A stretch of DNA of 64,000 bases from Hydrogenothermaceae bacterium. GTDB taxonomy: Bacteria > Aquificota > Aquificia > Aquificales > Hydrogenothermaceae. Both the position numbers and the translations under genes were made by a program. Location: contig JAOABH010000004.1 in assembly GCA_026418455.1 (NCBI GenBank), positions 248,001 to 312,000 of the forward strand. Direction: 5' to 3'. Positions 1 through 64,000 of the stretch are shown here, piece by piece. Each line of letters opens with the position of its first letter. Position 1 is the stretch's first letter. The notes beneath the pieces are model-generated. The model worked only from the letters and a program-made list of their open reading frames with translations. It searched no databases and was not told the origin of the DNA.

Positions 1-3
1 ACT

Positions 4-294
4 TTAAGAGTTTTGATTACTACCGTAATTTTTCCACATTCTATACATACCTACTACAAAAACAACTAAGATAGTTAGCCATACTAAAAATAGAGCTATA
101 TATCCGGATTTTGCTATTATCCATTCTACTTTTAAGCCACCAAACTCAATGAGAGTAGTAATAGCTATCACAAAGAATATAGAAGTTAAAAGCATATATC
201 TCATAACCTTTATCTTCCAAGATAAAAGAAGTCCAACACCTAAAAATATCAACAACCAAACCGCTATTATATTTCTTAGTATCAATTCAAACAT
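4..294 (-). CDS. small integral membrane protein, unknown function
   Basis: Encodes about 96 residues with three strongly hydrophobic stretches, so a small inner-membrane protein is likely. I do not recognise a family. The reading frame extends upstream to a TTG, but the ATG at 294 sits just behind an AGGAGAGG ribosome binding site and is the better start. It lies downstream of clpB on the same strand, separated from it by an intrinsic terminator, so it is probably expressed separately or by weak read-through. Function cannot be inferred from sequence. Confidence 0.6.
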   Translation of the reverse strand: MFELILRNIIAVWLLIFLGVGLLLSWKIKVMRYMLLTSIFFVIAITTLIEFGGLKVEWIIAKSGYIALFLVWLTILVVFVVGMYRMWKNYGSNQNS

Positions 295-346
295 TTCCCT
301 CTCCTTCAAAAAGTAGTTATTAAAAAATATTATAAACCTTTACAAA

Positions 347-374
347 ATAAAAAAGCCCCCTTTAAAGGGGGCTT
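347..374 (-). terminator. intrinsic terminator of clpB
   Basis: A perfect GC-rich palindrome (AGCCCCC-TTTAAA-GGGGGCT core, 353-374) follows the clpB stop codon by 23 bases on the minus strand and is followed on that strand by a run of T (TTTTTTATTTT). This is a textbook rho-independent terminator for clpB. Confidence 0.9.
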
Positions 375-396
375 AAATAATTATTTTTTACTACTT

Positions 397-3366
397 TTAA
401 CCTTTTACTGTAAAGGTGAAGTTTTCTCCATCTGCATCTATAAGGACAGTATCACCTTCTTTTATCTCTCTTCTTAGTATCTTTTCAGATAGAGGTGTTT
501 CTATATACTTTTGGACAGCTCTTCTTAAAGGTCTTGCTCCATAGACTGGGTCATATCCAAGTTTTACAAGTAGCTCTTTTGCGTTGTCTGTAAGCTCCAC
601 TTTTATATTTCTGTCGTATAATCTCTTGTTTAGAGAGTTTATCATTAGGTCTATTATCTGTTTTATCTCTTTCTTAAATAGAGGTTTAAATACTATTATT
701 TCATCTATCCTGTTTAAAAATTCTGGTCTAAAGTAATGTTTAACTTCTTCTACGACCTTATCTTTGGCTTTGTTAAACTCTCTTTCTATTACATCTTCTT
801 CAGCATCAAAAGGTATGCTTATGAGATACTGACTACCTATATTAGATGTCATAATTATTATTGTGTTTCTAAAATTAACGGTTCTTCCCTGAGAGTCTGT
901 AAGTCTTCCGTCATCTAAAACTTGTAAGAAAAGGTCAAACACTCTTGGGTGAGCTTTTTCTATCTCATCAAGGAGTATAACAGAGTATGGTCTTCTTCTT
1001 ACAGCCTCTGTAAGTTTTCCACCTTCCTCATAACCTACATATCCCGGAGGTGCTCCTATAAGTTTTGCAACAGAGTGTTCTTCTTTAAATTCAGACATAT
1101 CAAGTCTAATAAGTGCATCTTCATCATCAAATAGCAGCTCTGCTAATGTTTTTGCAAGTTCTGTTTTACCTACTCCTGTAGGACCAAGGAACATAAAAGA
1201 TGCAAGTGGTTTTCTTGGATCTGATAGTCCTGCTCTTGCTCTTCTTATAGCCTCTGCTACAAGTTTAACAGCATGTTCTTGGTCTATCAATCTCTTATGC
1301 ATCTCTTCTTCAAGATGTAGTAATCTTTCCATTTCTTCTTCTTTCATCTTTGATATAGGAATACCAGTCCATTCAGATATCACCTCTGCCACATCATCTT
1401 CTGTTACTACTGTGGCTTGAGCAACTTTCTGTTGAAGTTCTTTTATCTGTTTTTCTACTTGTACTCTCTTTATCTTATACTCTGCCTCTTTCTCGTAATC
1501 TCCTTTCTCTGCAGCTGCTTCTATCTGTCTGTCTATCTCTTCAAGCTGTTTCTCAAGCTCTGTAAGTTTGAGTTTATCACTGGAAGATTTGGTTAAAACA
1601 TCTTTAAGCTGTTTTTCCAAGTTTGCTTTCTCTATTTTTAGTTTTGCCTCTTTTTCGTAATCTCCATCTAAGGAAGCTTTCTCTATCTGCTCATCTAAGG
1701 ATTTTATTCTCCTTTCAAGTTCTATGACCTCTGGTGGAGCATATACAAGTTTAAGTTTCTTTCTTGCACAAGCTTGGTCTAATGAGTCTATGGCTTTGTC
1801 CGGAAGTTTTCTTGCAGGTATGTATCTATGTGTTAATTTTGCTGCTGCAACTATTGCAGAGTCATCTATTTTAACATTGTGATGTTTTTCAAGTCTTGGT
1901 CTGAGAGCTTTTAGTATCTCTATGGTTGTATCTACATCAGGTTCATCTACAAAAACAGGTTGGAATCTCCTCTCTAATGCAGGGTCTTTTTCTATATACT
2001 TTCTGTATTCATCAAGGGTTGTTGCACCTATTACTCTTATCTCTCCTCTTGCTAAAGCAGGCTTTAAAAGTTGTCCTGCATCAGAAGCCCCTTCTCCTTT
2101 ACCTGCTCCGACTATTGTATGAAGCTCATCTATAAATAGTATTATGTTAGGGTCAGCTTTTAAAGCGTCTATCAGCTCTTTCATTCTTTCTTCAAATTCA
2201 CCTCTATACTTTGTACCAGCTACCAAAGCTCCTAAATCTAAAGATAAAACTTTTTTATTTTGAAGTTCTTCAGGAACTTCTTTATTTACTATCTTCTGTG
2301 CAAGTCCTTCCACAATAGCCGTTTTACCTACCCCAGCTTCTCCTATCAACACCGGATTATTCTTTGTTCTTCTAAGTAATATCTCTATAACCTGTTGTAT
2401 TTCTCTTTCTCTTCCTATTACAGGGTCTAACTTTCCTTCTTTTGCAAGCTTTGTTAAATCAGTTGTAAATTTCTCAAGGGCTGGTTTCTCTTCCTGTTCC
2501 ATCTCTTGTCTTATTTTTTTGTCTTCCATCTGTTTTCCTCCTTTTTTCTCTTTTTTGTCAAGATTTAATATTTCATCTAAAATTTTACCTGCAATTGTGT
2601 CTGTTGCGTTTATTAAAGCTGTTGCTATATCAACAACCGTTACAATGGAAGAGCCATTATTTATAGCTATCTTCTCGGCATTTTCCATAACTTTTATAAA
2701 TTTAGATGAGTATACTTTTGATGTTTGAGAACCTGTAAGTCTGCTTATAATCTTTTCTTCAAATCTATCTTTTGAAAATCCAAGCTCTTCAATCTGTTTT
2801 AGTAATGGTGAGTTCTCTATTACTTTGTATAAGAAGTTTAACAGACTTATATCTCCAGATAGAAATCTATCAACTGTATGAGAGTCAGCAATTTGAGAAA
2901 GTTGGGATTTTATAGAGTTTATCTGAGATTCAAGTTGTTTCTCATATAAATTCAGTCTTTCAAGTTCTAATCTGCTACTACCAAAGAAAAATCCTTCTGT
3001 AGAGTATTTCTTTATTCTGTCTTTTTCTGCTTTAATATCTCTAAGTTCTTTATATATGTTTAATGTTTGACTTCTTACTTCATTTAACTGATTCTGTAAA
3101 TTTTTAAGATAATCCACATAATCATTAACAGCCTTATCTATCTGGGAGTAGATATCATTTAGGTAAGACTGAATATTCTCTTTCAGAGATTTTTTGTCTA
3201 TCCCTCTTTTTTCTAAAATTTTAATAAGTGGAGAATCATCTCTCTGTATCAGGGCAAGTAGTAAATGGTCTGTATCAACCAATGGATCGTTACTTTTTCT
3301 TGAGATGGATTTAGCTGTCTCTAAAAGTTCTCTACTTTTTGCATCAAGTAAATTTTCACTAAACAT
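397..3366 (-). CDS. clpB: ATP-dependent disaggregase ClpB (AAA+ chaperone)
   Basis: 989 residues, longer than the usual 850-880 of ClpB. Two AAA+ modules are visible: Walker A GEAGVGKT near residue 340 with Walker B LFIDELHT, and Walker [10 protein letters not shown] near 726 with [11 protein letters not shown] charged coiled-coil middle domain (about 540-650) contains two near-repeats around GDYEKEA. No ClpP-binding tripeptide loop is seen in the second AAA module, which favours ClpB (works with DnaK) over ClpC. The N-domain carries an extra coiled-coil block at about residues 70-170, which explains the added length. An ideal GAGGAGGT ribosome binding site precedes the ATG. hspR-dnaJ lies elsewhere in the window. 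Confidence 0.93.
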
Positions 3367-3406
3367 TACTCTACCTCCTCGTTTTTATTAAAAATTAAAT
3401 TCACTG

Positions 3407-3979
3407 TTATTGACTACTTTTGTCAATTAAAAAATCTTCTGGTTTTATATTGTCAAGAATTTCCTTAAACTTGTTTAAATCTTCATCTGTTATAAACTGC
3501 TCTTTTGAAATTTGTTGTGCTGGAGTTTCTTTGTTTTCTACCTGTGGAAAGTTCTCCTGATTGTTTGCCTGATTAACAATATCATCAAGATTAACTTTTT
3601 TAACAATCTCCTCGTTTAGATATATAGGAGCATTAAATCTCAATGCTAAATTTACAGCATCACTTGGTCTTGCGTCTATAACTATCTCTTTTCCATTTTG
3701 ATCCACTATTATGTTTGCTATGTATGCATTTTCAACCATATCTGCTATCTCAACAGCCTTTACAACACCACCCAAAGCCTCTATGGTGTTTTTAAACAGG
3801 TCATAAGTTAAAGGTCTTGGAGGTTGAAAACCACTTTGATTTATAACAATACCTTCCGCTTCAGCAACACCTATCCATATAGGATAGAGTTCCTTTTCAT
3901 TTTCTACATTTGAAAGTAGAAGTATAGGAGATCCAGTTATATTATCTATAGCTATTGATTTAACAACTACCTGTATCAT
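3407..3979 (-). CDS. bifunctional nuclease family protein (DUF151)
   Basis: About 190 residues. The first 140 match the DUF151/BFN family: start MIQVVVKSIAID, then LYPIWIGVAEAEGI and the conserved IDARPSDAVNLALR segment. The family has been reported to have RNase/DNase activity; the role in bacteria is poorly defined. The last 50 residues are acidic, Gln-rich and variable. GTG and ATG codons occur just upstream, but the ATG at 3979 has the best spacing from GAGGTGAT. It lies upstream of clpB on the same strand (40 bp gap). Confidence 0.8.
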   Translation of the reverse strand: MIQVVVKSIAIDNITGSPILLLSNVENEKELYPIWIGVAEAEGIVINQSGFQPPRPLTYDLFKNTIEALGGVVKAVEIADMVENAYIANIIVDQNGKEIVIDARPSDAVNLALRFNAPIYLNEEIVKKVNLDDIVNQANNQENFPQVENKETPAQQISKEQFITDEDLNKFKEILDNIKPEDFLIDKSSQ

Positions 3980-4053
3980 CTTCATCACCTCTATAAAATT
4001 ATTTGATAATAATATACTAAAATTAATTTAAAAGTCAATAGAAAAATGTTTAA

Positions 4054-4071
4054 TGATACGATAGCGTATCA
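4054..4071. promoter_or_regulatory. inverted repeat in divergent intergenic region
   Basis: TGATACG-ATAG-CGTATCA, a perfect 7-bp-arm inverted repeat, sits between the divergent DUF151 gene and the helicase, 15 bp upstream of the helicase -35. It could be a transcription-factor operator or a small hairpin. The regulator is unknown. Confidence 0.4.
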
Positions 4072-4085
4072 AATTTTAAATCTTA

Positions 4086-4114
4086 TTGAAATTTAAGCAT
4101 TTTTAAAGTAATAT
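4086..4114 (+). promoter_or_regulatory. sigma70-type promoter of helicase gene, probably leaderless
   Basis: TTGAAA (4086-4091), 17-bp spacer, TAATAT (4109-4114). The expected start point, about 7 bases downstream, coincides with the ATG at 4121, and no Shine-Dalgarno sequence precedes that ATG. The mRNA is therefore probably leaderless. Confidence 0.6.
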
Positions 4115-4120
4115 TTTTAT

Positions 4121-6550
4121 ATGAATGAATGTCTGGTTTTTGAAAGAATATTACAGAAAGTAGAGCCAAAATATGATAATTATACTTTTAAATCACAAAC
4201 ATTAAACAGATTTTTACAAAAAGAGGGTATAAAGCTTTACTCACATCAAGCCCAAGCTTTCAGATTACTTTTAGATGAAGATAAAAATGTAGTTATCACA
4301 ACTCCTACAGCCTCCGGAAAATCTTTAATATACATATTAACTATCCTTGAAAAGATAAGTTTAAATCCAGACTCAAGAGCCATCCTTCTATTTCCTCTTA
4401 TAGCTCTTGCAAACGACCAGTATGAAAAAATATACTCTCTTATAAAGAGATCCTCAATAAAAGCAACTGTCTCTGTATATACAGGAAACACAGATGGAGA
4501 AGATAGAAGGAGTATAAGGAATAATCCACCTAATATACTGATAACAACTCCGGATATGCTAAGTATAGGGATACTTCCAAATCATAGATTGTGGTCTGAT
4601 TTTTTTAACGGCTTAGACACAGTTGTTATAGATGAACTTCACTCATACAGAGGGGTTTTAGGTTCCCATGTTGCCAATGTAATAAGAAGGTTAAAAAGAG
4701 TGGTTTCTTTTTATAACAATCAAAAAATCCAGTTCATACTTAACTCCGCCACTATAAAAAATCCGGTGAAGTTTGCCCAAAAATTTATAGATGAAGATGT
4801 AGTAGAGCTATCTACTTCTGGAGCAGGTTCTCCAATAAAGTTTTTAAGAGTGTATAAAAATTTACCAAAACATCAGATTACAGAGATTGTAGTAGAGTTT
4901 TTAAAAAAGGATATCTCTACAATTGTGTTTTTAGATAGCAGGAAAGAAGTTGAACTTTTTCATACAAGACTGAGAAAATATCTTGAAGAAAAACATTTAG
5001 AGAAGTATATAAACCTTATAACACCTTACAGATCAGGATACACAAATAAAGAGAGAAGAGAGATAGAAAAGAAACTTTCAAAGGGAGAGTATAAGGTAGT
5101 TGTATCAACAAGTGCATTGGAGATGGGTATTGATATAGGTTCAATAGATGCATGTGTTTTAATAGGTTTTCCTGGAACGCTTTCTGCTATGTGGCAGAGA
5201 TTTGGAAGGGCAGGAAGGAGAGATAAGAGAGCTTACAATATATTTATTCCAAAAAAAGATATACTCGACCAATACTTTTTAAACAATCCGGAAGAATTAC
5301 TAAATAAAGAAGTTGAGGAGCCGGTTATAAACCCTCAAAATCCATATATATTGAAAAAACATTTTATAGCAATGGCTAATGAAAAACCTATAGATTTATC
5401 AGAGATAAAAAACAGTGAAGAGAAATATATACTGAGAGAACTTATCCTTGAAGGAGAACTTTTGTTTAAAAACTCAAAAGTATATCCAAAAAAGAAAATA
5501 AATTTTAGTTTAAGGTCAGCATCGGAGCAGTTTGATATTATAGAAGAAAAAAACATGAAAACAATTGGATATCTCAATGGTGAATTTGTTATGTATGAAG
5601 CACATAAAAATGCAATCTATATACACAATGGTAGGTACTACTTAGTAAGCGATGTAGATTTTAAAAATAGAAAGATTTTCGTAATTCCCACAAAACCTTA
5701 CTACTTCACAGACCCATTAAAGGATACTCAGATAGAGATAGTTAATATAGAGAAAAGTAAGAAAATAAAAGATGTGGAGCTTTTTTATGGAGACATAAAT
5801 GTTAGAACCAGTGTAATAGGTTATTCTAAGAGAGATATAGATTCTTCAGAAAGGATAGAAGATATCTTTTTTCAAAAAGATATGTATGAAAGAAATTTTA
5901 AAACAAAATCTATGTGGTTTGTGTTATCTGAAAACTATGAGGATAAGATAAAAAGTAATATACTGTCTGAAAAAGTGAAAGATTTCATAAGCTTTTTAAG
6001 AAACTTAAAGATAGATGATTACACTTTAAATCAGATAAAAGATTTAGCCTCAGATAGAAGTTTTAGTATACAGAGATTTAAAAACCTGTTAGATGATAAT
6101 ACATTCTTTGTAAAAAATCTATTGATGAGTAGAGATAAAATAAAAGGTAAAGATTTGGAAGATTTTAGAGGTTCATTGAATCGGATACAGGATACATTTG
6201 TCGGAAGTCTTCATGGAGTAGAACATTCTATGATTGGTATATTCTCTATAATTGCAATGAATGATAGATGGGATATAGGAGGTATGTCAACTAATTTTCA
6301 TTACCAAACAGGAAAGCCTACCATATTTATATACGATGGATATGAAGGTGGGATAGGATACAGTGAGGTTGGTTTTGAGAGATTTGATGAGCTTGTGGAG
6401 ATTACATATAAAAATGTATCAAACTGTAACTGTTTAAATGGTTGTCCTTCCTGCATCTTATCTCCAAAATGTGGAAATGCAAATGAGTTTTTAGATAAAG
6501 CAGGAACAAAAATCCTGCTTAAACTTCTAAAAGAAAACTTTATTTCTTGA
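4121..6550 (+). CDS. mrfA: DEAD/DEAH-box helicase with C-terminal DUF1998, MrfA/YprA-like
   Basis: 809 residues. Helicase motif I TPTASGKS near residue 65, motif II DELHSYRGVLGSH near 170, motif III NSATI, and motifs V/VI in VVSTSALEMGIDIG and RFGRAGRR. The C-terminus has the four-cysteine cluster CNCLNGCPSC...CG typical of DUF1998 in MrfA (mitomycin repair factor A of Bacillus). By family, it is a 3'-5' DNA helicase acting in repair of crosslinks or adducts. It stands alone, divergent from its neighbours, and its 3' end overlaps convergent secG by 11 bp. No ribosome binding site is seen; see the promoter entry. Confidence 0.87.
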   Translation: MNECLVFERILQKVEPKYDNYTFKSQTLNRFLQKEGIKLYSHQAQAFRLLLDEDKNVVITTPTASGKSLIYILTILEKISLNPDSRAILLFPLIALANDQYEKIYSLIKRSSIKATVSVYTGNTDGEDRRSIRNNPPNILITTPDMLSIGILPNHRLWSDFFNGLDTVVIDELHSYRGVLGSHVANVIRRLKRVVSFYNNQKIQFILNSATIKNPVKFAQKFIDEDVVELSTSGAGSPIKFLRVYKNLPKHQITEIVVEFLKKDISTIVFLDSRKEVELFHTRLRKYLEEKHLEKYINLITPYRSGYTNKERREIEKKLSKGEYKVVVSTSALEMGIDIGSIDACVLIGFPGTLSAMWQRFGRAGRRDKRAYNIFIPKKDILDQYFLNNPEELLNKEVEEPVINPQNPYILKKHFIAMANEKPIDLSEIKNSEEKYILRELILEGELLFKNSKVYPKKKINFSLRSASEQFDIIEEKNMKTIGYLNGEFVMYEAHKNAIYIHNGRYYLVSDVDFKNRKIFVIPTKPYYFTDPLKDTQIEIVNIEKSKKIKDVELFYGDINVRTSVIGYSKRDIDSSERIEDIFFQKDMYERNFKTKSMWFVLSENYEDKIKSNILSEKVKDFISFLRNLKIDDYTLNQIKDLASDRSFSIQRFKNLLDDNTFFVKNLLMSRDKIKGKDLEDFRGSLNRIQDTFVGSLHGVEHSMIGIFSIIAMNDRWDIGGMSTNFHYQTGKPTIFIYDGYEGGIGYSEVGFERFDELVEITYKNVSNCNCLNGCPSCILSPKCGNANEFLDKAGTKILLKLLKENFIS

Positions 6551-6836
6551 CAGGTTGATTATTTTCAGGGATATCACTGATAACAGTTTTTGATTTTGCT
6601 ATATGATTACTTAAAAATGCAAGAGCTAAAACTAAAACCATAAATATTCCACCGAGCCAGTAGGTTATTTTAGTTAGTATTGTTGCAGCAGAAGTCCCTA
6701 AAATTGCCTTTGCTGCACCGGAACCAAAGACCGCACCTATTTCAGCACTTTTCGTTTTCTGCATAAGTATCAAAGCTATAAGTAATACACAAACAAACAC
6801 CAATACTACACTGAGTAGTCCAAATAAAAATTCCAT
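6540..6836 (-). CDS. secG: preprotein translocase subunit SecG
   Basis: 98 residues with the SecG pattern: N-terminal membrane helix, ILMQKTKSAEIGAVFGSGAAKAILG linker region, then a second membrane helix. It is a small non-essential SecYEG translocon subunit in the inner membrane. Its start abuts the stop of tpiA, the common secG-tpiA arrangement. The 3' end overlaps the convergent helicase gene. Confidence 0.93.
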   Translation of the reverse strand: MEFLFGLLSVVLVFVCVLLIALILMQKTKSAEIGAVFGSGAAKAILGTSAATILTKITYWLGGIFMVLVLALAFLSNHIAKSKTVISDIPENNQPVKK

Positions 6837-7592
6837 CTATACCTCCAAACATTCTGTGATGATTTTGTAAAACTTCTCTGGATATAGACTTGCAGTTCCT
6901 ACTAAGAAACCTTCTATATCTTTTTCTTTTATTAGTTCTCTTGCATTTTTTTCATTAACACTTCCACCATAGATAATTCTTGTATTTTTATCGTTTCCTC
7001 TTGAAACACTGTTTAAAAGTTCTCTTATAAATTTATGGACTTCCTGGGCTTGCTCTGGTGTAGCATTAACTCCAGTTCCTATAGCCCACACAGGCTCATA
7101 AGCTATATCAACTAAATATACCTCTCTTTCTATTCCAGAAATAGCAGCTCTTATCTGTCTTTCTACCACTGATAATGTTTTTCCTAACTCTCTTTCCTCT
7201 AAGGTCTCTCCTACACAGATGATAGGTCTTAATCCGTGTTTTATTGTAGAAAGGACTTTTTTGTTTACTATCTCATCTTTTTCACCAAATATATGTCTTC
7301 TCTCCGAATGTCCTAAGATAACATACTCAACATTTAACTCTTTCAACATAACGGGAGATACTTCTCCTGTAAAAGCTCCCTTCTCTTCAAAGTACATATT
7401 TTGAGCACCAAGTTTTATAGTTGTATTATTTAAAGCTAATCCAACAGCTTCCAAAGCTGTAAATGAAGGAGCTATCATAACTTCTATATTTGGTAAATAC
7501 TCTTTATAGAGTTCTTTGAATATATTTACATACTCCAAAGATTCTGCATTTGTTTTGTTCATCTTCCAGTTTGCAGCTACGAGATAAGCCAT
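6837..7592 (-). CDS. tpiA: triosephosphate isomerase
   Basis: 251 residues, normal length. Substrate-binding AANWKMN with N8 and K10, catalytic His in ILGHSERR (about residue 95), catalytic Glu in AYEPVWAIGTG (about 165), and the phosphate-binding IIYGGSVN loop near the end. Interconverts dihydroxyacetone phosphate and glyceraldehyde 3-phosphate. It is translationally coupled to gpmA (1-bp overlap) and adjacent to secG. Confidence 0.97.
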   Translation of the reverse strand: MAYLVAANWKMNKTNAESLEYVNIFKELYKEYLPNIEVMIAPSFTALEAVGLALNNTTIKLGAQNMYFEEKGAFTGEVSPVMLKELNVEYVILGHSERRHIFGEKDEIVNKKVLSTIKHGLRPIICVGETLEERELGKTLSVVERQIRAAISGIEREVYLVDIAYEPVWAIGTGVNATPEQAQEVHKFIRELLNSVSRGNDKNTRIIYGGSVNEKNARELIKEKDIEGFLVGTASLYPEKFYKIITECLEV

Positions 7593-8200
7593 TAATGTCT
7601 CCTTATCTCTTTTGATAATATGTTTCCATCGTTATCAAGTTCATAAACAACTGGCACACCAGTATCAAGTTCAACCTTAACTATCTGTTCTGGAGTAAGC
7701 TTTTCAAGATACATTATTATTGACCTTAGAGAGTTCCCATGTGCCACAACCAAAACATCATTTCCTTCGTATATATCTCCTAAGATAGCTCTTTCTAAGA
7801 AAGGTATTGTCCTTGCTGCTGTGTCTTTTAAAGATTCTCCTTCCGGAGGAGCTATATCATAGCTTCTTCTCCACAGATGGACTATCTCTTCTCCGTATTT
7901 CTGTCTTGCTCTGTCTTTGTTTAATCCCTGTAAAGCTCCGTAATGTCTCTCGTTTAAAGCTTGATCTCTTATAACAGGTATCTGAAGACCTATAACTTCA
8001 AGTATTATTCTCAAAGTTTCCTGAGCTCTTGTAAGAGCAGAAGTGTAAGCAACTTTAAATCTTATATCTTTTAAAAGTTCTCCAGCCTTAAAAGCTTCCT
8101 CTTTACCTTTCTCTGTCAGTGGCACATCTACCCACCCAGTAAATCTATTCTGTAAATTCCAAAAAGACTGCCCATGTCTAACGAGAACAAGCTTTGGCAT
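7592..8200 (-). CDS. gpmA: 2,3-bisphosphoglycerate-dependent phosphoglycerate mutase
   Basis: 202 residues, at the short end for GpmA. Catalytic His in [10 protein letters not shown] (H9), the [14 protein letters not shown] segment, [13 protein letters not shown] with the acid/base Glu, and the second active-site His in VVAHGNSLR. Interconverts 3- and 2-phosphoglycerate. It overlaps tpiA by 1 bp, forming a glycolysis/gluconeogenesis pair, and has its own promoter in the 68-bp gap upstream plus an AAGGAGTG ribosome binding site. Confidence 0.93.
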
Positions 8201-8225
8201 ATTACACTCCTTGGTTTTTCTAAAT

Positions 8226-8236
8226 ATTTTATCACA
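8226..8236 (-). promoter_or_regulatory. extended -10 promoter of gpmA-tpiA-secG
   Basis: The minus strand reads TGTGATAAAAT, matching the extended -10 consensus TRTGnTATAAT at all but one base. It lies 26 bases upstream of the gpmA ATG. The same motif occurs before pncB, rng and panD in this window. Confidence 0.55.
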
Positions 8237-8268
8237 TTGTATAGATGTTTTGGCTTAACTGAACTAAA

Positions 8269-9216
8269 TTAAAACTGCCTATCCACTATGTAATCAGCTA
8301 TTTTTAGAAGTTCTAACTTTTCTGGAGTGTCTGGAAGCTCTCTGATACTACTTTTTGCTGTTTCTACAAGCTCTCTTGCTTTCTTTACAGATATATCAAT
8401 CCCTCCATACTTTACAACTATATCTTTAACTTTCAGTAAATCTTCCTCCGATGGATTTTTATCTTTTATTACTCTATTTATTAGCTCTCTCTCTTCTGGT
8501 GTTACTTTATCCAGTATAACTAATAATGGATATGTAAGCTTTCCTTCCCTTAAATCATTTAAAGTGGTCTTACCTACCTTATCAGAAGAACCAACATAAT
8601 CCAGAATATCATCAACAATCTGAAAGGCAAGTCCTATGTTTAAACCGAATTTATAACTGTTTTCTTTTATCTGTTTATCATCTGTAACGGTTGAAGCACC
8701 TACATAACAACAACTTCCAAATAACACAGCTGTTTTTCCTTTAATTATCTTAAAATAATCTTCAAGGGTTGTATTTAAATCTCCTATTCTTTTTAGTTCA
8801 AGAAGTTGTCCTTCTGCCATTTTTTTTACAGAATCACTTACATTTTTTATCATGTCTATATCGCCATATATAGAAAAGAGATAGAGAGATAATGCATACA
8901 TATAATCTCCTGTCAAAATACAAGCATCATTTCCAAAAACTCTGTTTGCTGTAGGCCTTCCTCTTCTTGTCAGAGAACCATCAACTACATCATCGTGTAA
9001 AAGTGATGCTGTATGTAAATACTCCATTGCATATGCAAGTGGGTAAGCATTCTCGGGAATATATCCACCAACTGATTTTGCAAATGTTAAAACAAGCTGT
9101 GGCCGAACTCTCTTACCTCCCCCATCAAGTATGTAGCCACCTATCTCTAACATAAATTTAACATCTGAATCTAAATACTCTCTTAATCCTTTTTCAATAA
9201 TCTCTCTATCTACCAC
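8269..9216 (-). CDS. ispB: long-chain polyprenyl diphosphate synthase
   Basis: 315 residues. First aspartate-rich motif in LLHDDVVDGSLTRRGRPT (DDxxD) and second motif in AFQIVDDILDYVG, plus GGGKRVRPQL for isopentenyl diphosphate binding. This is a trans-prenyltransferase building the side chain of a respiratory quinone; the small residues before the first motif suggest a long (C35-C40) product, but length cannot be fixed by eye. The start overlaps the lnt 3' end by 11 bp, so it is in the lnt operon. Confidence 0.88.
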   Translation of the reverse strand: MVDREIIEKGLREYLDSDVKFMLEIGGYILDGGGKRVRPQLVLTFAKSVGGYIPENAYPLAYAMEYLHTASLLHDDVVDGSLTRRGRPTANRVFGNDACILTGDYMYALSLYLFSIYGDIDMIKNVSDSVKKMAEGQLLELKRIGDLNTTLEDYFKIIKGKTAVLFGSCCYVGASTVTDDKQIKENSYKFGLNIGLAFQIVDDILDYVGSSDKVGKTTLNDLREGKLTYPLLVILDKVTPEERELINRVIKDKNPSEEDLLKVKDIVVKYGGIDISVKKARELVETAKSSIRELPDTPEKLELLKIADYIVDRQF

Positions 9217-10756
9217 TTTTAACCTCTACTTTTTCCTTCCTATATTTTAACTCAAAGTATGTTATGAAAGATAAGAATATTAAAATAAATGTAAAGTAGA
9301 TATATGTTTTGTAAGCTGTGAAAAATGTTTTTTCATCATACAGATAAACAGTCTGAACTATAAAACCTTTATCTTTTAATGGAAGATAACCTTTGATAAC
9401 TCCCACCGGATTTATAACTGCAGATACTCCGGTATTTGCTGCTCTTATTAAATATCTACCTGTTTCTATAGATCTTATCCTTGCCATCTCAAAATGCTGA
9501 TAAGGTGCAGATGTTTTTCCAAACCAACCATCGTTTGTAACATTAACTATCAGATTACCACCTTTATTTACAAAATCAGAGACAAAATCTGGGAATATAG
9601 ATTCAAAACATATTAGAGACACTAATTTTAAATCTTGGTAATGTAGTATTTTTTGACTTTCTCCTTTTGTAAAATCAATTCCTTGAAGATATGTAAATAC
9701 ACTTTCTAAAACTTTATTCTTAAAAGGTGTGTATTCTCCAAATGGAACCAGCTTTATTTTGTTATAGTGATCCACATATCTGTGATTCTCATCTAATATA
9801 AACACAGAGTTATAAATTTTATCAACTTCCATCTCCGGAGTAAGTAAAACATTATCAAATCCTGTTATTGTCGGAACATCTATATCTTTTATCTTCTCAA
9901 AAAAGTAATCTTTTAGAGAGTTATCTATATACGGATATATTGGAATAGCAGACTCTGGAAGAATAATAAAATCTGGGTTATACTTCAACGACTGTCTCAT
10001 TAACTCTGTATAAGTGTCAATTATCTGTAAATTAATTTCCTGAGTTGGATTTAACTTTAAAGATTCATCTATATTGCCCTGTATAACCGCAACTTTCACA
10101 GATTTACCACTATCTTTGTATTTGTCTATCCTAAATTGACCATATATAAAGATTACGATAAATATAGAGATTGTTAAAACAGCTAATATTATTGACTTTT
10201 TTTCTTTTCTTTTAAACATTAAAAAGAAGACAACACTTGAAAATAAAACCAAAAACGACAGTCCATATATACTGAAAAACGCCGTTATCTGAGCAAATGG
10301 ATTAATATAGGACAGCATATAACCTGTTAAATTCCATGGAAAACCATTGAAAGGAAAAAACTCTCTTGAAAACTCAAGAAAAACCCATATAAACGGAGCA
10401 GTAAAGAGAGCATTTAAACCATATCTGTTATACAAAATCTTAACAGTAAGAACAAAAGGAATAAAAACTCCAGCAGAGTAGCTTATTACAAATAGGCTAA
10501 ATAGTATTGAAGATAAAAAAAGGTTAATACCTCCATAATAAGATATAGCATAGGTTATCCAGTAAAAAGATATAACGGAAAATACTAAACCAGTAATAAA
10601 GCCGTAAATAGTAACCTTCTTTAAAGGATAATCCGTTATAAGCTTAAAAATTATATAAAAACCAATAAGAAAACCAAAAGGAATGAAGAAGTTAGGCAGG
10701 GATATGCCGAGAAAAACCCCAGATAAAACTGATAAAAAGATATCTTTTTTTGTCAT
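9206..10756 (-). CDS. lnt: apolipoprotein N-acyltransferase
   Basis: 516 residues: about six membrane helices in the first 200, then a periplasmic nitrilase domain, then a final membrane helix. The catalytic triad is visible as Glu in ILPESAIP (about 266), Lys in [13 protein letters not shown] (about 334) and Cys in LICFESIFP (about 381). Adds the third acyl chain to lipoproteins after signal peptide removal. Its start overlaps purE by 4 bp. Lipoprotein substrates in this window include the BamD-like and MltD-like proteins. Confidence 0.95.
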
Positions 10757-11268
10757 TTTGATAAATATTGAGATATATATTCTTTATATCCTATATCTTC
10801 AAGTTTTTGAGCTTTTGATTCAACCATATTTTTAAGACCTTCTTTATACTCTTTTAATTTTTTTGCTATATTTTCATCAGAAGTAGCAAGAATTGAAAGA
10901 GCTAAAAGTGCAGCATTTTCTGCATTGTTTATTGCTACTGTTGCCACAGGAATACCTGCCGGCATCTGGACTATGGATAAAAGGGAATCAAGTCCGTTTA
11001 AAGAAGATGTCTTTATAGGAACCCCTATAACTGGTAGATGTGTAAGAGATGCTACCATTCCAGGAAGATGTGCTGCTCCTCCTGCTCCTGCTATTATAAC
11101 TTTTATACCTTTTTCTTCTGCTTCTTTTGCAAATTTATACATTCTATCTGGTGTTCTGTGAGCTGACACTATGGTTAGATGATAATTGAGTTCAAATTTG
11201 TCTAAAACTTCCGCTGCTTTACTCATAACTGGAAGGTCAGAATCACTACCCATTATTATGGCTATCAT
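10753..11268 (-). CDS. purE: N5-carboxyaminoimidazole ribonucleotide mutase
   Basis: 171 residues. Start region [12 protein letters not shown] and [10 protein letters not shown] form the CO2/nucleotide site, followed by [14 protein letters not shown] and GVPI, the standard class I PurE signature. Converts N5-CAIR to CAIR in purine synthesis. The start lies inside the 3' end of purK (23-bp overlap), so the pair is translationally coupled. Confidence 0.96.
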
Positions 11269-12403
11269 CTTTTATATCTCCTTTAACTTTTAGTAAAGTT
11301 TTAACTTTTGTCATCTTTTGAAGTAATCTCTCTTTATTAAAATCAAGTATTGTTATATGTCCCATTTTACGAAGAGGAAATGTGTTCTTTTTACCATATA
11401 TATGGACATATACACCATCAATCTCCATAACTTTGTCTAAATTTTCATAGATAGGTTTCCCTCTGTATCCCGGCTCTCCAAGAAGATTTAATGTTATTGC
11501 CGGAATATACTGGTATGTAGAACCCATTGGAAGTCCCGAAAGTATTCTTACAAGCTGCTCAAACTGACTTGTTTCACAGGCTTCTATTGTATAATGTCCG
11601 GAGTTATGAGTTCTTGGAGCTACCTCATTTAAAAGTATTCTACCCTTTGAATCAAGAAACAACTCAACACCAAAAACACCTACTCCGTCAAGAGCTTCAA
11701 TAGCAGATATAGCTATATTTTGGGCTTCTTTATAGGTGTCCTCATCTATATCAGCTGGAACTTTTAGATAATCAAGTAAATTTCCATCAGGGTTAAAGAC
11801 CATCTGAGAAACAGGATAAACTTTTATGTTTTTGTTTTTATCTCTTGCTACAATTATACCAAGCTCTTGCTGAACATCAACATACTCTTCAATGTAAGAA
11901 GGAGTATTTATAACTTTATTTAAATCTTCCTTACTTTTTATTATTACAACACCTCTACCATCATACCCTCCTACCTTTGCCTTTTGGACACAAGGTATAA
12001 AGTTAGCTATCTCAGATACGTCATCAACTTCCCAAAAATTCGGAACAGGTATACCTTTACTTTTAAAAAATTTTCTCTGTCTGTATTTATCTTGAATAAT
12101 TTCAAGGGTTTGGATTGAAGGGAAAACTTTATCTGTGTCAAGATATGTTTTTAAATTTTGGGTATCTATATGTTCAATTTCGTAGGTTATTACATCTGAA
12201 AGTTGATTTAGTTTTTTTAATCCTTCAGGGTCATCTACTTTTGCAACTATATGGTTAGAAACCATTGAAGCTGGAGCATCGGAAGATGGATCTAAAACTA
12301 CAACATTTAGTCCTAACTTCCTTGCTTCAACTCCTGTCATCTTTGCAAGTTGTCCACCACCTATAATCCCGATAGTAAAATCCGTAGGTTTAAATATACC
12401 CAT
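11246..12403 (-). CDS. purK: N5-carboxyaminoimidazole ribonucleotide synthase
   Basis: About 385 residues, ATP-grasp fold: N-terminal [24 protein letters not shown] for ATP binding, and [17 protein letters not shown] near residue 265. Makes N5-CAIR from AIR, bicarbonate and ATP, feeding PurE encoded immediately downstream. A GTG lies two codons upstream, but the ATG at 12403 has correct spacing from AGAAGGTG and is preferred. Confidence 0.95.
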
Positions 12404-12458
12404 TTTCACCTTCTGCTTGAAAATTCTCCTAAATATTTTAAACTATAAAGTATCTTAG

Positions 12459-12788
12459 ATGCTAAAATCTTTAAGAAAGAAATTTTTTAAGGTAAAGATG
12501 GAGATTGTAAAGAGATTTTGGCTTGAAGCTATATTTAATTGTGATATAGCAAAACAACTTTATGAAGAAGGAAGGATAGATGAATTAAAAAAAGCAGTAG
12601 GCTGGTATCAGCTATTTCAGAAAGAGTTAGAAAGATTCAATATAAAAAATGGATTTTTGGAAGACATTTCAAGAGAAATTGGATTTGAAAAACCTACAAA
12701 AGATGAAATAAACAACTACTTAAGAAGTTTTAGAGAGGCATTATACTATGAAGCAAATATATCAGGAAATAGTAAGAAAGTTAAGTAA
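12459..12788 (+). CDS. hypothetical helical protein
   Basis: Up to 109 residues, charged and mostly alpha-helical, rich in aromatic residues (FWLEAIF, WYQLFQKELERF, REALYYEA). I do not recognise the family. Two starts are possible: the ATG at 12459, 9 bases after a TATAAA box and without a Shine-Dalgarno, or the in-frame ATG at 12498 with AAGGT spaced correctly. It is divergent from purK and its stop overlaps the start of the next small ORF (TAATG), suggesting a two-gene unit. Confidence 0.55.
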   Translation: MLKSLRKKFFKVKMEIVKRFWLEAIFNCDIAKQLYEEGRIDELKKAVGWYQLFQKELERFNIKNGFLEDISREIGFEKPTKDEINNYLRSFREALYYEANISGNSKKVK

Positions 12789-12925
12789 TGAAAACCTTAG
12801 AGGAAAGATTAAAACTTGTAAAACCTATAAAAGATGTTCAGTACTTTTTCTTCTTACAGAGAGTAGAAAAATTTTTAGATGATATATTTGGAGATAAATT
12901 CGAAAATAAGTCTAATGCCAAGTAG
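12788..12925 (+). CDS. small ORF coupled to the preceding gene
   Basis: 45 codons starting MKTLEERLKLVKPIKDVQYF, with start and upstream stop sharing one base (TAATG). The product would be a charged helical peptide (FLQRVEKFLDDIFGDKF). Its end overlaps the 3' end of the convergent LysE-family gene by 51 bp. Coupling to the upstream ORF is the main support; coding status is uncertain. Confidence 0.4.
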   Translation: MKTLEERLKLVKPIKDVQYFFFLQRVEKFLDDIFGDKFENKSNAK

Positions 12926-13495
12926 TAATAGTATAAATCCAACTGATTTTATTAAATAATTGTAAATACTACTTTTTATAAATCTTTTAGAACTATCTAC
13001 AGATATTATTATAGCAACTTCCACACCTATAAAAGCAATGAAGAAAGATATAAAGAATAGTAAAGTACCAAAAAATTTATCCGAGTAGAAGTTTATAGCT
13101 ATTAAGAACCAGAAAAGATATGTGTATGGGTTAAACAAATTAACTGCAAATCCTTTCAAAAATGCTGATGAAACCCCCTTCTTTGTGGAAACATATTCAA
13201 ACTGTTTGTGATGATATTTTAGATTTTTATATCCGAGGTATATAAGTAAGATACCTCCTAAAAGGTAAAAAATCTCCACAATATCTTGAAAATTCTTACT
13301 TTGCTTATAAATCAAAAAATAAGAAACAAGAAATATTGGTATATCTGTAAATATAGGAGATATTCCTACGGCAATACCTTCCTTTTTACCATACTTTAGT
13401 GTTTCTGAAACCATAAGTGCTAAGATAGGACCAGGAGATATAGCGGCTGCAACACCTAAGAAAACTCCGGATATTATCAGTTTTAACTCTTCCAT
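12875..13495 (-). CDS. LysE/RhtB-family exporter
   Basis: 206 residues with about six membrane helices and the family signature near the N-terminus (GVAAAISPGPILALMVSETLKYGKKEG). Members export amino acids or similar small metabolites through the inner membrane; the substrate here cannot be told. The start shares one base with the stop of upp, so the two are co-transcribed and translationally coupled. Confidence 0.85.
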   Translation of the reverse strand: MEELKLIISGVFLGVAAAISPGPILALMVSETLKYGKKEGIAVGISPIFTDIPIFLVSYFLIYKQSKNFQDIVEIFYLLGGILLIYLGYKNLKYHHKQFEYVSTKKGVSSAFLKGFAVNLFNPYTYLFWFLIAINFYSDKFFGTLLFFISFFIAFIGVEVAIIISVDSSKRFIKSSIYNYLIKSVGFILLLLGIRLIFEFISKYII

Positions 13496-14121
13496 TAATC
13501 CTCTGTGTTGAATGCTCTGTCTCCGGCATCTCCTATACCGGGGACTATATATCCTTTATCATTTAAACCTCTATCTATTTCTCCTACAAAAAAGTTAACA
13601 TCTTCAAACTTTTTGAGATTTTCTATTCCTTCCGGAGATGCTATAACATGTAGAGATTTTATCTTTTTTGGATTTTTTGATTTTAAGTAGTCTAATGCCA
13701 AAGAGATAGAGCCTCCCGTTGCAACCATTGGATCAACTACTATAACTGTTTTATCTGTCAAATCAGGAACTCTTTTATAATAGAGTGTACTTTGGAGTGT
13801 TTCTTCGTCTCTTTTTATTCCCAGAAAACCGGATTTAGCCTGAGGTAAAACTTCAAGACAACCTTCAAGCATAGGAAGTCCGGCTCTTAGTATTGCTACT
13901 ATAACAAAGTTTTCTTCTATTAAGGTAGGATAAACTGTTTCTTCTAATGGAGTTTTAACAGGTTTTATCACCACTTCCTCATCTTTTAAAGCTTCAAAGA
14001 GAAGAATTTTTGCAACGTTTGACAATGTTTTTCTAAAAATTTCTGATGATGTTTTCCTATCTCTGAGTTTAAAAATAAATGTGTTAATCAAAGGATGTTC
14101 AACTTTTACAACCTTACCCAA
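13495..14121 (-). CDS. upp: uracil phosphoribosyltransferase
   Basis: 208 residues, normal length. PRPP-binding loop VIVVDPMVATGGS, the ILRAGLPMLEG segment, and the C-terminal uracil-binding YIVPGIGDAGDRAF. Converts uracil and PRPP to UMP in pyrimidine salvage. First gene of a two-gene unit with the LysE-family exporter, divergent from the deacetylase gene. Confidence 0.95.
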   Translation of the reverse strand: MGKVVKVEHPLINTFIFKLRDRKTSSEIFRKTLSNVAKILLFEALKDEEVVIKPVKTPLEETVYPTLIEENFVIVAILRAGLPMLEGCLEVLPQAKSGFLGIKRDEETLQSTLYYKRVPDLTDKTVIVVDPMVATGGSISLALDYLKSKNPKKIKSLHVIASPEGIENLKKFEDVNFFVGEIDRGLNDKGYIVPGIGDAGDRAFNTED

Positions 14122-14183
14122 TTTATAACTCCAAATCTAATTTTTGGTAAAATTTTATCATGAATTTTCTGGAAGGTTTGAGT

Positions 14184-15104
14184 ATGAGGAAAGTGGGATA
14201 CATATACGATGATATTTATTTAAAACATGATACAGGTGAAAATCATCCAGAGTCTCCTAAGAGATTGATTTCTATAAATACATTTATACAAAATTTAAAA
14301 GATAAGTTAATATTTATTCCACCAAGAAGGGCTACTGTTAAAGAGATATCTATGATTCATGACCCATACTATCCTCAGGAGATAATGGATTTTTGTTCTG
14401 CAGGAGGAGGATACTTAGACCCTGATACCCATGTGGGAGAATTCTCTTATGATGCTGCTATTACAGCAGTTGGAGCAGGAATAGAAGCTGTAGACAGAAT
14501 AAAAAAAGGTGAAGTTGAGAGAGTTTTCTGTGCTGTTAGACCTCCGGGACACCATGCTGAATATTCAAAAGCAATGGGATTCTGTATATTTAATAACATT
14601 GCAGTAGCAGCAAGATATGCCCAAAAACAGGGATATGAAAAGGTTTTTATTGTTGATTTTGATGCCCATCACGGAAATGGCACTCAAAAAGCATTTTATG
14701 AAGATGATACAGTGTTTTACTTCTCTACCCATGAGTATCCATTTTATCCTGGCACAGGTTCTAAAGATGAGAAAGGAGTGGGAAAAGGATACGGATACAC
14801 TTACAATGTACCTTTACCTGCTGGCAGCTGTGACGATATTTATATAGATATATACTCAAATCTTCTTCCAAAGCTTGTGAAGGAGTTTAACCCAGATATA
14901 ATTCTTGTTTCGGCTGGATATGATCTTCACGAAGATGACCCTTTAACATATCTTGAAGTTTCAACCGAAGGTATAGGAGTTATAGTAGAAAATATTTTAA
15001 AATCTGCCGATGTTCCATTTTTGTTTATGCTTGAAGGTGGATATAACCTAACAGCATTAGGAGAAAGTGTAAAGTTAACTATTCAAAAGATGTTAGAGGT
15101 TTGA
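14184..15104 (+). CDS. class II HDAC-like deacetylase family protein
   Basis: About 306 residues. HPESPKRL near the N-terminus, RPPGHHAEYSKAMGFCIFNN with the His pair, the metal-binding DFDAHHGNGTQ, and AGYDLHEDDPL. The family covers histone deacetylase-like, acetoin-utilisation and acetylpolyamine amidohydrolases; the bacterial substrate is unclear. The ATG at 14184 follows GGAAGG with proper spacing and gives the usual MRKVGYIYDD start, so it is preferred over the ATG at 14160. It is followed after one base by murE. Confidence 0.85.
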   Translation: MRKVGYIYDDIYLKHDTGENHPESPKRLISINTFIQNLKDKLIFIPPRRATVKEISMIHDPYYPQEIMDFCSAGGGYLDPDTHVGEFSYDAAITAVGAGIEAVDRIKKGEVERVFCAVRPPGHHAEYSKAMGFCIFNNIAVAARYAQKQGYEKVFIVDFDAHHGNGTQKAFYEDDTVFYFSTHEYPFYPGTGSKDEKGVGKGYGYTYNVPLPAGSCDDIYIDIYSNLLPKLVKEFNPDIILVSAGYDLHEDDPLTYLEVSTEGIGVIVENILKSADVPFLFMLEGGYNLTALGESVKLTIQKMLEV

Positions 15105-15105
15105 T

Positions 15106-16584
15106 TTGAAAAAACTGAAAGATGTGATAGTTGATGGTGTTATTTTAGCCGGAGCAGAGGTTAATCTATCTAATATCTCAGATAACTCTAAAAATGTAAA
15201 AGAAGGAAGCCTTTTTTTTGCAATAAAAGGAACAGCTGTAGATGGTCATAACTTTGTAAAAGAGGTTTTAGAAAAGGGAGCCTGCGGAGTTGTAGTCCAA
15301 GATAAACAGTTGGCAGATTTTTTGGTTAAAAATTATCCTGGGAAAGCCATTGTACTCTCCGAAAACACAAGAAAAAGCCTATCTCTATCAGCAAACAGAT
15401 TTTTTGATGAGCCATCAAAAGGATTAAAAGTTATAGGAATAACAGGGACAAACGGAAAGACTTCTGTATCCAACATACTTGCACAGTTTTATGAATTTGC
15501 AGGCTATAAAGTAGGAATAATAGGAACTATAAATTACAGAATAGGAGATGAAATTATATCAGCCGGACATACTACACCAGACCCTATTAACTGGTTCAAA
15601 ACATTAAAGATATTCAAAGAAAAAGGAGCAGATGTTGTAGTTGCTGAAGTTTCATCTCATGCTTTAGACCAGTATAGAGTTTATGGGACAGTTTTTGATG
15701 GTGGAATATTCACAAACTTAACCCAAGACCATCTTGATTATCATAAAAGTATGGAAGATTACTTTAAGGCAAAGGAAAAACTGTTTTATCACATCCTTGA
15801 TTTCAACCAAAATCCGAAAGCTTCTGTAAATTATGATGATGAATACGGTAGGAAGATATACCAAAAATTTAAAGATAATTTTAATATAATCTCTTACGGA
15901 AAAACATCACCAGATTTTAAAATAGAAGATATAAGGCTATCTGTAAGTGGGACAGAGTTTAGTTTTGTATATAAAGGAGGAAAAAGAAGGATTTACACAA
16001 AACTACTTGGAGAGTTTAATGTTTATAACTTATCTGCATCTATATCTTATCTTTTGGTAGATAATTTTGATGAGGATTTTCTGATAGAAAAGGCAAAATT
16101 TATAAAACCTGTAAGAGGTAGATTTGAGGTTTTATCAGAAAACGGAAAAACTGTAATAGTTGATTATGCCCATACACCAGATGGTGTTGAAAAGCTTTTG
16201 AGCTCTGTAAATCAGATTAAAAAGGATAAAGTTATAACAATCTTCGGAGCTGGAGGAAACAGAGACAAAACTAAAAGACCTATAATGGGAAAGATAGCAA
16301 AAAGCTTATCGGATATTGTTATTATAACATCAGACAATCCCAGAAACGAAGAACCTATAGATATAATAAATGACATATTAAAAGGTATTGAAGATAAAAC
16401 TGATGTTTTTGTTATTCCAGATAGGGAAGAAGCTATTAAGTTTGGTATAGAAATGGCTAAAGAGGGAGATGTTATCGTTATTGCAGGTAAAGGTCACGAA
16501 ACATATCAGATTATAAAAGATAAAATTTTACCTTTTGATGATTTAGAAATAGCAAAGAAATACCTAAGGAGAGACTATGTTTAG
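15106..16584 (+). CDS. murE: UDP-MurNAc-L-Ala-D-Glu:meso-diaminopimelate ligase
   Basis: 492 residues. ATP-binding GITGTNGKTS near residue 110, carbamylated Lys region YFKAKEKLFYH, and the specificity motif DNPRNEEP, which marks the meso-DAP-adding rather than lysine-adding enzyme. The start is a TTG one base after the previous stop. It overlaps murC by 8 bp. Cytoplasmic step of peptidoglycan precursor synthesis. Confidence 0.95.
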   Translation: MKKLKDVIVDGVILAGAEVNLSNISDNSKNVKEGSLFFAIKGTAVDGHNFVKEVLEKGACGVVVQDKQLADFLVKNYPGKAIVLSENTRKSLSLSANRFFDEPSKGLKVIGITGTNGKTSVSNILAQFYEFAGYKVGIIGTINYRIGDEIISAGHTTPDPINWFKTLKIFKEKGADVVVAEVSSHALDQYRVYGTVFDGGIFTNLTQDHLDYHKSMEDYFKAKEKLFYHILDFNQNPKASVNYDDEYGRKIYQKFKDNFNIISYGKTSPDFKIEDIRLSVSGTEFSFVYKGGKRRIYTKLLGEFNVYNLSASISYLLVDNFDEDFLIEKAKFIKPVRGRFEVLSENGKTVIVDYAHTPDGVEKLLSSVNQIKKDKVITIFGAGGNRDKTKRPIMGKIAKSLSDIVIITSDNPRNEEPIDIINDILKGIEDKTDVFVIPDREEAIKFGIEMAKEGDVIVIAGKGHETYQIIKDKILPFDDLEIAKKYLRRDYV

Positions 16585-17938
16585 AGGAAAAGTTAGAAAG
16601 ATACATTTTGTTGGAATTGGTGGTTCAGGAATGAACGGAATAGCGGAGCTTTTATTAAATCAAGGTTATACAATATCAGGTTCAGATATAAAAGAGAGTT
16701 CAACTACTCAAAGATTAAGAGAGTTAGGAGCAAAGATATACATAGGACACAGTGAAGAGAATGTAAAAGATGTTGATGTAGTTGTTTACTCTTCTGCTGT
16801 TAAAATGGATAATCCGGAGATAGTAAAAGCAAAAAAACTTAACATACCTATAATACCCCGTGGTGAGATGCTTGCAGAGTTGATGAGATTTAAATATGGT
16901 ATAGCTGTTGCTGGAAGCCACGGAAAAACAACAACAACCTCAATGATAGGGGCAATATTAGGTAAAACTGGACTTGACCCTACAGTTGTCATAGGAGGAA
17001 AGTTATCTGCTTTTGGAAGTAACGCAAAGTTGGGAAGGGGAGAGTTCTTAGTTGCTGAGTCTGATGAAAGTGATGGCTCGTTTTTAAAACTTACACCTAC
17101 AATAGTAACTATTAATAATATAGATTTAGAGCATTTGGGATTTTACAAAAATTTAGATGATATAAAAAATGCTTTTATAACTTTTGCCAACAAAGTTCCA
17201 TTTTACGGAGCAGTTGCAGTTAATGTAGATGATGAAAATGTTAAATCTATACTTCCTTATATAGAAAGAAAGATTATAAAGTTTGGACTTTCTGATGAAG
17301 CCACAATAAGAGCAACAGATTTAGAGATAGTAGATGGAAGATACAAATTTAAGGTAGAAGGATACTCTGACATATATCTTTCTATTCCAGGAAAACATAA
17401 TGTTTATAATGCTCTTGCATCTATATCTGTCTGTCTTGAACTTGGTATTCCTTTCTGTGTAATAAAAGAGTCTTTAGAGAATTTTAAAAATGCAAGTAGA
17501 AGATTTGAGATTAAGTATAACGATGATATAACAGTTATAGATGATTACGCTCATCACCCAACAGAGCTAAAAGCAACTTTATCAGCAGTAAAAGATTACT
17601 ATCCAGATAGAAGAATAATAGCCGTATTCCAGCCTCATAGATACTCACGGGTGGCTTCTTTATTTGATGAATTTGTAAACTCTTTTGATGTTCCGGATAT
17701 AGCTTTAATTACAGAGATATACTCAGCAGGAGAGCCAGCTATAGATGGAATTTCTGGAAAAGCTTTGGTGGATAAGATAAGTGAAAAAAGAGAAAATGTT
17801 TTCTATGTGGAAGATTTAGAAGAAGCTAAAAAGTTTTTAACCGGTGCAGTGAGAAAAGGTGATGTTATTATAACCCTTGGTGCCGGAAACATAACAACCT
17901 TATCGGACTTTTTGGCAAAGTATCTGTCTGAAAAGTAG
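16577..17938 (+). CDS. murC: UDP-N-acetylmuramate:L-alanine ligase
   Basis: 453 residues. N-terminal FVGIGGSGMNGIAELL, the Mur ligase P-loop AGSHGKTTTTSMIG near residue 115, and YAHHPTELKATL in the C-terminal domain. Adds L-alanine to UDP-MurNAc, the step two before MurE. Coupled to murE through an 8-bp overlap. It is followed by paired palindromes that may act as terminators. Confidence 0.96.
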   Translation: MFRGKVRKIHFVGIGGSGMNGIAELLLNQGYTISGSDIKESSTTQRLRELGAKIYIGHSEENVKDVDVVVYSSAVKMDNPEIVKAKKLNIPIIPRGEMLAELMRFKYGIAVAGSHGKTTTTSMIGAILGKTGLDPTVVIGGKLSAFGSNAKLGRGEFLVAESDESDGSFLKLTPTIVTINNIDLEHLGFYKNLDDIKNAFITFANKVPFYGAVAVNVDDENVKSILPYIERKIIKFGLSDEATIRATDLEIVDGRYKFKVEGYSDIYLSIPGKHNVYNALASISVCLELGIPFCVIKESLENFKNASRRFEIKYNDDITVIDDYAHHPTELKATLSAVKDYYPDRRIIAVFQPHRYSRVASLFDEFVNSFDVPDIALITEIYSAGEPAIDGISGKALVDKISEKRENVFYVEDLEEAKKFLTGAVRKGDVIITLGAGNITTLSDFLAKYLSEK

Positions 17939-17990
17939 TTCTGTAAGAGAACGATTTTTATTAAAAGTAGTTCGCTGAGAGAACTTTTTA
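17936..17990 (+). repeat. two tandem GTTC...GAAC palindromes after murC
   Basis: GTTCT-N5-AGAAC (17938-17952) and AGTTC-N7-GAACT (17969-17985) are each followed by a T-rich tail (TTTTTATT, TTTTATT). The two units resemble each other over about 25 bp and begin right at the murC stop. They may be weak tandem terminators. A related palindrome, GTTCTCAGAAC, lies on the other side of the next gene at 19229. Confidence 0.5.
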
Positions 17991-18019
17991 TTGAAAATTT
18001 CTTATTTTAGTTCTATAAT
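17991..18019 (+). promoter_or_regulatory. sigma70-type promoter of AAA ATPase gene
   Basis: TTGAAA (17991-17996), 17-bp spacer, TATAAT (18014-18019). The ATG at 18029 is only 10 bases past the -10 and has no Shine-Dalgarno sequence, so the transcript is nearly leaderless. Confidence 0.65.
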
Positions 18020-18028
18020 AAAACTACT

Positions 18029-19195
18029 ATGAAAAAATTAAGTAATGTAATCGAACAAATTGAAATTATACATGAGAGATTAAAACTGTTTATTCCTAAA
18101 CAGTTAAGGCCTTATTACAGTCAGATAGATCTGGAAGATATTAGAGATGTGATAATCTATGGTGGTAGAGGTGTCGGTAAAACAACTTTTCTCTTACATA
18201 AGTCTTTAAACAAAAACTTTCTGTATTTATCTACTGATAATCCTATTGTATCTCCTTATCCTCTTTTTGATATAGCAGAAGCTGTATTTTATAGGGGCTA
18301 TGATGGAGTTATTATTGATGAAGTCCATTTTGCAAAAGATTGGGAAATAAATCTTAAAGCAATATACGACAGTTTTCCAAATAAATATATCTGGGTCAGT
18401 GGAAGTAGTAGTTTATCTCTAAAATCATCAAAAGCTGATTTATCAAGAAGATACACTCTTTTTAGAATTCCTCTGATGTCTTTTAGGGAATATATTTTCC
18501 TTACAAAGAATATTGAAGTTGAATCTATAAATCCTTTTAACTTCGAAATATCTTTCCTTGAAAAGTTACAAGATATAAATATACTCTCCCTTTTTAGAGA
18601 GTATATAACCTCAGGAATAAGACCTATCTTTAGAGAAGGAAATTACTGCCAGAGATTAGAAGGTATCTTAGAAAAATCAATATTTTACGATGTTCCATTT
18701 TTTGTTCCTTCTGTGCAGGATAATCATCTAAGAATAATAAATGCTATTCTTGGACATTTAATATACTCTCCAATTCCGACGATAAACATAAGTGGTATGT
18801 GTAGTCAGTGGCATATAAGTAAAGAGAAGCTTTACAACTTACTGTTTGTTATGGAACAAGCTGAAATTATAAATATAGTGAGAAAGAAAAAGGATAAAAA
18901 TTTACATTTTACAAAAGGTGCCAAGCTGTTTTTATCAGATCCTTCTGTTTATTCATGTTTTAATGGAGATAAAGGAAGTTTAAGAGAAGCTTTTGTTGTA
19001 TTTTCTTTAAAGGAGAAATTTGATGTTTTTGCATCTGACAATGAGTCTGAGTATGATTATGAAGTGTCTGGTATAAAAATTGAGATAGGTGGTAAGAATA
19101 AAAAATTTAAAAAAGCGGATTTTGTAATAAGAGATGATATAGACATACCGGTGGGAAATAAAATTCCTATGTGGTTAATAAGCTTATCTTTCTAA
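18029..19195 (+). CDS. AAA-family ATPase with DUF4143-type C-terminus
   Basis: 388 residues. Walker A GGRGVGKTT near residue 50 and Walker B in GVIIDEVHFAKDWE near 95, followed by SGSSSLSL (sensor 1) and the RRYTLFRIPLMSFREYIFL segment typical of this ATPase group. The C-terminal half has a winged-helix-like region and an acidic YDYEVSGIKIEIGG segment resembling the nuclease-like end of DUF4143 proteins. These are widespread in thermophiles; no cellular role is established. It stands alone between murC and pncB with its own promoter and flanking palindromes. Confidence 0.75.
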   Translation: MKKLSNVIEQIEIIHERLKLFIPKQLRPYYSQIDLEDIRDVIIYGGRGVGKTTFLLHKSLNKNFLYLSTDNPIVSPYPLFDIAEAVFYRGYDGVIIDEVHFAKDWEINLKAIYDSFPNKYIWVSGSSSLSLKSSKADLSRRYTLFRIPLMSFREYIFLTKNIEVESINPFNFEISFLEKLQDINILSLFREYITSGIRPIFREGNYCQRLEGILEKSIFYDVPFFVPSVQDNHLRIINAILGHLIYSPIPTINISGMCSQWHISKEKLYNLLFVMEQAEIINIVRKKKDKNLHFTKGAKLFLSDPSVYSCFNGDKGSLREAFVVFSLKEKFDVFASDNESEYDYEVSGIKIEIGGKNKKFKKADFVIRDDIDIPVGNKIPMWLISLSF

Positions 19196-19210
19196 TTCTT
19201 AAAATGGGTT

Positions 19211-19239
19211 TGTGATAAAATTTTTAAAGTTCTCAGAAC
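19211..19239 (+). promoter_or_regulatory. extended -10 promoter and palindrome before pncB
   Basis: TGTGATAAAAT (19211-19221) is an extended -10 element. GTTCTCAGAAC, a perfect palindrome at 19229-19239, falls at or just after the predicted start point, where it could be an operator. AGAGGT about 10 bases before the ATG serves as ribosome binding site. Confidence 0.45.
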
Positions 19240-19265
19240 ACAAGAAAGAGGTCAAAGTGATATAA

Positions 19266-20609
19266 ATGGATAGATTTGTAAATAAATACAACATGTCTCT
19301 TCTTACTGACTTTTATGAGCTGACGATGGCTCAAGTTTATTTTGAAAAGAATATGAATGGTAATGCTGTTTTTAATTTTTTTATCAGACCTACAAAAAAC
19401 CGAAACTACTTTTTGAATGCTGGAATTGAATTACTTATAGATTACCTTCTGAATGTAAAATTTACGGAAGAAGATATAGATTTTTTGTATAAAACCGGAA
19501 AGTTTAAAGATGACTTTCTTGATTACCTCAGATACTTCAGGTTTAGCGGTAATCTGTATGCCGTAGATGAAGGTGAGATAGTTTTTGCCAATGAACCTAT
19601 CATTCAGATTGAAGCTCCAATTATAGAAGCCCAAATAGTAGAGACTTTTTTAATTAACACAATCCAGATTTCAATACTTGTGGCTACAAAAGCACTTAGA
19701 TGTTATTCTGTTGCAAAAAATACGATGTTGGTGGATTTTGGTTTAAGAAGAGCCCATGGGACAGATGCAGGAATGATTGCAGCAAGAAGTAGTTATATAG
19801 CCGGATTTGTTGGAACTTCCAATGTCCTTGCTGGGAAAGTTTACGGCATCCCTATATACGGAACTATGGCTCACTCCTTTATAATGGCACACGACAACGA
19901 AGAAGAAGCTTTTGAAAATTTTGCATCTGTATATCCGGAGAATACAGTCTTTCTTGTAGATACTTATGACACAATTAATGGTGTTAAAAATGCAGTTAAA
20001 GTGGCAAAAAAGCTTGGTATAAGGATAAAAGGAGTAAGACTTGACAGTGGAGATATTTTACATCTTTCAAAGGAAGCAAGAAAAATTTTGGATGAAAATG
20101 GATTTAAAGATGCCATTATCTTTGTAAGTGGTGGAATAAATGAGTACAAGATAAAGGAACTTATGGAGAAAAACGCTCCTGTAAACGGATTTGGTGTCGG
20201 AACAGAACTTGTAACAAGTGCAGACCTTCCATATCTTGACTGTGCCTATAAACTTGTTGAGTATGATGGTAAACCTGCTATGAAACTGAGTAGAAAAAAG
20301 ATAACAGTACCATATAAAAAGCAGTTTTACAGAATATACAGACAGGGCAAGATATATAAAGATATAATCACCCATTTTGATGAAACAGTGGAAGATGGAG
20401 TAAAGATGCTAAATCTTTATATAGAAAACGGAAGATTAGTAAAAAAATTACCTACTCTTAAAGAAATAAGAGAGTTAACCCTTATAAACTTTGAGAAACT
20501 TCCTCAGACATTTAAATCTATAAATCAATATATGACATTAACTCCGGAGCTATCTAACAGACTTATAAAAGCAACAGAAGAACTTCAACACAGGTTAAAG
20601 AAAAGTTGA
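19266..20609 (+). CDS. pncB: nicotinate phosphoribosyltransferase
   Basis: 447 residues. N-terminal LLTDFYELTMAQVYF, then DFGLRRAHGTDAG, GTMAHSFIMAH with the catalytic His, and VRLDSGDI for phosphate binding, all typical of NAPRTase. Converts nicotinate and PRPP to nicotinate mononucleotide in NAD salvage. It is followed closely by a nuoG-like gene with a 39-bp gap. Confidence 0.93.
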   Translation: MDRFVNKYNMSLLTDFYELTMAQVYFEKNMNGNAVFNFFIRPTKNRNYFLNAGIELLIDYLLNVKFTEEDIDFLYKTGKFKDDFLDYLRYFRFSGNLYAVDEGEIVFANEPIIQIEAPIIEAQIVETFLINTIQISILVATKALRCYSVAKNTMLVDFGLRRAHGTDAGMIAARSSYIAGFVGTSNVLAGKVYGIPIYGTMAHSFIMAHDNEEEAFENFASVYPENTVFLVDTYDTINGVKNAVKVAKKLGIRIKGVRLDSGDILHLSKEARKILDENGFKDAIIFVSGGINEYKIKELMEKNAPVNGFGVGTELVTSADLPYLDCAYKLVEYDGKPAMKLSRKKITVPYKKQFYRIYRQGKIYKDIITHFDETVEDGVKMLNLYIENGRLVKKLPTLKEIRELTLINFEKLPQTFKSINQYMTLTPELSNRLIKATEELQHRLKKS

Positions 20610-20648
20610 TTATGGTAGAATTTTTAAACTTCAGTTAAGAGGTCAGAG

Positions 20649-22541
20649 ATGGAGTATGTTAAAGTTAAGATAGATGGACAGGAGATAGAGGTTCCCAAGG
20701 GAACAACAATACTTGAAGCTGCAAAAAAATTAAATAAGCTTATTCCTACATTCTGTTATCACGAAAAACTTCCAATATTTGGTGGATGTAGGATATGTCT
20801 CGTTTACGATGTTAAGATGAAAAGGTCTATTATAGCCTGTGGTAACTATGTTTATGAAGGTATGGAGATAGAGACTGAAAATGATCAGGTTAAAAATGAC
20901 AGAAAGTTTATATTGGAGATGCTTTTTAGCCGGCATCCTCTTGACTGTCCTATATGTGATAAAGCGGGAGAGTGTGATCTACAAAACTGGGGAACTTACT
21001 GGGGACCACAGAATACAGTTTTACCGATAACTCCCTTTGAGAAAATAAGACCAGAGGAAGATTGGGAAAGTGATTATTTAGAGTATGTATCAAACAGATG
21101 TGTCCTGTGTATAAAATGTGTATCTGTCTGTGATAACATCAATAAATCTCACTCTCTATTTCAACTTGAAAGAGCTTTTGAAACATTGATAGCTCCGGTT
21201 ACAAAACCAATGGATATATCAAGTTGTGAGATGTGTGGTTTGTGTGTTGATATATGTCCAGTAGGGTCTATTCTTTTTAAGCCATTTAAATTTAATGCAA
21301 GACCATGGTTATTAAAAGAGACATATACCCACTGCGGATTTTGTAGTCTAAACTGTCCGGTAGTGGTGGACCACGATGAAAAGAAGGTTTACAGGATAAG
21401 AAGCACAGCAGAACTTGAAAGTTGTGCTAAGGTATATCTTGGCTATGACAGTTTTAACACAAACAGATTGAACGGCGTAAAACTTAAAGGTGAAAACATC
21501 TCTACGGAGGAAGCTGTCCAAACCCTGAAACAGCTTTTAGAAAGTCCTAAAACTGCCGTTGTTCTATCAGGTTATTTACCTTCCAACATATTAGATATAA
21601 TCTCAGAGATAAAAGAGAAAAGTAATGCCACATTTACATCAGATATAACTTTAACACTTCTTCCTTTACTTGATGGCTATGGTAAAGATTATGAAATTCT
21701 TGAATTTGAAAAAATCAAAGACTTTAAAGATATCTATGTTATAGGTGATGATATTACGGATACTGTACCGGTCTTAACATACTATTTACCTAACGGAATA
21801 AAATTTATAGGAGAAAATCCTGATAGAATTAAAAAGCTGTATCCTGATATAGTAAATCTCTCCGGAAAACAGATAATAGAATATGCTAAAGAGAATATAA
21901 ATTCTAACTCACTGATTATATACTCCTCTTGCTTCTATGGTGAAGATGCATATAAGTTTGGTAAAATTTTAAGAGAGTTAGAAGAAAGTAAAGGATGTAA
22001 AGTAATGATAACTCCTCCACAATCAAACGGTTTTGGTTTAGTCAACAGATTTTGGAATGATTTAGAAGTTTTAACTTCCGTTATAGAAAGAATAGACAGG
22101 GGAGAAATAGAAAATCTTATACTTTTCGGTGAAGAGTTTGTTAATATTCTTGATGAATTTAAATTTAAAGATGTTTGGAATAAAGTAAAACTCAAGGTTG
22201 TATTTACACCTTTTGAAGATGGACTTACATTTATATCAGACCTTTCTATTCCTATGACGACTTGGATAGAGGAAGATGGATACTTTGAGGGTTCAAGGGG
22301 TGAGAGAAAGATAAAAAAATCTATAAAAAGCAACAACTTATTTTCCATAATACTTAAAAATCTATCTAACATATTATCTACAAATAGAAAAAAGAGAGAG
22401 ATAACAAGAGATTATACTGTCAGAGATTTTATAAAGATAAATCCTAAAAAAATTTACGATGTAAGCTACTTTTCTTTAAGGTCTACGAACCTTTCAAATT
22501 GGAAAGAAAAACTTAAATGTGAGGTTGTAGATGAACATTAA
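20649..22541 (+). CDS. nuoG: NADH dehydrogenase subunit G-like iron-sulfur protein
   Basis: 630 residues. An N-terminal [2Fe-2S] ferredoxin domain uses C36, C47, C50 and C64; the His/Cys [4Fe-4S] site is in HPLDCPICDKAGECDLQ; two further clusters are in CVLCIKCVSVC and CEMCGLCVDICPVG; an extra CGFCSLNCP opens the molybdopterin-type domain, which is short and lacks a clear cofactor site. By family it carries electrons in complex I or a related enzyme. No other nuo gene is adjacent, so it may serve a complex encoded elsewhere. It overlaps argJ by 11 bp. Confidence 0.85.
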   Translation: MEYVKVKIDGQEIEVPKGTTILEAAKKLNKLIPTFCYHEKLPIFGGCRICLVYDVKMKRSIIACGNYVYEGMEIETENDQVKNDRKFILEMLFSRHPLDCPICDKAGECDLQNWGTYWGPQNTVLPITPFEKIRPEEDWESDYLEYVSNRCVLCIKCVSVCDNINKSHSLFQLERAFETLIAPVTKPMDISSCEMCGLCVDICPVGSILFKPFKFNARPWLLKETYTHCGFCSLNCPVVVDHDEKKVYRIRSTAELESCAKVYLGYDSFNTNRLNGVKLKGENISTEEAVQTLKQLLESPKTAVVLSGYLPSNILDIISEIKEKSNATFTSDITLTLLPLLDGYGKDYEILEFEKIKDFKDIYVIGDDITDTVPVLTYYLPNGIKFIGENPDRIKKLYPDIVNLSGKQIIEYAKENINSNSLIIYSSCFYGEDAYKFGKILRELEESKGCKVMITPPQSNGFGLVNRFWNDLEVLTSVIERIDRGEIENLILFGEEFVNILDEFKFKDVWNKVKLKVVFTPFEDGLTFISDLSIPMTTWIEEDGYFEGSRGERKIKKSIKSNNLFSIILKNLSNILSTNRKKREITRDYTVRDFIKINPKKIYDVSYFSLRSTNLSNWKEKLKCEVVDEH

Positions 22542-23691
22542 AATGGGTGTTGCAAAAGCAGGAATAAAGCCTTCCGGAGATTACGATATATTAGTTTTAA
22601 AGTTTAATCCCTCTGTTTACTCTGCAGTTTTTACCCAAAACTCCTTAGCAGCAGCTCCAGTTCTATACGACAGATTAATATCTAATTTACAGGAGAAGAT
22701 ATCAGCCATTGTGGTAAACAGTGGAAATGCAAACGCAGCAACTGGAGAAGAAGGATATAAAAATGCAGAAAGAATGGCAGAACTTGTTGCTCAATATTTA
22801 GATATAGATAAAGAAGAGGTTATGGTTTTCTCCACAGGAGTTATAGGTGTCCAGCTTCCTATGGATAAAGTGGAAAAAGGTATAGATGAAGCAATCAAAA
22901 ATCTCACCGAGTTTGATTTGGAACTCGCAAGTAGAGCCATATCTACAACAGATGCCTTTTATAAGTATTATGAAACAACAGGTATGATAGATGATAAAAC
23001 ATTTACAGTTAAAGGTATAGCAAAAGGTGCCGGAATGATACATCCAAATATGGCAACTATGCTTGCCTACATATTTACAGATGTAGAGATAGAAAAGCAA
23101 CTTTTAGACCAGACTGTGAAGTTAGTGGCAGATAGGACTTTTAACTCAATATCCGTAGATGGATGTGAAAGCACAAATGACAGCTTTTTAGTTGTAGCAA
23201 CTGGAGAGTCAGGTGCAAAGATAGACCAGTCTAACAAGATATACTTTGCAAAGAAGATATACGAAGTAGCTCTTGAACTTGCAAAGATGATTGTGAAAGA
23301 TGGAGAAGGTGCAACAAAACTTATACAGATAAGTGTAAATCAAGCTCTATCAAAAGAAGAAGCTAAAAAAGTTGGTGAAGCTATAGCACGGTCAAATCTC
23401 TTTAAAACCGCTATGTTTGGAAACGACCCAAACTGGGGAAGGATACTATCAGCTGTAGGACAGCTCCATATAGATGTAGACTTTTCTAAGGTTAAACTGT
23501 ATATAGGAGATTTTCTTATATACAACGGTGCTCCAGTAGATTACGACAGACAGAAAGCAGTTGAATATCTTAAAAACAACAGAGAAATTAGTATAGACCT
23601 GTACCTTTCAAGAGGAGAGGCAGACTGGATTTTTTATACATGTGATTTAGGCTACAAGTATGTAGAAATAAACGCAGAATACACAACCTAA
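22531..23691 (+). CDS. argJ: bifunctional glutamate N-acetyltransferase/amino-acid acetyltransferase
   Basis: 386 residues. Self-cleavage motif AKGAGMIHPNMATMLAY, with the nucleophilic Thr of ATML at about residue 176; also VVNSGNANAATG and the C-terminal GNDPNWGR. Autoprocessing yields alpha and beta chains. It recycles the acetyl group from N-acetylornithine to glutamate in arginine synthesis; argB is in the same window at 48.6 kb. The start overlaps nuoG. Confidence 0.95.
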   Translation: MNIKMGVAKAGIKPSGDYDILVLKFNPSVYSAVFTQNSLAAAPVLYDRLISNLQEKISAIVVNSGNANAATGEEGYKNAERMAELVAQYLDIDKEEVMVFSTGVIGVQLPMDKVEKGIDEAIKNLTEFDLELASRAISTTDAFYKYYETTGMIDDKTFTVKGIAKGAGMIHPNMATMLAYIFTDVEIEKQLLDQTVKLVADRTFNSISVDGCESTNDSFLVVATGESGAKIDQSNKIYFAKKIYEVALELAKMIVKDGEGATKLIQISVNQALSKEEAKKVGEAIARSNLFKTAMFGNDPNWGRILSAVGQLHIDVDFSKVKLYIGDFLIYNGAPVDYDRQKAVEYLKNNREISIDLYLSRGEADWIFYTCDLGYKYVEINAEYTT

Positions 23692-23692
23692 A

Positions 23693-26600
23693 ATGAAAAG
23701 ATGGTTCAGGATACTCCGGATAAGATTAAAAAAGCTAAATAGAAGTAGAAAATTTAAAATTTTTTCAAATCTTGTTTTGTCTTCAATTTCTGTAATTTTA
23801 TTTTTTTTACTTCTGGCTCTTATATCTCTTTATATAGCTTCAAATTATAAAATTTTTCTAAAAGATTACGGTATTGATGTAAGAGATGACTGTAAATTTG
23901 AAGGTAAAGGGTTTAAATGTAGTTTTATAGAAGTTAAGTCAAAGGATTTTGATTTTAAATTATCAGAAGTCTCTGCTGATTTCTATCCTGAAAATATATT
24001 TACAACAGATTACCTTGTAAATTTAAGGATAGAGAGTTTTCAAGGAGTATATACAAATGATTTAAAGGCACCACCTTCAAAAAAGATAAAAGGATTACTT
24101 CAACTTTACTTCTTTACAAACTATGTTAAAACAGAGTTAAAAATATTAAATCTACTTGTTAAGAATGTAGAAGAGGATACAGATCTAACGATAGATGCAG
24201 ATGATATACATAACCAAAAAAATGTGATAATAACTAAAAATCTTTCTTCTGAAATTAGGTATAAATCAGATATATACAAGATTGAAGGAGATACCAAAAA
24301 CACAAAATTGGAGATACTTCCAGATAGGATTAAAATCAATGATTTAAAAGCTTTTTACAAAGATGTATTTCTATCTATAAAATATGGGACTATCTATGAA
24401 GATAAATTTGTAAATTTAGATGGAAATTTGGAACTAAAAGATATATCCAAAGATGGGTTAAATATAGGTAATTTATCTTCCTCATATAGCTTCAACTATG
24501 CTCCAAATAAAAAACTCTACCTTAACTTAAAATCTCAGATAAAAAATATCTCTTACGATAAAGACAAATTTATATCTAAACTGGCTACGTCAGATTTAGA
24601 GATTGATGGTAAGGACTTTAATAACTTTAAGATAAAAGGTAAATTAAATTTATCAGATAATAGTATTTTAGCTAAAAAGAGTGTAAAAGATATTTTGCTT
24701 TCCTTTAAAGGTAGAAAAGAGAAATTTTTGAAACTGGAAGGATCTATTTATTCACAGATTTTAAAAGGGGAATTTAGTTTTAAAGATGACATTTTAAATT
24801 TTTCCACTTCACCTGTAAATATAGCTGATTATAGAGAGTTTTTACCTGATTTAAATTTAAATGGTGAAGCTGTTATAAAGGCTACAGTGGATATTGATAA
24901 AAAAATTGTCAGAGGGTCTGCTGACTTAAAAAGGTTTTCCGTTCTTGATTTTAAAAATTTAGATATTCAAACACAGTTAAACTATGAGAGAGATACCGTT
25001 AATTTAAAATCTTTTGTAAGAGGACAGGATTTAAACATCGATTTATCCGGTAAAATAGATAAATTATCAGCTGACCCTTACTTAGATTTAGATATCTTTC
25101 TATCTACCTTGAGATTATACTCTATACCAGAGATTAAAAAGTTGGATATTGATGGATTAATATCCGGTAGGGGTAAAATATTCGGAAAATTAGAAGATAT
25201 AAATGTTAATCTAACAGGAACTGCAAAAACATTCAGGTATCAAGATATAAATCTTACAAATTTAAGTTATACATTTAACTATAAGAATAATACTATACAG
25301 ATAAACTCAAATTTACCTGATAACAGTCTTATATCAAAGGTTAACATAGATTTAGATAAATCTACCACAGACATATATTTAAAAGCAAATAACTTTACAT
25401 TAAAACCAGTAGAGAACTTTTTAGCAAAGGAACTACCTTTTATAAAAGACTTTAAACCATATCAAACTTCCGGAGATATCGCTATAAAGATATTACATCA
25501 TGGTTTTGACATCTCACTGAATTTAAATAACACAAAGATTTATCCTCTTAACTTTAAAGAGCCTATAATACTATCTATATATGGAAATATATCAGACAAA
25601 CAGAAAAATTTATATATTGAAGGAAAAGCTCAGAGATTAACGATAGATGATAACCTCCTTGAGAATCTCAACATGAAAGTTTCTGTTATAAACAGTGATG
25701 TTAAATATTCTTTAAAGAGTTCTTTTAAAGTATCACAAGCATCGGGTGTTTTTTTAGCTGAAGGTTATTTTGATACAGATAAGAAAATTTTAAATGGAAC
25801 AGTTTTAGCAGATGGAGATATAAAAACAGAAAGTAAAACTATCCCTGTTTCTTTTAACTATAAAATGTCGGGAAGTTTGGACAATTTACAGATGAAGGGT
25901 AAGTTTTCTGTTGAGAAAAGTGTTATGGATATGACCGGTTTTGTAAAATCTTCAGACGGACAGGTTTATAGATTAAACTTCACTGGTTCTCCTTTCAGCT
26001 ATAAATTAGATGGACTATCGATAGATGTAGGAGGTATCCATCTACAAGCCGAGTATAATAAACAGATAGAAAATCCTATTAAAGGATATTTAGAATTTGT
26101 CAACATCTCTGTAATTGAAAAGTCATATCCAGTTGTAAAGTTACCTCAACTTTTAATTAACTTTGATAAAAATAAAATCTACGGAGAAAAAACAACCTAT
26201 AGTGGTATATTCTCCGGAAAATTAGAGGAGGCTGTATATTCATTAAAGGATAACAATCTTAAAATTTTAATAAACGGAAATATTGACAGAAAGTATCTAT
26301 CAGAATTTCTCCAGTTTATAAATCTTGATGGTAATTTAAAATTTGTCTTTAGTTTTAACGGTAAAATTCAAGATTTTACAAAAAATTATAATCTTGTAGT
26401 CTCTGGAGAAAATTTAAGACTGCGAACTCCTTACACTCAAGGCACTGTAATGCTTGAGGATTTCAATATAAAAACAAAAGAAAATGTGGTTGTAAATATT
26501 AAAGGAAAAACTAAATCTTCATTTGGCGATGCTTATGCTACAATAAACGGAATTTCTAACCTTAATTTTGATACAGTTTCATTTAATATAAAATCTGAAA

Positions 26601-27505
26601 ACTTCCCTATGAGATATAAAAATATATTTACCGGAATATTAAACAGTGATGTAAAAATAAACTCTAAGAAAAAAGATATAACTATAGATGCAACATCTCA
26701 GTTAACTGGAAGGGCAAAAATAGAGCCGGATATTTTTGAAAATCAGGAACCTTCTGGAGAGAAACCGGAAATCTTTAAGAAGATAAAACTCAACATCAAC
26801 CTATCTACATTATCACCGATATTTTTGGAAGGCTCATGGGGAAAAGCATACTTAGATGGAAATGTAGTCATAACAGGGACAGCTGAAAAACCTATTCTAA
26901 ATGGTAAACTAAATATAAGTTATGGTAAAGTAGTTTTGATGAGAAATATCTACAATATAGATTTTATAAATGTGAAGATAACTAACAATGATATATATGT
27001 AAACGGTAGACTTTCTACATTTGTTTCAGGAACAAATATATTTGTAAATGTATCAGGACCTTCAAACAACCTTAGATATGACTTTTTCTCTACACCTCCA
27101 AAGTCAAAAGAGGAGATACTAACACTTTTACTTTTGAAAAAAACTCCGGAACAGTTAACATCTTCAGGTATATTTACAGTATTAGGAAAAGTAGGAGAGA
27201 TGCTTATACCTTTTAAAGTTGAAGAGGAAGAAAAGGGACTTTTCGGAACAGGTGTCAATTTAAATATAATTCCTTCATACTCTCCAGTTCAGGGTATAGT
27301 GTTCAGTGTTTATTTGCAGAAATATCTGACAAGAAGGATATACCTAGGACTGTCAAGACCTATATCAAACTACCAGAGTTATAACTATTTAGGATGGTAT
27401 GAAGCAGGATTTAAACTTACAGAGAGAACATCTTTTGTTATAAAAACTTATGAAAACAGGTCAAGAAGTGGAGAGATAACCTTCACTCTACCTTTTGATT
27501 TTTAG
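23693..27505 (+). CDS. tamB: TamB-like translocation/assembly protein (DUF490)
   Basis: 1270 residues. One membrane anchor at about residues 25-50 is followed by a very long series of alternating beta-strand segments (AsmA/TamB-type groove), and the C-terminal 300 residues match the TamB domain (GKVVLMRNIYNIDFINVKI, LLLKKTPEQL, LGLSRPISNYQSYNYLGWYE). This inner-membrane-anchored periplasmic bridge is implicated in outer-membrane protein assembly or phospholipid transport. It starts one base after argJ. A BamD-like gene lies two genes on. Confidence 0.85.
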   Translation: MKRWFRILRIRLKKLNRSRKFKIFSNLVLSSISVILFFLLLALISLYIASNYKIFLKDYGIDVRDDCKFEGKGFKCSFIEVKSKDFDFKLSEVSADFYPENIFTTDYLVNLRIESFQGVYTNDLKAPPSKKIKGLLQLYFFTNYVKTELKILNLLVKNVEEDTDLTIDADDIHNQKNVIITKNLSSEIRYKSDIYKIEGDTKNTKLEILPDRIKINDLKAFYKDVFLSIKYGTIYEDKFVNLDGNLELKDISKDGLNIGNLSSSYSFNYAPNKKLYLNLKSQIKNISYDKDKFISKLATSDLEIDGKDFNNFKIKGKLNLSDNSILAKKSVKDILLSFKGRKEKFLKLEGSIYSQILKGEFSFKDDILNFSTSPVNIADYREFLPDLNLNGEAVIKATVDIDKKIVRGSADLKRFSVLDFKNLDIQTQLNYERDTVNLKSFVRGQDLNIDLSGKIDKLSADPYLDLDIFLSTLRLYSIPEIKKLDIDGLISGRGKIFGKLEDINVNLTGTAKTFRYQDINLTNLSYTFNYKNNTIQINSNLPDNSLISKVNIDLDKSTTDIYLKANNFTLKPVENFLAKELPFIKDFKPYQTSGDIAIKILHHGFDISLNLNNTKIYPLNFKEPIILSIYGNISDKQKNLYIEGKAQRLTIDDNLLENLNMKVSVINSDVKYSLKSSFKVSQASGVFLAEGYFDTDKKILNGTVLADGDIKTESKTIPVSFNYKMSGSLDNLQMKGKFSVEKSVMDMTGFVKSSDGQVYRLNFTGSPFSYKLDGLSIDVGGIHLQAEYNKQIENPIKGYLEFVNISVIEKSYPVVKLPQLLINFDKNKIYGEKTTYSGIFSGKLEEAVYSLKDNNLKILINGNIDRKYLSEFLQFINLDGNLKFVFSFNGKIQDFTKNYNLVVSGENLRLRTPYTQGTVMLEDFNIKTKENVVVNIKGKTKSSFGDAYATINGISNLNFDTVSFNIKSENFPMRYKNIFTGILNSDVKINSKKKDITIDATSQLTGRAKIEPDIFENQEPSGEKPEIFKKIKLNINLSTLSPIFLEGSWGKAYLDGNVVITGTAEKPILNGKLNISYGKVVLMRNIYNIDFINVKITNNDIYVNGRLSTFVSGTNIFVNVSGPSNNLRYDFFSTPPKSKEEILTLLLLKKTPEQLTSSGIFTVLGKVGEMLIPFKVEEEEKGLFGTGVNLNIIPSYSPVQGIVFSVYLQKYLTRRIYLGLSRPISNYQSYNYLGWYEAGFKLTERTSFVIKTYENRSRSGEITFTLPFDF

Positions 27506-27508
27506 TTT

Positions 27509-27519
27509 TGTGATATATT
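27509..27519 (+). promoter_or_regulatory. extended -10 promoter of rng, probably leaderless
   Basis: TGTGATATATT matches the extended -10 form. The rng ATG at 27526 is 7 bases past the box, at the expected transcription start, and lacks a Shine-Dalgarno sequence. Confidence 0.45.
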
Positions 27520-27525
27520 ATTAGA

Positions 27526-28935
27526 ATGGAAAGAAAACTGATTATAACAACAGGTTTAAAGAGTAATCTATATCTTATAGTGGAAGATGGTAATCCAGTT
27601 GAGTTAAAACTTGAAGATTTAGAGTTATCAAAGCAAGCCGGAAATATTTATAAAGGAAAGATAAAAAGCTACAGTAATGCTATGGAAGCTTTCTTTGTAG
27701 ATATCGGGGAAGAGAGAGAGGCTTTTTTACCTTTAAAAGATGTATGTCCTAATGAAGTTGAAAATCTAAAAAAGGGATCATCTATAATAGTTCAAGTTAA
27801 AAGAACTCCAGTTAGTACAAAAGGGGCAAAACTTTCATCTAAGGTTGCTGTACCAGGAAAGTATCTGGTTTTACTACCACAAAATAAAGGAAAGGTTTCA
27901 ATCTCGTCAAAACTTGAAGATAAAGATGAAAGGGATTTAATTAAGGAAAAAGTAGTAAATCTTCTAAAAGATTATAATCCGGAAAATTACGGGATTATAA
28001 TAAGAACATCGGCAAAAAAAGCAACAGAAGAAGACATACTTTCAGATTTTCATTTTTTAAAGGAACTTTGGTATTCTATACTAAAAGATGCAGAAAGTAA
28101 GAAAGCTCCAGCACTACTCTACGAAGAACCATTTAAAGCCTTTTCAATTATAAGAGATTATGCAGCCGAATTTACAGAAATTATATCAGACAAGATACAA
28201 CTTCTAAAAGATATAAAGCAGTTTATAAATAAGAACTTCCCAAAAGCAAATATAAAAATAACTCCATACAGAAAGAGAAAAGAGTCTCTTTACTTTGAAT
28301 ACTCCATAGATAAAGTGATGTCAAAAATACTTTCTCCCTATGTCTATCTTAAAAATGGGTCTTATCTGGTCATAGAAGAGACAGAGGCTCTGGTTGTAGT
28401 TGATGTAAACAGCGGAAGCTGTCACAAGCAGAAAAATTTAGAAGAAACTGCATTTAAGATAAATATAGAAGCAGCAAGAGAGATAGTCAGGCAAATAAGA
28501 CTAAGAGATCTTGCTGGAATAATAGTTATAGATTTTATAGATATGATAGAACAGGAACACAGAGAACAGTTAATAGAGTTTTTAAAAAATGAGTTTAAGA
28601 AAGATAAAAGACCAGTAAAGATAAAGGGACTTACACAGCTTGGACTTCTTGAGCTTTCAAGAAAAAAAGTTGAAGAGAGTATAGTTAAACAACTCTCTGA
28701 ATCCTGTTGTGTATGTAATGGAAAAGGTTATATTAAATCCGAAGACATACTGCTTTTTGAAATAGAGAAGACATTAAATAAACTTAAACCTTTTACAAAA
28801 GCAAAACTGTCAATACCTCCAAAGATGCAGAAATCTGTAAGGGAACTTCTTGAAAAAATGAACCTTCTTGAAGAAGTTGAACTAAGTTATAATAATAAAC
28901 AGCAAGATAAATTTGAGGTTGAAAAAGTAGAATGA
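27526..28935 (+). CDS. rng: ribonuclease G/E family endoribonuclease
   Basis: 469 residues. S1 RNA-binding domain at about 35-115 (GNIYKGKIKSYSNAMEAFFVDIGEEREAFL), catalytic aspartates in VVVDVNSGS and IIVIDFIDM, and the zinc-link cysteines in ESCCVCNGKG. Cleaves single-stranded A/U-rich RNA in rRNA maturation and mRNA decay. It has no long C-terminal scaffold, so RNase G-like rather than full RNase E. It overlaps the BamD-like gene by 4 bp. Confidence 0.93.
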   Translation: MERKLIITTGLKSNLYLIVEDGNPVELKLEDLELSKQAGNIYKGKIKSYSNAMEAFFVDIGEEREAFLPLKDVCPNEVENLKKGSSIIVQVKRTPVSTKGAKLSSKVAVPGKYLVLLPQNKGKVSISSKLEDKDERDLIKEKVVNLLKDYNPENYGIIIRTSAKKATEEDILSDFHFLKELWYSILKDAESKKAPALLYEEPFKAFSIIRDYAAEFTEIISDKIQLLKDIKQFINKNFPKANIKITPYRKRKESLYFEYSIDKVMSKILSPYVYLKNGSYLVIEETEALVVVDVNSGSCHKQKNLEETAFKINIEAAREIVRQIRLRDLAGIIVIDFIDMIEQEHREQLIEFLKNEFKKDKRPVKIKGLTQLGLLELSRKKVEESIVKQLSESCCVCNGKGYIKSEDILLFEIEKTLNKLKPFTKAKLSIPPKMQKSVRELLEKMNLLEEVELSYNNKQQDKFEVEKVE

Positions 28936-29864
28936 AGAAGGTAATTTTCGTATTAGTATCAGTAGCAGTAGCTTCCTGTGGAGGAAAAAAAGAAGCTATA
29001 TTTGAAGGACAAAAAACTTACAACACAGGATTAGAACTGTATCAAAAAGGCGATTACAAGAAAGCAAAGGAGGAACTTAAGAAAGCCATATTTAAATCAG
29101 AAGGCTTAACTACACAACAGATACTGGAAGCAAGATTTGCATTGGCAGACTCATACTATCACAGAGAAGAGTATATAGATGCTATAGCTGAATTTGAAGA
29201 GTTTATAATGTTATATCCAACCTCTGACAAAATACCGGAGGCTCTATACAAACTTGCGATGTCCTATATGATTATATCTCCGGATTACAGAAGAGATTTA
29301 ACTTATGTAAAAAAAGCTCAGGAGAAAGCCGAAGAGATTATATATAACTATCCAAACAGCAAGTTTGTGGGAGCAGCAAAAGAGATAATAAAAAAAGCTA
29401 ATGAAATAAAAGCAAAACATACTCTCTATATAGCTGAAACATACGAAAAATATGGAAAACCATACTCAGCTTCAGTTTATTACTCAGAAGCTTACGAAAA
29501 TTATAAGGATTACATTGAAGCGGACTATGTAGCTTATAAACTTGCTTATAACCTTATGAGAGTTGATTTTCAGTATTATACAGAAGTGGAAAATTATAAA
29601 AACAAGATAAAAGAGCTTGAAAAACAGATATCTGTAGAAAAAGATATAGATAAAAAGAATGCCTTTATAAACAGAAAGAAGGTTTTAGAAGACCATATTC
29701 AGGTGTTGAAAGATAGAATAGAAAAATCAAGAGACAGAGCTAAGGAGATAATAGCATTATTTCCAAAAGCATTTCCAAACTCTCCATATCTTTCAAAGTT
29801 AAAAGAGGTTGAAAAAGAAAGCAAAATAGATAATTTTTTAAAGAAAATTAATATCTTTGATTAA
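28932..29864 (+). CDS. bamD: outer-membrane assembly lipoprotein, BamD-like
   Basis: 310 residues. A lipoprotein signal peptide ends at a lipobox VAVASC with Cys at residue 16, followed by about five tetratricopeptide-like helical pairs (YNTGLELYQKGDYKKAKEEL, ALADSYYHREEYIDAIAEFEEFI, ALYKLAMSYM), the BamD/YfiO pattern, then a charged coiled-coil tail of about 70 residues. It likely sits in the periplasmic face of the outer membrane as part of the BAM complex. It lies in the same run as tamB. Confidence 0.83.
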   Translation: MKKVIFVLVSVAVASCGGKKEAIFEGQKTYNTGLELYQKGDYKKAKEELKKAIFKSEGLTTQQILEARFALADSYYHREEYIDAIAEFEEFIMLYPTSDKIPEALYKLAMSYMIISPDYRRDLTYVKKAQEKAEEIIYNYPNSKFVGAAKEIIKKANEIKAKHTLYIAETYEKYGKPYSASVYYSEAYENYKDYIEADYVAYKLAYNLMRVDFQYYTEVENYKNKIKELEKQISVEKDIDKKNAFINRKKVLEDHIQVLKDRIEKSRDRAKEIIALFPKAFPNSPYLSKLKEVEKESKIDNFLKKINIFD

Positions 29865-29874
29865 AAGAGGTAAG

Positions 29875-30222
29875 ATGGAAGCAAGAGAGTTAACTGAGAA
29901 GATAATTGGTAAAGCTACAGAAAAAAAAGCAGAAGATATTATAGCCCTTGAGATAGGTAAGATTTCACCTATAGCTGACTATATGATTATAATGTCCGGG
30001 ACTGTTCCAGTTCATACGAGAGCTATCTGTGATTTTATAATTGAAGAGTTAAAAAAAGAAGGTGTGATACCACAGCACCTGGAAGGTTATAATGAAGGAA
30101 GGTGGATAGCAATAGATTATGGTGATGTGATGGTAAATATATTCCTTCCGGAGATAAGAGATTACTACAAACTTGAATGGCTTTGGTCTGATGCACCAAG
30201 GTTAGAACTTCAAGGTGTGTAA
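29875..30222 (+). CDS. rsfS: ribosomal silencing factor RsfS
   Basis: About 115 residues of the Iojap family: KKAEDIIALEIGKISPIADYMIIMSG, then EGYNEGRWIAIDYGDVMVNIFLPEIRDYYKLE. Binds L14 of the 50S subunit and blocks subunit joining in starvation. The frame is open upstream, but the ATG at 29875 has AGAGGT at the right spacing. Its stop overlaps the murI start by one base. Confidence 0.93.
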   Translation: MEARELTEKIIGKATEKKAEDIIALEIGKISPIADYMIIMSGTVPVHTRAICDFIIEELKKEGVIPQHLEGYNEGRWIAIDYGDVMVNIFLPEIRDYYKLEWLWSDAPRLELQGV

Positions 30223-31004
30223 TGGCTATAGGTGTATTTGACTCCGGAATAGGAGGGCTAACAGTATTTAAATCCATAGCTGATAGTTTTCCGGAGGCTG
30301 ATATATACTATCTCGGAGATACTGCAAGGGTTCCTTACGGAAACAAATCAAAAGAGACTATAATAAGGTACTCTGTTGAATGTGGAAGTTATCTGTATCA
30401 TAACTATAACATAGATGCATTAGTTATTGCCTGTAATACTGCTTCTTCCTATGCTTACGATGTTTTAAAGAAAATTTTACCTATCCCCGTTGTAGGTGTA
30501 GTTTTACCGGGGTCATTATCTGCAGTTAAGACTACAAAGAACAACAAAATAGGTGTGATAGGAACAACGGCAACCGTAAAAAGTGGATCTTATGTAAATG
30601 CTATAAAAAATTTAAATCCTCAAGTGGAAGTATTCCAGAAAGCTTGTCCTCTCCTTGTCCCACTTGTAGAAGAAGGTTGGATAGAGGGAGAGATTACAGA
30701 AGCTATAGTTAAAAAATATCTTGATGATGTTGTTGATAAAAATATAGATACACTTATACTTGGTTGTACTCACTATCCTGTCTTGAAAGATGTGATAAAA
30801 AAGTTATACCCTGATATAAATGTAGTAGATTCTTCAGACGCAATTATTGATTTTATCAGGGAAACAGGTATAAATCTGAAAGAAAACAGTGTAAGACATA
30901 TATTCATAACAGATGAATCATCTTCATTTGAGACACTTAAAAATCTACTTGTGGGAGATGTTAAAACAGAGAAGATTGAGCTTTCAGATTTATGTAGCCT
31001 TTAG
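30222..31004 (+). CDS. murI: glutamate racemase
   Basis: 260 residues. IGVFDSGIGGLTV at the N-terminus, catalytic Cys in IACNTASSY (about residue 72) and second Cys in LGCTHYPVL (about 183). Supplies D-glutamate for peptidoglycan. Coupled to rsfS (TAATG). The 3' end overlaps the convergent Rossmann gene by 4 bp. Confidence 0.96.
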   Translation: MAIGVFDSGIGGLTVFKSIADSFPEADIYYLGDTARVPYGNKSKETIIRYSVECGSYLYHNYNIDALVIACNTASSYAYDVLKKILPIPVVGVVLPGSLSAVKTTKNNKIGVIGTTATVKSGSYVNAIKNLNPQVEVFQKACPLLVPLVEEGWIEGEITEAIVKKYLDDVVDKNIDTLILGCTHYPVLKDVIKKLYPDINVVDSSDAIIDFIRETGINLKENSVRHIFITDESSSFETLKNLLVGDVKTEKIELSDLCSL

Positions 31005-31864
31005 ATATTAAAAGCATCTCTAACCTTACCTAACAACTCTTTAACTCCTCTAAAATTTTTACTACACACATTATCTTTTTCAAGCATATAGTATTGGTCT
31101 AATGTCATTATAGGGTCAGGGAATAAACTAAAAATGGGAATTAAAGGTAAAAAGAACTTTTTAGGAACTCCTATAACAGGTCGAGTTGTATCTATATAAA
31201 GTAAAGCAAACTCAAAAAGCTCCTTAAAGGTGATTACTCTATTGCCACATAACTCAAAAATCTCGTTTCTTATATTTTCTAAAGAAACCTTTTTAAAACA
31301 TTCTGCAACATCAAGTACATGAACAGGCTGAACTTTTACATCTACAGGAGCAAGAAAAAATGGAGATAGCTTTGAATATTTTTTCAAATCTTGAAATAAT
31401 TTCTGCTCCTTTCCCATTATTATTGAAGGTCTAAAAATTATATAGTTTAAACCAGAGTTTATAAGATATTGCTCTGCCATTGCTTTTGTTTTGAGATATC
31501 TACTTTTTGAGTTTATATCGGCTCCTAAAGCTGACATCTGTATAAATTTCTTTACATTGGATTTTAAGGCAGAATTTATAAGCTCCTTTGAAAACTCAAA
31601 ATGAACTTTCTCAAAAGTTATATCCCTATCAGGGTCTTCTTTAAGAATTCCTATAAGATTTATAACAACATCCGGTTTCTCCATCTCTATGGATATTCCG
31701 GGTTTATACTGATCTAAATGTGTTATATAGATGTTTTCATAATCTTTAAAAAGATTTTCTGCTTTCTCTGTATTTCTAACTGGCAGAATAAGGGTGTTAT
31801 CTTTTAACACTTCAACCACATACCTACCTATAAATCCAGATGAACCATAAATTAAAATTTTCAT
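31001..31864 (-). CDS. NAD(P)-binding Rossmann protein, NDUFA9-like atypical SDR
   Basis: 287 residues. N-terminal dinucleotide-binding loop IYGSSGFIGRYV, VVINLIGIL, then SALGAD and YLKTKAMAE with a Y-x-x-x-K-like spacing, typical of atypical extended SDRs related to the complex I accessory subunit NDUFA9. Bacterial members have no settled substrate. It stands alone, divergent from gdhA. Confidence 0.75.
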   Translation of the reverse strand: MKILIYGSSGFIGRYVVEVLKDNTLILPVRNTEKAENLFKDYENIYITHLDQYKPGISIEMEKPDVVINLIGILKEDPDRDITFEKVHFEFSKELINSALKSNVKKFIQMSALGADINSKSRYLKTKAMAEQYLINSGLNYIIFRPSIIMGKEQKLFQDLKKYSKLSPFFLAPVDVKVQPVHVLDVAECFKKVSLENIRNEIFELCGNRVITFKELFEFALLYIDTTRPVIGVPKKFFLPLIPIFSLFPDPIMTLDQYYMLEKDNVCSKNFRGVKELLGKVRDAFNI

Positions 31865-31921
31865 AGTAGTAATAAAATTAGATTTTTGGTTTAATAATGC
31901 AATACTAAATTTTGAGGATTT

Positions 31922-33184
31922 ATGATGAAGGAAAGTATGTTGGAATCTGTTTTAGCATATATAGAAAAATCTATAAATTACCTTCCTATTGAAGATGTAG
32001 AAAAGGAGAATCTTTACCAGCTTTTAGCCGAGAGCGAATACTCAATAGATTTCAGTATAAAATTTAAGGCCAACAAAAAGCTGAAAGTTTTTAAAGCTTT
32101 TAGAGTGCTCCACAACTCCTTATTAGGACCGTATAAAGGAGGAATACGTGTTTACTGGGATGTAGATTTAGAGGAGATATCTGGTTTAGCAACCTTAATG
32201 ACTATTAAAAATGCTTTTTTGGGTATTCCTTTTGGAGGCTCAAAGGGAGGTATAAGGTTAGATGTGAAAGATTTAACAGAAGAAGAGAAAGAGTTTATCC
32301 TGAGAGAGTATATAAGAAAACTTTCAATTTTTATAGATGAAAAAACAGATATTCCTGCTCCAGATATTGGTACAACAGAAAAGGATATGGATATAATCTT
32401 TGACGAGTATGCAAGAATAAAAGGTAAGAATATCTATTCCATAGTTACCGGAAAATCAACTGAATTACTCGGTATAGAGTTCAGGAAGTTATCTACCGGA
32501 TATGGGATAGGGTATCTAACTGATAAAGTTATTCAAGATGTTTTTAAGAATAAAGAAGTTAGGATAGTTATACAGGGATTTGGAAATGTAGGTTCACATT
32601 TATTTAAAAAATTAGAGGATTTGGGATATAAAATTTATGGAGTTTCAGATTCTCACGGAGGTATATACTCTCCAGAAGGGTTAAAGTTTGAAGAAGTTCT
32701 TATAGCAAAAGATAAATATGGAACTGTGGTTGGACTTTCTAAGACAAAAGATTCAGTAAAAGTAGTAGACACAGAGAGATTTTTGGAACTTGAATGTGAC
32801 ATACTCATTCCTGCTGCAAAAGAGAATGTAATAAACTCAGATAATGTTAAAAATATAAAAACCAAAATTATAGTAGAAGGAGCAAACTCTCCAGTAACCG
32901 AAGAAGCTGAAAATATGTTAAATCAAATGGGTATATTGGTAATTCCGGATATTTTGGCAAATGGTGGAGGAGTCTATGTAAGTTATTATGAATGGCTTAA
33001 AGGAAATGGTATTCAGAATATAACTGATAGTTTTGTAGAAAACATCATGAAAGAAAAACTTATCTCAGCTTATAAAGAGATTGATATTATATCAAAAAAT
33101 TTAAATATTTCTTACAGAACTGCTTCATACATAAAAGCATTAGAGAAATTATATAAAGTAGCAAAATTAAGAGGTGTAATTTAA
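31922..33184 (+). CDS. gdhA: glutamate dehydrogenase (Glu/Leu/Phe/Val family)
   Basis: 420 residues. GPYKGGIRV with the substrate Lys, PFGGSKGGIR, PAPDIGTTEKDMDIIFDEY, and the coenzyme-binding GFGNVGSHL. The sequence best fits glutamate dehydrogenase, which would link 2-oxoglutarate from the reverse TCA cycle to nitrogen assimilation, but leucine or phenylalanine specificity cannot be excluded by eye. Two adjacent ATG codons (31922, 31925) are possible starts behind GAGG. Confidence 0.85.
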   Translation: MMKESMLESVLAYIEKSINYLPIEDVEKENLYQLLAESEYSIDFSIKFKANKKLKVFKAFRVLHNSLLGPYKGGIRVYWDVDLEEISGLATLMTIKNAFLGIPFGGSKGGIRLDVKDLTEEEKEFILREYIRKLSIFIDEKTDIPAPDIGTTEKDMDIIFDEYARIKGKNIYSIVTGKSTELLGIEFRKLSTGYGIGYLTDKVIQDVFKNKEVRIVIQGFGNVGSHLFKKLEDLGYKIYGVSDSHGGIYSPEGLKFEEVLIAKDKYGTVVGLSKTKDSVKVVDTERFLELECDILIPAAKENVINSDNVKNIKTKIIVEGANSPVTEEAENMLNQMGILVIPDILANGGGVYVSYYEWLKGNGIQNITDSFVENIMKEKLISAYKEIDIISKNLNISYRTASYIKALEKLYKVAKLRGVI

Positions 33185-34488
33185 AGTTCCTTTTCTTTCC
33201 ATCTACCTTTTTTAAATATAAAGTATAAAATCAAAGCTTTGGCATAAGTTTCCAAAAACATAGCGTAGTATACCCAGATTACATCCTTGAATATCTTTGA
33301 AAACAAGTAAGCCGGAATAATCCTAAAAAGCCAGAGAGATAAACTGTTGACTAACATCGTAATGTTTGTTGCACCTGCTCCTCTCAAACTACCACTTAAA
33401 ACAAAACCTATTGCAAGAGGTATCTGGGTTAACCCCACTATCCTGAGGTATGTTGAAGCTTCTTTTATAACTTCCTCATTATTTGTAAAAATCATCGCTA
33501 TATACTCAGGAATTGCCACCATAAATAATCCCATAATACCCATAAAAACAGATGCAACCTTTGCCGTTTCCAAAGCCAATTTTTCTGCCTTCTGTGGGTC
33601 TTTTGCACCAAGACTTTGACCTACTAATGTCATTGCAGCTATCGTAAAGCCAAATCCCGGCATAAAAGCAAGTCCCTCTATCCTAAGTCCAATCTGATAT
33701 CCTGCTAATGTATATGTTCCAAAATCTGCAATTATCTTAACAAATATTAAAAAGGAGAAATATGTGAATGTCCTTTCTATACCAGCAGGAATACTAACTT
33801 TAAGAACTCTCTTAATCTGGTGTATATCAAATTTAGGAATTACTCTAACTTTTTTGTTTATGGCATAGATGTATATAAAAAAACTTATAAAGTAACTTAA
33901 AGCTGTAGCTACTGCAGCACCTTTTATCCCAAGTTGTGGAAATCCAAATTTACCAAATATAAGAAGATAATCAAGGATAGTGTTAATAATGTTTGCTATA
34001 AGGACAATCTTTAAAGGTGTTTTTGTATCTCCGATTGCATTAAATGAGGTGTATATAACCATCTCTATAAAGACAACCGGAATAGTGAAAGATATTATAC
34101 TGTAATATATAACACCGTTTTGAATAACGGATTCAGAAGCTCCCATAAACTTAAAGAGATATTCCGGAGCAAGTACTCCTATTAATGTAAAAGGTATAGA
34201 CATAAAAAAAGCCAAAACAGCAGATGAAAAAATTACCTTAGAAACTTCCTCTATCTGTTTTGCACCAATAAGTCTTGATATAACTGCAGAAGTTCCGACA
34301 CTGAAAAAAGCCATAATAGCATATAAAAATCCCAGAAATTGCATAGATAATCCAGCAGCTGCAACAGCTTCAGCAGAAACTCTTCCAAGCATTATCATAT
34401 CAACAATAACCTGAATCATATCAAAAAAATTACTGATAGCTGCTGGAATTGATAAAGATAAGATTAACTTTATATCTTTACTTAACAT
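33181..34488 (-). CDS. MATE-family efflux transporter
   Basis: 435 residues with about twelve membrane helices and the MATE start pattern (LSIPAAISNFFDMIQVIVDMIMLGRVSAEAVAAAGL). A cation/drug antiporter or lipid-type flippase of the inner membrane; the substrate is unknown. It is the third gene of the kdsC operon: its start overlaps the methyltransferase stop by 7 bp. Confidence 0.87.
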   Translation of the reverse strand: MLSKDIKLILSLSIPAAISNFFDMIQVIVDMIMLGRVSAEAVAAAGLSMQFLGFLYAIMAFFSVGTSAVISRLIGAKQIEEVSKVIFSSAVLAFFMSIPFTLIGVLAPEYLFKFMGASESVIQNGVIYYSIISFTIPVVFIEMVIYTSFNAIGDTKTPLKIVLIANIINTILDYLLIFGKFGFPQLGIKGAAVATALSYFISFFIYIYAINKKVRVIPKFDIHQIKRVLKVSIPAGIERTFTYFSFLIFVKIIADFGTYTLAGYQIGLRIEGLAFMPGFGFTIAAMTLVGQSLGAKDPQKAEKLALETAKVASVFMGIMGLFMVAIPEYIAMIFTNNEEVIKEASTYLRIVGLTQIPLAIGFVLSGSLRGAGATNITMLVNSLSLWLFRIIPAYLFSKIFKDVIWVYYAMFLETYAKALILYFIFKKGRWKEKEL

Positions 34489-35033
34489 CTTTTTTGAGCT
34501 ACCAGATAAGCTTTTCTTGCTTGCTCACCTTTACAGGTATAAACATCTTTTTCTTCATAGTAGATGATATTAAGTTGTAAAAAAGCATATAAAAGCTCAT
34601 TCTGTCTTAAAAGAAAATCTCTACTACTTTTTGAAGGAGAACCCTCTAAAAATGTTTCAAATATTAACACTCCTTTCGGTTTTAAAGCTTCTATGATGTA
34701 TGGAAAAAGAGTTCTTTCCAAAAAGTTTATATTTATTATCAGTTCATATTTTTCTGCTTCAGGTCTGTAAGATTTTAAATCAGCATGAATTGGGTTTATA
34801 TTAGGATGAAGAGATTTTAACTTCTCTACTGCAAAATCTGACACATCTATAGCATCTACCTTAAAACCTCTTTCTGCTAAAAATAAACTGTTTCTTCCAA
34901 GCCCCGCTGCTATATCAAGAGCATTACCTATCTGTGAAAGATTGTAATATTTAACAACTATCTCTGACGGCTCTTTTTCCCCTATAAAACCTTCCGAATA
35001 TTTTTTATTCCAACGCTCTCTATCTATACTCAT
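34482..35033 (-). CDS. class I SAM-dependent methyltransferase
   Basis: 183 residues. SAM-binding motif I ALDIAAGLGRNSLFLAERG, motif II acidic residue in VDAIDVSD, and IHADLKSY. It resembles the TehB/thiol-methyltransferase-like group by size and start, but the substrate is unknown. It lies between kdsC (4-bp overlap) and the MATE gene (7-bp overlap), so all three are co-translated. Confidence 0.8.
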   Translation of the reverse strand: MSIDRERWNKKYSEGFIGEKEPSEIVVKYYNLSQIGNALDIAAGLGRNSLFLAERGFKVDAIDVSDFAVEKLKSLHPNINPIHADLKSYRPEAEKYELIININFLERTLFPYIIEALKPKGVLIFETFLEGSPSKSSRDFLLRQNELLYAFLQLNIIYYEEKDVYTCKGEQARKAYLVAQKRC

Positions 35034-35548
35034 CTTCTTAGATAACTCTCCAATATTTTGTTATATTTACCTTGAATTTTTAAGATAAGATCACACACTT
35101 CTCTAACAGCACCAAAACCACCTTTTGATGTTGTTATGTAATGACAGACTTCTTTAACTTCTTCCGGAGCATCTGGAACGCTAACAGCAAATCCAACTCT
35201 TATAAGTATCGGAAGGTCAACAATATCATCTCCAATAAACATAACTTCTTCATCACTAAAACCATATTCTTCTTTTAGTTTTTGATAATCTTTGAGTTTA
35301 TCAGAAGAGTTCTGTATAAGAATATCTATTTTCAGCTCTTTGGCTCTTTTCTCTACAGCTTTGGACTCTCTTCCAGTTATAATTCCTGTTTTTATACCTG
35401 CAGCTCTTAACATATATATACCTATACCATCTTTTACATTAAAGTTTTTTATCTCATTCCCATTACTATCAAGTATAATTTTTCCATCTGTCAACACACC
35501 ATCAACATCAAAAAAAGCCCATTTCACTTTCTTAACTCTATCTTCCAT
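35030..35548 (-). CDS. kdsC: 3-deoxy-D-manno-octulosonate 8-phosphate phosphatase
   Basis: 172 residues, HAD superfamily class C0 without cap: nucleophile motif FFDVDGVLTDG near residue 14, ITGRESKAVEKRAKEL, and GDDIVDLPIL. Removes phosphate from KDO-8-P in LPS core synthesis, implying a KDO-containing outer membrane. The ATG follows TTGGAG. Its 68-base leader carries two hairpins, the second with a T6 tail. Confidence 0.92.
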   Translation of the reverse strand: MEDRVKKVKWAFFDVDGVLTDGKIILDSNGNEIKNFNVKDGIGIYMLRAAGIKTGIITGRESKAVEKRAKELKIDILIQNSSDKLKDYQKLKEEYGFSDEEVMFIGDDIVDLPILIRVGFAVSVPDAPEEVKEVCHYITTSKGGFGAVREVCDLILKIQGKYNKILESYLRR

Positions 35549-35565
35549 CTTTCTCCAACAAAAAA

Positions 35566-35606
35566 GGCACCTCTTTGCGAGGTGCCAAAATTTTCTCCTT
35601 TTAGGA
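35566..35606 (-). terminator. two leader hairpins before kdsC; second is an intrinsic terminator
   Basis: On the minus strand, CTCCT-AAA-AGGAG (35606-35594) is followed by GGCACCTC-N5-GAGGTGCC (35586-35566) and then TTTTTT, 11 bases before GGAG of the kdsC ribosome binding site. It can terminate the CRISPR operon upstream, but because a promoter lies between that operon and the hairpins it could also attenuate kdsC. Confidence 0.75.
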
Positions 35607-35622
35607 GGGTAGCTTATAAAAA

Positions 35623-35651
35623 ATTATATGTAATTTATACTAAAAAAGCAA
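35623..35651 (-). promoter_or_regulatory. promoter of kdsC operon, upstream of the terminator
   Basis: The minus strand shows TTGCTT (35651-35646), 17-bp spacer, TATAAT (35628-35623). The predicted start near 35616 gives a leader that contains both hairpins. Confidence 0.6.
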
Positions 35652-35678
35652 TGAAAAGATTTATATATTTCTATGTAT

Positions 35679-36515
35679 TTATTCTTCTGAAAAGATTAGC
35701 TTACCTTTTTCTAATTTAACTGTGGTACTATTATCCATCTTTTTTATTTTACTACCTACGTTTATAAAAAATTTTGCATCTTTTACACTGGGAATGTTTT
35801 GTAAGTAGTTAAATTCGGCAAGTAAAATTTCCTCACCTTCAAACCCTAAACTATTATTGGAAATTTCAATAAAGTATGGTGAGTTTTCTCCGATTCTTAT
35901 TTCCATATTATCATTTTCTTTTATCCACCAAAAACATTTGTCTTGCAGATCAGTAATTTCTATTAATTCAAGCTCTCCATATCCATATCTTGTGTCAGCA
36001 CCAACATAAACTCTTAAACCTTCTTCTAAAAAATTATCTTTATTTGTATTTATAATACCTATCCAATAGATATTATCTTTAAATTCTTTAAATTCTTTTT
36101 TATTTTGAAATTCTTTTTTTGGCTTAGGTAAAATATAGTCTATTTCATGTAAGCTTTCATCTTTTGCTCTTCTACTTAAAGGTTCAACAGCAGTCTGAAT
36201 TAATGTATCCACAAAATAAGCTCTAAATTTACTCTCAGAAAAATCTCCTAAATAAAACTCTCCATTTTTATATTGAGGTTTTAGTATATTTTTACCATCA
36301 AAGCTTGGGAAAAAGTTTGAGATTGTCTTAAAATATCCTTTTATTTCTTCAATATTATTTGAATTCGCTTTGTTTTTCAGAATATATAAATTTGTCAAAG
36401 CTCCCCACATTGTTTGACCAGATATAAAAATCTCTGTTTCTTTGATTACCCCCCATTTTCCTGAGCCTATATGAATAGGTTGATTTTGCTTAAAAATCAA
36501 TTTCCTCCAACCCAT
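35679..36515 (-). CDS. type III CRISPR RAMP protein, Cas5 group (Cmr3/Csx10-like)
   Basis: 278 residues. The N-terminus has a RAMP-type ferredoxin strand followed by PIHIGSGKWGVIKETEIFISGQTMWGALTNLYI, and a glycine-rich loop GADTRYGYGELEL near residue 180. By size, position (last gene) and lack of a second RAMP domain, this is the Cas5-like subunit that caps the crRNA 5' handle. The subfamily is uncertain (Cmr3-like or Csx10-like). It starts one base after the small-subunit gene stop. Confidence 0.7.
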   Translation of the reverse strand: MGWRKLIFKQNQPIHIGSGKWGVIKETEIFISGQTMWGALTNLYILKNKANSNNIEEIKGYFKTISNFFPSFDGKNILKPQYKNGEFYLGDFSESKFRAYFVDTLIQTAVEPLSRRAKDESLHEIDYILPKPKKEFQNKKEFKEFKDNIYWIGIINTNKDNFLEEGLRVYVGADTRYGYGELELIEITDLQDKCFWWIKENDNMEIRIGENSPYFIEISNNSLGFEGEEILLAEFNYLQNIPSVKDAKFFINVGSKIKKMDNSTTVKLEKGKLIFSEE

Positions 36516-36516
36516 T

Positions 36517-36900
36517 TTATCCCTCTATTGCTCTTAAATGATATCTTGCATATATAAGTATTTTTTCTAATATTTGCTTAAAAAGTAAGAGCTTATGTAA
36601 ATCTTCTGATAGTTTTTGAAAATATAATTGTTTATCTTCTATATCTTCTTTTTTTGCTTTAATTCCAAGCAATTCGAATAGAACTTCCAACTTATCTAAA
36701 AATATTTCCTCTACTTCTTTCTTATTCTGAGATATTATATAAACATAATAAGCATATACTCCATCATTAGACAAAACACCTAAGGCTTTATCCACCAAAT
36801 TTTTTAACTTACTTTTATTGGAGGAATTATTTATTTCCTTCACTATATAATATGCAATTTTAATTGCTAAGGTTTCTAAATTTTTGCTATCAGTCGTCAT
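36517..36900 (-). CDS. type III effector small subunit (Cmr5/Csm2-like, Cas11)
   Basis: 127 residues, entirely alpha-helical in character (charged heptads, IAYYIVKEI, LFELLGIKAKKEDIEDKQ, ILIYARYHLRAIE). No diagnostic motif exists for this fast-evolving family; the call rests on size, helical nature and position between cmr4 and the Cas5-group gene. Cas11 subunits form the inner filament of type III complexes. Confidence 0.6.
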   Translation of the reverse strand: MTTDSKNLETLAIKIAYYIVKEINNSSNKSKLKNLVDKALGVLSNDGVYAYYVYIISQNKKEVEEIFLDKLEVLFELLGIKAKKEDIEDKQLYFQKLSEDLHKLLLFKQILEKILIYARYHLRAIEG

Positions 36901-36902
36901 AT

Positions 36903-38099
36903 TTAAGCTCCTCCTTTGCTAGATTCATCTTGACTATCTTGACTATCATTTTGTTTTTTACTTTTGTCTTCTTTGGTAGAGTCAGCTAAATTTATTTTTA
37001 ACCTGCCAAATCCTCTTGTTGTCATTCCGCCAATTCCAAGAGTTTCATAAAAATGTTTGCTACTACATAAAGCACATATTAGGTCGTCTATGGTAGGTAT
37101 AGGTTTTAATTTATCTTTATCATTCATATTTCCAAATAATGATTTATCAAATATCCTAATGTTTCCATAGAATATTGTTCCTCTCGGGATTGCCTCGCTT
37201 GTAAATAAAGCTCCTTCTTTTGCTGCTCCTGTGATAGGATCAATTGAAACTGATGTTCTAACTTCAAGATTTGAATTTACTATATGTGAAAACAAACTTT
37301 CTGGAACTATAACAATATCTTGTGGTTTTAATTCAAAGTCTTTAGTCTCTAATTTTTCTATAGTATGATCTCCTTCTTCTATTTCTAAATAGAGCCACCC
37401 TAAGTTTGAATACTTTTTATCTGAATTAGATTCTGATTGTTTAATTTTAATTTTATTATCTTTAGGCTCGCTTGTATCTATTCCAATTTCTTTAAGTTTT
37501 GAAGCTGTAGTAATCCATTTTGTTCCTTCCATAGTAAAAACTGGAAAGAATAAAATGTTTAAATCGCTAAAGTATATCTGTCCTTGCCAGCTTATATCTT
37601 TTTTAGAAAAACCAAATCCTTTGCATACTATACACTGTCCGCAGTGTCCTGTTTTATTATTGCTTAATTCTTGATTTAGTTCTTCATTGGGAACATCATC
37701 TTGTCCTGCACATTTTATCCCAGCAAATCTGTTTCCCTCAAAAAGAACCCATTTATAATTACTATTAAATATTTGTTGTAAAAATTCTTGCCTTTCATCT
37801 TCTGATAAATCTTTCCATTCATTTTTGTTTTTTTGTGAAAGAATTGTATCCAATTCTTTCTTTCTTTTATCTTTATCTATTCTAAATTCATCCTTGAAAT
37901 ATTTATGCAACTCCAAAGCTACATAATATCTCCATGTTCCTGCAAGACTGCTTCCAGGAATTTTTGGGACATTGGTTATTGGGTCTCTTACTATGGTATT
38001 ATCAACTCTTCCTATTGTATAGCCTCCTGTCCCTATATATATTGGATCTGTTGCAAGTGCAAATACTTTTAATTCTTTTACTATTTCTTGACTACTCAT
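36903..38099 (-). CDS. cmr4: Cmr4-like Cas7 backbone RAMP protein
   Basis: About 398 residues. The N-terminus PIYIGTGGYTIGRVD leads into RDPITNVPKIPGSSLAGTWRYY; D33 (in GRVD) lies where Cas7-type target-RNA cleavage aspartates occur, so slicing could be retained. A Cys-rich insert at about residue 160 (HCGQCIVCKGFG) resembles Csm3 CxxCxxFG sites. RTSVSIDPITGAAKEGALF matches Cmr4, and GGMTTRGFGRLKI is the RAMP glycine loop. The ATG at 38099 follows AGGAGGT and starts one base after the csx11 stop, so an upstream in-frame start is not used. Confidence 0.83.
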   Translation of the reverse strand: MSSQEIVKELKVFALATDPIYIGTGGYTIGRVDNTIVRDPITNVPKIPGSSLAGTWRYYVALELHKYFKDEFRIDKDKRKKELDTILSQKNKNEWKDLSEDERQEFLQQIFNSNYKWVLFEGNRFAGIKCAGQDDVPNEELNQELSNNKTGHCGQCIVCKGFGFSKKDISWQGQIYFSDLNILFFPVFTMEGTKWITTASKLKEIGIDTSEPKDNKIKIKQSESNSDKKYSNLGWLYLEIEEGDHTIEKLETKDFELKPQDIVIVPESLFSHIVNSNLEVRTSVSIDPITGAAKEGALFTSEAIPRGTIFYGNIRIFDKSLFGNMNDKDKLKPIPTIDDLICALCSSKHFYETLGIGGMTTRGFGRLKINLADSTKEDKSKKQNDSQDSQDESSKGGA

Positions 38100-38100
38100 C

Positions 38101-41100
38101 TTATACCTCCTGTAATGCAATATGCCAAAACTCAAACATATCTATAAAAAGCTGTAATTTTCTTTCATCTAATTTATTATTTAACTCATCAGAAATATCT
38201 TTGTTTTCTTCTAAAGAGAAGATATATTGGATATACTTTAGAGCTTGTTTATCTTTCCTTAGCTCTAATATATTTATAATGGCTGAAGCTAACAACGGAA
38301 TATAGCCTTTGTCATAATTTTGGAGCTTATCATAAAAAATATTTATTAATTTGTGTAATTTGGAACTATTTTTACTATCTTTAAATAACTTTCTAAAGGC
38401 TTTGAATTTATCCCAATACTCTTCTATTTCGTAAGGACGATTTGATTTAAGATAAAAAGCTCTTTTGTAATGTTTTTCTTCATCATAATAAATATCATTT
38501 CTTCTTGTATTAGCATCCATAAACTCAAAATCAAAAGTATTAGGTATAATTTTTACACTACTATTAATTGGAAATTTATCTAATGTTGATATCCAGACTT
38601 CCCATTTTTCATCAGGTTTTATATAAAAGTTATATTCTGTTTCATTGGGATTATCCCAATATAGTGAATAAAAGTTTTGTGAATCGTTGCATTTCTCTTC
38701 AAATTTCTCACAAGATAATTTTTTACTTAACTTATGACAAAGGCTATTTACTTTTTGTTCTTCATAAAGTTTATCTATATCTTCAACATCTCTTCTAATT
38801 TTTCTTAACGCATTTATACCAACATACAGAGGTTTTTTGTAATTTTGAATGATTATCCCTATATGTATTGGCAGTTTTCCATAAACATACTTAAATGCTT
38901 CATTGTACCTTTCTATAACTTTATCAATGAGATTTGGAACTTTATCAGCTGGTATAATAAATTGCCAGCTTATAGGTGTTGGATCTGTGATAGAGGCGAT
39001 AGGCTGATAGGTTATAAAATTTCTGATATTGTTTTTTATTAGTGTTGTTATTGTTTCATTATTCTTTTTAGTTTCTTTCTCATAATATCTTTTCAATGTT
39101 ATACTGAAATCTTTTGTTAGATTTATAAACTCATTTTTAAGCTCTACTGATTTTAAATTTTTATCACTTAATTTTTGCTTTAGAGTTTCTTTAGCTTTTT
39201 GGTCTTTTGCAAATTTTTCAATAAAATCTTCTATTGAAGATATCAAATAAATTTTAACTTTATCACCATCAGGCTTAGCCCAAAACAGAAGACCATCTCC
39301 TTCAAGCTCTTCGCCAGATTCTTTTATATCTACTTTTATATCTAACCCATTTTTATCAACTTCAAAAACAATCCTCTTTTTTCTCCATTCTGGTATTTCT
39401 AAGATATATATATATATATATCTTTTTTAATATCTTCAAAAAACTCTTCAGTGGTTTCCCATATTCTTCTAAGTCTTGCTGGAGATGGGTTTTTTCTTAA
39501 AAGAAGTTGTAAGAGTAAAGTTGCTAAGAGGTCTAGAGCTGGATCATTTTCATCTGTAATTTTATCCCATTCTATTTTTTCCTCTTGCCAGTTTATTTCA
39601 TTATTTAATATATCATTATCCCTTATCCAATCTTCCCAAGGAGTTCCAATAATAGAGCCAAAGAATATTTGCCTAATATAATCATCAAAAGTTTCATTAT
39701 TGTTTTTGCAACCGTTATAAGCTTCGGGAGATAATTTTTCGAAAGGATTAATGATTTGTTTTATTTTTAATACTGTACTTTCTATATCATTAATTTCATT
39801 TACCTTTATATTTATTTCTGAAATTAATTCATCAAATGTGTTAGTGTAGCCTTGAATTTGTTGTAGATTCTCGCTAAGATTTTTCTTATACCAATGTTCA
39901 TTCCTTATTTCTTCAATAAGTTTAGTTAATTTGTCTGTTAAAATTTTTATAGGAACTAGTGATTTTTTTTGCTTTATCAATCTTTCTTTTTCTTTACTAT
40001 CTAGATTTCTTTCTTTTAATTTAATCTCAATATTTTTTAATTTAATCTCCAATGCTTTTGCTTTTTCTTCTAACAAAATTTTTTTTAGATCAATATTTGT
40101 TAAAAATAAAATAATAAATAACTTTATATCATTTTTATATTTTTCATAATCTTCTTCTCTCATCACTAAACTATTCAATAAATTCCCATTTAGCCAATCT
40201 TTTAGCTCAAATTTTAATGAAATTAAGGCAATTCTATTTTGACTATCCTTTATCTCAGAAGTCCATATAGTCTCGCCATTTAGATTATCAAGCCAGGTTT
40301 CTACTACTTTATGATGCACTCTTTCGTTACAAGTTTTGCATATTGTAGGAGAGTTATTTTTTTGTTTATCTTCTTCATATATTAGCCTTATCTTACAAAG
40401 AGGGCAGATTCCTATGGCTTTATTAATATTTAATTCTAATTCATTATTAATTACTTTTTTCTTTAAGAAGTTCTCTTTTGCTTTTTCCAGTAAAAAGCCT
40501 AAATTCATCAAGCCTCTTGATGCTTTTGTCATAAGAATTGTAGGGCAAATCTCACCCTCTAATTTATTTTTAAAGACTTCTACAATTTTATTTTCTATAT
40601 TTTTTAGATCTTCATCTAAATAAGCAAATTCTCCATTATCTTTTCCTAAATCTTCTCCTACTATAAAATAAATACCAGTTTCATCTCTATATATTTCATT
40701 GCCTATAGGATACTCAACTTCTAAAATTTTCTTAATTTCTTCATCAATTTCCTCTATCGTCTTTCTATACCATTTTATAGAAGCAAGTTTATAACCTTTT
40801 TCTGATAATCCTAATTTATCGTATTGAATACCCAAGATTCGCCATCTAATAGAAGATGGATTTTTAAAATAGTTATGATTTCCTATTTGTTGGCAATTTT
40901 CCAGGATTAATTGTGATAGTACAGCTTTAAACATGGAAGCAGTCATGTAAGCTTGATCCCATAAAGAGACATCATTAACAGGAAAACGAGAGTCGCTGAG
41001 TAAATTCGAGTACCAGCTTTTAATTTCTCTAATTATAAAATCTCTAATATCTTGCCAATTTGGATCTTGGAAGTAATTTTTTTATCTAAAAAATCATATA

Positions 41101-41635
41101 AATTTTGGTAAAAACAGCTTCTTCGTTTATCAAAATCTTTTTCTTCTATTAATCTTTTAAAACTACCAAAAGCTTTTGAAAGCCATAAACGAAGTTTAAT
41201 TTGTTGGTCATTTCTTGGAGAGCCTTTATCTATGCCAGAGTTTATATTTTCACAACCTCTAAAAAATATTTTTTGGATAAATTCTTCTTTTGAAACATCA
41301 CCTTTGAAAAATTCTTGCCATTCTATTTTTTCTTGTAAAAAGGGGAGATCAACTTGTTTATTAAAAACAAAGTCTCTTAAATGATATTTTTCTAATTCAA
41401 CTTCAAAAGGAGTCTTACCTAAACTATCTTTGTGATCATAATAGTTTTTATAACTACTAAAGGCTTTAAATCCAAGAATCTCATGGTTATTATCATAAAT
41501 ATCGTAAATCGTTGGGAAATAATATCTCCAAAATCCTATATGCGTTTTACCAAGATTAAATAATAAAGCCCCTATTTCCGCTTTTAAAATCTCATCTTCA
41601 TTATTTTCCAATCTATTTAAATCTAATCCTGACAT
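38101..41635 (-). pseudogene. csx11: Csx11 (type III-C Cas10-like), split into three frames
   Basis: Three open segments together form one Csx11 of about 1180 residues. Segment 1 (41635-41033): helical N-domain with AEIGALLFNLGKTHIGFW where HD nucleases have HD. Segment 2 (frame open from 41083 to 39399): FPVNDVSLWDQAYMTASMFKA, zinc-ribbon CPLC...CKTC, ETIWTSEIKD, RKNPSPARLRRIWETTEEFFED. Segment 3 (open from 39421 to 38101): PEWRKKRIVFEVD, then TPISWQFIIPADKVPNLIDKV, where GGDD is replaced by PADK. The first break needs one extra A in an A7 run (41077-41083), the second one AT fewer in an (AT)9 run (39404-39421). The start at 41635 follows GGGTGG and overlaps the previous gene by 13 bp. Confidence 0.85.
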
Positions 41636-42711
41636 TTCTGCCACCCTTTTGGAATTTCTAAACTTTGGTTTATGCAAACTTTTTTGTTTTCTATTTCAAA
41701 TCTTCCCCAGCCAAGTTTTGTTTTTGCTCCTATGCCATTGTTTGCCAGATTTTCTAAAGCAGTGCATAAGTTATTTAAATCTTCATTAATTTCTTGTTTT
41801 AATATTTCATCATTTTTTAAAATTCCATCGAAAGGAATATAAATCATTTGAAAAATACCTTTTGTTTCTTTTGGTACAACTTCATAATGTATTGGCTTGG
41901 TTCCGGCTCTTTTTCTTCTATCGTGTGGATTTATTACTTCTAATGATAATCTGTTAAAATAAGTAGGATAAAAAATAGCTCTTCCTTTGTGAGTTTTAAA
42001 TTCTGTAGGTAAATCAGATTGAGTTTCTAATTTTTTAGACAGTAATTCTTTAATTGTGTCTATAAATTTATTGATATTGTTGATGCTTTTTATCTCGTTA
42101 ATTTTTTCCTTTGTCACTTTTAATCCTAATTCAAAAAGCATAAATGATAGAAGTTGTTCTTTAGCTTTTTCTAAATTACCTGAGTTTTTTAGAATATAGC
42201 TTTCAATTGCTTTGATGCTTTCAGACCCTGCTCCAAAAATTCTTAAAAAGCTCTCTATTTTTTCTTTATTATTTCCTTCTTCAAAAAGTTCTCTAAAGCT
42301 GTGTGCTAAAGCACCTTTCCAACCAGATCCTCTAATCATCGGTACTTTAAAGTTTTTTTCTTTTAACACCGGATTTTGAATAATATAAAACTCATCATCG
42401 TCTTTTGAAAAATACGGAGCTTCTAAATTAAATTCAAACCATATGGCAAATGAATATTTTGGCAACTTATTGATATGATTTTGCAATTCATTGAGATTTT
42501 GGTAAATACCGGATATTTTACAAACTGCCAGAAAATCTTTATCGAAAAAGCTTCTGTAAAGCTTGTAATTTGAACCTTTAAATTTATTGAGGATATTGTC
42601 TTTTTTGTTAAGATTACTAAACTTTAAATTTAGGAAACTATAATGATCGAAAGGTAATTTTTCATCTTCAGTATTCACTATTTTTTCAGCAAAAAAGTCA
42701 TATTTAGCCAT
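41623..42711 (-). CDS. Cmr6-like Cas7-group RAMP protein
   Basis: About 362 residues. RAMP core with PMIRGSGWKGALAHSFRELF, a central helical insertion, HDRRKRAGTKPIHYEVV, and the C-terminal glycine-rich loop NGIGAKTKLGWGRFEI, which resembles Cmr6. In type III complexes such a protein occupies the crRNA 3' end of the backbone. GTG at 42714 and ATG at 42711 are both possible starts. It overlaps cmr1 by 8 bp and csx11 by 13 bp. Confidence 0.73.
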   Translation of the reverse strand: MAKYDFFAEKIVNTEDEKLPFDHYSFLNLKFSNLNKKDNILNKFKGSNYKLYRSFFDKDFLAVCKISGIYQNLNELQNHINKLPKYSFAIWFEFNLEAPYFSKDDDEFYIIQNPVLKEKNFKVPMIRGSGWKGALAHSFRELFEEGNNKEKIESFLRIFGAGSESIKAIESYILKNSGNLEKAKEQLLSFMLFELGLKVTKEKINEIKSINNINKFIDTIKELLSKKLETQSDLPTEFKTHKGRAIFYPTYFNRLSLEVINPHDRRKRAGTKPIHYEVVPKETKGIFQMIYIPFDGILKNDEILKQEINEDLNNLCTALENLANNGIGAKTKLGWGRFEIENKKVCINQSLEIPKGWQKCQD

Positions 42712-43714
42712 CACCTGAGCCCCTTTGATTAATTAGCCAATTTTTATATTTATCAAAAATATTTTTATTGATTTCCTTTTCTTGTGAAAAAGGATTATTT
42801 AACAATAGTAGAAAAATTGAATTATTATCATTTTTAAGAAGGTTTGACACGTATATTTTAGAAGCTTTTTTATTAATACCAAAATTATACTCTCTATCTT
42901 GTCTTTTTTCTTTTTTTCTCAAGAAATATTTAAAGTTAAAACCGAGAACTTCTTTGTTTCCTGTATAAGGAATGTTTTCAATTTTGCTAAAGATCAGCTT
43001 ATTGTTTACATTTTTATCAGAAATCTCTACAGTATTAATCTCTGTTGTATTATCTTGTTTTATAGATAGATTAACGAATCCGAAACCAAATGAGTTTTTA
43101 CCGCCGACAAGAATGATTTTATCTTGGAAAAATTCAAAAAATTCTTTTAGATAATTTTCCCACCAATACGATGGAACATGAAGTTCAGCTTCTACATCTT
43201 TAAACAACTTTATAAATTCATTATCTTTAAATAAAACTTTCTTTATCCAAAACTTGCTGTTTAGATTTCTATTAATTTTATTTAGTGGATAGTTAAAGTC
43301 AAGATCATTTAATCTTATATATACCTTTTTAGAATTTTTAATTTCGATTTTTACTCTACTTTTCCAGCCAGTGCAACCAAAAATTCTTGAAGGGACAGAT
43401 AGCTGTAATTCGTTTAAAGTATTATCAATTGCTTCTTCAAAGTTATTGCTGCTAACTAAATTTTTTTGTAATATTTCTTGAAAAGTTTTTTGTTTTTGTT
43501 TCTCTAATTCTGATAAGTTTTCTTTAGGAAAACCTATAACTTGATCTAAAATTTCAGCTTCTTTGTTTTTTATAACTTTCCAATAGAAAGCGAACCAAAA
43601 CCTCAAACTACCCATTAGGCTTGAGGGCCTAATTTCACAGTTTTCTTGCCAGGCATCACCTGTCCACAACGGAGTTATAGTTCTAAATACTACTTCTATT
43701 TTTTCTTTAGCCAT
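42704..43714 (-). CDS. cmr1: Cmr1-like RAMP protein
   Basis: 336 residues. The Cmr1 pattern is clear at the N-terminus, TPLWTGDAWQENCEIRPSSLMGSLRFWF, with SRIFGCTGWKSRVKIEI near residue 115 and GGKNSFGFGFVNL as glycine-rich loop. Likely a terminal Cas7-like subunit of the effector. It overlaps cas6 by 8 bp. Confidence 0.82.
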   Translation of the reverse strand: MAKEKIEVVFRTITPLWTGDAWQENCEIRPSSLMGSLRFWFAFYWKVIKNKEAEILDQVIGFPKENLSELEKQKQKTFQEILQKNLVSSNNFEEAIDNTLNELQLSVPSRIFGCTGWKSRVKIEIKNSKKVYIRLNDLDFNYPLNKINRNLNSKFWIKKVLFKDNEFIKLFKDVEAELHVPSYWWENYLKEFFEFFQDKIILVGGKNSFGFGFVNLSIKQDNTTEINTVEISDKNVNNKLIFSKIENIPYTGNKEVLGFNFKYFLRKKEKRQDREYNFGINKKASKIYVSNLLKNDNNSIFLLLLNNPFSQEKEINKNIFDKYKNWLINQRGSGDG

Positions 43715-44453
43715 TTATAACCTCTATCATTCCAAATCCTTGGGAGTTTTTTGCACCTAATCCAGCATCATATACAGTTTTAAAAATTTCCGGATCTGTA
43801 TTTATCTCAAATTCTCCATCATAAGCTTCTATGGTAAAATCCTTATACTTTATAAGAGCTTTACGAACTTTATCAATAGGTTTTATATCAAAATTAAAAT
43901 CTTCTAAATTTTTGGAAGTGATAACTTCATACTTTCTTCTTATATTTTCTTTTATTAAGTAATTAAACATAGGATCTGATGGGTTATAAAATCTGTAAAA
44001 TTTTTTTGAGTTTTCTTTTTCCAGTGTTTGGTAGGTGGTTATTGGTGAAAGTGTTCTTACTCTAAATGTGGAAGTTTTTATATTGATTGGTGCTAAAACT
44101 TCTATGCTTTCTATATAAAGGCTGTTTTTATCAAGATTTATAATTTCTTTATTTAGAAATGTTTCTCCGAATGATTTTGCAACTTCTTTTATTGCAGAAG
44201 ATATGTAGATGGTTATCGGGGTTTTAAATGTGATCGTTTTTATGTCATTGAATATTTTATAGTAAGGAGAGATTATTTTTGAAAAAGTGTATAGTTTAAA
44301 TGGTCTGTTGTTGTGGAAAAATCCGGAATCGTGTAGAAATTTTGCAAGTGGTTTGGGAAGATTTTTATATATCATACCTTGTATAGTGGTGTTATAGTGT
44401 AGAGGAAGTTTTATAAACTCCTTATCTGAGTTTAAAGTCAATTTTAATCTCAC
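43707..44453 (-). CDS. cas6: CRISPR repeat endoribonuclease Cas6
   Basis: 248 residues. Tandem ferredoxin-like architecture with a C-terminal glycine-rich loop GLGAKNSQGFGMIEV, the standard Cas6 signature; a His near the N-terminus (HYNTTIQGMIYK) is a candidate catalytic base. It cuts the repeat transcript to leave an 8-base 5' handle. The start is GTG at 44453 behind GAGGG. First gene of the minus-strand cas operon, directly downstream of the array. Confidence 0.87.
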   Translation of the reverse strand: MRLKLTLNSDKEFIKLPLHYNTTIQGMIYKNLPKPLAKFLHDSGFFHNNRPFKLYTFSKIISPYYKIFNDIKTITFKTPITIYISSAIKEVAKSFGETFLNKEIINLDKNSLYIESIEVLAPINIKTSTFRVRTLSPITTYQTLEKENSKKFYRFYNPSDPMFNYLIKENIRRKYEVITSKNLEDFNFDIKPIDKVRKALIKYKDFTIEAYDGEFEINTDPEIFKTVYDAGLGAKNSQGFGMIEVING

Positions 44454-44498
44454 TTATATTAACCCTCTATCAGATATATATAACTATTATGTGACTAT

Positions 44499-44528
44499 AT
44501 TGTAATGCAAAAAAATATATTGTGTCAA
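44499..44528 (-). promoter_or_regulatory. promoter of the cas operon
   Basis: The minus strand has TTGACA (44528-44523), 18-bp spacer, TACAAT (44504-44499), 46 bases before the cas6 start. The -35 sits inside a GTCAAA-AA-TTTGAC inverted repeat (44524-44537) next to the last array repeat. Confidence 0.65.
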
Positions 44529-44541
44529 AAATTTGACGTTT

Positions 44542-44710
44542 GTATTAATTCCTCATAGGCACGCTAAAAACTAACGGAATCGATGGTATACAATTCAGCG
44601 ATGAAACAGCTAGTTTCAACTCCTCATAGGCACACTAAAAACTCTTGGGAACAAGTGGAATTCTATGCTAAACCTGAGTTGTTTCAATTCCTCATAGGCA
44701 CGCTAAAAAC
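44542..44710 (-). CRISPR. three-repeat CRISPR mini-array
   Basis: Three 30-base repeats at 44542-44571, 44613-44642 and 44681-44710 enclose spacers of 41 and 38 bases. Read on the minus strand the repeat begins GTTTTTAGCGTGCC and ends in ATTGAAAC, the usual type III 5'-handle, so transcription is leftward toward cas6. Repeat 44681 is intact; 44613 differs at two positions; 44542 has its end changed to ATTAATAC, as expected for a leader-distal terminal repeat. Confidence 0.92.
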
Positions 44711-45002
44711 CCCTGAAACATTTACTTATTCGGTTGCCAAATTCTCTTTATCAAATCTTGCTTATTTTAATATAACAAATTTTTCCTCTCCTGTCAAATT
44801 AAATTAATTTCCTGTCGACCTCCAATCTTGCAAAAACCCCTGGACATCGCCAAATCCTTGATACTGTAGGTTAAAATCCAAATTTTGCCTAAAAATCCAT
44901 TGAGATTTTGTCTCAAAAAAGCCACTAAAATCTGAGATCGACAGACTAAGATTTTCAAATATTGAAAAAGTTGACTTTTTATCTAAAATTAAAAAAACAG
45001 GC
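44711..45002. promoter_or_regulatory. CRISPR leader and panD upstream region
   Basis: This gene-free stretch holds the leader promoter on the minus strand: TTGACA (44797-44792), 17-bp spacer, TATATT (44774-44769), starting about 50 bases before the first repeat. Further rightward are a split inverted repeat CTGTCGA/TCGACAG (44812-44818, 44938-44944), a hairpin TTGAGA-N5-TCTCAA (44900-44916) and TTTTCAA-ATA-TTGAAAA (44952-44968). No ORF is credible here. Confidence 0.65.
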
Positions 45003-45013
45003 TGTGATATAAT
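45003..45013 (+). promoter_or_regulatory. extended -10 promoter of panD
   Basis: TGTGATATAAT is a full match to the extended -10 consensus TRTGnTATAAT. The panD ATG is at 45060, preceded by GGAGA. Confidence 0.7.
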
Positions 45014-45059
45014 TTTTTTAGATTAAGGTGCTAATTAAACCTATAGGAGAGTCCGGAGA

Positions 45060-45467
45060 ATGTATAGAACGATGTTAAAATCAAAAGTCCATAGAATAAG
45101 AATAACCGGAGCAGACCTTCATTATGAAGGAAGTTTAACTCTTGATGAAGCAATAATGGAGGCTGCTAATTTAGTTCCTTTTGAAAAGATAGAAGTTTAT
45201 AACATCAACAATGGACAGAGATTTTCTACCTATGTTATACCTGGCATAAGATACGGAGGAGAGTGTATATTAAACGGTGCTGCTGCAAGATTAGGACATT
45301 ATGGAGATATCATCATAATAGCCTCTTATGCCCATGTGGAAGATAGAGAGCTTAAAAACTATAAAATAGACCTTGTTTATATAGATGAAAACACAAACTC
45401 TATAAAAGAACATAAACAGGTAGATGCTATAACTTCTAAAGTTTCTGCATTGGAAGACGAAAGATAG
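45060..45467 (+). CDS. panD: aspartate 1-decarboxylase
   Basis: 135 residues. N-terminal [25 protein letters not shown] contains the Gly-Ser self-cleavage site (YEGS) that generates the pyruvoyl cofactor; NGAAAR follows near residue 75. Makes beta-alanine for pantothenate and CoA. First gene of a plus-strand run with the transglycosylase and ispG. Confidence 0.96.
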
Positions 45468-45497
45468 TAGTAGATTCTCTTCCTTGGAAGGTAGGTT

Positions 45498-46832
45498 ATG
45501 TATATTAAACTTCTATTGACTACTTTTATTTTGGTGTTTTTAAGTTCCTGTTCTGTTACTGTAAAAGACAGTCCAAAAAATTCATATACTAAAAAAGAGT
45601 ATAAATCTCCTCATAAAGTTACCTTAGATAGTCCAAAACAAACACCACCATCTAATAACTCCCAGCAACTTAACTCAAAAAATATAGATACAAATCCAGA
45701 AGATGGGTCTCAGATAGCAAAACTTATAAACTATCAACTTAATCAAGAAGAGAAAAATTTCCTTCTAAAAGAAGCTTTCTCTCTGAATATCAAAATTCCA
45801 GATGATGAAGATATAGAGTATTTTTTAAACTACTACACCACAACCAAAAAGTATTTTACAGAAAATGCCTTTAATAGAGCAAATTACTTTTTACCTATGG
45901 TTAAAAGAGTTTTTAGAGAAGAAGGACTCCCAGAGGAGCTTGCCTATCTTGCAGTTGTGGAAAGTGGCTTTAATCCATATGCTACTTCTCCATCAAATGC
46001 AGCTGGTATATGGCAGTTTATACCATCTACCGGAAAAAGATTTGGCTTAAGAATAGATGAATATATAGACGAGAGAAGAGACCCCTATAAATCAACTGTT
46101 GCAGCAGCCAAGTATTTAAAAACTCTCTACAATATGTTTGGAAGCTGGGAGCTTGCAATAGCTGGATACAACTGTGGAGAAAAATGTATCCAGAAAAGAG
46201 CAGAAATTACAGGAAGTTATAACTTTTCAGATATAAAATATGCTCTTCCTAAGGAAACTATGGAGTATGTTCCAAGATTTTTTGCTGTATTGTTAATCTC
46301 TAAAAATCCGGCAAAATATGGCATAAATATTAACTCAAATATATACGATGTTTTAACTTTACCTGCTGATAGAGAGGTAAATATTGAAGATTATGCATCT
46401 GAAAATAAAATAGATGTAGATATACTTAAATTTTACAATGCACATCTCAAAAGAGGAATAGCCTTCCAAGGTGTCAATATAAACATACCAAAATTAGATA
46501 TCACATTTAATAAAAAATATATCTATCTTCCACCTGCACCTGTAAAAACTGCTACAATAAAACAACCAAATCCAGATACTACAAAACCTGAATTTCCCAA
46601 AAAAGAGGATAATATAATTCTTACTATAATGAACAAGGAAGAACCTAAAAAGGAGGAAAAGTTAGAGATAGTCAAAACTGCTACAAAAAGCCATCTTTAC
46701 AAAGTTGAAAAAGGAGATACACTATACAGTATTGCAAGAAAATTTGGGACAACAGTTGAAGCTATAAAAAGATTGAATAGATTGGAAAGTGAAAATATAT
46801 CACCGGGAGATATTTTGATAATAGGAGAGTAA
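45498..46832 (+). CDS. membrane-bound lytic transglycosylase with LysM, MltD-like
   Basis: 444 residues. Lipoprotein signal with lipobox FLSSC, a low-complexity linker, then a transglycosylase SLT domain (about 140-270): ELAYLAVVESGFNPYATSPSNAAGIWQFIPSTG with the catalytic Glu in VVESGF, and YNCGEKCIQKR. A single LysM repeat (YKVEKGDTLYSIARKFGTTVEAIKRLN) closes the protein. It cleaves the glycan backbone of peptidoglycan at the outer membrane. The stop overlaps ispG by one base. Confidence 0.9.
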   Translation: MYIKLLLTTFILVFLSSCSVTVKDSPKNSYTKKEYKSPHKVTLDSPKQTPPSNNSQQLNSKNIDTNPEDGSQIAKLINYQLNQEEKNFLLKEAFSLNIKIPDDEDIEYFLNYYTTTKKYFTENAFNRANYFLPMVKRVFREEGLPEELAYLAVVESGFNPYATSPSNAAGIWQFIPSTGKRFGLRIDEYIDERRDPYKSTVAAAKYLKTLYNMFGSWELAIAGYNCGEKCIQKRAEITGSYNFSDIKYALPKETMEYVPRFFAVLLISKNPAKYGININSNIYDVLTLPADREVNIEDYASENKIDVDILKFYNAHLKRGIAFQGVNINIPKLDITFNKKYIYLPPAPVKTATIKQPNPDTTKPEFPKKEDNIILTIMNKEEPKKEEKLEIVKTATKSHLYKVEKGDTLYSIARKFGTTVEAIKRLNRLESENISPGDILIIGE

Positions 46833-47899
46833 TGATAGAAAGAAGAAAAACAAGAGCAGTATATGTAGGAAACGTTAAGATAGGAGATGATGCTCCAATT
46901 GTAGTTCAATCTATGACAGATACAAAGACCCATGATATAGAATCCACTTTAAATCAAATAAATAGACTTTATGAAGCTGGTTGTGAGATTATCAGGGTTG
47001 CTGTCCCAAGAGAAGAAGACGCTTTGGCTTTACCTGAGATAGTGAAAAATTCACCTATACCTGTAATAGCAGATATACATTTTTCCCCAAGAATAGCATT
47101 TTTATCACTTGAGAGTGGAATACATGGAATAAGACTCAATCCAGGGAATATAAACGATGAAGGAAAAATTAGAGAGATATTACAGGAATGTAAGAGGAAA
47201 AATATAGCAGTTAGAATTGGAGTAAATTCTGGCTCTTTAGAACAGAGATTGTTAGATAAGTACGGCTATCCTTCTGCTCAAGCTTTGGTTGAAAGTGCAT
47301 TAAACTGGTCTGAATTTTTTGAAAAGGTAGGTTTTACAAACTTTAAGGTCTCTATTAAAGGTTCAGATGTGCTTGAGAATGTAGAAGCAAACAGAATATT
47401 TGCATCAAAAACAGATATACCTCTTCACATAGGTATAACAGAGGCAGGACCTTCAGGAAAAGGTACTGTAAAATCTGCTGTTGGAATTGGGATACTTCTC
47501 TATATGGGTATAGGAGATACTGTTAGGGTCTCATTAACTGCTCCTCCGGAGGAAGAAATAAAAGTGGCTTACGACATACTTGCTTCCTTAGGATTAAGAA
47601 GGAGAGGGATAGAGATAATTTCCTGTCCTACATGTGGAAGAATAGAGGTTGATCTGCCAAAAGTGGTAAAAGAAGTTGAGGAGAAGTTGAAAGACGTAAA
47701 ACTACCTATAAAAGTGGCAATAATGGGATGTGTGGTAAATGCAATAGGAGAAGCTAAAGAGGCAGATATAGGACTTGCCTGTGGATATAAATCTGCAATT
47801 CTCTTTAAAGAGGGAAATCCTATCAAAAGAGTTAGTGAAGAAGAGATGATAGATGAGCTTTTGAAAGAGATTAAACAGATGGAAGGTGGAGTTGGATAG
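46832..47899 (+). CDS. ispG: 4-hydroxy-3-methylbut-2-en-1-yl diphosphate synthase
   Basis: 355 residues. VQSMTDTKTHD near the N-terminus, ADIHFSPRIAF, RLNPGNI, and the [4Fe-4S] cysteines in ISCPTCGR and MGCVVNAIGEA. Penultimate step of the MEP isoprenoid pathway, supplying the polyprenyl synthase encoded at 8.3 kb. Translationally coupled to the transglycosylase (TAATG). Confidence 0.96.
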   Translation: MIERRKTRAVYVGNVKIGDDAPIVVQSMTDTKTHDIESTLNQINRLYEAGCEIIRVAVPREEDALALPEIVKNSPIPVIADIHFSPRIAFLSLESGIHGIRLNPGNINDEGKIREILQECKRKNIAVRIGVNSGSLEQRLLDKYGYPSAQALVESALNWSEFFEKVGFTNFKVSIKGSDVLENVEANRIFASKTDIPLHIGITEAGPSGKGTVKSAVGIGILLYMGIGDTVRVSLTAPPEEEIKVAYDILASLGLRRRGIEIISCPTCGRIEVDLPKVVKEVEEKLKDVKLPIKVAIMGCVVNAIGEAKEADIGLACGYKSAILFKEGNPIKRVSEEEMIDELLKEIKQMEGGVG

Positions 47900-48266
47900 G
47901 GATTTTTTGGTATATATCTCTGCACTTTTTGATAACTGCGGTTATCTAACACTAAAAAAAGATAAAAGAACAGGCTCTATATATCCATACATAAAGATAA
48001 AAATAAAATCAAGAGATATTCTTCTCAAAGCTAAAGATATATTTGGAGGCTCTATAACAAAAAACGGTCTTATTTTAACCCATAGAAAAGCTAAACATTT
48101 TTTGGATATAATACTTAATTATTCATCTTTTCATAAAGACAAAATTCAGCTAATAAATAAGCTATATGAAACAAAGTTTTCAGGAAAATTTGAAAAAGAG
48201 AGAAAAGAAAAAATATACAGGGAGTTTAAGGAGTTAGAAAGAGATGGAAGAACTAAAAGAGTTTAA
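47886..48266 (+). CDS. LAGLIDADG-like domain protein, probably not catalytic
   Basis: 126 residues. The first helix FLVYISALFDNCGYL fits the LAGLIDADG helix (ISALFDNCG against LAGLIDADG), with the last acidic residue, normally metal-binding, replaced by Cys. It continues with PYIKIKIKSRDILLKAKDIFGGSI, the usual beta-sheet and helix order of single-motif members. It overlaps the ispG end and the next ORF start. GTG at 47886 or TTG at 47892 may start it. A domesticated endonuclease domain is likely; nothing in it suggests an active intron or intein. Confidence 0.6.
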   Translation: MELDRDFLVYISALFDNCGYLTLKKDKRTGSIYPYIKIKIKSRDILLKAKDIFGGSITKNGLILTHRKAKHFLDIILNYSSFHKDKIQLINKLYETKFSGKFEKERKEKIYREFKELERDGRTKRV

Positions 48267-48561
48267 TATAAAAGGTATAGCAACAGATGTAACTACATAC
48301 GAATGGGAAGAAAATGATATTATAAACAAAGCTCCCATAACTGTTTATAAAGTTTCAAAGAGAAGAGGTGGATTTACACTATATATGAAAGGATTAACAC
48401 AGGATTATGAGTGGTACTTTTCAAAGGGACTTACAATAATATCTGTTATACAAAACGGGAAAGTATTAAAAATAGAACATGAAGATGGAACATACTGGGT
48501 TGAACTGCAATTTAATCAGGAACTTTACGACTTTTTAAAAGAATTTATTACGGAGGAGTAA
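48244..48561 (+). CDS. hypothetical protein
   Basis: 105 residues, beta-rich and acidic (VTVYKVSKRRGGFTLYMKGLT-like strands, LEIEHEDGTYWVELQ region, FLKEFITEE end). I do not recognise a family. It starts inside the end of the LAGLIDADG-like ORF (23-bp overlap) and ends one base before argB, so it is part of the ispG-argB run. Confidence 0.6.
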   Translation: MEELKEFNIKGIATDVTTYEWEENDIINKAPITVYKVSKRRGGFTLYMKGLTQDYEWYFSKGLTIISVIQNGKVLKIEHEDGTYWVELQFNQELYDFLKEFITEE

Positions 48562-48562
48562 G

Positions 48563-49462
48563 TTGGAGAAAGCTATTGAAAAAGCTCAAATACTTTTAGA
48601 AGCACTTCCTTACATATCTACTTTCAGAGGTAAAACTTTCGTTATTAAGTATGGTGGAAATGCTATGGATAAAGCAGATTTAAGAGATGCTTTTGCTCAG
48701 GATATAGTTATGCTTAAGTTTATCGGTATAAATCCGGTAATAGTCCATGGAGGAGGTCCACAGATAGGTAGCTATCTTAAAAAGATGGGATTAGAGTCTA
48801 AATTTGTAGGTGGATTGAGAGTTACAGATAAAGAGACTATGGATATAGTTGAGATGGTTTTAGGTGGACTTGTAAATAAATCTATAGTTCAACTTATAAA
48901 CAAAGTGGGAGAGGGACACGTCAGAGCTGTTGGTATTACTGGAAAAGATGCGAATCTAATAAAAGCTAAAAAGTTAGATGCAGAAGAGTATTTTAAAAGT
49001 ATGGGAGAGTTTAGACCTTCTGAGCTTCTTGACCTTGGACATGTTGGAGAGGTTGTTGAGGTTAATCCGGAGATAATAAACTTTTTAGACAGTGGAGGAT
49101 TCATTCCTGTTATAGCTCCGATAGGTTATGATGAAGAAGGAAATGCATACAATATAAATGCAGATTTTGTAGCTTCTGCTGTTGCATCAGCTTTAAAAGC
49201 AGAAAAAGTTATATTCTTGACAGATATAGAAGGTTTAAAAGATGCAGAAGGAAAAACCGTTTCTTCAATAGATATTGCTACAATAAATAGATTGATAAAA
49301 GAAGGTGTTATAAAAGGTGGAATGATACCTAAGATGAAGGCTTGTATAGAAGCCGTTGAAAATGGTGTTAAAAAGGCTCATATAATTGATGGAAGATTAC
49401 CTCACTGTGTTTTACTTGAAATATTTACAAAAGAAGGGGTAGGAACAGAAGTTTCTCTTTAA
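48563..49462 (+). CDS. argB: acetylglutamate kinase
   Basis: 299 residues. VIKYGGNAM, VIVHGGGPQI, NADFVASAVA and LTDIEGL mark the amino-acid kinase fold; the N-terminal helix (EKAIEKAQILLEALPYI) is the one used for hexamer assembly and arginine inhibition in thermophile enzymes. Starts with TTG behind GGAGGAGT. Second step of arginine synthesis, using N-acetylglutamate made by ArgJ. Confidence 0.95.
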   Translation: MEKAIEKAQILLEALPYISTFRGKTFVIKYGGNAMDKADLRDAFAQDIVMLKFIGINPVIVHGGGPQIGSYLKKMGLESKFVGGLRVTDKETMDIVEMVLGGLVNKSIVQLINKVGEGHVRAVGITGKDANLIKAKKLDAEEYFKSMGEFRPSELLDLGHVGEVVEVNPEIINFLDSGGFIPVIAPIGYDEEGNAYNINADFVASAVASALKAEKVIFLTDIEGLKDAEGKTVSSIDIATINRLIKEGVIKGGMIPKMKACIEAVENGVKKAHIIDGRLPHCVLLEIFTKEGVGTEVSL

Positions 49463-50145
49463 AGGTTTTTAGATAGGTATTCATTTATAATATTCAAACT
49501 GCTACTTGTCCCTATCCTTTCTGCTCCGGAGCTTATCATATTCATAAATGTTTCTAAATCTCTTATGCCTCCGGAGGCTTTAATCTTTATTTTACCTTGA
49601 GAGGCTTCTTTTAAAACATTTATATCGTTAATGGTAGCTCCAGATGTGTTGAAACCTGTACTTGTTTTTACAAACTCAACTCCATAATCTACTAAAATCT
49701 TAACAGCTAAAATTTTTTCCTCATCTGTTAAGAATCCTGTTTCTATGATAACTTTTCTAACTACACCTTCTGTCTGTGATGTTATCTCTTTAAGCTCTCT
49801 TTCTATGTAATCATAATCCTTACTTTTAAAAGCTGTTATATTCCATACTATATCAAGCTCTTTTGCACCATCTTCAATAGCTTTTAAAGCTTCTTTTACT
49901 TTTATCTCTATTTTGTTTAAACCAAGAGGAAATCCAACAACACTACACACTTTGACAGGAGAGTTTTTAACTCTTTCAAAAGCAAACTTAACAAAAGCTG
50001 GATTTATACATACAGAAGCAAATTTATATTTAGTGGCTAACTGACACTCTTCTTCTATATCTTTATAAGTTAACTGTGGTTTAAGTATAGAGTGGTCTAT
50101 ATACTTAGTTATGTTTGAATACAAATCCATACCAGATATAATCAT
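49459..50145 (-). CDS. deoC: deoxyribose-phosphate aldolase
   Basis: 228 residues. YIDHSILKPQLTYKDIEE at the N-terminus, SVCINPAFV, VVGFPLG, ELDIVWNI, the Schiff-base Lys in FVKTSTGF, and IKASGGIRD. Cleaves deoxyribose 5-phosphate to acetaldehyde and glyceraldehyde 3-phosphate. The start at 50145 follows GAGGAAG and lies 41 bp inside prmA; an ATG at 50130 is also possible. The end overlaps argB by 4 bp. Confidence 0.95.
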   Translation of the reverse strand: MIISGMDLYSNITKYIDHSILKPQLTYKDIEEECQLATKYKFASVCINPAFVKFAFERVKNSPVKVCSVVGFPLGLNKIEIKVKEALKAIEDGAKELDIVWNITAFKSKDYDYIERELKEITSQTEGVVRKVIIETGFLTDEEKILAVKILVDYGVEFVKTSTGFNTSGATINDINVLKEASQGKIKIKASGGIRDLETFMNMISSGAERIGTSSSLNIINEYLSKNL

Positions 50146-50941
50146 CTCTTCCTTCCTCTGACATACTATCTATTTTTACCAGTTGGAGATTATTTTTTTC
50201 TGCCATCTTTAATATTTTTTCCTTCTCTTCTTCTTTAAATATTCCACTTACAAGCCAGTATTTTTTAAATTTCTTTGCTAAAATATCAAATCTATCTTTG
50301 AATATATCCATCTGTAAGTTTGATAACAGTATGTCATGCTTAGGTAGATTATCATTTATATCTGACGCAAAACAGTTTATATCAACCTCATTTTCCCAAG
50401 CGTTTATTTTACATTCTTCAACAGCTCTTGGGTCTATATCAAATGCATCGACAGATTTTGCTCCCACTTTTTTTGAGGCTATTGCAAGTATTCCTGTTCC
50501 TGTTCCCACATCTAAAACTGTATCTTCGGAAGTTATATAATCAGGAATAAATTTAAGTAGTAGTCTTGTTGTAGGATGAAGACCTGTTCCAAAAGCCATT
50601 GAAACCTTTATCTTTATAGGTATAAAATCTTTTTCTTCATAAATCTCCCACTCCGGAATAATGATAAATTTTCCAACCTGTATAGGTTTAAAGTTCTCTT
50701 TCCATTTTTCTTCCCAATCTTCCTCTTTTATATCTTCTATCCTTTGTATTTTTCCGTTACCTATATCTTCAAAGATGGCTTCTATCACCTGTTTTATATC
50801 TTCAAACTCTTCATCTTGGCCATATATTGCAAAATTTACCTCTTGGTTTTCTCTACCTAATATCTCAAAACCGTATCCATTTAGTTCTACTACAAATATC
50901 TCAAATAAATTTTCCGGAATCTGACATATAAACTTTTTCAT
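50105..50941 (-). CDS. prmA: ribosomal protein L11 methyltransferase
   Basis: 278 residues. DWEEKWKENFKPIQVGKFIIIP links the substrate-binding N-domain to the Rossmann methyltransferase domain: AFGTGLHPTTRLLL, VLDVGTGTGILAIAS, FDIDPRAVE and SNLQMDIF. Trimethylates L11. The start overlaps hspR by 4 bp and the gene is downstream of dnaJ-hspR in the same operon. Confidence 0.93.
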   Translation of the reverse strand: MKKFICQIPENLFEIFVVELNGYGFEILGRENQEVNFAIYGQDEEFEDIKQVIEAIFEDIGNGKIQRIEDIKEEDWEEKWKENFKPIQVGKFIIIPEWEIYEEKDFIPIKIKVSMAFGTGLHPTTRLLLKFIPDYITSEDTVLDVGTGTGILAIASKKVGAKSVDAFDIDPRAVEECKINAWENEVDINCFASDINDNLPKHDILLSNLQMDIFKDRFDILAKKFKKYWLVSGIFKEEEKEKILKMAEKNNLQLVKIDSMSEEGRDDYIWYGFVFKHN

Positions 50942-51372
50942 TCTTCATTTTTCCCCTTTTTGTACTTTTCGTAAATGTAATCTTCTATCTTCATAATCTG
51001 TATATGTGGTATTTTTACCAATGCGTTTTTCTGTGCCTCTGTATCTTCTGAAAATCTCCTTCTTATCTCTTCCTGTATATAATCTAATAACTGTTCTATC
51101 TGGTTTTGAAGTTCCGTCATCTGTGATCTCATCCTAAGGATAGCATCCACTCCTGCAAGATTAACTCCAAGCTCCCTCGTTAAAAATAGTATAAACTCAA
51201 GTTTCTCCAAATCTTCTTCTGAGTATAATCTTGTTCTACCTTCTGTCCTTGAAGGAACTAAAAGCCCCTCTTTTTCGTATAATCTCAAAGTTTGTGGATG
51301 TATCTTATACATCCTCGAAACTGCACCTATCATATATACAGGCTCTTTCTTCTTATCACCTTTTTTATTCAT
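50938..51372 (-). CDS. hspR: MerR-family heat-shock repressor HspR
   Basis: 144 residues. MerR-type winged helix with the HspR pattern: VYMIGAVSRMYKIHPQTLRLYEKEGLLVPSRTEGRTRLYSEEDLEKLEFI, then a coiled coil. HspR normally binds HAIR sequences (CTTGAGT-N7-ACTCAAG) and represses chaperone genes. It lies 13 bp after dnaJ, and a HAIR-like element sits at the dnaJ promoter, so autoregulation is likely. Confidence 0.9.
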   Translation of the reverse strand: MNKKGDKKKEPVYMIGAVSRMYKIHPQTLRLYEKEGLLVPSRTEGRTRLYSEEDLEKLEFILFLTRELGVNLAGVDAILRMRSQMTELQNQIEQLLDYIQEEIRRRFSEDTEAQKNALVKIPHIQIMKIEDYIYEKYKKGKNEE

Positions 51373-51385
51373 GGAACATCACCTC

Positions 51386-52516
51386 TTACTCAGGTTTTTC
51401 AAACCTTGTTTGTATTTTTTGGTCTTCTTTGAGTTTTGATAAACATTTTTTAGCATCTTTTGAAAGTTCATCTTCGGAAGGTATCACTACATTTGTAATA
51501 ACTATAAAGTCTCCGTATCCTGAGGTTTTTAATTTTGGCATACCTTTTCCTGGTATTCTTATTAATTCTCCTGGTTGAGTTCCTGGTTTAATCTTTACTT
51601 TCTCTGTTTTCCCACTTATATGTGGCACTTCTATCTCTGTTCCTGATATTGCTTCCCATACTGATAAATTTACTTTTATATATAGATTATCTCCTTTTCT
51701 TTCAAACAGATAGTGAGGTTGGACGTTTATTATTATCCATAGGTCTCCCGGAACACCTCCAAATCTTCCACTATGTCCTTTACCTGGAATTCTTAACTTT
51801 GAGCCGTTATCTACTCCCGGAGGTATTCTGACCTTTACTTCCTCTTTTCTTATAACCAAACCTCTTCCAGCACAAACATCACACGGCTCTCTTAACACAC
51901 CTTCTCCTTTACAGGTAGGACAGGTTTGAGACATCCTAATAAAACCAAGATTTTGGTATATCTCTCCTCTACCTCCGCAGGTAGGACAAACTCTCTCGCT
52001 ACTTCCAGCTTTTACTCCAGTTCCGCCACAGGCATCACAGATTACATACCTTGGAACTTCTGTTGTGATTGTTTTTCCATTATAGGCATCTTCTAAGGAT
52101 ATAGTTAAAGTTTGATAGAGGTCAGTTCCATCTTCTCTTTTATAGGAAGTTCTTTTGCTTTCTCTCTGGCTTTTTCTTCCACCACCAAAGATATCAAATA
52201 TATCTTCAAAGATATCTTCTAAATCTATCCTCTGTCCGCCGAAACCTGAGAAACCTCCAAATCCACCAAAATCAGATCCTGCTGAACCACTTAATCCTGC
52301 ATGACAAAACTGGTCGTATATTTTTCTTTTTTCTGGATCCGATAAAACTTGATACGCCTCACTTATCTCTTTAAATTTCTCTTCAGCCTCTTTATTGTTA
52401 GGATTAAGGTCAGGGTGATACTGTCTGGCAAGTTTCCTATAAGCCTTCTTTATCTCATCCTGTGTAGCATTTCTACTTACACCTAAAACTTCATAGTAAT
52501 CTCTCTTTCCTGCCAT
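51386..52516 (-). CDS. dnaJ: chaperone DnaJ
   Basis: About 376 residues. J-domain with HPD at residues 34-36, a Gly/Phe-rich linker ([14 protein letters not shown]), four zinc motifs [24 protein letters not shown] and CDVCAGRG, and a C-terminal substrate domain. Hsp40 partner of DnaK. The frame extends to a GTG at 52525, but the ATG at 52516 follows AAGGTG at good spacing and gives the normal [12 protein letters not shown] start. Confidence 0.95.
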
Positions 52517-52546
52517 ACACTTCACCTTTTGTTTTTTTACTAAACT

Positions 52547-52576
52547 AATATAAAACTTTAGTGCAATATTGTCAAG
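52547..52576 (-). promoter_or_regulatory. dnaJ-hspR promoter with HAIR-like operator
   Basis: The minus strand has TTGACA (52575-52570), 17-bp spacer, TATATT (52552-52547). Overlapping the -35 is CTTGACA-N7-ACTAAAG (52576-52556), which matches the HspR HAIR consensus CTTGAGT-N7-ACTCAAG at 11 of 14 positions. Confidence 0.6.
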
Positions 52577-52619
52577 TTTTTTATAAAAAGTGATTTAAAG
52601 GTATATTTTTATCATTTAC

Positions 52620-52676
52620 TTGACAACTGAATAAATATTCATTAGTATATTATTACTAATTTAAAATTAGTAATAC
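52620..52676 (+). promoter_or_regulatory. nickel/hydrogenase operon promoter with TetR-like and NikR-like operators
   Basis: TTGACA (52620-52625), 17-bp spacer, TAGTAT (52643-52648). Within the spacer lies TGAATAAATATTCATTAG (52628-52645), one of three related boxes in this locus. Over the start site lies TTATTAC-N13-GTAATAC (52650-52676), with 11-base perfect arms, matching the geometry of delta-proteobacterial NikR sites (GTGTTAC-N13/14-GTAACAC). GGAGG then precedes the first ATG at 52687. Confidence 0.65.
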
Positions 52677-52686
52677 GGAGGACGAA

Positions 52687-53364
52687 ATGAAAAAATTAGT
52701 TCTTGCCTTACTTCTTTTGTTTAACATTAGTTTTTCTCACGAATTATGGATTGAGGAGAGTGAAAACGGCTATACGCTTCTATACGGTCATCTTAATCCT
52801 CAAGTTGGTGAAGATAAGTTTGTAAAATACTCTCCGGAGAATGTCCTAGATGTTAAGTGTTTTGACCATCAGAGAAAAGAGAAAAATGTAAAAGTAGAAA
52901 AAGTGTATCCTTTTAAAATAGTCGGAAAGTGTGATCTGTTATATATTCTTTTTTCAACAGGATACTGGACAAAAACACCTTATGGATTTAAAAATCTTCC
53001 AAAGAATAAAGTTAACATGCCAATTGAAAGTTGGCAATCTTTTGAATCTATAAAAAAATTAAGCAGTTTTATTGATACACCATTAACCGATAACCTTGAA
53101 ATAAGTCCACTTCAAAATCCTTTTAATATTCATGTGGGAGAAAAATTAACTGTTTTGGTAACTTATGGTAAAAAACCTTTAAAAGATGTGATTGTTGCTT
53201 ATGACGGGAAACCTATAGGAACTACAGATGATGAAGGAAAGATAAATATCAGGATAAAGCATCCTTACCAGCAGTATATATCTACTTCTTATAAAATTAA
53301 GTCGGATGGAGTAAAAGCTGACAGTATTATCTATACATCAATCCTTAACTTTGAGGTCAAGTAG
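52687..53364 (+). CDS. periplasmic DUF4198-type nickel transport accessory protein
   Basis: 225 residues. Signal peptide of about 17 residues ending at FSHELWIEE, placing a His near the mature N-terminus, then beta-rich DUF4198-like sequence (YGHLNP, VTYGKKPLKDVIVAYDGKPIGTTDDEGK) with an Ig/carboxypeptidase-regulatory-like fold at the end. Such proteins accompany NikM-type ECF nickel transporters (NikK role). First gene of the nickel/hydrogenase run, behind a NikR-like operator. Confidence 0.72.
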   Translation: MKKLVLALLLLFNISFSHELWIEESENGYTLLYGHLNPQVGEDKFVKYSPENVLDVKCFDHQRKEKNVKVEKVYPFKIVGKCDLLYILFSTGYWTKTPYGFKNLPKNKVNMPIESWQSFESIKKLSSFIDTPLTDNLEISPLQNPFNIHVGEKLTVLVTYGKKPLKDVIVAYDGKPIGTTDDEGKINIRIKHPYQQYISTSYKIKSDGVKADSIIYTSILNFEVK

Positions 53365-53366
53365 TT

Positions 53367-53786
53367 ATGATTTTGAAGATTATTATCTCTCTACTTTTAT
53401 CTCTCAGCTTTTCTTTTGCTCATGACTTACAGTATAAATTAGAAAATACAGGGCAAACCGTAGTTATATGGTTCTTCTTTCCAGATGGTTCAAAGTTTTC
53501 TTATGAAAATTTTGAGATATATAGAGAAGGTGAAAAAGTTCCTTTCCAGGTAGGTAGGACAGATGCTCTTGGAAGAGTGATTTTTATTCCAGATAGGGCA
53601 GGTAAATGGCTGGTTAAAGTTTACTCAGAAGATGGACACGGCAAAAATATAGTAATAGAAGTAAATAAGGGTGGATATACTGAAAAAGGTAGTTCTGTAT
53701 ATGAGAAATTTAGTAAAGTTATAACCGGTGTAGGAATTATCTTTGGAATCTTCGGTCTTATATCAATTTTTAAGAAAAGGGGGTAA
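53367..53786 (+). CDS. small periplasmic/membrane nickel-transport accessory protein (NikL-like)
   Basis: 139 residues. Signal peptide ending at SFAHDLQYKL (again a His at the mature N-terminus), a beta-sandwich core with GRTDALGRVIFIPDRAGKWLVKV, and a C-terminal membrane helix (VITGVGIIFGIFGLISIF) with a positive tail. Position between the DUF4198 protein and NikM, and this topology, fit the NikL-type component that substitutes for CbiN; this is inference from context. Confidence 0.6.
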   Translation: MILKIIISLLLSLSFSFAHDLQYKLENTGQTVVIWFFFPDGSKFSYENFEIYREGEKVPFQVGRTDALGRVIFIPDRAGKWLVKVYSEDGHGKNIVIEVNKGGYTEKGSSVYEKFSKVITGVGIIFGIFGLISIFKKRG

Positions 53787-53792
53787 GATTTC

Positions 53793-54841
53793 ATGAAGAA
53801 GTTTTCTCTTTTATCTGTTTTATTAATTCTTCCGTCTTTTGCATTTGCTCACCATGGAGTTGCTTCTTTAGGAGCAGCAGGATTAGAAGGTCCTGGGGCA
53901 TCTTTGGAAACATCAAGCAGTGCCACACTTCCGGAAGGTAGCTGGCTTTTCTATGGAAAATTGGATTATGTTGAATGGAAAAAGTATAGCTGGGATAAAT
54001 TCCCAGATCAAAAAGATAATTATCAATTCTGGATGTATGGGATAGGATACGGATTGAAACCATACTTATCTCTCTATGCTTTTGTGCCTTACTATACAAA
54101 AAAAGAGATAAAATCAAAGGTGGCAAATGATCCAAACTCAGGTTTTTATAACTTTACTTCATCCGGTTTTGCAGATATATCCTTTATGGCTGTTTTAGGG
54201 TATAAGTACGATAGAGGATTTAAGTTTATTCCTAAAAAAAAAGCCTTGATGATATGATGGATTGGCATTTTACAACATACTTCGGTTTCTCGTTACCTAC
54301 GGGAGATTATAATGGCTCTACAGTTGATAAAGTTAGAGGTGATTTCGAAGCAGATATGGCTACAGGTTTTGGTAAACCTTATCTTTTGATAGGTCAAACT
54401 GCAACAAAACAGTTAGTCAGTTTCCCAAGATTAACCTTACTTTTTGATACAAATTACACAAAATTTTTCGAAAAAAGTTATAACTACAAAAATCCAGATG
54501 GAACGAACAAAAAGTATAAATATGGAGATGAGTTTAGATTTAATACGGCAATTGCCTATAGAACTTTAACAGTTCCGGAGCAGAAATTAAGATTTGATAC
54601 TCTCTTGGAAGCAAATTTCCAGTATAACCAAAGAGATAAGGAAGATGGTGTTAAATCTGAAGGGTCAGGTGGAAAGATTTTATATGGAATAATAGGGGGA
54701 AGACTGTACTATAAAAGCACATCCTTGGGAGTTGGTATAAAAGTTCCCGTTTGGAAAAAGTTAAATGAGGAATCTACCCAACAAGGGGGAGAAGGTAAGG
54801 AAAGATACAGATTTATAATAACATTCTCTGCTCTTTTTTAG
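53793..54841 (+). pseudogene. outer-membrane beta-barrel protein of nickel operon, split by frameshift at A9
   Basis: Two ORFs (53793-54257 and 54254-54841) together encode about 350 residues: a signal peptide ending FAFA|HHGVAS, then amphipathic strands rich in aromatic residues (WLFYGKLDYVEWKKYSW, YGLKPYLSLYAFVPYY, TTYFGFSLPTGDYNG) ending in FIITFSALF, a typical barrel C-terminus. The frames meet at A9 (54234-54242); ten or seven A restore one frame. It may be an outer-membrane nickel or small-solute channel. Either it is inactivated, or slippage on A9 yields some full-length protein. Confidence 0.75.
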
Positions 54842-54851
54842 GGGGGTTATG

Positions 54852-55499
54852 ATGCATATACCTGATGGATTTATAGCTCCGCAAGTTTATATACCGATGT
54901 ATATAGTTGATATAGGTTTGATTGCTTACGGTTTTAATAAGTTAAAAGATAACTTAGGACGAGAGCGTTTTGCAACTCTCTCAGTTCTATCGGCTTTATC
55001 CTTTGTGTTAATGTCTATAACATTTCCTCTACCAGGAGGAACATCTGTCCATATAACAGGTATAACTATATTATCAGTTTTATTGGGATACTGGGTTAGC
55101 TTTGTCTGTGTTTCAATAGTACTTTTTATACAAGCCGCTATCTTTGGTGAAGGGGGAATAACATCCTTCCCTGTAAACAGTATAGGTATAGCATTTATAG
55201 GTAGTATAGCTTCATACTACACTTTTAACATTTTAAAAAGATTTCTAAATCAATATATGGCTTTGTTTATATCTGGCTGGTTATCTCTTAATCTATCTGC
55301 ACTGTTTATAGGTTTTACATTAGGCCTTCAACCTATAATTGCTCATGATACAGCTGGAAAGCCTCTCTTTTTTCCATTTGGATTTAGTATAGCAGTTCCG
55401 GCTGTTGTAATCCCTCATCTCTTTGCAGGTATAATAGAAGGTATATATACAGTTTTTATCTATAAAGTATTAAAATCTAAGGGACTTACAGATGTATGA
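54852..55499 (+). CDS. nikM: ECF nickel transporter substrate-binding membrane component NikM (CbiM family)
   Basis: About 215 residues with six or seven membrane helices. MHIPDGFI at the N-terminus is the CbiM/NikM hallmark: Met1 and His2 bind the metal. The frame also has an ATG at 54849, but only 54852 places His at position 2, and GGGGGG has suitable spacing to it. Nickel rather than cobalt is inferred from nikR and the hydrogenase genes downstream and the absence of cbiN. It overlaps nikQ by 8 bp. Confidence 0.9.
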   Translation: MHIPDGFIAPQVYIPMYIVDIGLIAYGFNKLKDNLGRERFATLSVLSALSFVLMSITFPLPGGTSVHITGITILSVLLGYWVSFVCVSIVLFIQAAIFGEGGITSFPVNSIGIAFIGSIASYYTFNILKRFLNQYMALFISGWLSLNLSALFIGFTLGLQPIIAHDTAGKPLFFPFGFSIAVPAVVIPHLFAGIIEGIYTVFIYKVLKSKGLTDV

Positions 55500-56031
55500 C
55501 AGATATCTTTTAACTGTGTATATATTAACTGTTTTTCTTATAACTTCTATTCATAACATTGGATTTTATCTTATAGTTTTTCTATTTTTTTCAATTTTTT
55601 CTTTGAAAGATTTATATAGGTTACTGAAAAAATCTATCTTTTCCATCTTACTGTTTAACAGTGTTGTATCCATTTCTTATATTTTTATTAATGGTTTTGA
55701 CAAAGACTATCTTTTACTCATAAATTTAAGAGTTATTGTCCTCACATATATAACATTTTTTATTACCTCAAAAATAAATTTATTTAAAGCACTGTCTTTT
55801 TCTAAAACTTTAACTACATTACTTGTGTTATCATACAGTCAGATATTAACTTATAAGAAACTTTTTGAAGAGTTTAATATGGCTTTAACTACAAGAGCAG
55901 TAAAAGAGTTAAAATTTAGTGATTACTTAAATTTCTACGGTAAAGTTTTTGAGTTTTTCTTTGATAAATCCACTAAAAATGTAAAAGATATATCTGATGG
56001 AATGAGATCAAGGGGTTTTTTTAATGATTAA
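55492..56031 (+). CDS. nikQ: ECF transporter transmembrane component NikQ (CbiQ family)
   Basis: 179 residues, shorter than usual CbiQ (about 240). Four or five membrane helices, then the cytoplasmic coupling region with ALTTRAVKEL and the conserved DGMRSRGF, the two Arg-containing helices that contact the ATPases. Couples ATP hydrolysis to NikM. Overlaps both neighbours by 8 bp. Confidence 0.82.
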   Translation: MYDRYLLTVYILTVFLITSIHNIGFYLIVFLFFSIFSLKDLYRLLKKSIFSILLFNSVVSISYIFINGFDKDYLLLINLRVIVLTYITFFITSKINLFKALSFSKTLTTLLVLSYSQILTYKKLFEEFNMALTTRAVKELKFSDYLNFYGKVFEFFFDKSTKNVKDISDGMRSRGFFND

Positions 56032-56791
56032 CCTTAAAGAGATTACTTATAAAAATGAAAAGCAGACAGTTTTAGACAGTATATCTTTACATATAGAGGA
56101 TGGGGAAAAAATAATATTAATAGGAGTAAATGGTACCGGAAAAACCACGTTATTGAAAATATTAAATGGTCTTATGTTTCCATCATCTGGAGAATATATC
56201 TATAATGGGCAAAAAGTAGATAAAAACTTTTTAAAGAAGAATGGAAAAATATTCAGAAAGGAAGTTGTAATGTTATTTCAGAACCCAGACGTTATGTTAT
56301 TTAATCCAACAGTCTATGATGAGATATCTTTTGGACTTAAACAGTTTAACTTTAGTGATGTAGAAGAGAGGGTAAAATATTGGGCAGAGATGTTTGGTAT
56401 TACAAAATATTTAAATACATCACCTTTCGAGTTAAGTGGGGGAGAAAAACAAAAGGTAGCTTTAGCATCTATACTTGCGATAGAGCCAAAAGTCTTACTT
56501 CTTGATGAACCTACCTCAAATTTAGACCCAAGAGCAACAGGATGGCTTATAGATTTTTTACAAAACTTAAATCTAACGATGGTAATAACTACACATAATC
56601 TAAGTATAGCTCCGGAACTTGGTAATAGAGTGGTAGTTCTTGGAGAAAATCATAGAATTCTTTACGATGGAGATATAGATATCTTTTTGAAAGATGAAAA
56701 ACTACTTATAGAGGCAAATTTGGTTCATGTACATAAACACAGGCATAATGGCTTGATCCATTCACATTTTCATATTCACAACTGGGAATAG
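56024..56791 (+). CDS. nikO: ECF transporter ATPase NikO (CbiO family)
   Basis: 255 residues. Walker A GVNGTGKTT near residue 40, Q-loop FQNPDVMLFNPTV, signature LSGGEKQKVALA, Walker B VLLLDEPTSNLDP, and switch His in VITTHNL. The final 25 residues are His-rich (HVHKHRHNGLIHSHFHIH), a likely nickel-buffering tail. Energises nickel uptake with NikM and NikQ. Confidence 0.92.
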   Translation: MINLKEITYKNEKQTVLDSISLHIEDGEKIILIGVNGTGKTTLLKILNGLMFPSSGEYIYNGQKVDKNFLKKNGKIFRKEVVMLFQNPDVMLFNPTVYDEISFGLKQFNFSDVEERVKYWAEMFGITKYLNTSPFELSGGEKQKVALASILAIEPKVLLLDEPTSNLDPRATGWLIDFLQNLNLTMVITTHNLSIAPELGNRVVVLGENHRILYDGDIDIFLKDEKLLIEANLVHVHKHRHNGLIHSHFHIHNWE

Positions 56792-56800
56792 GAGGTAAAG

Positions 56801-57214
56801 ATGGAGAAAGATTTAGTGAGAGTGTCTATAACACTTCCTACTGATCTTTTAGAATATATTGACAATCAGGTGGTAAATAGAAACTACTCATCAAGGTCTG
56901 AATTTATAAGAGATATACTGAGAGAGCAGATAGTAGATGATATGTGGCAATCTGAAGATGAAGTTATAGGGGTTTTAACTATTATCTATGATCACCACCG
57001 AAGAGAGTTATCTCAAAAGATGGTAGATATCCAGCACAATGACTATATAAACATAATGTGTTCTACACATATACATCTTGATCATTATAACTGTTTAGAA
57101 ACAATTATACTCAAAGGTAAAGCAGATAAAATTATAGAGATATCAAATCAGATCGCCGGATTAAACGGAGTAAAATTTGCAAAATTAACCAAAACAGCTA
57201 ATATTAAAGTTTAA
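56801..57214 (+). CDS. nikR: nickel-responsive regulator NikR
   Basis: 137 residues. N-terminal ribbon-helix-helix (VRVSITLPTDLLEYID, SRSEFIRDILREQ) and C-terminal ACT-like domain with nickel ligands in YDHHRREL, STHIHLDHYNCLE (His/His/Cys pattern). Represses nickel uptake when nickel is abundant. A matching operator lies at the head of this operon (52650-52676). Confidence 0.94.
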   Translation: MEKDLVRVSITLPTDLLEYIDNQVVNRNYSSRSEFIRDILREQIVDDMWQSEDEVIGVLTIIYDHHRRELSQKMVDIQHNDYINIMCSTHIHLDHYNCLETIILKGKADKIIEISNQIAGLNGVKFAKLTKTANIKV

Positions 57215-57224
57215 GGAGGCTTAC

Positions 57225-57980
57225 ATGTGTAAAGATTGTGGATGTTCAATAAGCCATCATCACCATGAAGACAGTAATCATCACCATCATCATCACGACC
57301 ATCTTAATCCTGCAATGGAAGATAGGAAAACTGTAGAGGTTCTAACGAAGATTTTAGATGCCAATGACAGACAGGCACAAAGTAACAGGGAACATTTTGA
57401 GGAACATAACATTCTTGCAATAAATCTTATGAGTTCTCCGGGAGCAGGCAAAACGACACTTTTAGAAAAAACCATAGAATTAGTTGATGGAAAGTTAAAA
57501 ATAGGAGTGATAGAAGGAGATCTCGAAACAAATAAAGATGCAGAAAGGATTAAAGAGAAAGGAGTTCCTGCTTATCAGATAACTACTGGACAAGCCTGTC
57601 ACCTTGATGCATTTATGGTCCATGAGGGAATACACCATTTACCTTTAGATAATCTTGATGTAATCTTTATAGAAAATGTTGGTAATCTTGTATGTCCAGC
57701 TTCTTATGATGTAGGGTCTCATCTTAACGTAGTTCTTTTATCTGTTCCAGAAGGTGATGACAAGGTTGCAAAGTATCCCGTTATGTTTTCAGCAGCGGAT
57801 ATAGTTTTAATCACAAAAATCGATTTACTACCTTATTTTGATTTCAGTATAGAGAATGTTAAAAAAGATTTAAAGAGAATAAATCCTAAGGCAGATATAA
57901 TACTCTTATCAACAAAAAGTGGCGAAGGTATGGATAAATGGCTAAAATATATTTTATTTAAAAAGGAAATGATGGGGTGA
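57225..57980 (+). CDS. hypB: hydrogenase nickel incorporation GTPase HypB
   Basis: 251 residues. N-terminal high-affinity metal motif MCKDCGC followed by a His-rich stretch (two runs of H, residues 11-24), then the GTPase domain with P-loop SSPGAGKTTLLE, GDLETNKDAERI, and CPASYDVGSH nickel/zinc region. Delivers nickel to the hydrogenase large subunit with HypA. It lies 10 bp after nikR. Confidence 0.95.
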   Translation: MCKDCGCSISHHHHEDSNHHHHHHDHLNPAMEDRKTVEVLTKILDANDRQAQSNREHFEEHNILAINLMSSPGAGKTTLLEKTIELVDGKLKIGVIEGDLETNKDAERIKEKGVPAYQITTGQACHLDAFMVHEGIHHLPLDNLDVIFIENVGNLVCPASYDVGSHLNVVLLSVPEGDDKVAKYPVMFSAADIVLITKIDLLPYFDFSIENVKKDLKRINPKADIILLSTKSGEGMDKWLKYILFKKEMMG

Positions 57981-57984
57981 TAGT

Positions 57985-58590
57985 TTGGTTAGAAAGTTAT
58001 TGAAAGAGAAAAAGAGAGAGGAGATAGTAAAAGTAGCCTCTAGACTTTTTTCTGAGAGAGGTTTTTATAACACAACTATTCCAGATATAGCAGAAGCAGT
58101 TGGAATGAGTGTAGGAAACTTCTATAACTACTTTGAGTCTAAAGAGGATCTTGCAAAGTATATAATGCAATACTCTTCTTCAATACTTGGAGAAGAGATA
58201 AGAAAGATATCTCAGATGGATGTATCCACAAAAGAAAAGGTGTTTTTAATAGTAAGAAGGTTTATTGAGATAGCACAGGAAAGACCGGAGTTAATAGATT
58301 ATTTTTTGAGAATATTTCTCTCAAACAGAGAGGTTTTTTCTGAAGGTTGTGAAGGATTTCTATGTGTAGGTGAAGTAGTGACAGAGCTTATGTTGTTCTT
58401 AGAAGAAGGTGCAAGAAAAGGTGATTTTAGACAGCAGGATTTCTTCCCGGCTTTTGTTACAATTATGGGACCTTTGGGAGGACTTGTTTTTTTAAAAGGT
58501 GAAGGTATCCTACCTAAAAATCCGATAGAGTATGCAAATGAGATAGGAGAAAACATTTGGAGAGCCTTAAAGTCAGACGAAAAAGTTTGA
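57985..58590 (+). CDS. TetR-family transcriptional regulator
   Basis: 201 residues. N-terminal TetR helix-turn-helix (REEIVKVASRLFSERGFYNTTIPDIAEAVGMSVGNFYNYFESKEDLAKYI) and an all-helical ligand-binding domain with two Cys (EGCEGFLCVGE) that could sense redox or metal. Start is TTG, 4 bases after the hypB stop. Its end overlaps the hydrogenase small subunit by 34 bp, so it is co-transcribed with hydrogenase. Candidate binder of the TGAATGA-type boxes at 52628, 60944 and 63740. Confidence 0.85.
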   Translation: MVRKLLKEKKREEIVKVASRLFSERGFYNTTIPDIAEAVGMSVGNFYNYFESKEDLAKYIMQYSSSILGEEIRKISQMDVSTKEKVFLIVRRFIEIAQERPELIDYFLRIFLSNREVFSEGCEGFLCVGEVVTELMLFLEEGARKGDFRQQDFFPAFVTIMGPLGGLVFLKGEGILPKNPIEYANEIGENIWRALKSDEKV

Positions 58591-59495
58591 TATGGATATC
58601 CGGATTAACATGTAATGGTAACAGCCACTCTTTTTTATCTTCTAGTTCTTTATCTTTTGATGCTTTTTTAAATAGTGTAAACATTCTTTTTCATCCAGCT
58701 TTAACTTATGACAGAGAGTTTAAGGATATTTATAAAGATATCTTAGAAGGAAAATTAAAATTAGATTTTTTAATAGTAGAAGGTGCAGTAAGTAAGAAGA
58801 AAACTAAAGTTTACTTTCAGGGATTTGATATCTACGAAATTTTAGAAAATTTAAAAAATATTGCAGAATACATTATAGCAGTTGGTAACTGTGCCTCTTT
58901 TGGAAATTTTCCAGCTCTATATAGTGAGGATGTTGTAGGTTTAAATTTTAGATTTAACCAAAGAAACGGATTTTTTGAGGGAGATTTTACTACAAAATCT
59001 GGTATGCCTATTATAAATATTTCCGGTTGTCCTGCCCATCCTGAATGGATAATTAAAACTGTCCTTTCTCTATCTTACGGTTATGATCTTAAATTGGGCA
59101 GTCTTCAACGGCCGAAAGATTTTTATATGTATCTAACCCATGACGGTTGCACGAGAAATCAATATTTTGAATGGAAGGTTGAAGCGGAAGAGTTTGGAAC
59201 TAAGGAAGGCTGTCTTTTCTACTATTTAGGATGTAGAGGACCGTTGACCCACTCTAGCTGTAATAAGATACTTTGGAACGATAAATCTTCAAAAACAAGA
59301 GCAGGTATGCCATGTATAGGATGTACTGAGTTTGATTTTCCTTTGAGAGGTAAATACTTTGAGACTAAACTTAATATAGGTATTCCGGAAGAAGTCCCTT
59401 TAGGTGTGTCAAAGAGAGCTTATATAATGCTATCCGGTGTTGCAAAAACATTTACAAACCATAGGTTGAAGGGAAAACTTGAAGAAGCAGATTAG
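58557..59495 (+). CDS. hupS: [NiFe] hydrogenase small subunit, cytosolic group 2-like
   Basis: 312 residues, no Tat signal and no membrane anchor, so cytoplasmic. Cluster ligands: proximal C in SGLTCNGNSHSF, where the usual second Cys of CxxC is Asn, with VGNCASFG and ISGCPAHP; distal HDGCTRNQ; then EGCLFYYLGCRG, SSCNKILW, MPCIGC. The Asn substitution is known in group 2 (cyanobacterial HupS) enzymes. The start is TTG behind AGGAG; an alternative TTG at 58587 exists. It overlaps the large subunit by 17 bp. Confidence 0.87.
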   Translation: MESLKVRRKSLIWISGLTCNGNSHSFLSSSSLSFDAFLNSVNILFHPALTYDREFKDIYKDILEGKLKLDFLIVEGAVSKKKTKVYFQGFDIYEILENLKNIAEYIIAVGNCASFGNFPALYSEDVVGLNFRFNQRNGFFEGDFTTKSGMPIINISGCPAHPEWIIKTVLSLSYGYDLKLGSLQRPKDFYMYLTHDGCTRNQYFEWKVEAEEFGTKEGCLFYYLGCRGPLTHSSCNKILWNDKSSKTRAGMPCIGCTEFDFPLRGKYFETKLNIGIPEEVPLGVSKRAYIMLSGVAKTFTNHRLKGKLEEAD

Positions 59496-60816
59496 TAATC
59501 TATCGCTAAATAGAGTAGAGGGAGAAGTAGAGCTAAAACTTCAAAAGGATAAGAACGGAGTCATTGAAGATGCTTTCATAACAGCTTACAACTTCCGGGG
59601 ATTTGAGGATATACTAAAAGGAAAAGATCTGTTAGATACTTTGGTGATTACACCAAGAATATGTGGGATATGTGGACATTCTCATCTTACTGCAAATGTA
59701 AATGCAATAGAGAATTTATACAGAGAAAATGGCTTTAATATAGAAGTAACTCAAAAAGCAAAGATAATAAGGCAGTTAACACAGTGTAGTGAAATAATTC
59801 AAAATCATATAAAGTGGTTCTACCTCTTTGTTATGCCGGATTTTTTAAAATTAGATCCCTCTGAGAAATTTGTGGAATATAGACCGTTTACAGGTAAACA
59901 TTGGAAGAATGCTTTAAAGATCTCCTCTGATATAATAAAAATTGTAGCTATATTTGGAGGACAGTGGCCTCATACATCTTATAGTCTCCCAGGAGGAATA
60001 ACCTCCGATCCATTGAAAACAGATTTGGTAGAAGCTATGTCTATAGTTGATTCTACATTAAAATTTGTAGAAAGTAATATCATTGGAATAGATGCTGAAA
60101 GTTACCTATCTATGGCAGACTATCAGGAGTTTATGAATAAAACCTCTGGAGGTTCATTAAAAGATTTTATTGAGTTGTCTTTTAAAAACGGTATGGAGAA
60201 GATTGGAAAATCATACGGTCACTTTATAACTGTATCAAATGTTTATCCATGTATACAGGAAGCGGTGATTAAAAAAAAGAGATGTAAATTTAATATAAAG
60301 AAAGTGAAAGAAGTAAAAGAAAGTAGTGGTTATAGTATTGTTCAACCTGTTAGATACGACGGGCTTCCAATGGAAACAGGACCACTTGCAAGAAGGTTAA
60401 CATCTAACACTGATCTATTTGTAAATCTAAATTCTGTATTTTCAGACAGTTATTTGGTAAGAGTTTGGGCAAGGGTTGACGAGATAGTAAGAATTTTGGT
60501 TAATATGAAAGACTGGATATCAAAGATAAAGTTATCGGAAAAATCTTACATAAAACCTAAGGATTATAAATTACTTTCGGGAGTAGCTTTAGGTCTTACA
60601 GAAGCAGCAAGAGGTTCTCTTATCCACAGAATAGAGGTTTCTAAAGGAAAGATAGTAGATTACAATATAATAACACCTACTGTTTGGAATTTAGGTCCAA
60701 GGTGTAAAAATTACAGAGGAGTAGCCGAAAAAGCTATCGTAGGGATTGATAATGATTTAAAAGCACAGATGGTCCTAAGAAGTTTTGATGTCTGTTCAGT
60801 TTGTTTAGTTCATTAA
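59479..60816 (+). CDS. hupL: [NiFe] hydrogenase large subunit without C-terminal extension
   Basis: 445 residues. N-terminal nickel ligands in PRICGICGHSH (L1) and C-terminal ligands in FDVCSVCLVH (L2). The ORF stops directly after the L2 histidine, so the peptide normally removed by a maturation protease is absent, and no protease gene is seen nearby. This occurs in regulatory and some soluble hydrogenases. Likely oxidises H2 with the small subunit for low-potential electron supply. Start TTG at 59479 inside the small-subunit end. Confidence 0.88.
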   Translation: MKKQISNLSLNRVEGEVELKLQKDKNGVIEDAFITAYNFRGFEDILKGKDLLDTLVITPRICGICGHSHLTANVNAIENLYRENGFNIEVTQKAKIIRQLTQCSEIIQNHIKWFYLFVMPDFLKLDPSEKFVEYRPFTGKHWKNALKISSDIIKIVAIFGGQWPHTSYSLPGGITSDPLKTDLVEAMSIVDSTLKFVESNIIGIDAESYLSMADYQEFMNKTSGGSLKDFIELSFKNGMEKIGKSYGHFITVSNVYPCIQEAVIKKKRCKFNIKKVKEVKESSGYSIVQPVRYDGLPMETGPLARRLTSNTDLFVNLNSVFSDSYLVRVWARVDEIVRILVNMKDWISKIKLSEKSYIKPKDYKLLSGVALGLTEAARGSLIHRIEVSKGKIVDYNIITPTVWNLGPRCKNYRGVAEKAIVGIDNDLKAQMVLRSFDVCSVCLVH

Positions 60817-60912
60817 ATAAGAAGAAAAGAATATTTTTGGCTAAGATGTTATTTGGAATAAAGCAAAAAGTTTAAATTAGAAAATCAGGGTTATTAAAGG
60901 ATTTATAATGTG

Positions 60913-60961
60913 TTGATTTTTTTTGAATTTTAATCTATCATATTGAATGATTATTCATTAA
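60913..60961 (+). promoter_or_regulatory. promoter of hypCDEA with TetR-like box
   Basis: TTGATT (60913-60918), 17-bp spacer, TATCAT (60936-60941), then TGAATGATTATTCATTAA (60944-60961) over the start site. The box is 15/18 identical to the one in the first promoter. The remaining gap (60817-60912) shows nothing else. Confidence 0.62.
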
Positions 60962-60973
60962 TGGAGATAAAAG

Positions 60974-61240
60974 ATGTGTTTGTCAATACCGTCCAGAGTA
61001 GAAGAGATTATAGAAGATCAATTTGCCATAGTTGATACGATGGGGGTAAAAAGAAAGGTTTCATTACATCTTATGCCGGATCCTGTAAATATAGGTGACT
61101 ATGTCCTGATACATGTTGGATATGCTATAGCAAAGTTAAGTGAAGAAGATGCTCTTGAAAGTTTAAAGATATACGAAGAGATCATAAAAGAGCTAGAGAA
61201 AGAGGAGAAAGCGGAAATTTTGGGGGATTCATATGAGTAA
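60974..61240 (+). CDS. hypC: hydrogenase maturation chaperone HypC
   Basis: 88 residues. Starts MCLSIPSRV (the Cys after Met binds iron), then VDTMGVKRKVSLHLMP and GDYVLIHVGYAIAKL. Carries the Fe(CN)2CO precursor between HypD and the large subunit. It overlaps hypD by 8 bp. Confidence 0.94.
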   Translation: MCLSIPSRVEEIIEDQFAIVDTMGVKRKVSLHLMPDPVNIGDYVLIHVGYAIAKLSEEDALESLKIYEEIIKELEKEEKAEILGDSYE

Positions 61241-62348
61241 AGTTGATTTTTTAAAGGATTTCAGAGATTCTAAGAGAATTAAAGCTATATCAGAGATTAT
61301 ATATAAAGAAGCAGACAGATCTATAAACATTATGGAGATATGTGGAGGACACACACATACGATTATGAAATATGGACTTTCTCAAATACTTCCACCTTTT
61401 ATAAACTTCATACACGGTCCTGGTTGTCCGGTGTGTGTTATGCCAAAGGAGAGAATAGATCACGCAATCTCCCTTGTTCAAGATGAAAAAAATATTCTTG
61501 TAGTGTTGGGGGATATGATAAGAGTTCCCGGTTCAGAAAGCTCTCTTGCAAAAGAAAGGGCAAAAGGCAAGAATGTTAAGGTTATTTACTCACCTTTTGA
61601 TGCTATAAAGATAGCAAAGGAAAATCCACAGAAAAATGTTATATACTTTGCTATAGGCTTTGAAACAACTACTCCTATGACTGCTTCACTTGTAAACTTT
61701 ACAATTAAAGATCAGATTAAAAATCTCTTTTTTCATGTAAACCATGTTCTTGTACCACCTCCTATAAGAGCTATAATGGATAGTAAAGAAGCAAAGATAG
61801 ACGCTTTTATAGGTCCTTCTCATGTATCTGTTATAACCGGAGCAAAAATATACGATGATATTGTAAAAAGTTATGGAACGCCTGTTGTAGTATCAGGCTT
61901 CGAGCCAGTTGATGTTATGGAGAGCATTTTAAGAATTGTTAGACAGTTTAAAGAGAGAAGAAGAGAGGTAGAGATACAGTATACGAGGGCTGTAAACTTT
62001 GAGGGAAATGTAAAAGCTCAGCAGTTGATAGATAAATATTTTACTACAAGAGAAAATTTCAGATGGAGAGGTATAGGAGATATACCATACTCAGGACTTA
62101 AATTAAAAGAGGAGTTTTCATATCTTGATGCTGAGATTGTATTCAGAGACATACTACCTTCAAAGCAGGTAGATGATCATAAACTTTGTATATGCGGGGA
62201 TATACTTAAAGGTATAGCTAAACCTTATGATTGTAAAGTTTTTGCAAAAGCTTGCACTCCGGAAAATCCACTTGGTGCTTGTATGGTTTCATCTGAAGGT
62301 GCTTGTGCTGCTTATTATAAATATGGAAAGTTAGAGTTAACTTTATGA
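61233..62348 (+). CDS. hypD: hydrogenase maturation scaffold HypD
   Basis: 371 residues. MEICGGHTHTIMKYG, GPGCPVCVMP, IGFETTTPMTA, then the iron-sulfur ligands in CICGDILKG and CTPENPLGACMVSSEGACAAYY. Site of assembly of the Fe(CN)2CO group with HypC. A normal ribosome binding site (GGGGG) lies in hypC. Confidence 0.95.
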   Translation: MSKVDFLKDFRDSKRIKAISEIIYKEADRSINIMEICGGHTHTIMKYGLSQILPPFINFIHGPGCPVCVMPKERIDHAISLVQDEKNILVVLGDMIRVPGSESSLAKERAKGKNVKVIYSPFDAIKIAKENPQKNVIYFAIGFETTTPMTASLVNFTIKDQIKNLFFHVNHVLVPPPIRAIMDSKEAKIDAFIGPSHVSVITGAKIYDDIVKSYGTPVVVSGFEPVDVMESILRIVRQFKERRREVEIQYTRAVNFEGNVKAQQLIDKYFTTRENFRWRGIGDIPYSGLKLKEEFSYLDAEIVFRDILPSKQVDDHKLCICGDILKGIAKPYDCKVFAKACTPENPLGACMVSSEGACAAYYKYGKLELTL

Positions 62349-62358
62349 GGTGTGACTT

Positions 62359-63357
62359 ATGAGACAGATACTTTTATCTCACGGTGGTGGAGGAAAAGAG
62401 ACCCAAAAACTTATAAAAGATCTGTTTTTTAAGTATTTTTCAAATCCGATACTTGAAAAAATGGAAGATTCCGCTGTTTTAGAGATAAATTCAAAGATTG
62501 CTTTTACAACTGATTCTTTTACAGTATATCCTATATTTTTTAAAGGTGGAGATATAGGAAAACTTGCTATTGCCGGAACAGTTAATGATCTTACGGTTAT
62601 GGGAGCAAAACCTCTTTATTTAAGTTGCTCTTTCATAATAGAGGAAGGATTTCCAATAGAATATCTGGAGAAAATATTAACTTCAATGTCAAAGGAGATG
62701 GAAAAATCTCAGGTAAAGATAGTTACAGGGGACACAAAGATTGTGCCAAAAGGATTTGCAGACGGTATATTTATAAACACAACTGGAATAGGAAAAGTAA
62801 TTTATGAGGGTATATCTGCACAAAATTTAGAAGAAGGTGATTGTATAGTTATATCTGGAACAGTAGGAGACCACGGTGCATGTATAATGGCACAGAGAGA
62901 GGGAATGGAGATGGACAGTAATATTGAATCTGACTGTGAATCTCTTTGGGATATGGTAGAAAAGGTTATAAATTCTGGAGTTAAAATTAAAGCGATGAGA
63001 GATCCAACAAGGGGAGGTCTTTCTGCTGTTTTGAATGAGTGGGCTTTATCTTCAAATGTAGAGATAGAAGTTGAAGAAGATAAGATACCGGTAAAGCCGG
63101 AAGTTCAAGGCCTATGTGAGCTTCTCGGATTTGAGCCTTATACACTTGCAAATGAGGGAAAGATAGTTTTCTGTGTTGATAAGAAAGATGTAGAAAAACT
63201 CCTCACTGTATTGAAGAATCACCAAAAAGGTAAAGATGCTACCTTTATAGGTAAAGTTATATCTAAAGGTAAGCCGGTTGTTATTTTAAAATCTCCATAC
63301 GGAACAAGGAGAGTTATGGAATTTCCGTCAGGGGAACTTCTTCCAAGGATATGTTAA
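62359..63357 (+). CDS. hypE: hydrogenase maturation protein HypE (carbamoyl dehydratase)
   Basis: 332 residues, PurM/selenophosphate-synthetase fold: LSHGGGGKETQ, FTTDSFTVYPIFF, GTVNDLTVMGAKP, MRDPTRGGL, and a C-terminal PRIC whose Cys is carbamoylated and dehydrated to the cyanide ligand. It requires HypF, which is not in the window. Separated by one base from hypA. Confidence 0.95.
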   Translation: MRQILLSHGGGGKETQKLIKDLFFKYFSNPILEKMEDSAVLEINSKIAFTTDSFTVYPIFFKGGDIGKLAIAGTVNDLTVMGAKPLYLSCSFIIEEGFPIEYLEKILTSMSKEMEKSQVKIVTGDTKIVPKGFADGIFINTTGIGKVIYEGISAQNLEEGDCIVISGTVGDHGACIMAQREGMEMDSNIESDCESLWDMVEKVINSGVKIKAMRDPTRGGLSAVLNEWALSSNVEIEVEEDKIPVKPEVQGLCELLGFEPYTLANEGKIVFCVDKKDVEKLLTVLKNHQKGKDATFIGKVISKGKPVVILKSPYGTRRVMEFPSGELLPRIC

Positions 63358-63358
63358 T

Positions 63359-63703
63359 ATGCATGAATTCTCAATCGTTCAAAGTTTACTTGAGCTAATA
63401 GAAAAAAATGTTAAGGAAAACAACGGAAAAGCTGCTTCAAAAGTTGTTGTTGAGATAGGTAAAATATCCGGAGTAGAACCACATCTCTTAGAAATGGCAT
63501 TTAATACATTCAAAGAAAACACCGTAGCTCACAATGCAGAATTTATCATAGAGATACAAGAAGTTGTATGTTTATGTAGAAATTGCAACAGTGAGTTTAG
63601 TGTAGAAAATTATAATTTTATATGTCCTTACTGCCGGAGTTTAGATTTTCATATAATCAAAGGTAGAGATATGTTTTTAAAGAGTTTGGAGGTAGAACTT
63701 TAA
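63359..63703 (+). CDS. hypA: hydrogenase nickel incorporation protein HypA
   Basis: 114 residues. Starts MHEFSIVQSLLELI (Met1-His2-Glu3 nickel site) and has a C-terminal zinc site CLCRNC...CPYC. Delivers nickel with HypB to the large subunit. Last hyp gene in the window. Confidence 0.94.
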   Translation: MHEFSIVQSLLELIEKNVKENNGKAASKVVVEIGKISGVEPHLLEMAFNTFKENTVAHNAEFIIEIQEVVCLCRNCNSEFSVENYNFICPYCRSLDFHIIKGRDMFLKSLEVEL

Positions 63704-63709
63704 AACTGC

Positions 63710-63757
63710 TTGACAAAAATTTTTTTTAAATTAATATTATGAATGAACAATAATTCA
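63710..63757 (+). promoter_or_regulatory. promoter with third TetR-like box
   Basis: TTGACA (63710-63715) followed by TAATAT (63732-63737, 16-bp spacer) or TATTAT (63735-63740). TGAATGAACAATAATTCA (63740-63757) has the same 7-4-7 layout as the other boxes (arms TGAATGA/TAATTCA). It drives the gene at 63875. Confidence 0.55.
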
Positions 63758-63800
63758 TAGAGAGATTAAAATGGTGATAAAATGGTGTATCTGCATACGG

Positions 63801-63837
63801 GAAAGATCTCCTCCATGAAATTTAGATGGGGATTTTC
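63801..63837 (+). other. bulged hairpin in the 5' leader of the last gene
   Basis: GAAAGATCTCCTCCAT (63801-63816) pairs with ATGGGGATTTTC (63826-63837) in about 12 base pairs with three single-base bulges and a 9-base loop. It lies in the 118-base leader downstream of the TetR-like box and could control translation or mRNA stability; no riboswitch class is recognised. Confidence 0.35.
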
Positions 63838-63874
63838 TTCAAAAACCTGGAAAATAAACTTGGAGGTTAAAAAT

Positions 63875-64000
63875 CATGGATTTCTTTAGAAGAGATTATT
63901 TAAGGGAGATGTTCACAAAACCAACAAATCTGATAGATACAAATAAAGGTGAAGAGTATTATAGGAATCTATACAGAAAAGCAAAAGAAAGACTCGATTG
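63875..64000 (+). CDS. unknown protein, 3' end outside window
   Basis: Open from the ATG at 63875 to the edge: 42 residues beginning MDFFRRDYLREMFTKPTNLI, charged and without Cys or His motifs so far. GGAGG lies 10 bases before the ATG. Placed behind a TetR-box promoter next to hypA, it probably belongs to the hydrogenase regulon. The family cannot be recognised from this fragment. Confidence 0.65.

Follow-up and report, generated by a model that had tools for sequence, protein, structure and literature searches.

A candidate TetR operator shared by nickel uptake, maturation and hydrogenase promoters in Aquificota and Campylobacterota

Three copies of an 18-bp palindrome are found at three promoters of the nickel/hydrogenase locus in a 64,000-nt stretch of a Hydrogenothermaceae genome (hereafter the window). 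We suggest, with a probability of about 85% judged from sequence comparison, that these boxes are one operator bound by a dimer of the TetR-family protein encoded at 57985, which would repress the entire nickel/hydrogenase regulon and its own gene with it. Boxes of this type recur at equivalent promoters in both phyla, and their presence depends on that of tetR; from these we infer TetR binding, repression and an inducer.

The operator consensus, for which nearly all sequences came from other genomes, has AATGAATRA and TYATTCATT as its halves. The three boxes are its three best matches in the 64 kb, with 17, 16 and 15 of 18 positions, while Markov shuffles of the window contain on average 0, 0.05 and 1.0 sites with at least 17, 16 and 15 matches, respectively. 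Operator 1 (ACTGAATAAATATTCATT, 52626..52643, 16/18) lies inside the spacer of TTGACA-17-TAGTAT, operator 2 (ATTGAATGATTATTCATT, 60942..60959, 17/18) directly 3' of TATCAT, and operator 3 (AATGAACAATAATTCATA, 63742..63759, 15/18) directly 3' of TTGACA-16/17-TAATAT; no strand is assigned to them. Each box has promoter-like hexamers beside it or overlapping it. An earlier note on this DNA had described the three sites; the sequences it quoted at 52628, 60944 and 63740 are present in the window as given, and the first two are indeed identical at 15 of 18 positions, but the 7-4-7 layout it described is wrong, since both are perfect 5-4-5 inverted repeats (TGAATaaatATTCA, 52628-52641; TGAATgattATTCA, 60944-60957) within the 18-bp palindrome. 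The third site had been read in the wrong register (63740-63757), where only 1 of 18 consensus positions matches. Its core (TGAACaataATTCA, 63744-63757) has one mismatch and aligns only after a shift of 4 nt. A loose search of the window, allowing two mismatches in the core, found 8 sites against 10.6 expected, with no excess over shuffles; useful information comes from the strict core or the 18-bp consensus alone.

The genes that the three boxes head in the window are on the plus strand. Operator 1 precedes a long operon, DUF4198-nikL-OMP-nikMQO-nikR-hypB-tetR-hydS2L2, beginning with nickel uptake genes and a nickel regulator (DUF4198, nikL, outer-membrane-type ORFs, nikM, nikQ, nikO and nikR, 52687..57214). 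It continues with the nickel insertion GTPase hypB (57225..57980, TIGR00073 with 302.8 bits) and the TetR-family gene (57985..58590, 201 aa, TTG start, PF00440), the proposed box binder. The 3' end of tetR is overlapped by 34 bp by the start of hydS2 (58557..59495, PF14720/PF01058), a HupS-like small subunit of a cytoplasmic [NiFe] hydrogenase, which is followed by the HupL-like large subunit hydL2 (59479..60816, PF00374) of group 2d type. Operator 2 heads the maturation genes hypCDEA (60974..63703, seen as ORFs, with hypD recognised by TIGR00075). Operator 3 heads a group 1-type membrane-bound hydrogenase operon, hydS1-hydL1-cytb-protease-hypF, which begins at 63876 and runs past the window end (its genes were read in L072, 376-4665). 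Within the window only the start of hydS1 is present (63876..64000; 414 aa in full, with a twin-arginine-type RRDFFKW motif); beyond it are a large subunit, hydL1, with a C-terminal extension, and a maturation protease.

This arrangement suggests how the repressor may work. A TetR dimer would occupy the promoter by binding its box, which at site 1 falls between the -35 and -10 hexamers and at sites 2 and 3 coincides with the start of transcription, and the bound protein would block RNA polymerase. Repression at site 1 would cover nickel import and nikR/hypB/tetR/hydS2L2, so that TetR would repress itself, since its gene sits in this operon. Sites 2 and 3 would control hypCDEA and the membrane-bound uptake hydrogenase.

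The host genome (1.535 Mb) contains 3 copies of the perfect core TGAAT-N4-ATTCA, 2 of them in the window. The remaining copy (G000:C6:33994-34009) is 93 nt upstream of a gene for a small putatively secreted protein, just 3' of TTGACA. All 3 perfect sites are thus at promoters, rather than among the many promoter-unrelated matches that, according to the earlier note, would speak against an operator. By raw number the box is no different from a reversed-pattern control (3 vs 4 in the host, similar in relatives), and consequently the evidence rests on position and co-occurrence, not on number. Chance matches must dominate the 41 sites listed when one mismatch is allowed in the genome.

The comparison set comprised about 260 genomes of two phyla, Aquificota and Campylobacterota. 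In relatives the box is found upstream of nik, hypB, hypC, hydSL and hydABC promoters. Counterparts of operator 1 precede DUF4198/nik in L037, L049 and L112, those of operator 2 precede hypC in L036, L037, L067, L094, L095 and L103, and those of operator 3 precede hydS1 in L036, L037, L040, L044, L047 and L049 as well as in many Campylobacterota. In an unbiased count of inverted repeats (all 5-bp arms, gaps of 0-10, about 11,000 repeats) across 208 upstream regions of TetR-bearing loci, TGAAT-N4-ATTCA ranks first, being present in 66 regions, while the next unrelated repeat reaches 11. With y/r allowed, the box is found in 81/208 of these regions against 0.4 in shuffles, and in 0/29 for TetR-less loci.

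The dependence on tetR is also seen within each phylum. Among hydrogenase-bearing Aquificota, 28 of 37 genomes with TetR have the box at hyd/hyp/nik promoters, compared with 1 of 13 without it (p=2e-5), and for hydS promoters of Campylobacterota the numbers are 35/48 and 1/20 (p=2e-7), although the genomes are related rather than independent and these p-values overstate the case. Five of the 9 box-less TetR-bearing Aquificota (G004, G006, G016, G017, G019) were read only on contigs shorter than 15 kb. Close relatives show the same pattern: in genus g7, the TetR-bearing members L040, L042, L043, L049 and L050 carry boxes, while L078 and L079 keep nik, nikR, hypB and hydS1 and have lost both tetR-hydS2L2 and the boxes. 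A Sulfurospirillum-like genome (L207) with a 90% identical hydrogenase has neither TetR nor box. In agreement with the pattern, tetR is broken in G051, a genome that lacks hypD. Against it, in one Campylobacterota clade (L233-L238) TetR is present without the standard box, most members having only a weaker AATGA-N4-TYATT element.

The regulon is nickel-centred and a true NikR is encoded in the first operon (56801-57214, by profile search), so NikR itself could be imagined to bind the boxes in a purely nickel-dependent regulation. We consider this highly improbable and rejected it, because boxes are missing from L078 and L079, which have NikR, nik and hyp genes and no TetR. Conversely, box-bearing loci lack nikR in the DNA read in L042, L043, L048, L052 and most Campylobacterota. 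NikR operators are long-spaced, unlike the 5-4-5 palindrome with its 14-bp core. Another regulator, either a TetR paralog or a protein of a different family, might bind the boxes instead, tetR being merely a member of the regulon. In two genomes without TetR (G012, L075 7633; G234, L208 1769) a hydrogenase/hyp operon still has its box, and some Campylobacterota have TetR paralogs near boxes (L146, L230). However, among the neighbouring genes compared none tracks the boxes as tetR does, the boxes disappear with tetR even between close relatives, and the palindrome length and promoter overlap suit a TetR dimer, which makes this explanation improbable too. The assignment to TetR is well supported, since the box follows tetR and genomes with NikR and no TetR lack it. 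The proposal of the earlier note, that the TetR at 57985 is the likely regulator tying nickel uptake, hydrogenase and maturation together, is therefore upheld.

The TetR protein has an N-terminal helix-turn-helix (PF00440, 60.7 bits, cut-off 24). Its predicted structure (AF2, pLDDT 86.2) has nine helices, with low confidence in the loop of residues 113-128, and an all-helical ligand domain of TetR fold, the best Foldseek matches being TetR proteins. Searched in Pfam and NCBIfam for the identity of the ligand domain, it gave only TetR_N and sub-threshold equivalogs. Orthologs with 53-82% identity were found only in Aquificota and Campylobacterota; beyond them, matches are at about 30% or short and partial. 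The loop that joins helix 6 to helix 7 has a CX4C motif (C122, C127), of which both cysteines are kept in 72/72 orthologs, while 0/41 distant TetRs have the motif at that position; this loop has not been seen before. It is also where an inducer (a metal, an Fe-S cluster or thiol redox) would most likely act. Among candidate sources of an H2/redox signal, the group 2d-type hydrogenase encoded in one operon with tetR ranks first.

HydS2 has no signal leader and its cluster cysteines are conserved in 38/38 sequences. In HydL2 the four Ni-Fe ligand cysteines are invariant and all catalytic ligands are intact, and the protein stops at CSVCLVH and lacks the C-terminal maturation extension; every complete ortholog, in either phylum, likewise stops inside the last Ni-ligand motif. 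Its assignment to group 2d type is inferred from the distribution in Aquificota and Campylobacterota and from published members (PMC10052474, PMC12780486). The co-occurrence of TetR with this hydrogenase, and their adjacency in Campylobacterota, have not been seen before.

We raise tentatively, as a doubtful possibility, that TetR and HupSL together act as an H2 sensor of a new type. Oxidation of H2 by HupSL would be relayed to the CX4C loop, as a disulfide or Fe-S cluster, either by electron transfer or by a contact that depends on redox state. TetR would then leave all operators of the nickel/maturation/hydrogenase regulon, in place of the kinase relay of HupUV/HoxBC. It is somewhat probable that HupSL sends TetR no signal and is simply one of the regulated enzymes, perhaps a source of low-potential electrons for CO2 fixation, with TetR sensing a small molecule, nickel or thiol redox alone; this contests the sensor part only and not the binding of the boxes. 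The intact catalytic ligands agree with such a role, a reductant function has been proposed (PMC12780486, PMC5357620), and HupSL is not obligatory, since TetR occurs without HydL2 in G057, G041 and G212. G074, G110 and G156 were rejected as further cases, having diverged hydS2L2 beside tetR (L233, L235, L236). On the other hand, all 36 HydL2-bearing genomes in 200 Campylobacterota have an adjacent TetR, while the group 1 enzyme is present in 191/200. The missing C-terminal extension also argues against a purely enzymatic role, as do the barely measurable levels of hupL mRNA and protein (PMC5357620, PMC6242987), which do not suit a main metabolic enzyme.

For the Aquificota and Campylobacterota of vents and hot springs, H2 is a principal source of energy. 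For the control of their hydrogenases the present result supplies a named candidate regulator, an operator consensus and a regulon for cultured strains; a TetR-HupSL sensor, if true, would explain the function of group 2d hydrogenases in both phyla.

The operator of Bacillus FadR is TGAATGA-N4-TCATTCA, and the half-sites here are shifted in comparison (AATGAAT-N4-ATTCATT). The likeness to FadR noticed earlier holds for the fold and the motif style (TM 0.72-0.77, 19% identity) and not for membership, the score for the FadR equivalog NF053878 being 37.3 bits against a cut-off of 200. With Bacillus FadR and the TetR fatty-acid regulators (PDB 3whb, 5gp9) our system shares the TetR fold, a short TGAAT-type palindrome and promoter-overlapping sites; it differs in its nickel/hydrogenase regulon and in the CX4C loop, which none of the distant TetRs examined has. 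A role in fatty-acid degradation does not agree with host boxes at nik/hyp/hyd promoters and one putatively secreted protein gene.

In the literature searched, no hydrogenase regulator of the TetR family was described together with its operator. The cassette tetR-hupS-hupL next to the membrane-bound hydrogenase in Sulfurospirillum multivorans is the same as here; the TetR-like gene upstream of hupSL is described there only as a possible repressor of hupSL, without the operator, the wider regulon, the Cys loop or the cross-phylum conservation (PMC5357620). The S. diekertiae TetR (L138) belongs to the same orthologous group, with 56% identity. One observation counts against the repressor model: transcripts of hydB are abundant under almost every condition in S. 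multivorans (PMC5357620), and any repression in that species has to be weak or lifted. The TetR-family protein CAETHG_0459 of Clostridium autoethanogenum, associated with hydrogenase and autotrophy promoters (PMC6873888), differs in being an activator, with an unrelated repeat motif and from a different phylum.

The closest described relatives of HydS2L2 are hydrogenase III of Aquifex aeolicus and Hup2 of Hydrogenobacter (group 2d), whose function is reported as unresolved and possibly regulatory (PMC10052474); the literature we found on them ties no regulator or operator to these enzymes. HydS2L2 resembles the HupUV/HoxBC H2 sensors (group 2b) in being a cytoplasmic group 2 [NiFe] enzyme of low abundance, without C-terminal extension and encoded beside a regulator. 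Known H2-sensing hydrogenases act via a histidine kinase and a response regulator; no such pair stood out next to hydS2L2. The regulator directly linked to HydS2L2, for which H2 sensing is a candidate role, is a one-component TetR.

The window belongs to a genome of 1.535 Mb (99.99% complete), and in its nickel/hydrogenase locus one predicted operator box heads each of exactly three transcription units. The first unit (52687-60816) comprises the co-oriented genes DUF4198, nikL, an outer-membrane-type protein, nikM, nikQ, nikO, nikR, hypB, tetR (57985..58590, plus strand), hydS2 and hydL2; the second, after a gap of 157 bp downstream of hydL2, contains hypC, hypD, hypE and hypA (60974-63703); and the third starts after another gap with hydS1 (from 63876), then hydL1, cytochrome b, a maturation protease and hypF beyond the window. 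Sites 1 (52626..52643) and 2 (60942..60959) are both perfect TGAAT-N4-ATTCA repeats. Site 3 (63742..63759) reads TGAAC-AATA-ATTCA with its core at 63744-63757, so that the earlier note, which placed this box at 63740, had the register wrong by 4. Site 1 occupies the spacer of TTGACA-17-TAGTAT, and sites 2 and 3 directly follow TATCAT and TAATAT, respectively, both at the expected transcription start; all three positions suit repression. The outer-membrane-type gene in the nikL-nikM interval (53793-54841) was found as two overlapping ORFs broken near 54250 after a nine-A run. The homologous region in locus L066 is a single open frame of about 360 aa; a frameshift in the A run, or an error in sequencing, is the probable cause of the split.

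The consensus, an 18-bp palindrome (AATGAATRA-TYATTCATT), was built from 84 upstream-region sites, which comprise 70 distinct 30-mers and come almost entirely from other genomes, and its best three matches in the 64 kb are the sites of the window, scoring 17, 16 and 15 of 18. In those regions the box most often ends 10-16 nt upstream of the start codon. An unbiased count of all 5-bp inverted repeats with gaps of 0-10 in 208 upstream regions of TetR-bearing loci returned TGAAT-N4-ATTCA at the top, in 66 regions, against 11 for the best unrelated repeat. A degenerate box was present in 81 of these regions, compared with 0.4 in shuffles, and in none of 29 upstream regions from TetR-less loci. Throughout the host genome the perfect core occurs three times. 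The only copy outside the locus (G000:C6:33995) follows TTGACA, 93 nt upstream of a gene (L003 1501-2097) for a putatively secreted 167-aa protein with no Pfam match and no homologue among the loci fetched, a possible extra regulon member. The TGAAC variant at C2:14002 is intragenic.

Genomes with and without a TetR ortholog were used as a natural deletion series. Among the loci read, 28 of 37 TetR-bearing Aquificota genomes have the box at a promoter of hyd, hyp or nik genes, versus 1 of 13 that lack TetR and bear hydrogenase or hyp genes. In Campylobacterota, 35 of 48 hydS promoters from TetR-bearing loci carry it, versus 1 of 20 from TetR-less genomes; p-values are descriptive because the genomes are not phylogenetically independent. 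In the two exceptions (G012 and G234) a box was present and TetR was not found; recent loss, gaps in the assembly or other TetRs may account for them. In genus g7, loci L078 and L079 have lost the tetR-hydS2-hydL2 cassette and keep nik, nikR, hypB and hydS1, with no box left, which argues against NikR as the binder. No box was found either in L207, from a Sulfurospirillum-like genome with a 90%-identical hydrogenase and no TetR. In an Aquificaceae genome (G051), the TetR ortholog is split over two frames (C3:246831-247206, L071) and no hypD turned up, a state to be expected if the regulator is decaying after loss of its regulon.

In a Campylobacterota clade with the order hypA-tetR-hupSL-hydS (L233-L238), TetR is present and the standard box absent, most members having the related element AATGA-N4-TYATT upstream of hydS; the sequences suggest an operator that drifted together with its regulator. 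In a relative, G003, hypF has a perfect box 18 nt upstream (L093 16484), which extends the regulon to this gene. Two extra tandem TetR paralogs (40-50% identity) with a box-like site alongside were observed in Hydrogenimonas and another Campylobacterota genome (L146 2290-3481; L230 10912-12082). On the opposite strand of L072, immediately beyond hypF (9221-10845), two ORFs appear to be the parts of a split GAF/AAA+ (NifA/NtrC-like) activator gene.

TetR orthologs with 53-82% identity were found in Aquificota and Campylobacterota, beyond which the closest proteins reach about 30% or match over partial length. The AlphaFold2 model has a TetR fold (pLDDT 86), nearest to uncharacterised TetRs, PfmR and FadR. 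Every one of the 72 orthologs retains C122 and C127 (GCEGFxCV), and none of 41 distant TetRs has CX4C in the corresponding region. The two cysteines sit in the loop joining helices 6 and 7, which is modelled with low confidence although few parts of the protein are better conserved; this pairing suggests a bound cofactor, redox switch or partner surface. The comparison shows the box and its positions, its conservation in both phyla and its dependence on the tetR gene, together with the Cys loop and the linkage to a hydrogenase. We infer that TetR would occlude the promoters, causing repression, with an inducer acting at the CX4C loop. Through site 1 it would also regulate its own gene; some relatives (L139, L140, L048, L052) have a box immediately before tetR or hypB.

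The hydS2 gene, overlapping tetR by 34 bp, encodes with hydL2 a cytoplasmic group 2d-type hydrogenase (HupSL). Its Ni-Fe ligands and conserved cluster cysteines are intact, so the enzyme should be catalytically competent. In HydS2 (58557-59495), residues 17-25 have TCNGN in place of the proximal-cluster CxxC, only the first Cys being kept in the sequences inspected, so this Fe-S cluster may be unusually ligated. HydL2 ends in CSVCLVH, and complete orthologs from both phyla all terminate at the Ni-ligand motif without a C-terminal extension. Such an extension is cut off in normal large-subunit maturation and is missing from H2-sensing hydrogenases, a feature in common with HydL2. Among 200 Campylobacterota genomes, 191 have a group 1-type large subunit, 40 have TetR and 36 have HydL2; all 36 fall within the 40, always with hydL2 adjoining tetR, and three of the other four carry a diverged hydS2L2 beside tetR (L233, L235, L236). 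In Aquificota, both proteins occur together in 33 genomes, TetR alone in 4, HydL2 alone in 1 and neither in 23. Since TetR is kept without HydL2 in G057, G041 and G212, the hydrogenase is not an obligatory partner everywhere.

Published group 2d enzymes are barely detectable in cells, with a function termed unresolved (PMC10052474, PMC5357620, PMC6242987), and in S. multivorans a TetR-like gene 5' of hupSL was suggested as its possible repressor (PMC5357620). This TetR regulator, its operator and its regulon all appear to be undescribed in the literature searched. The most interesting reading, that HupSL supplies the signal to TetR, is tentative and in our estimate rather unlikely. TetR repressors acting on palindromic operators are a known kind of system; should HupSL turn out to be the sensor, this module would represent a new variety of H2 sensing.
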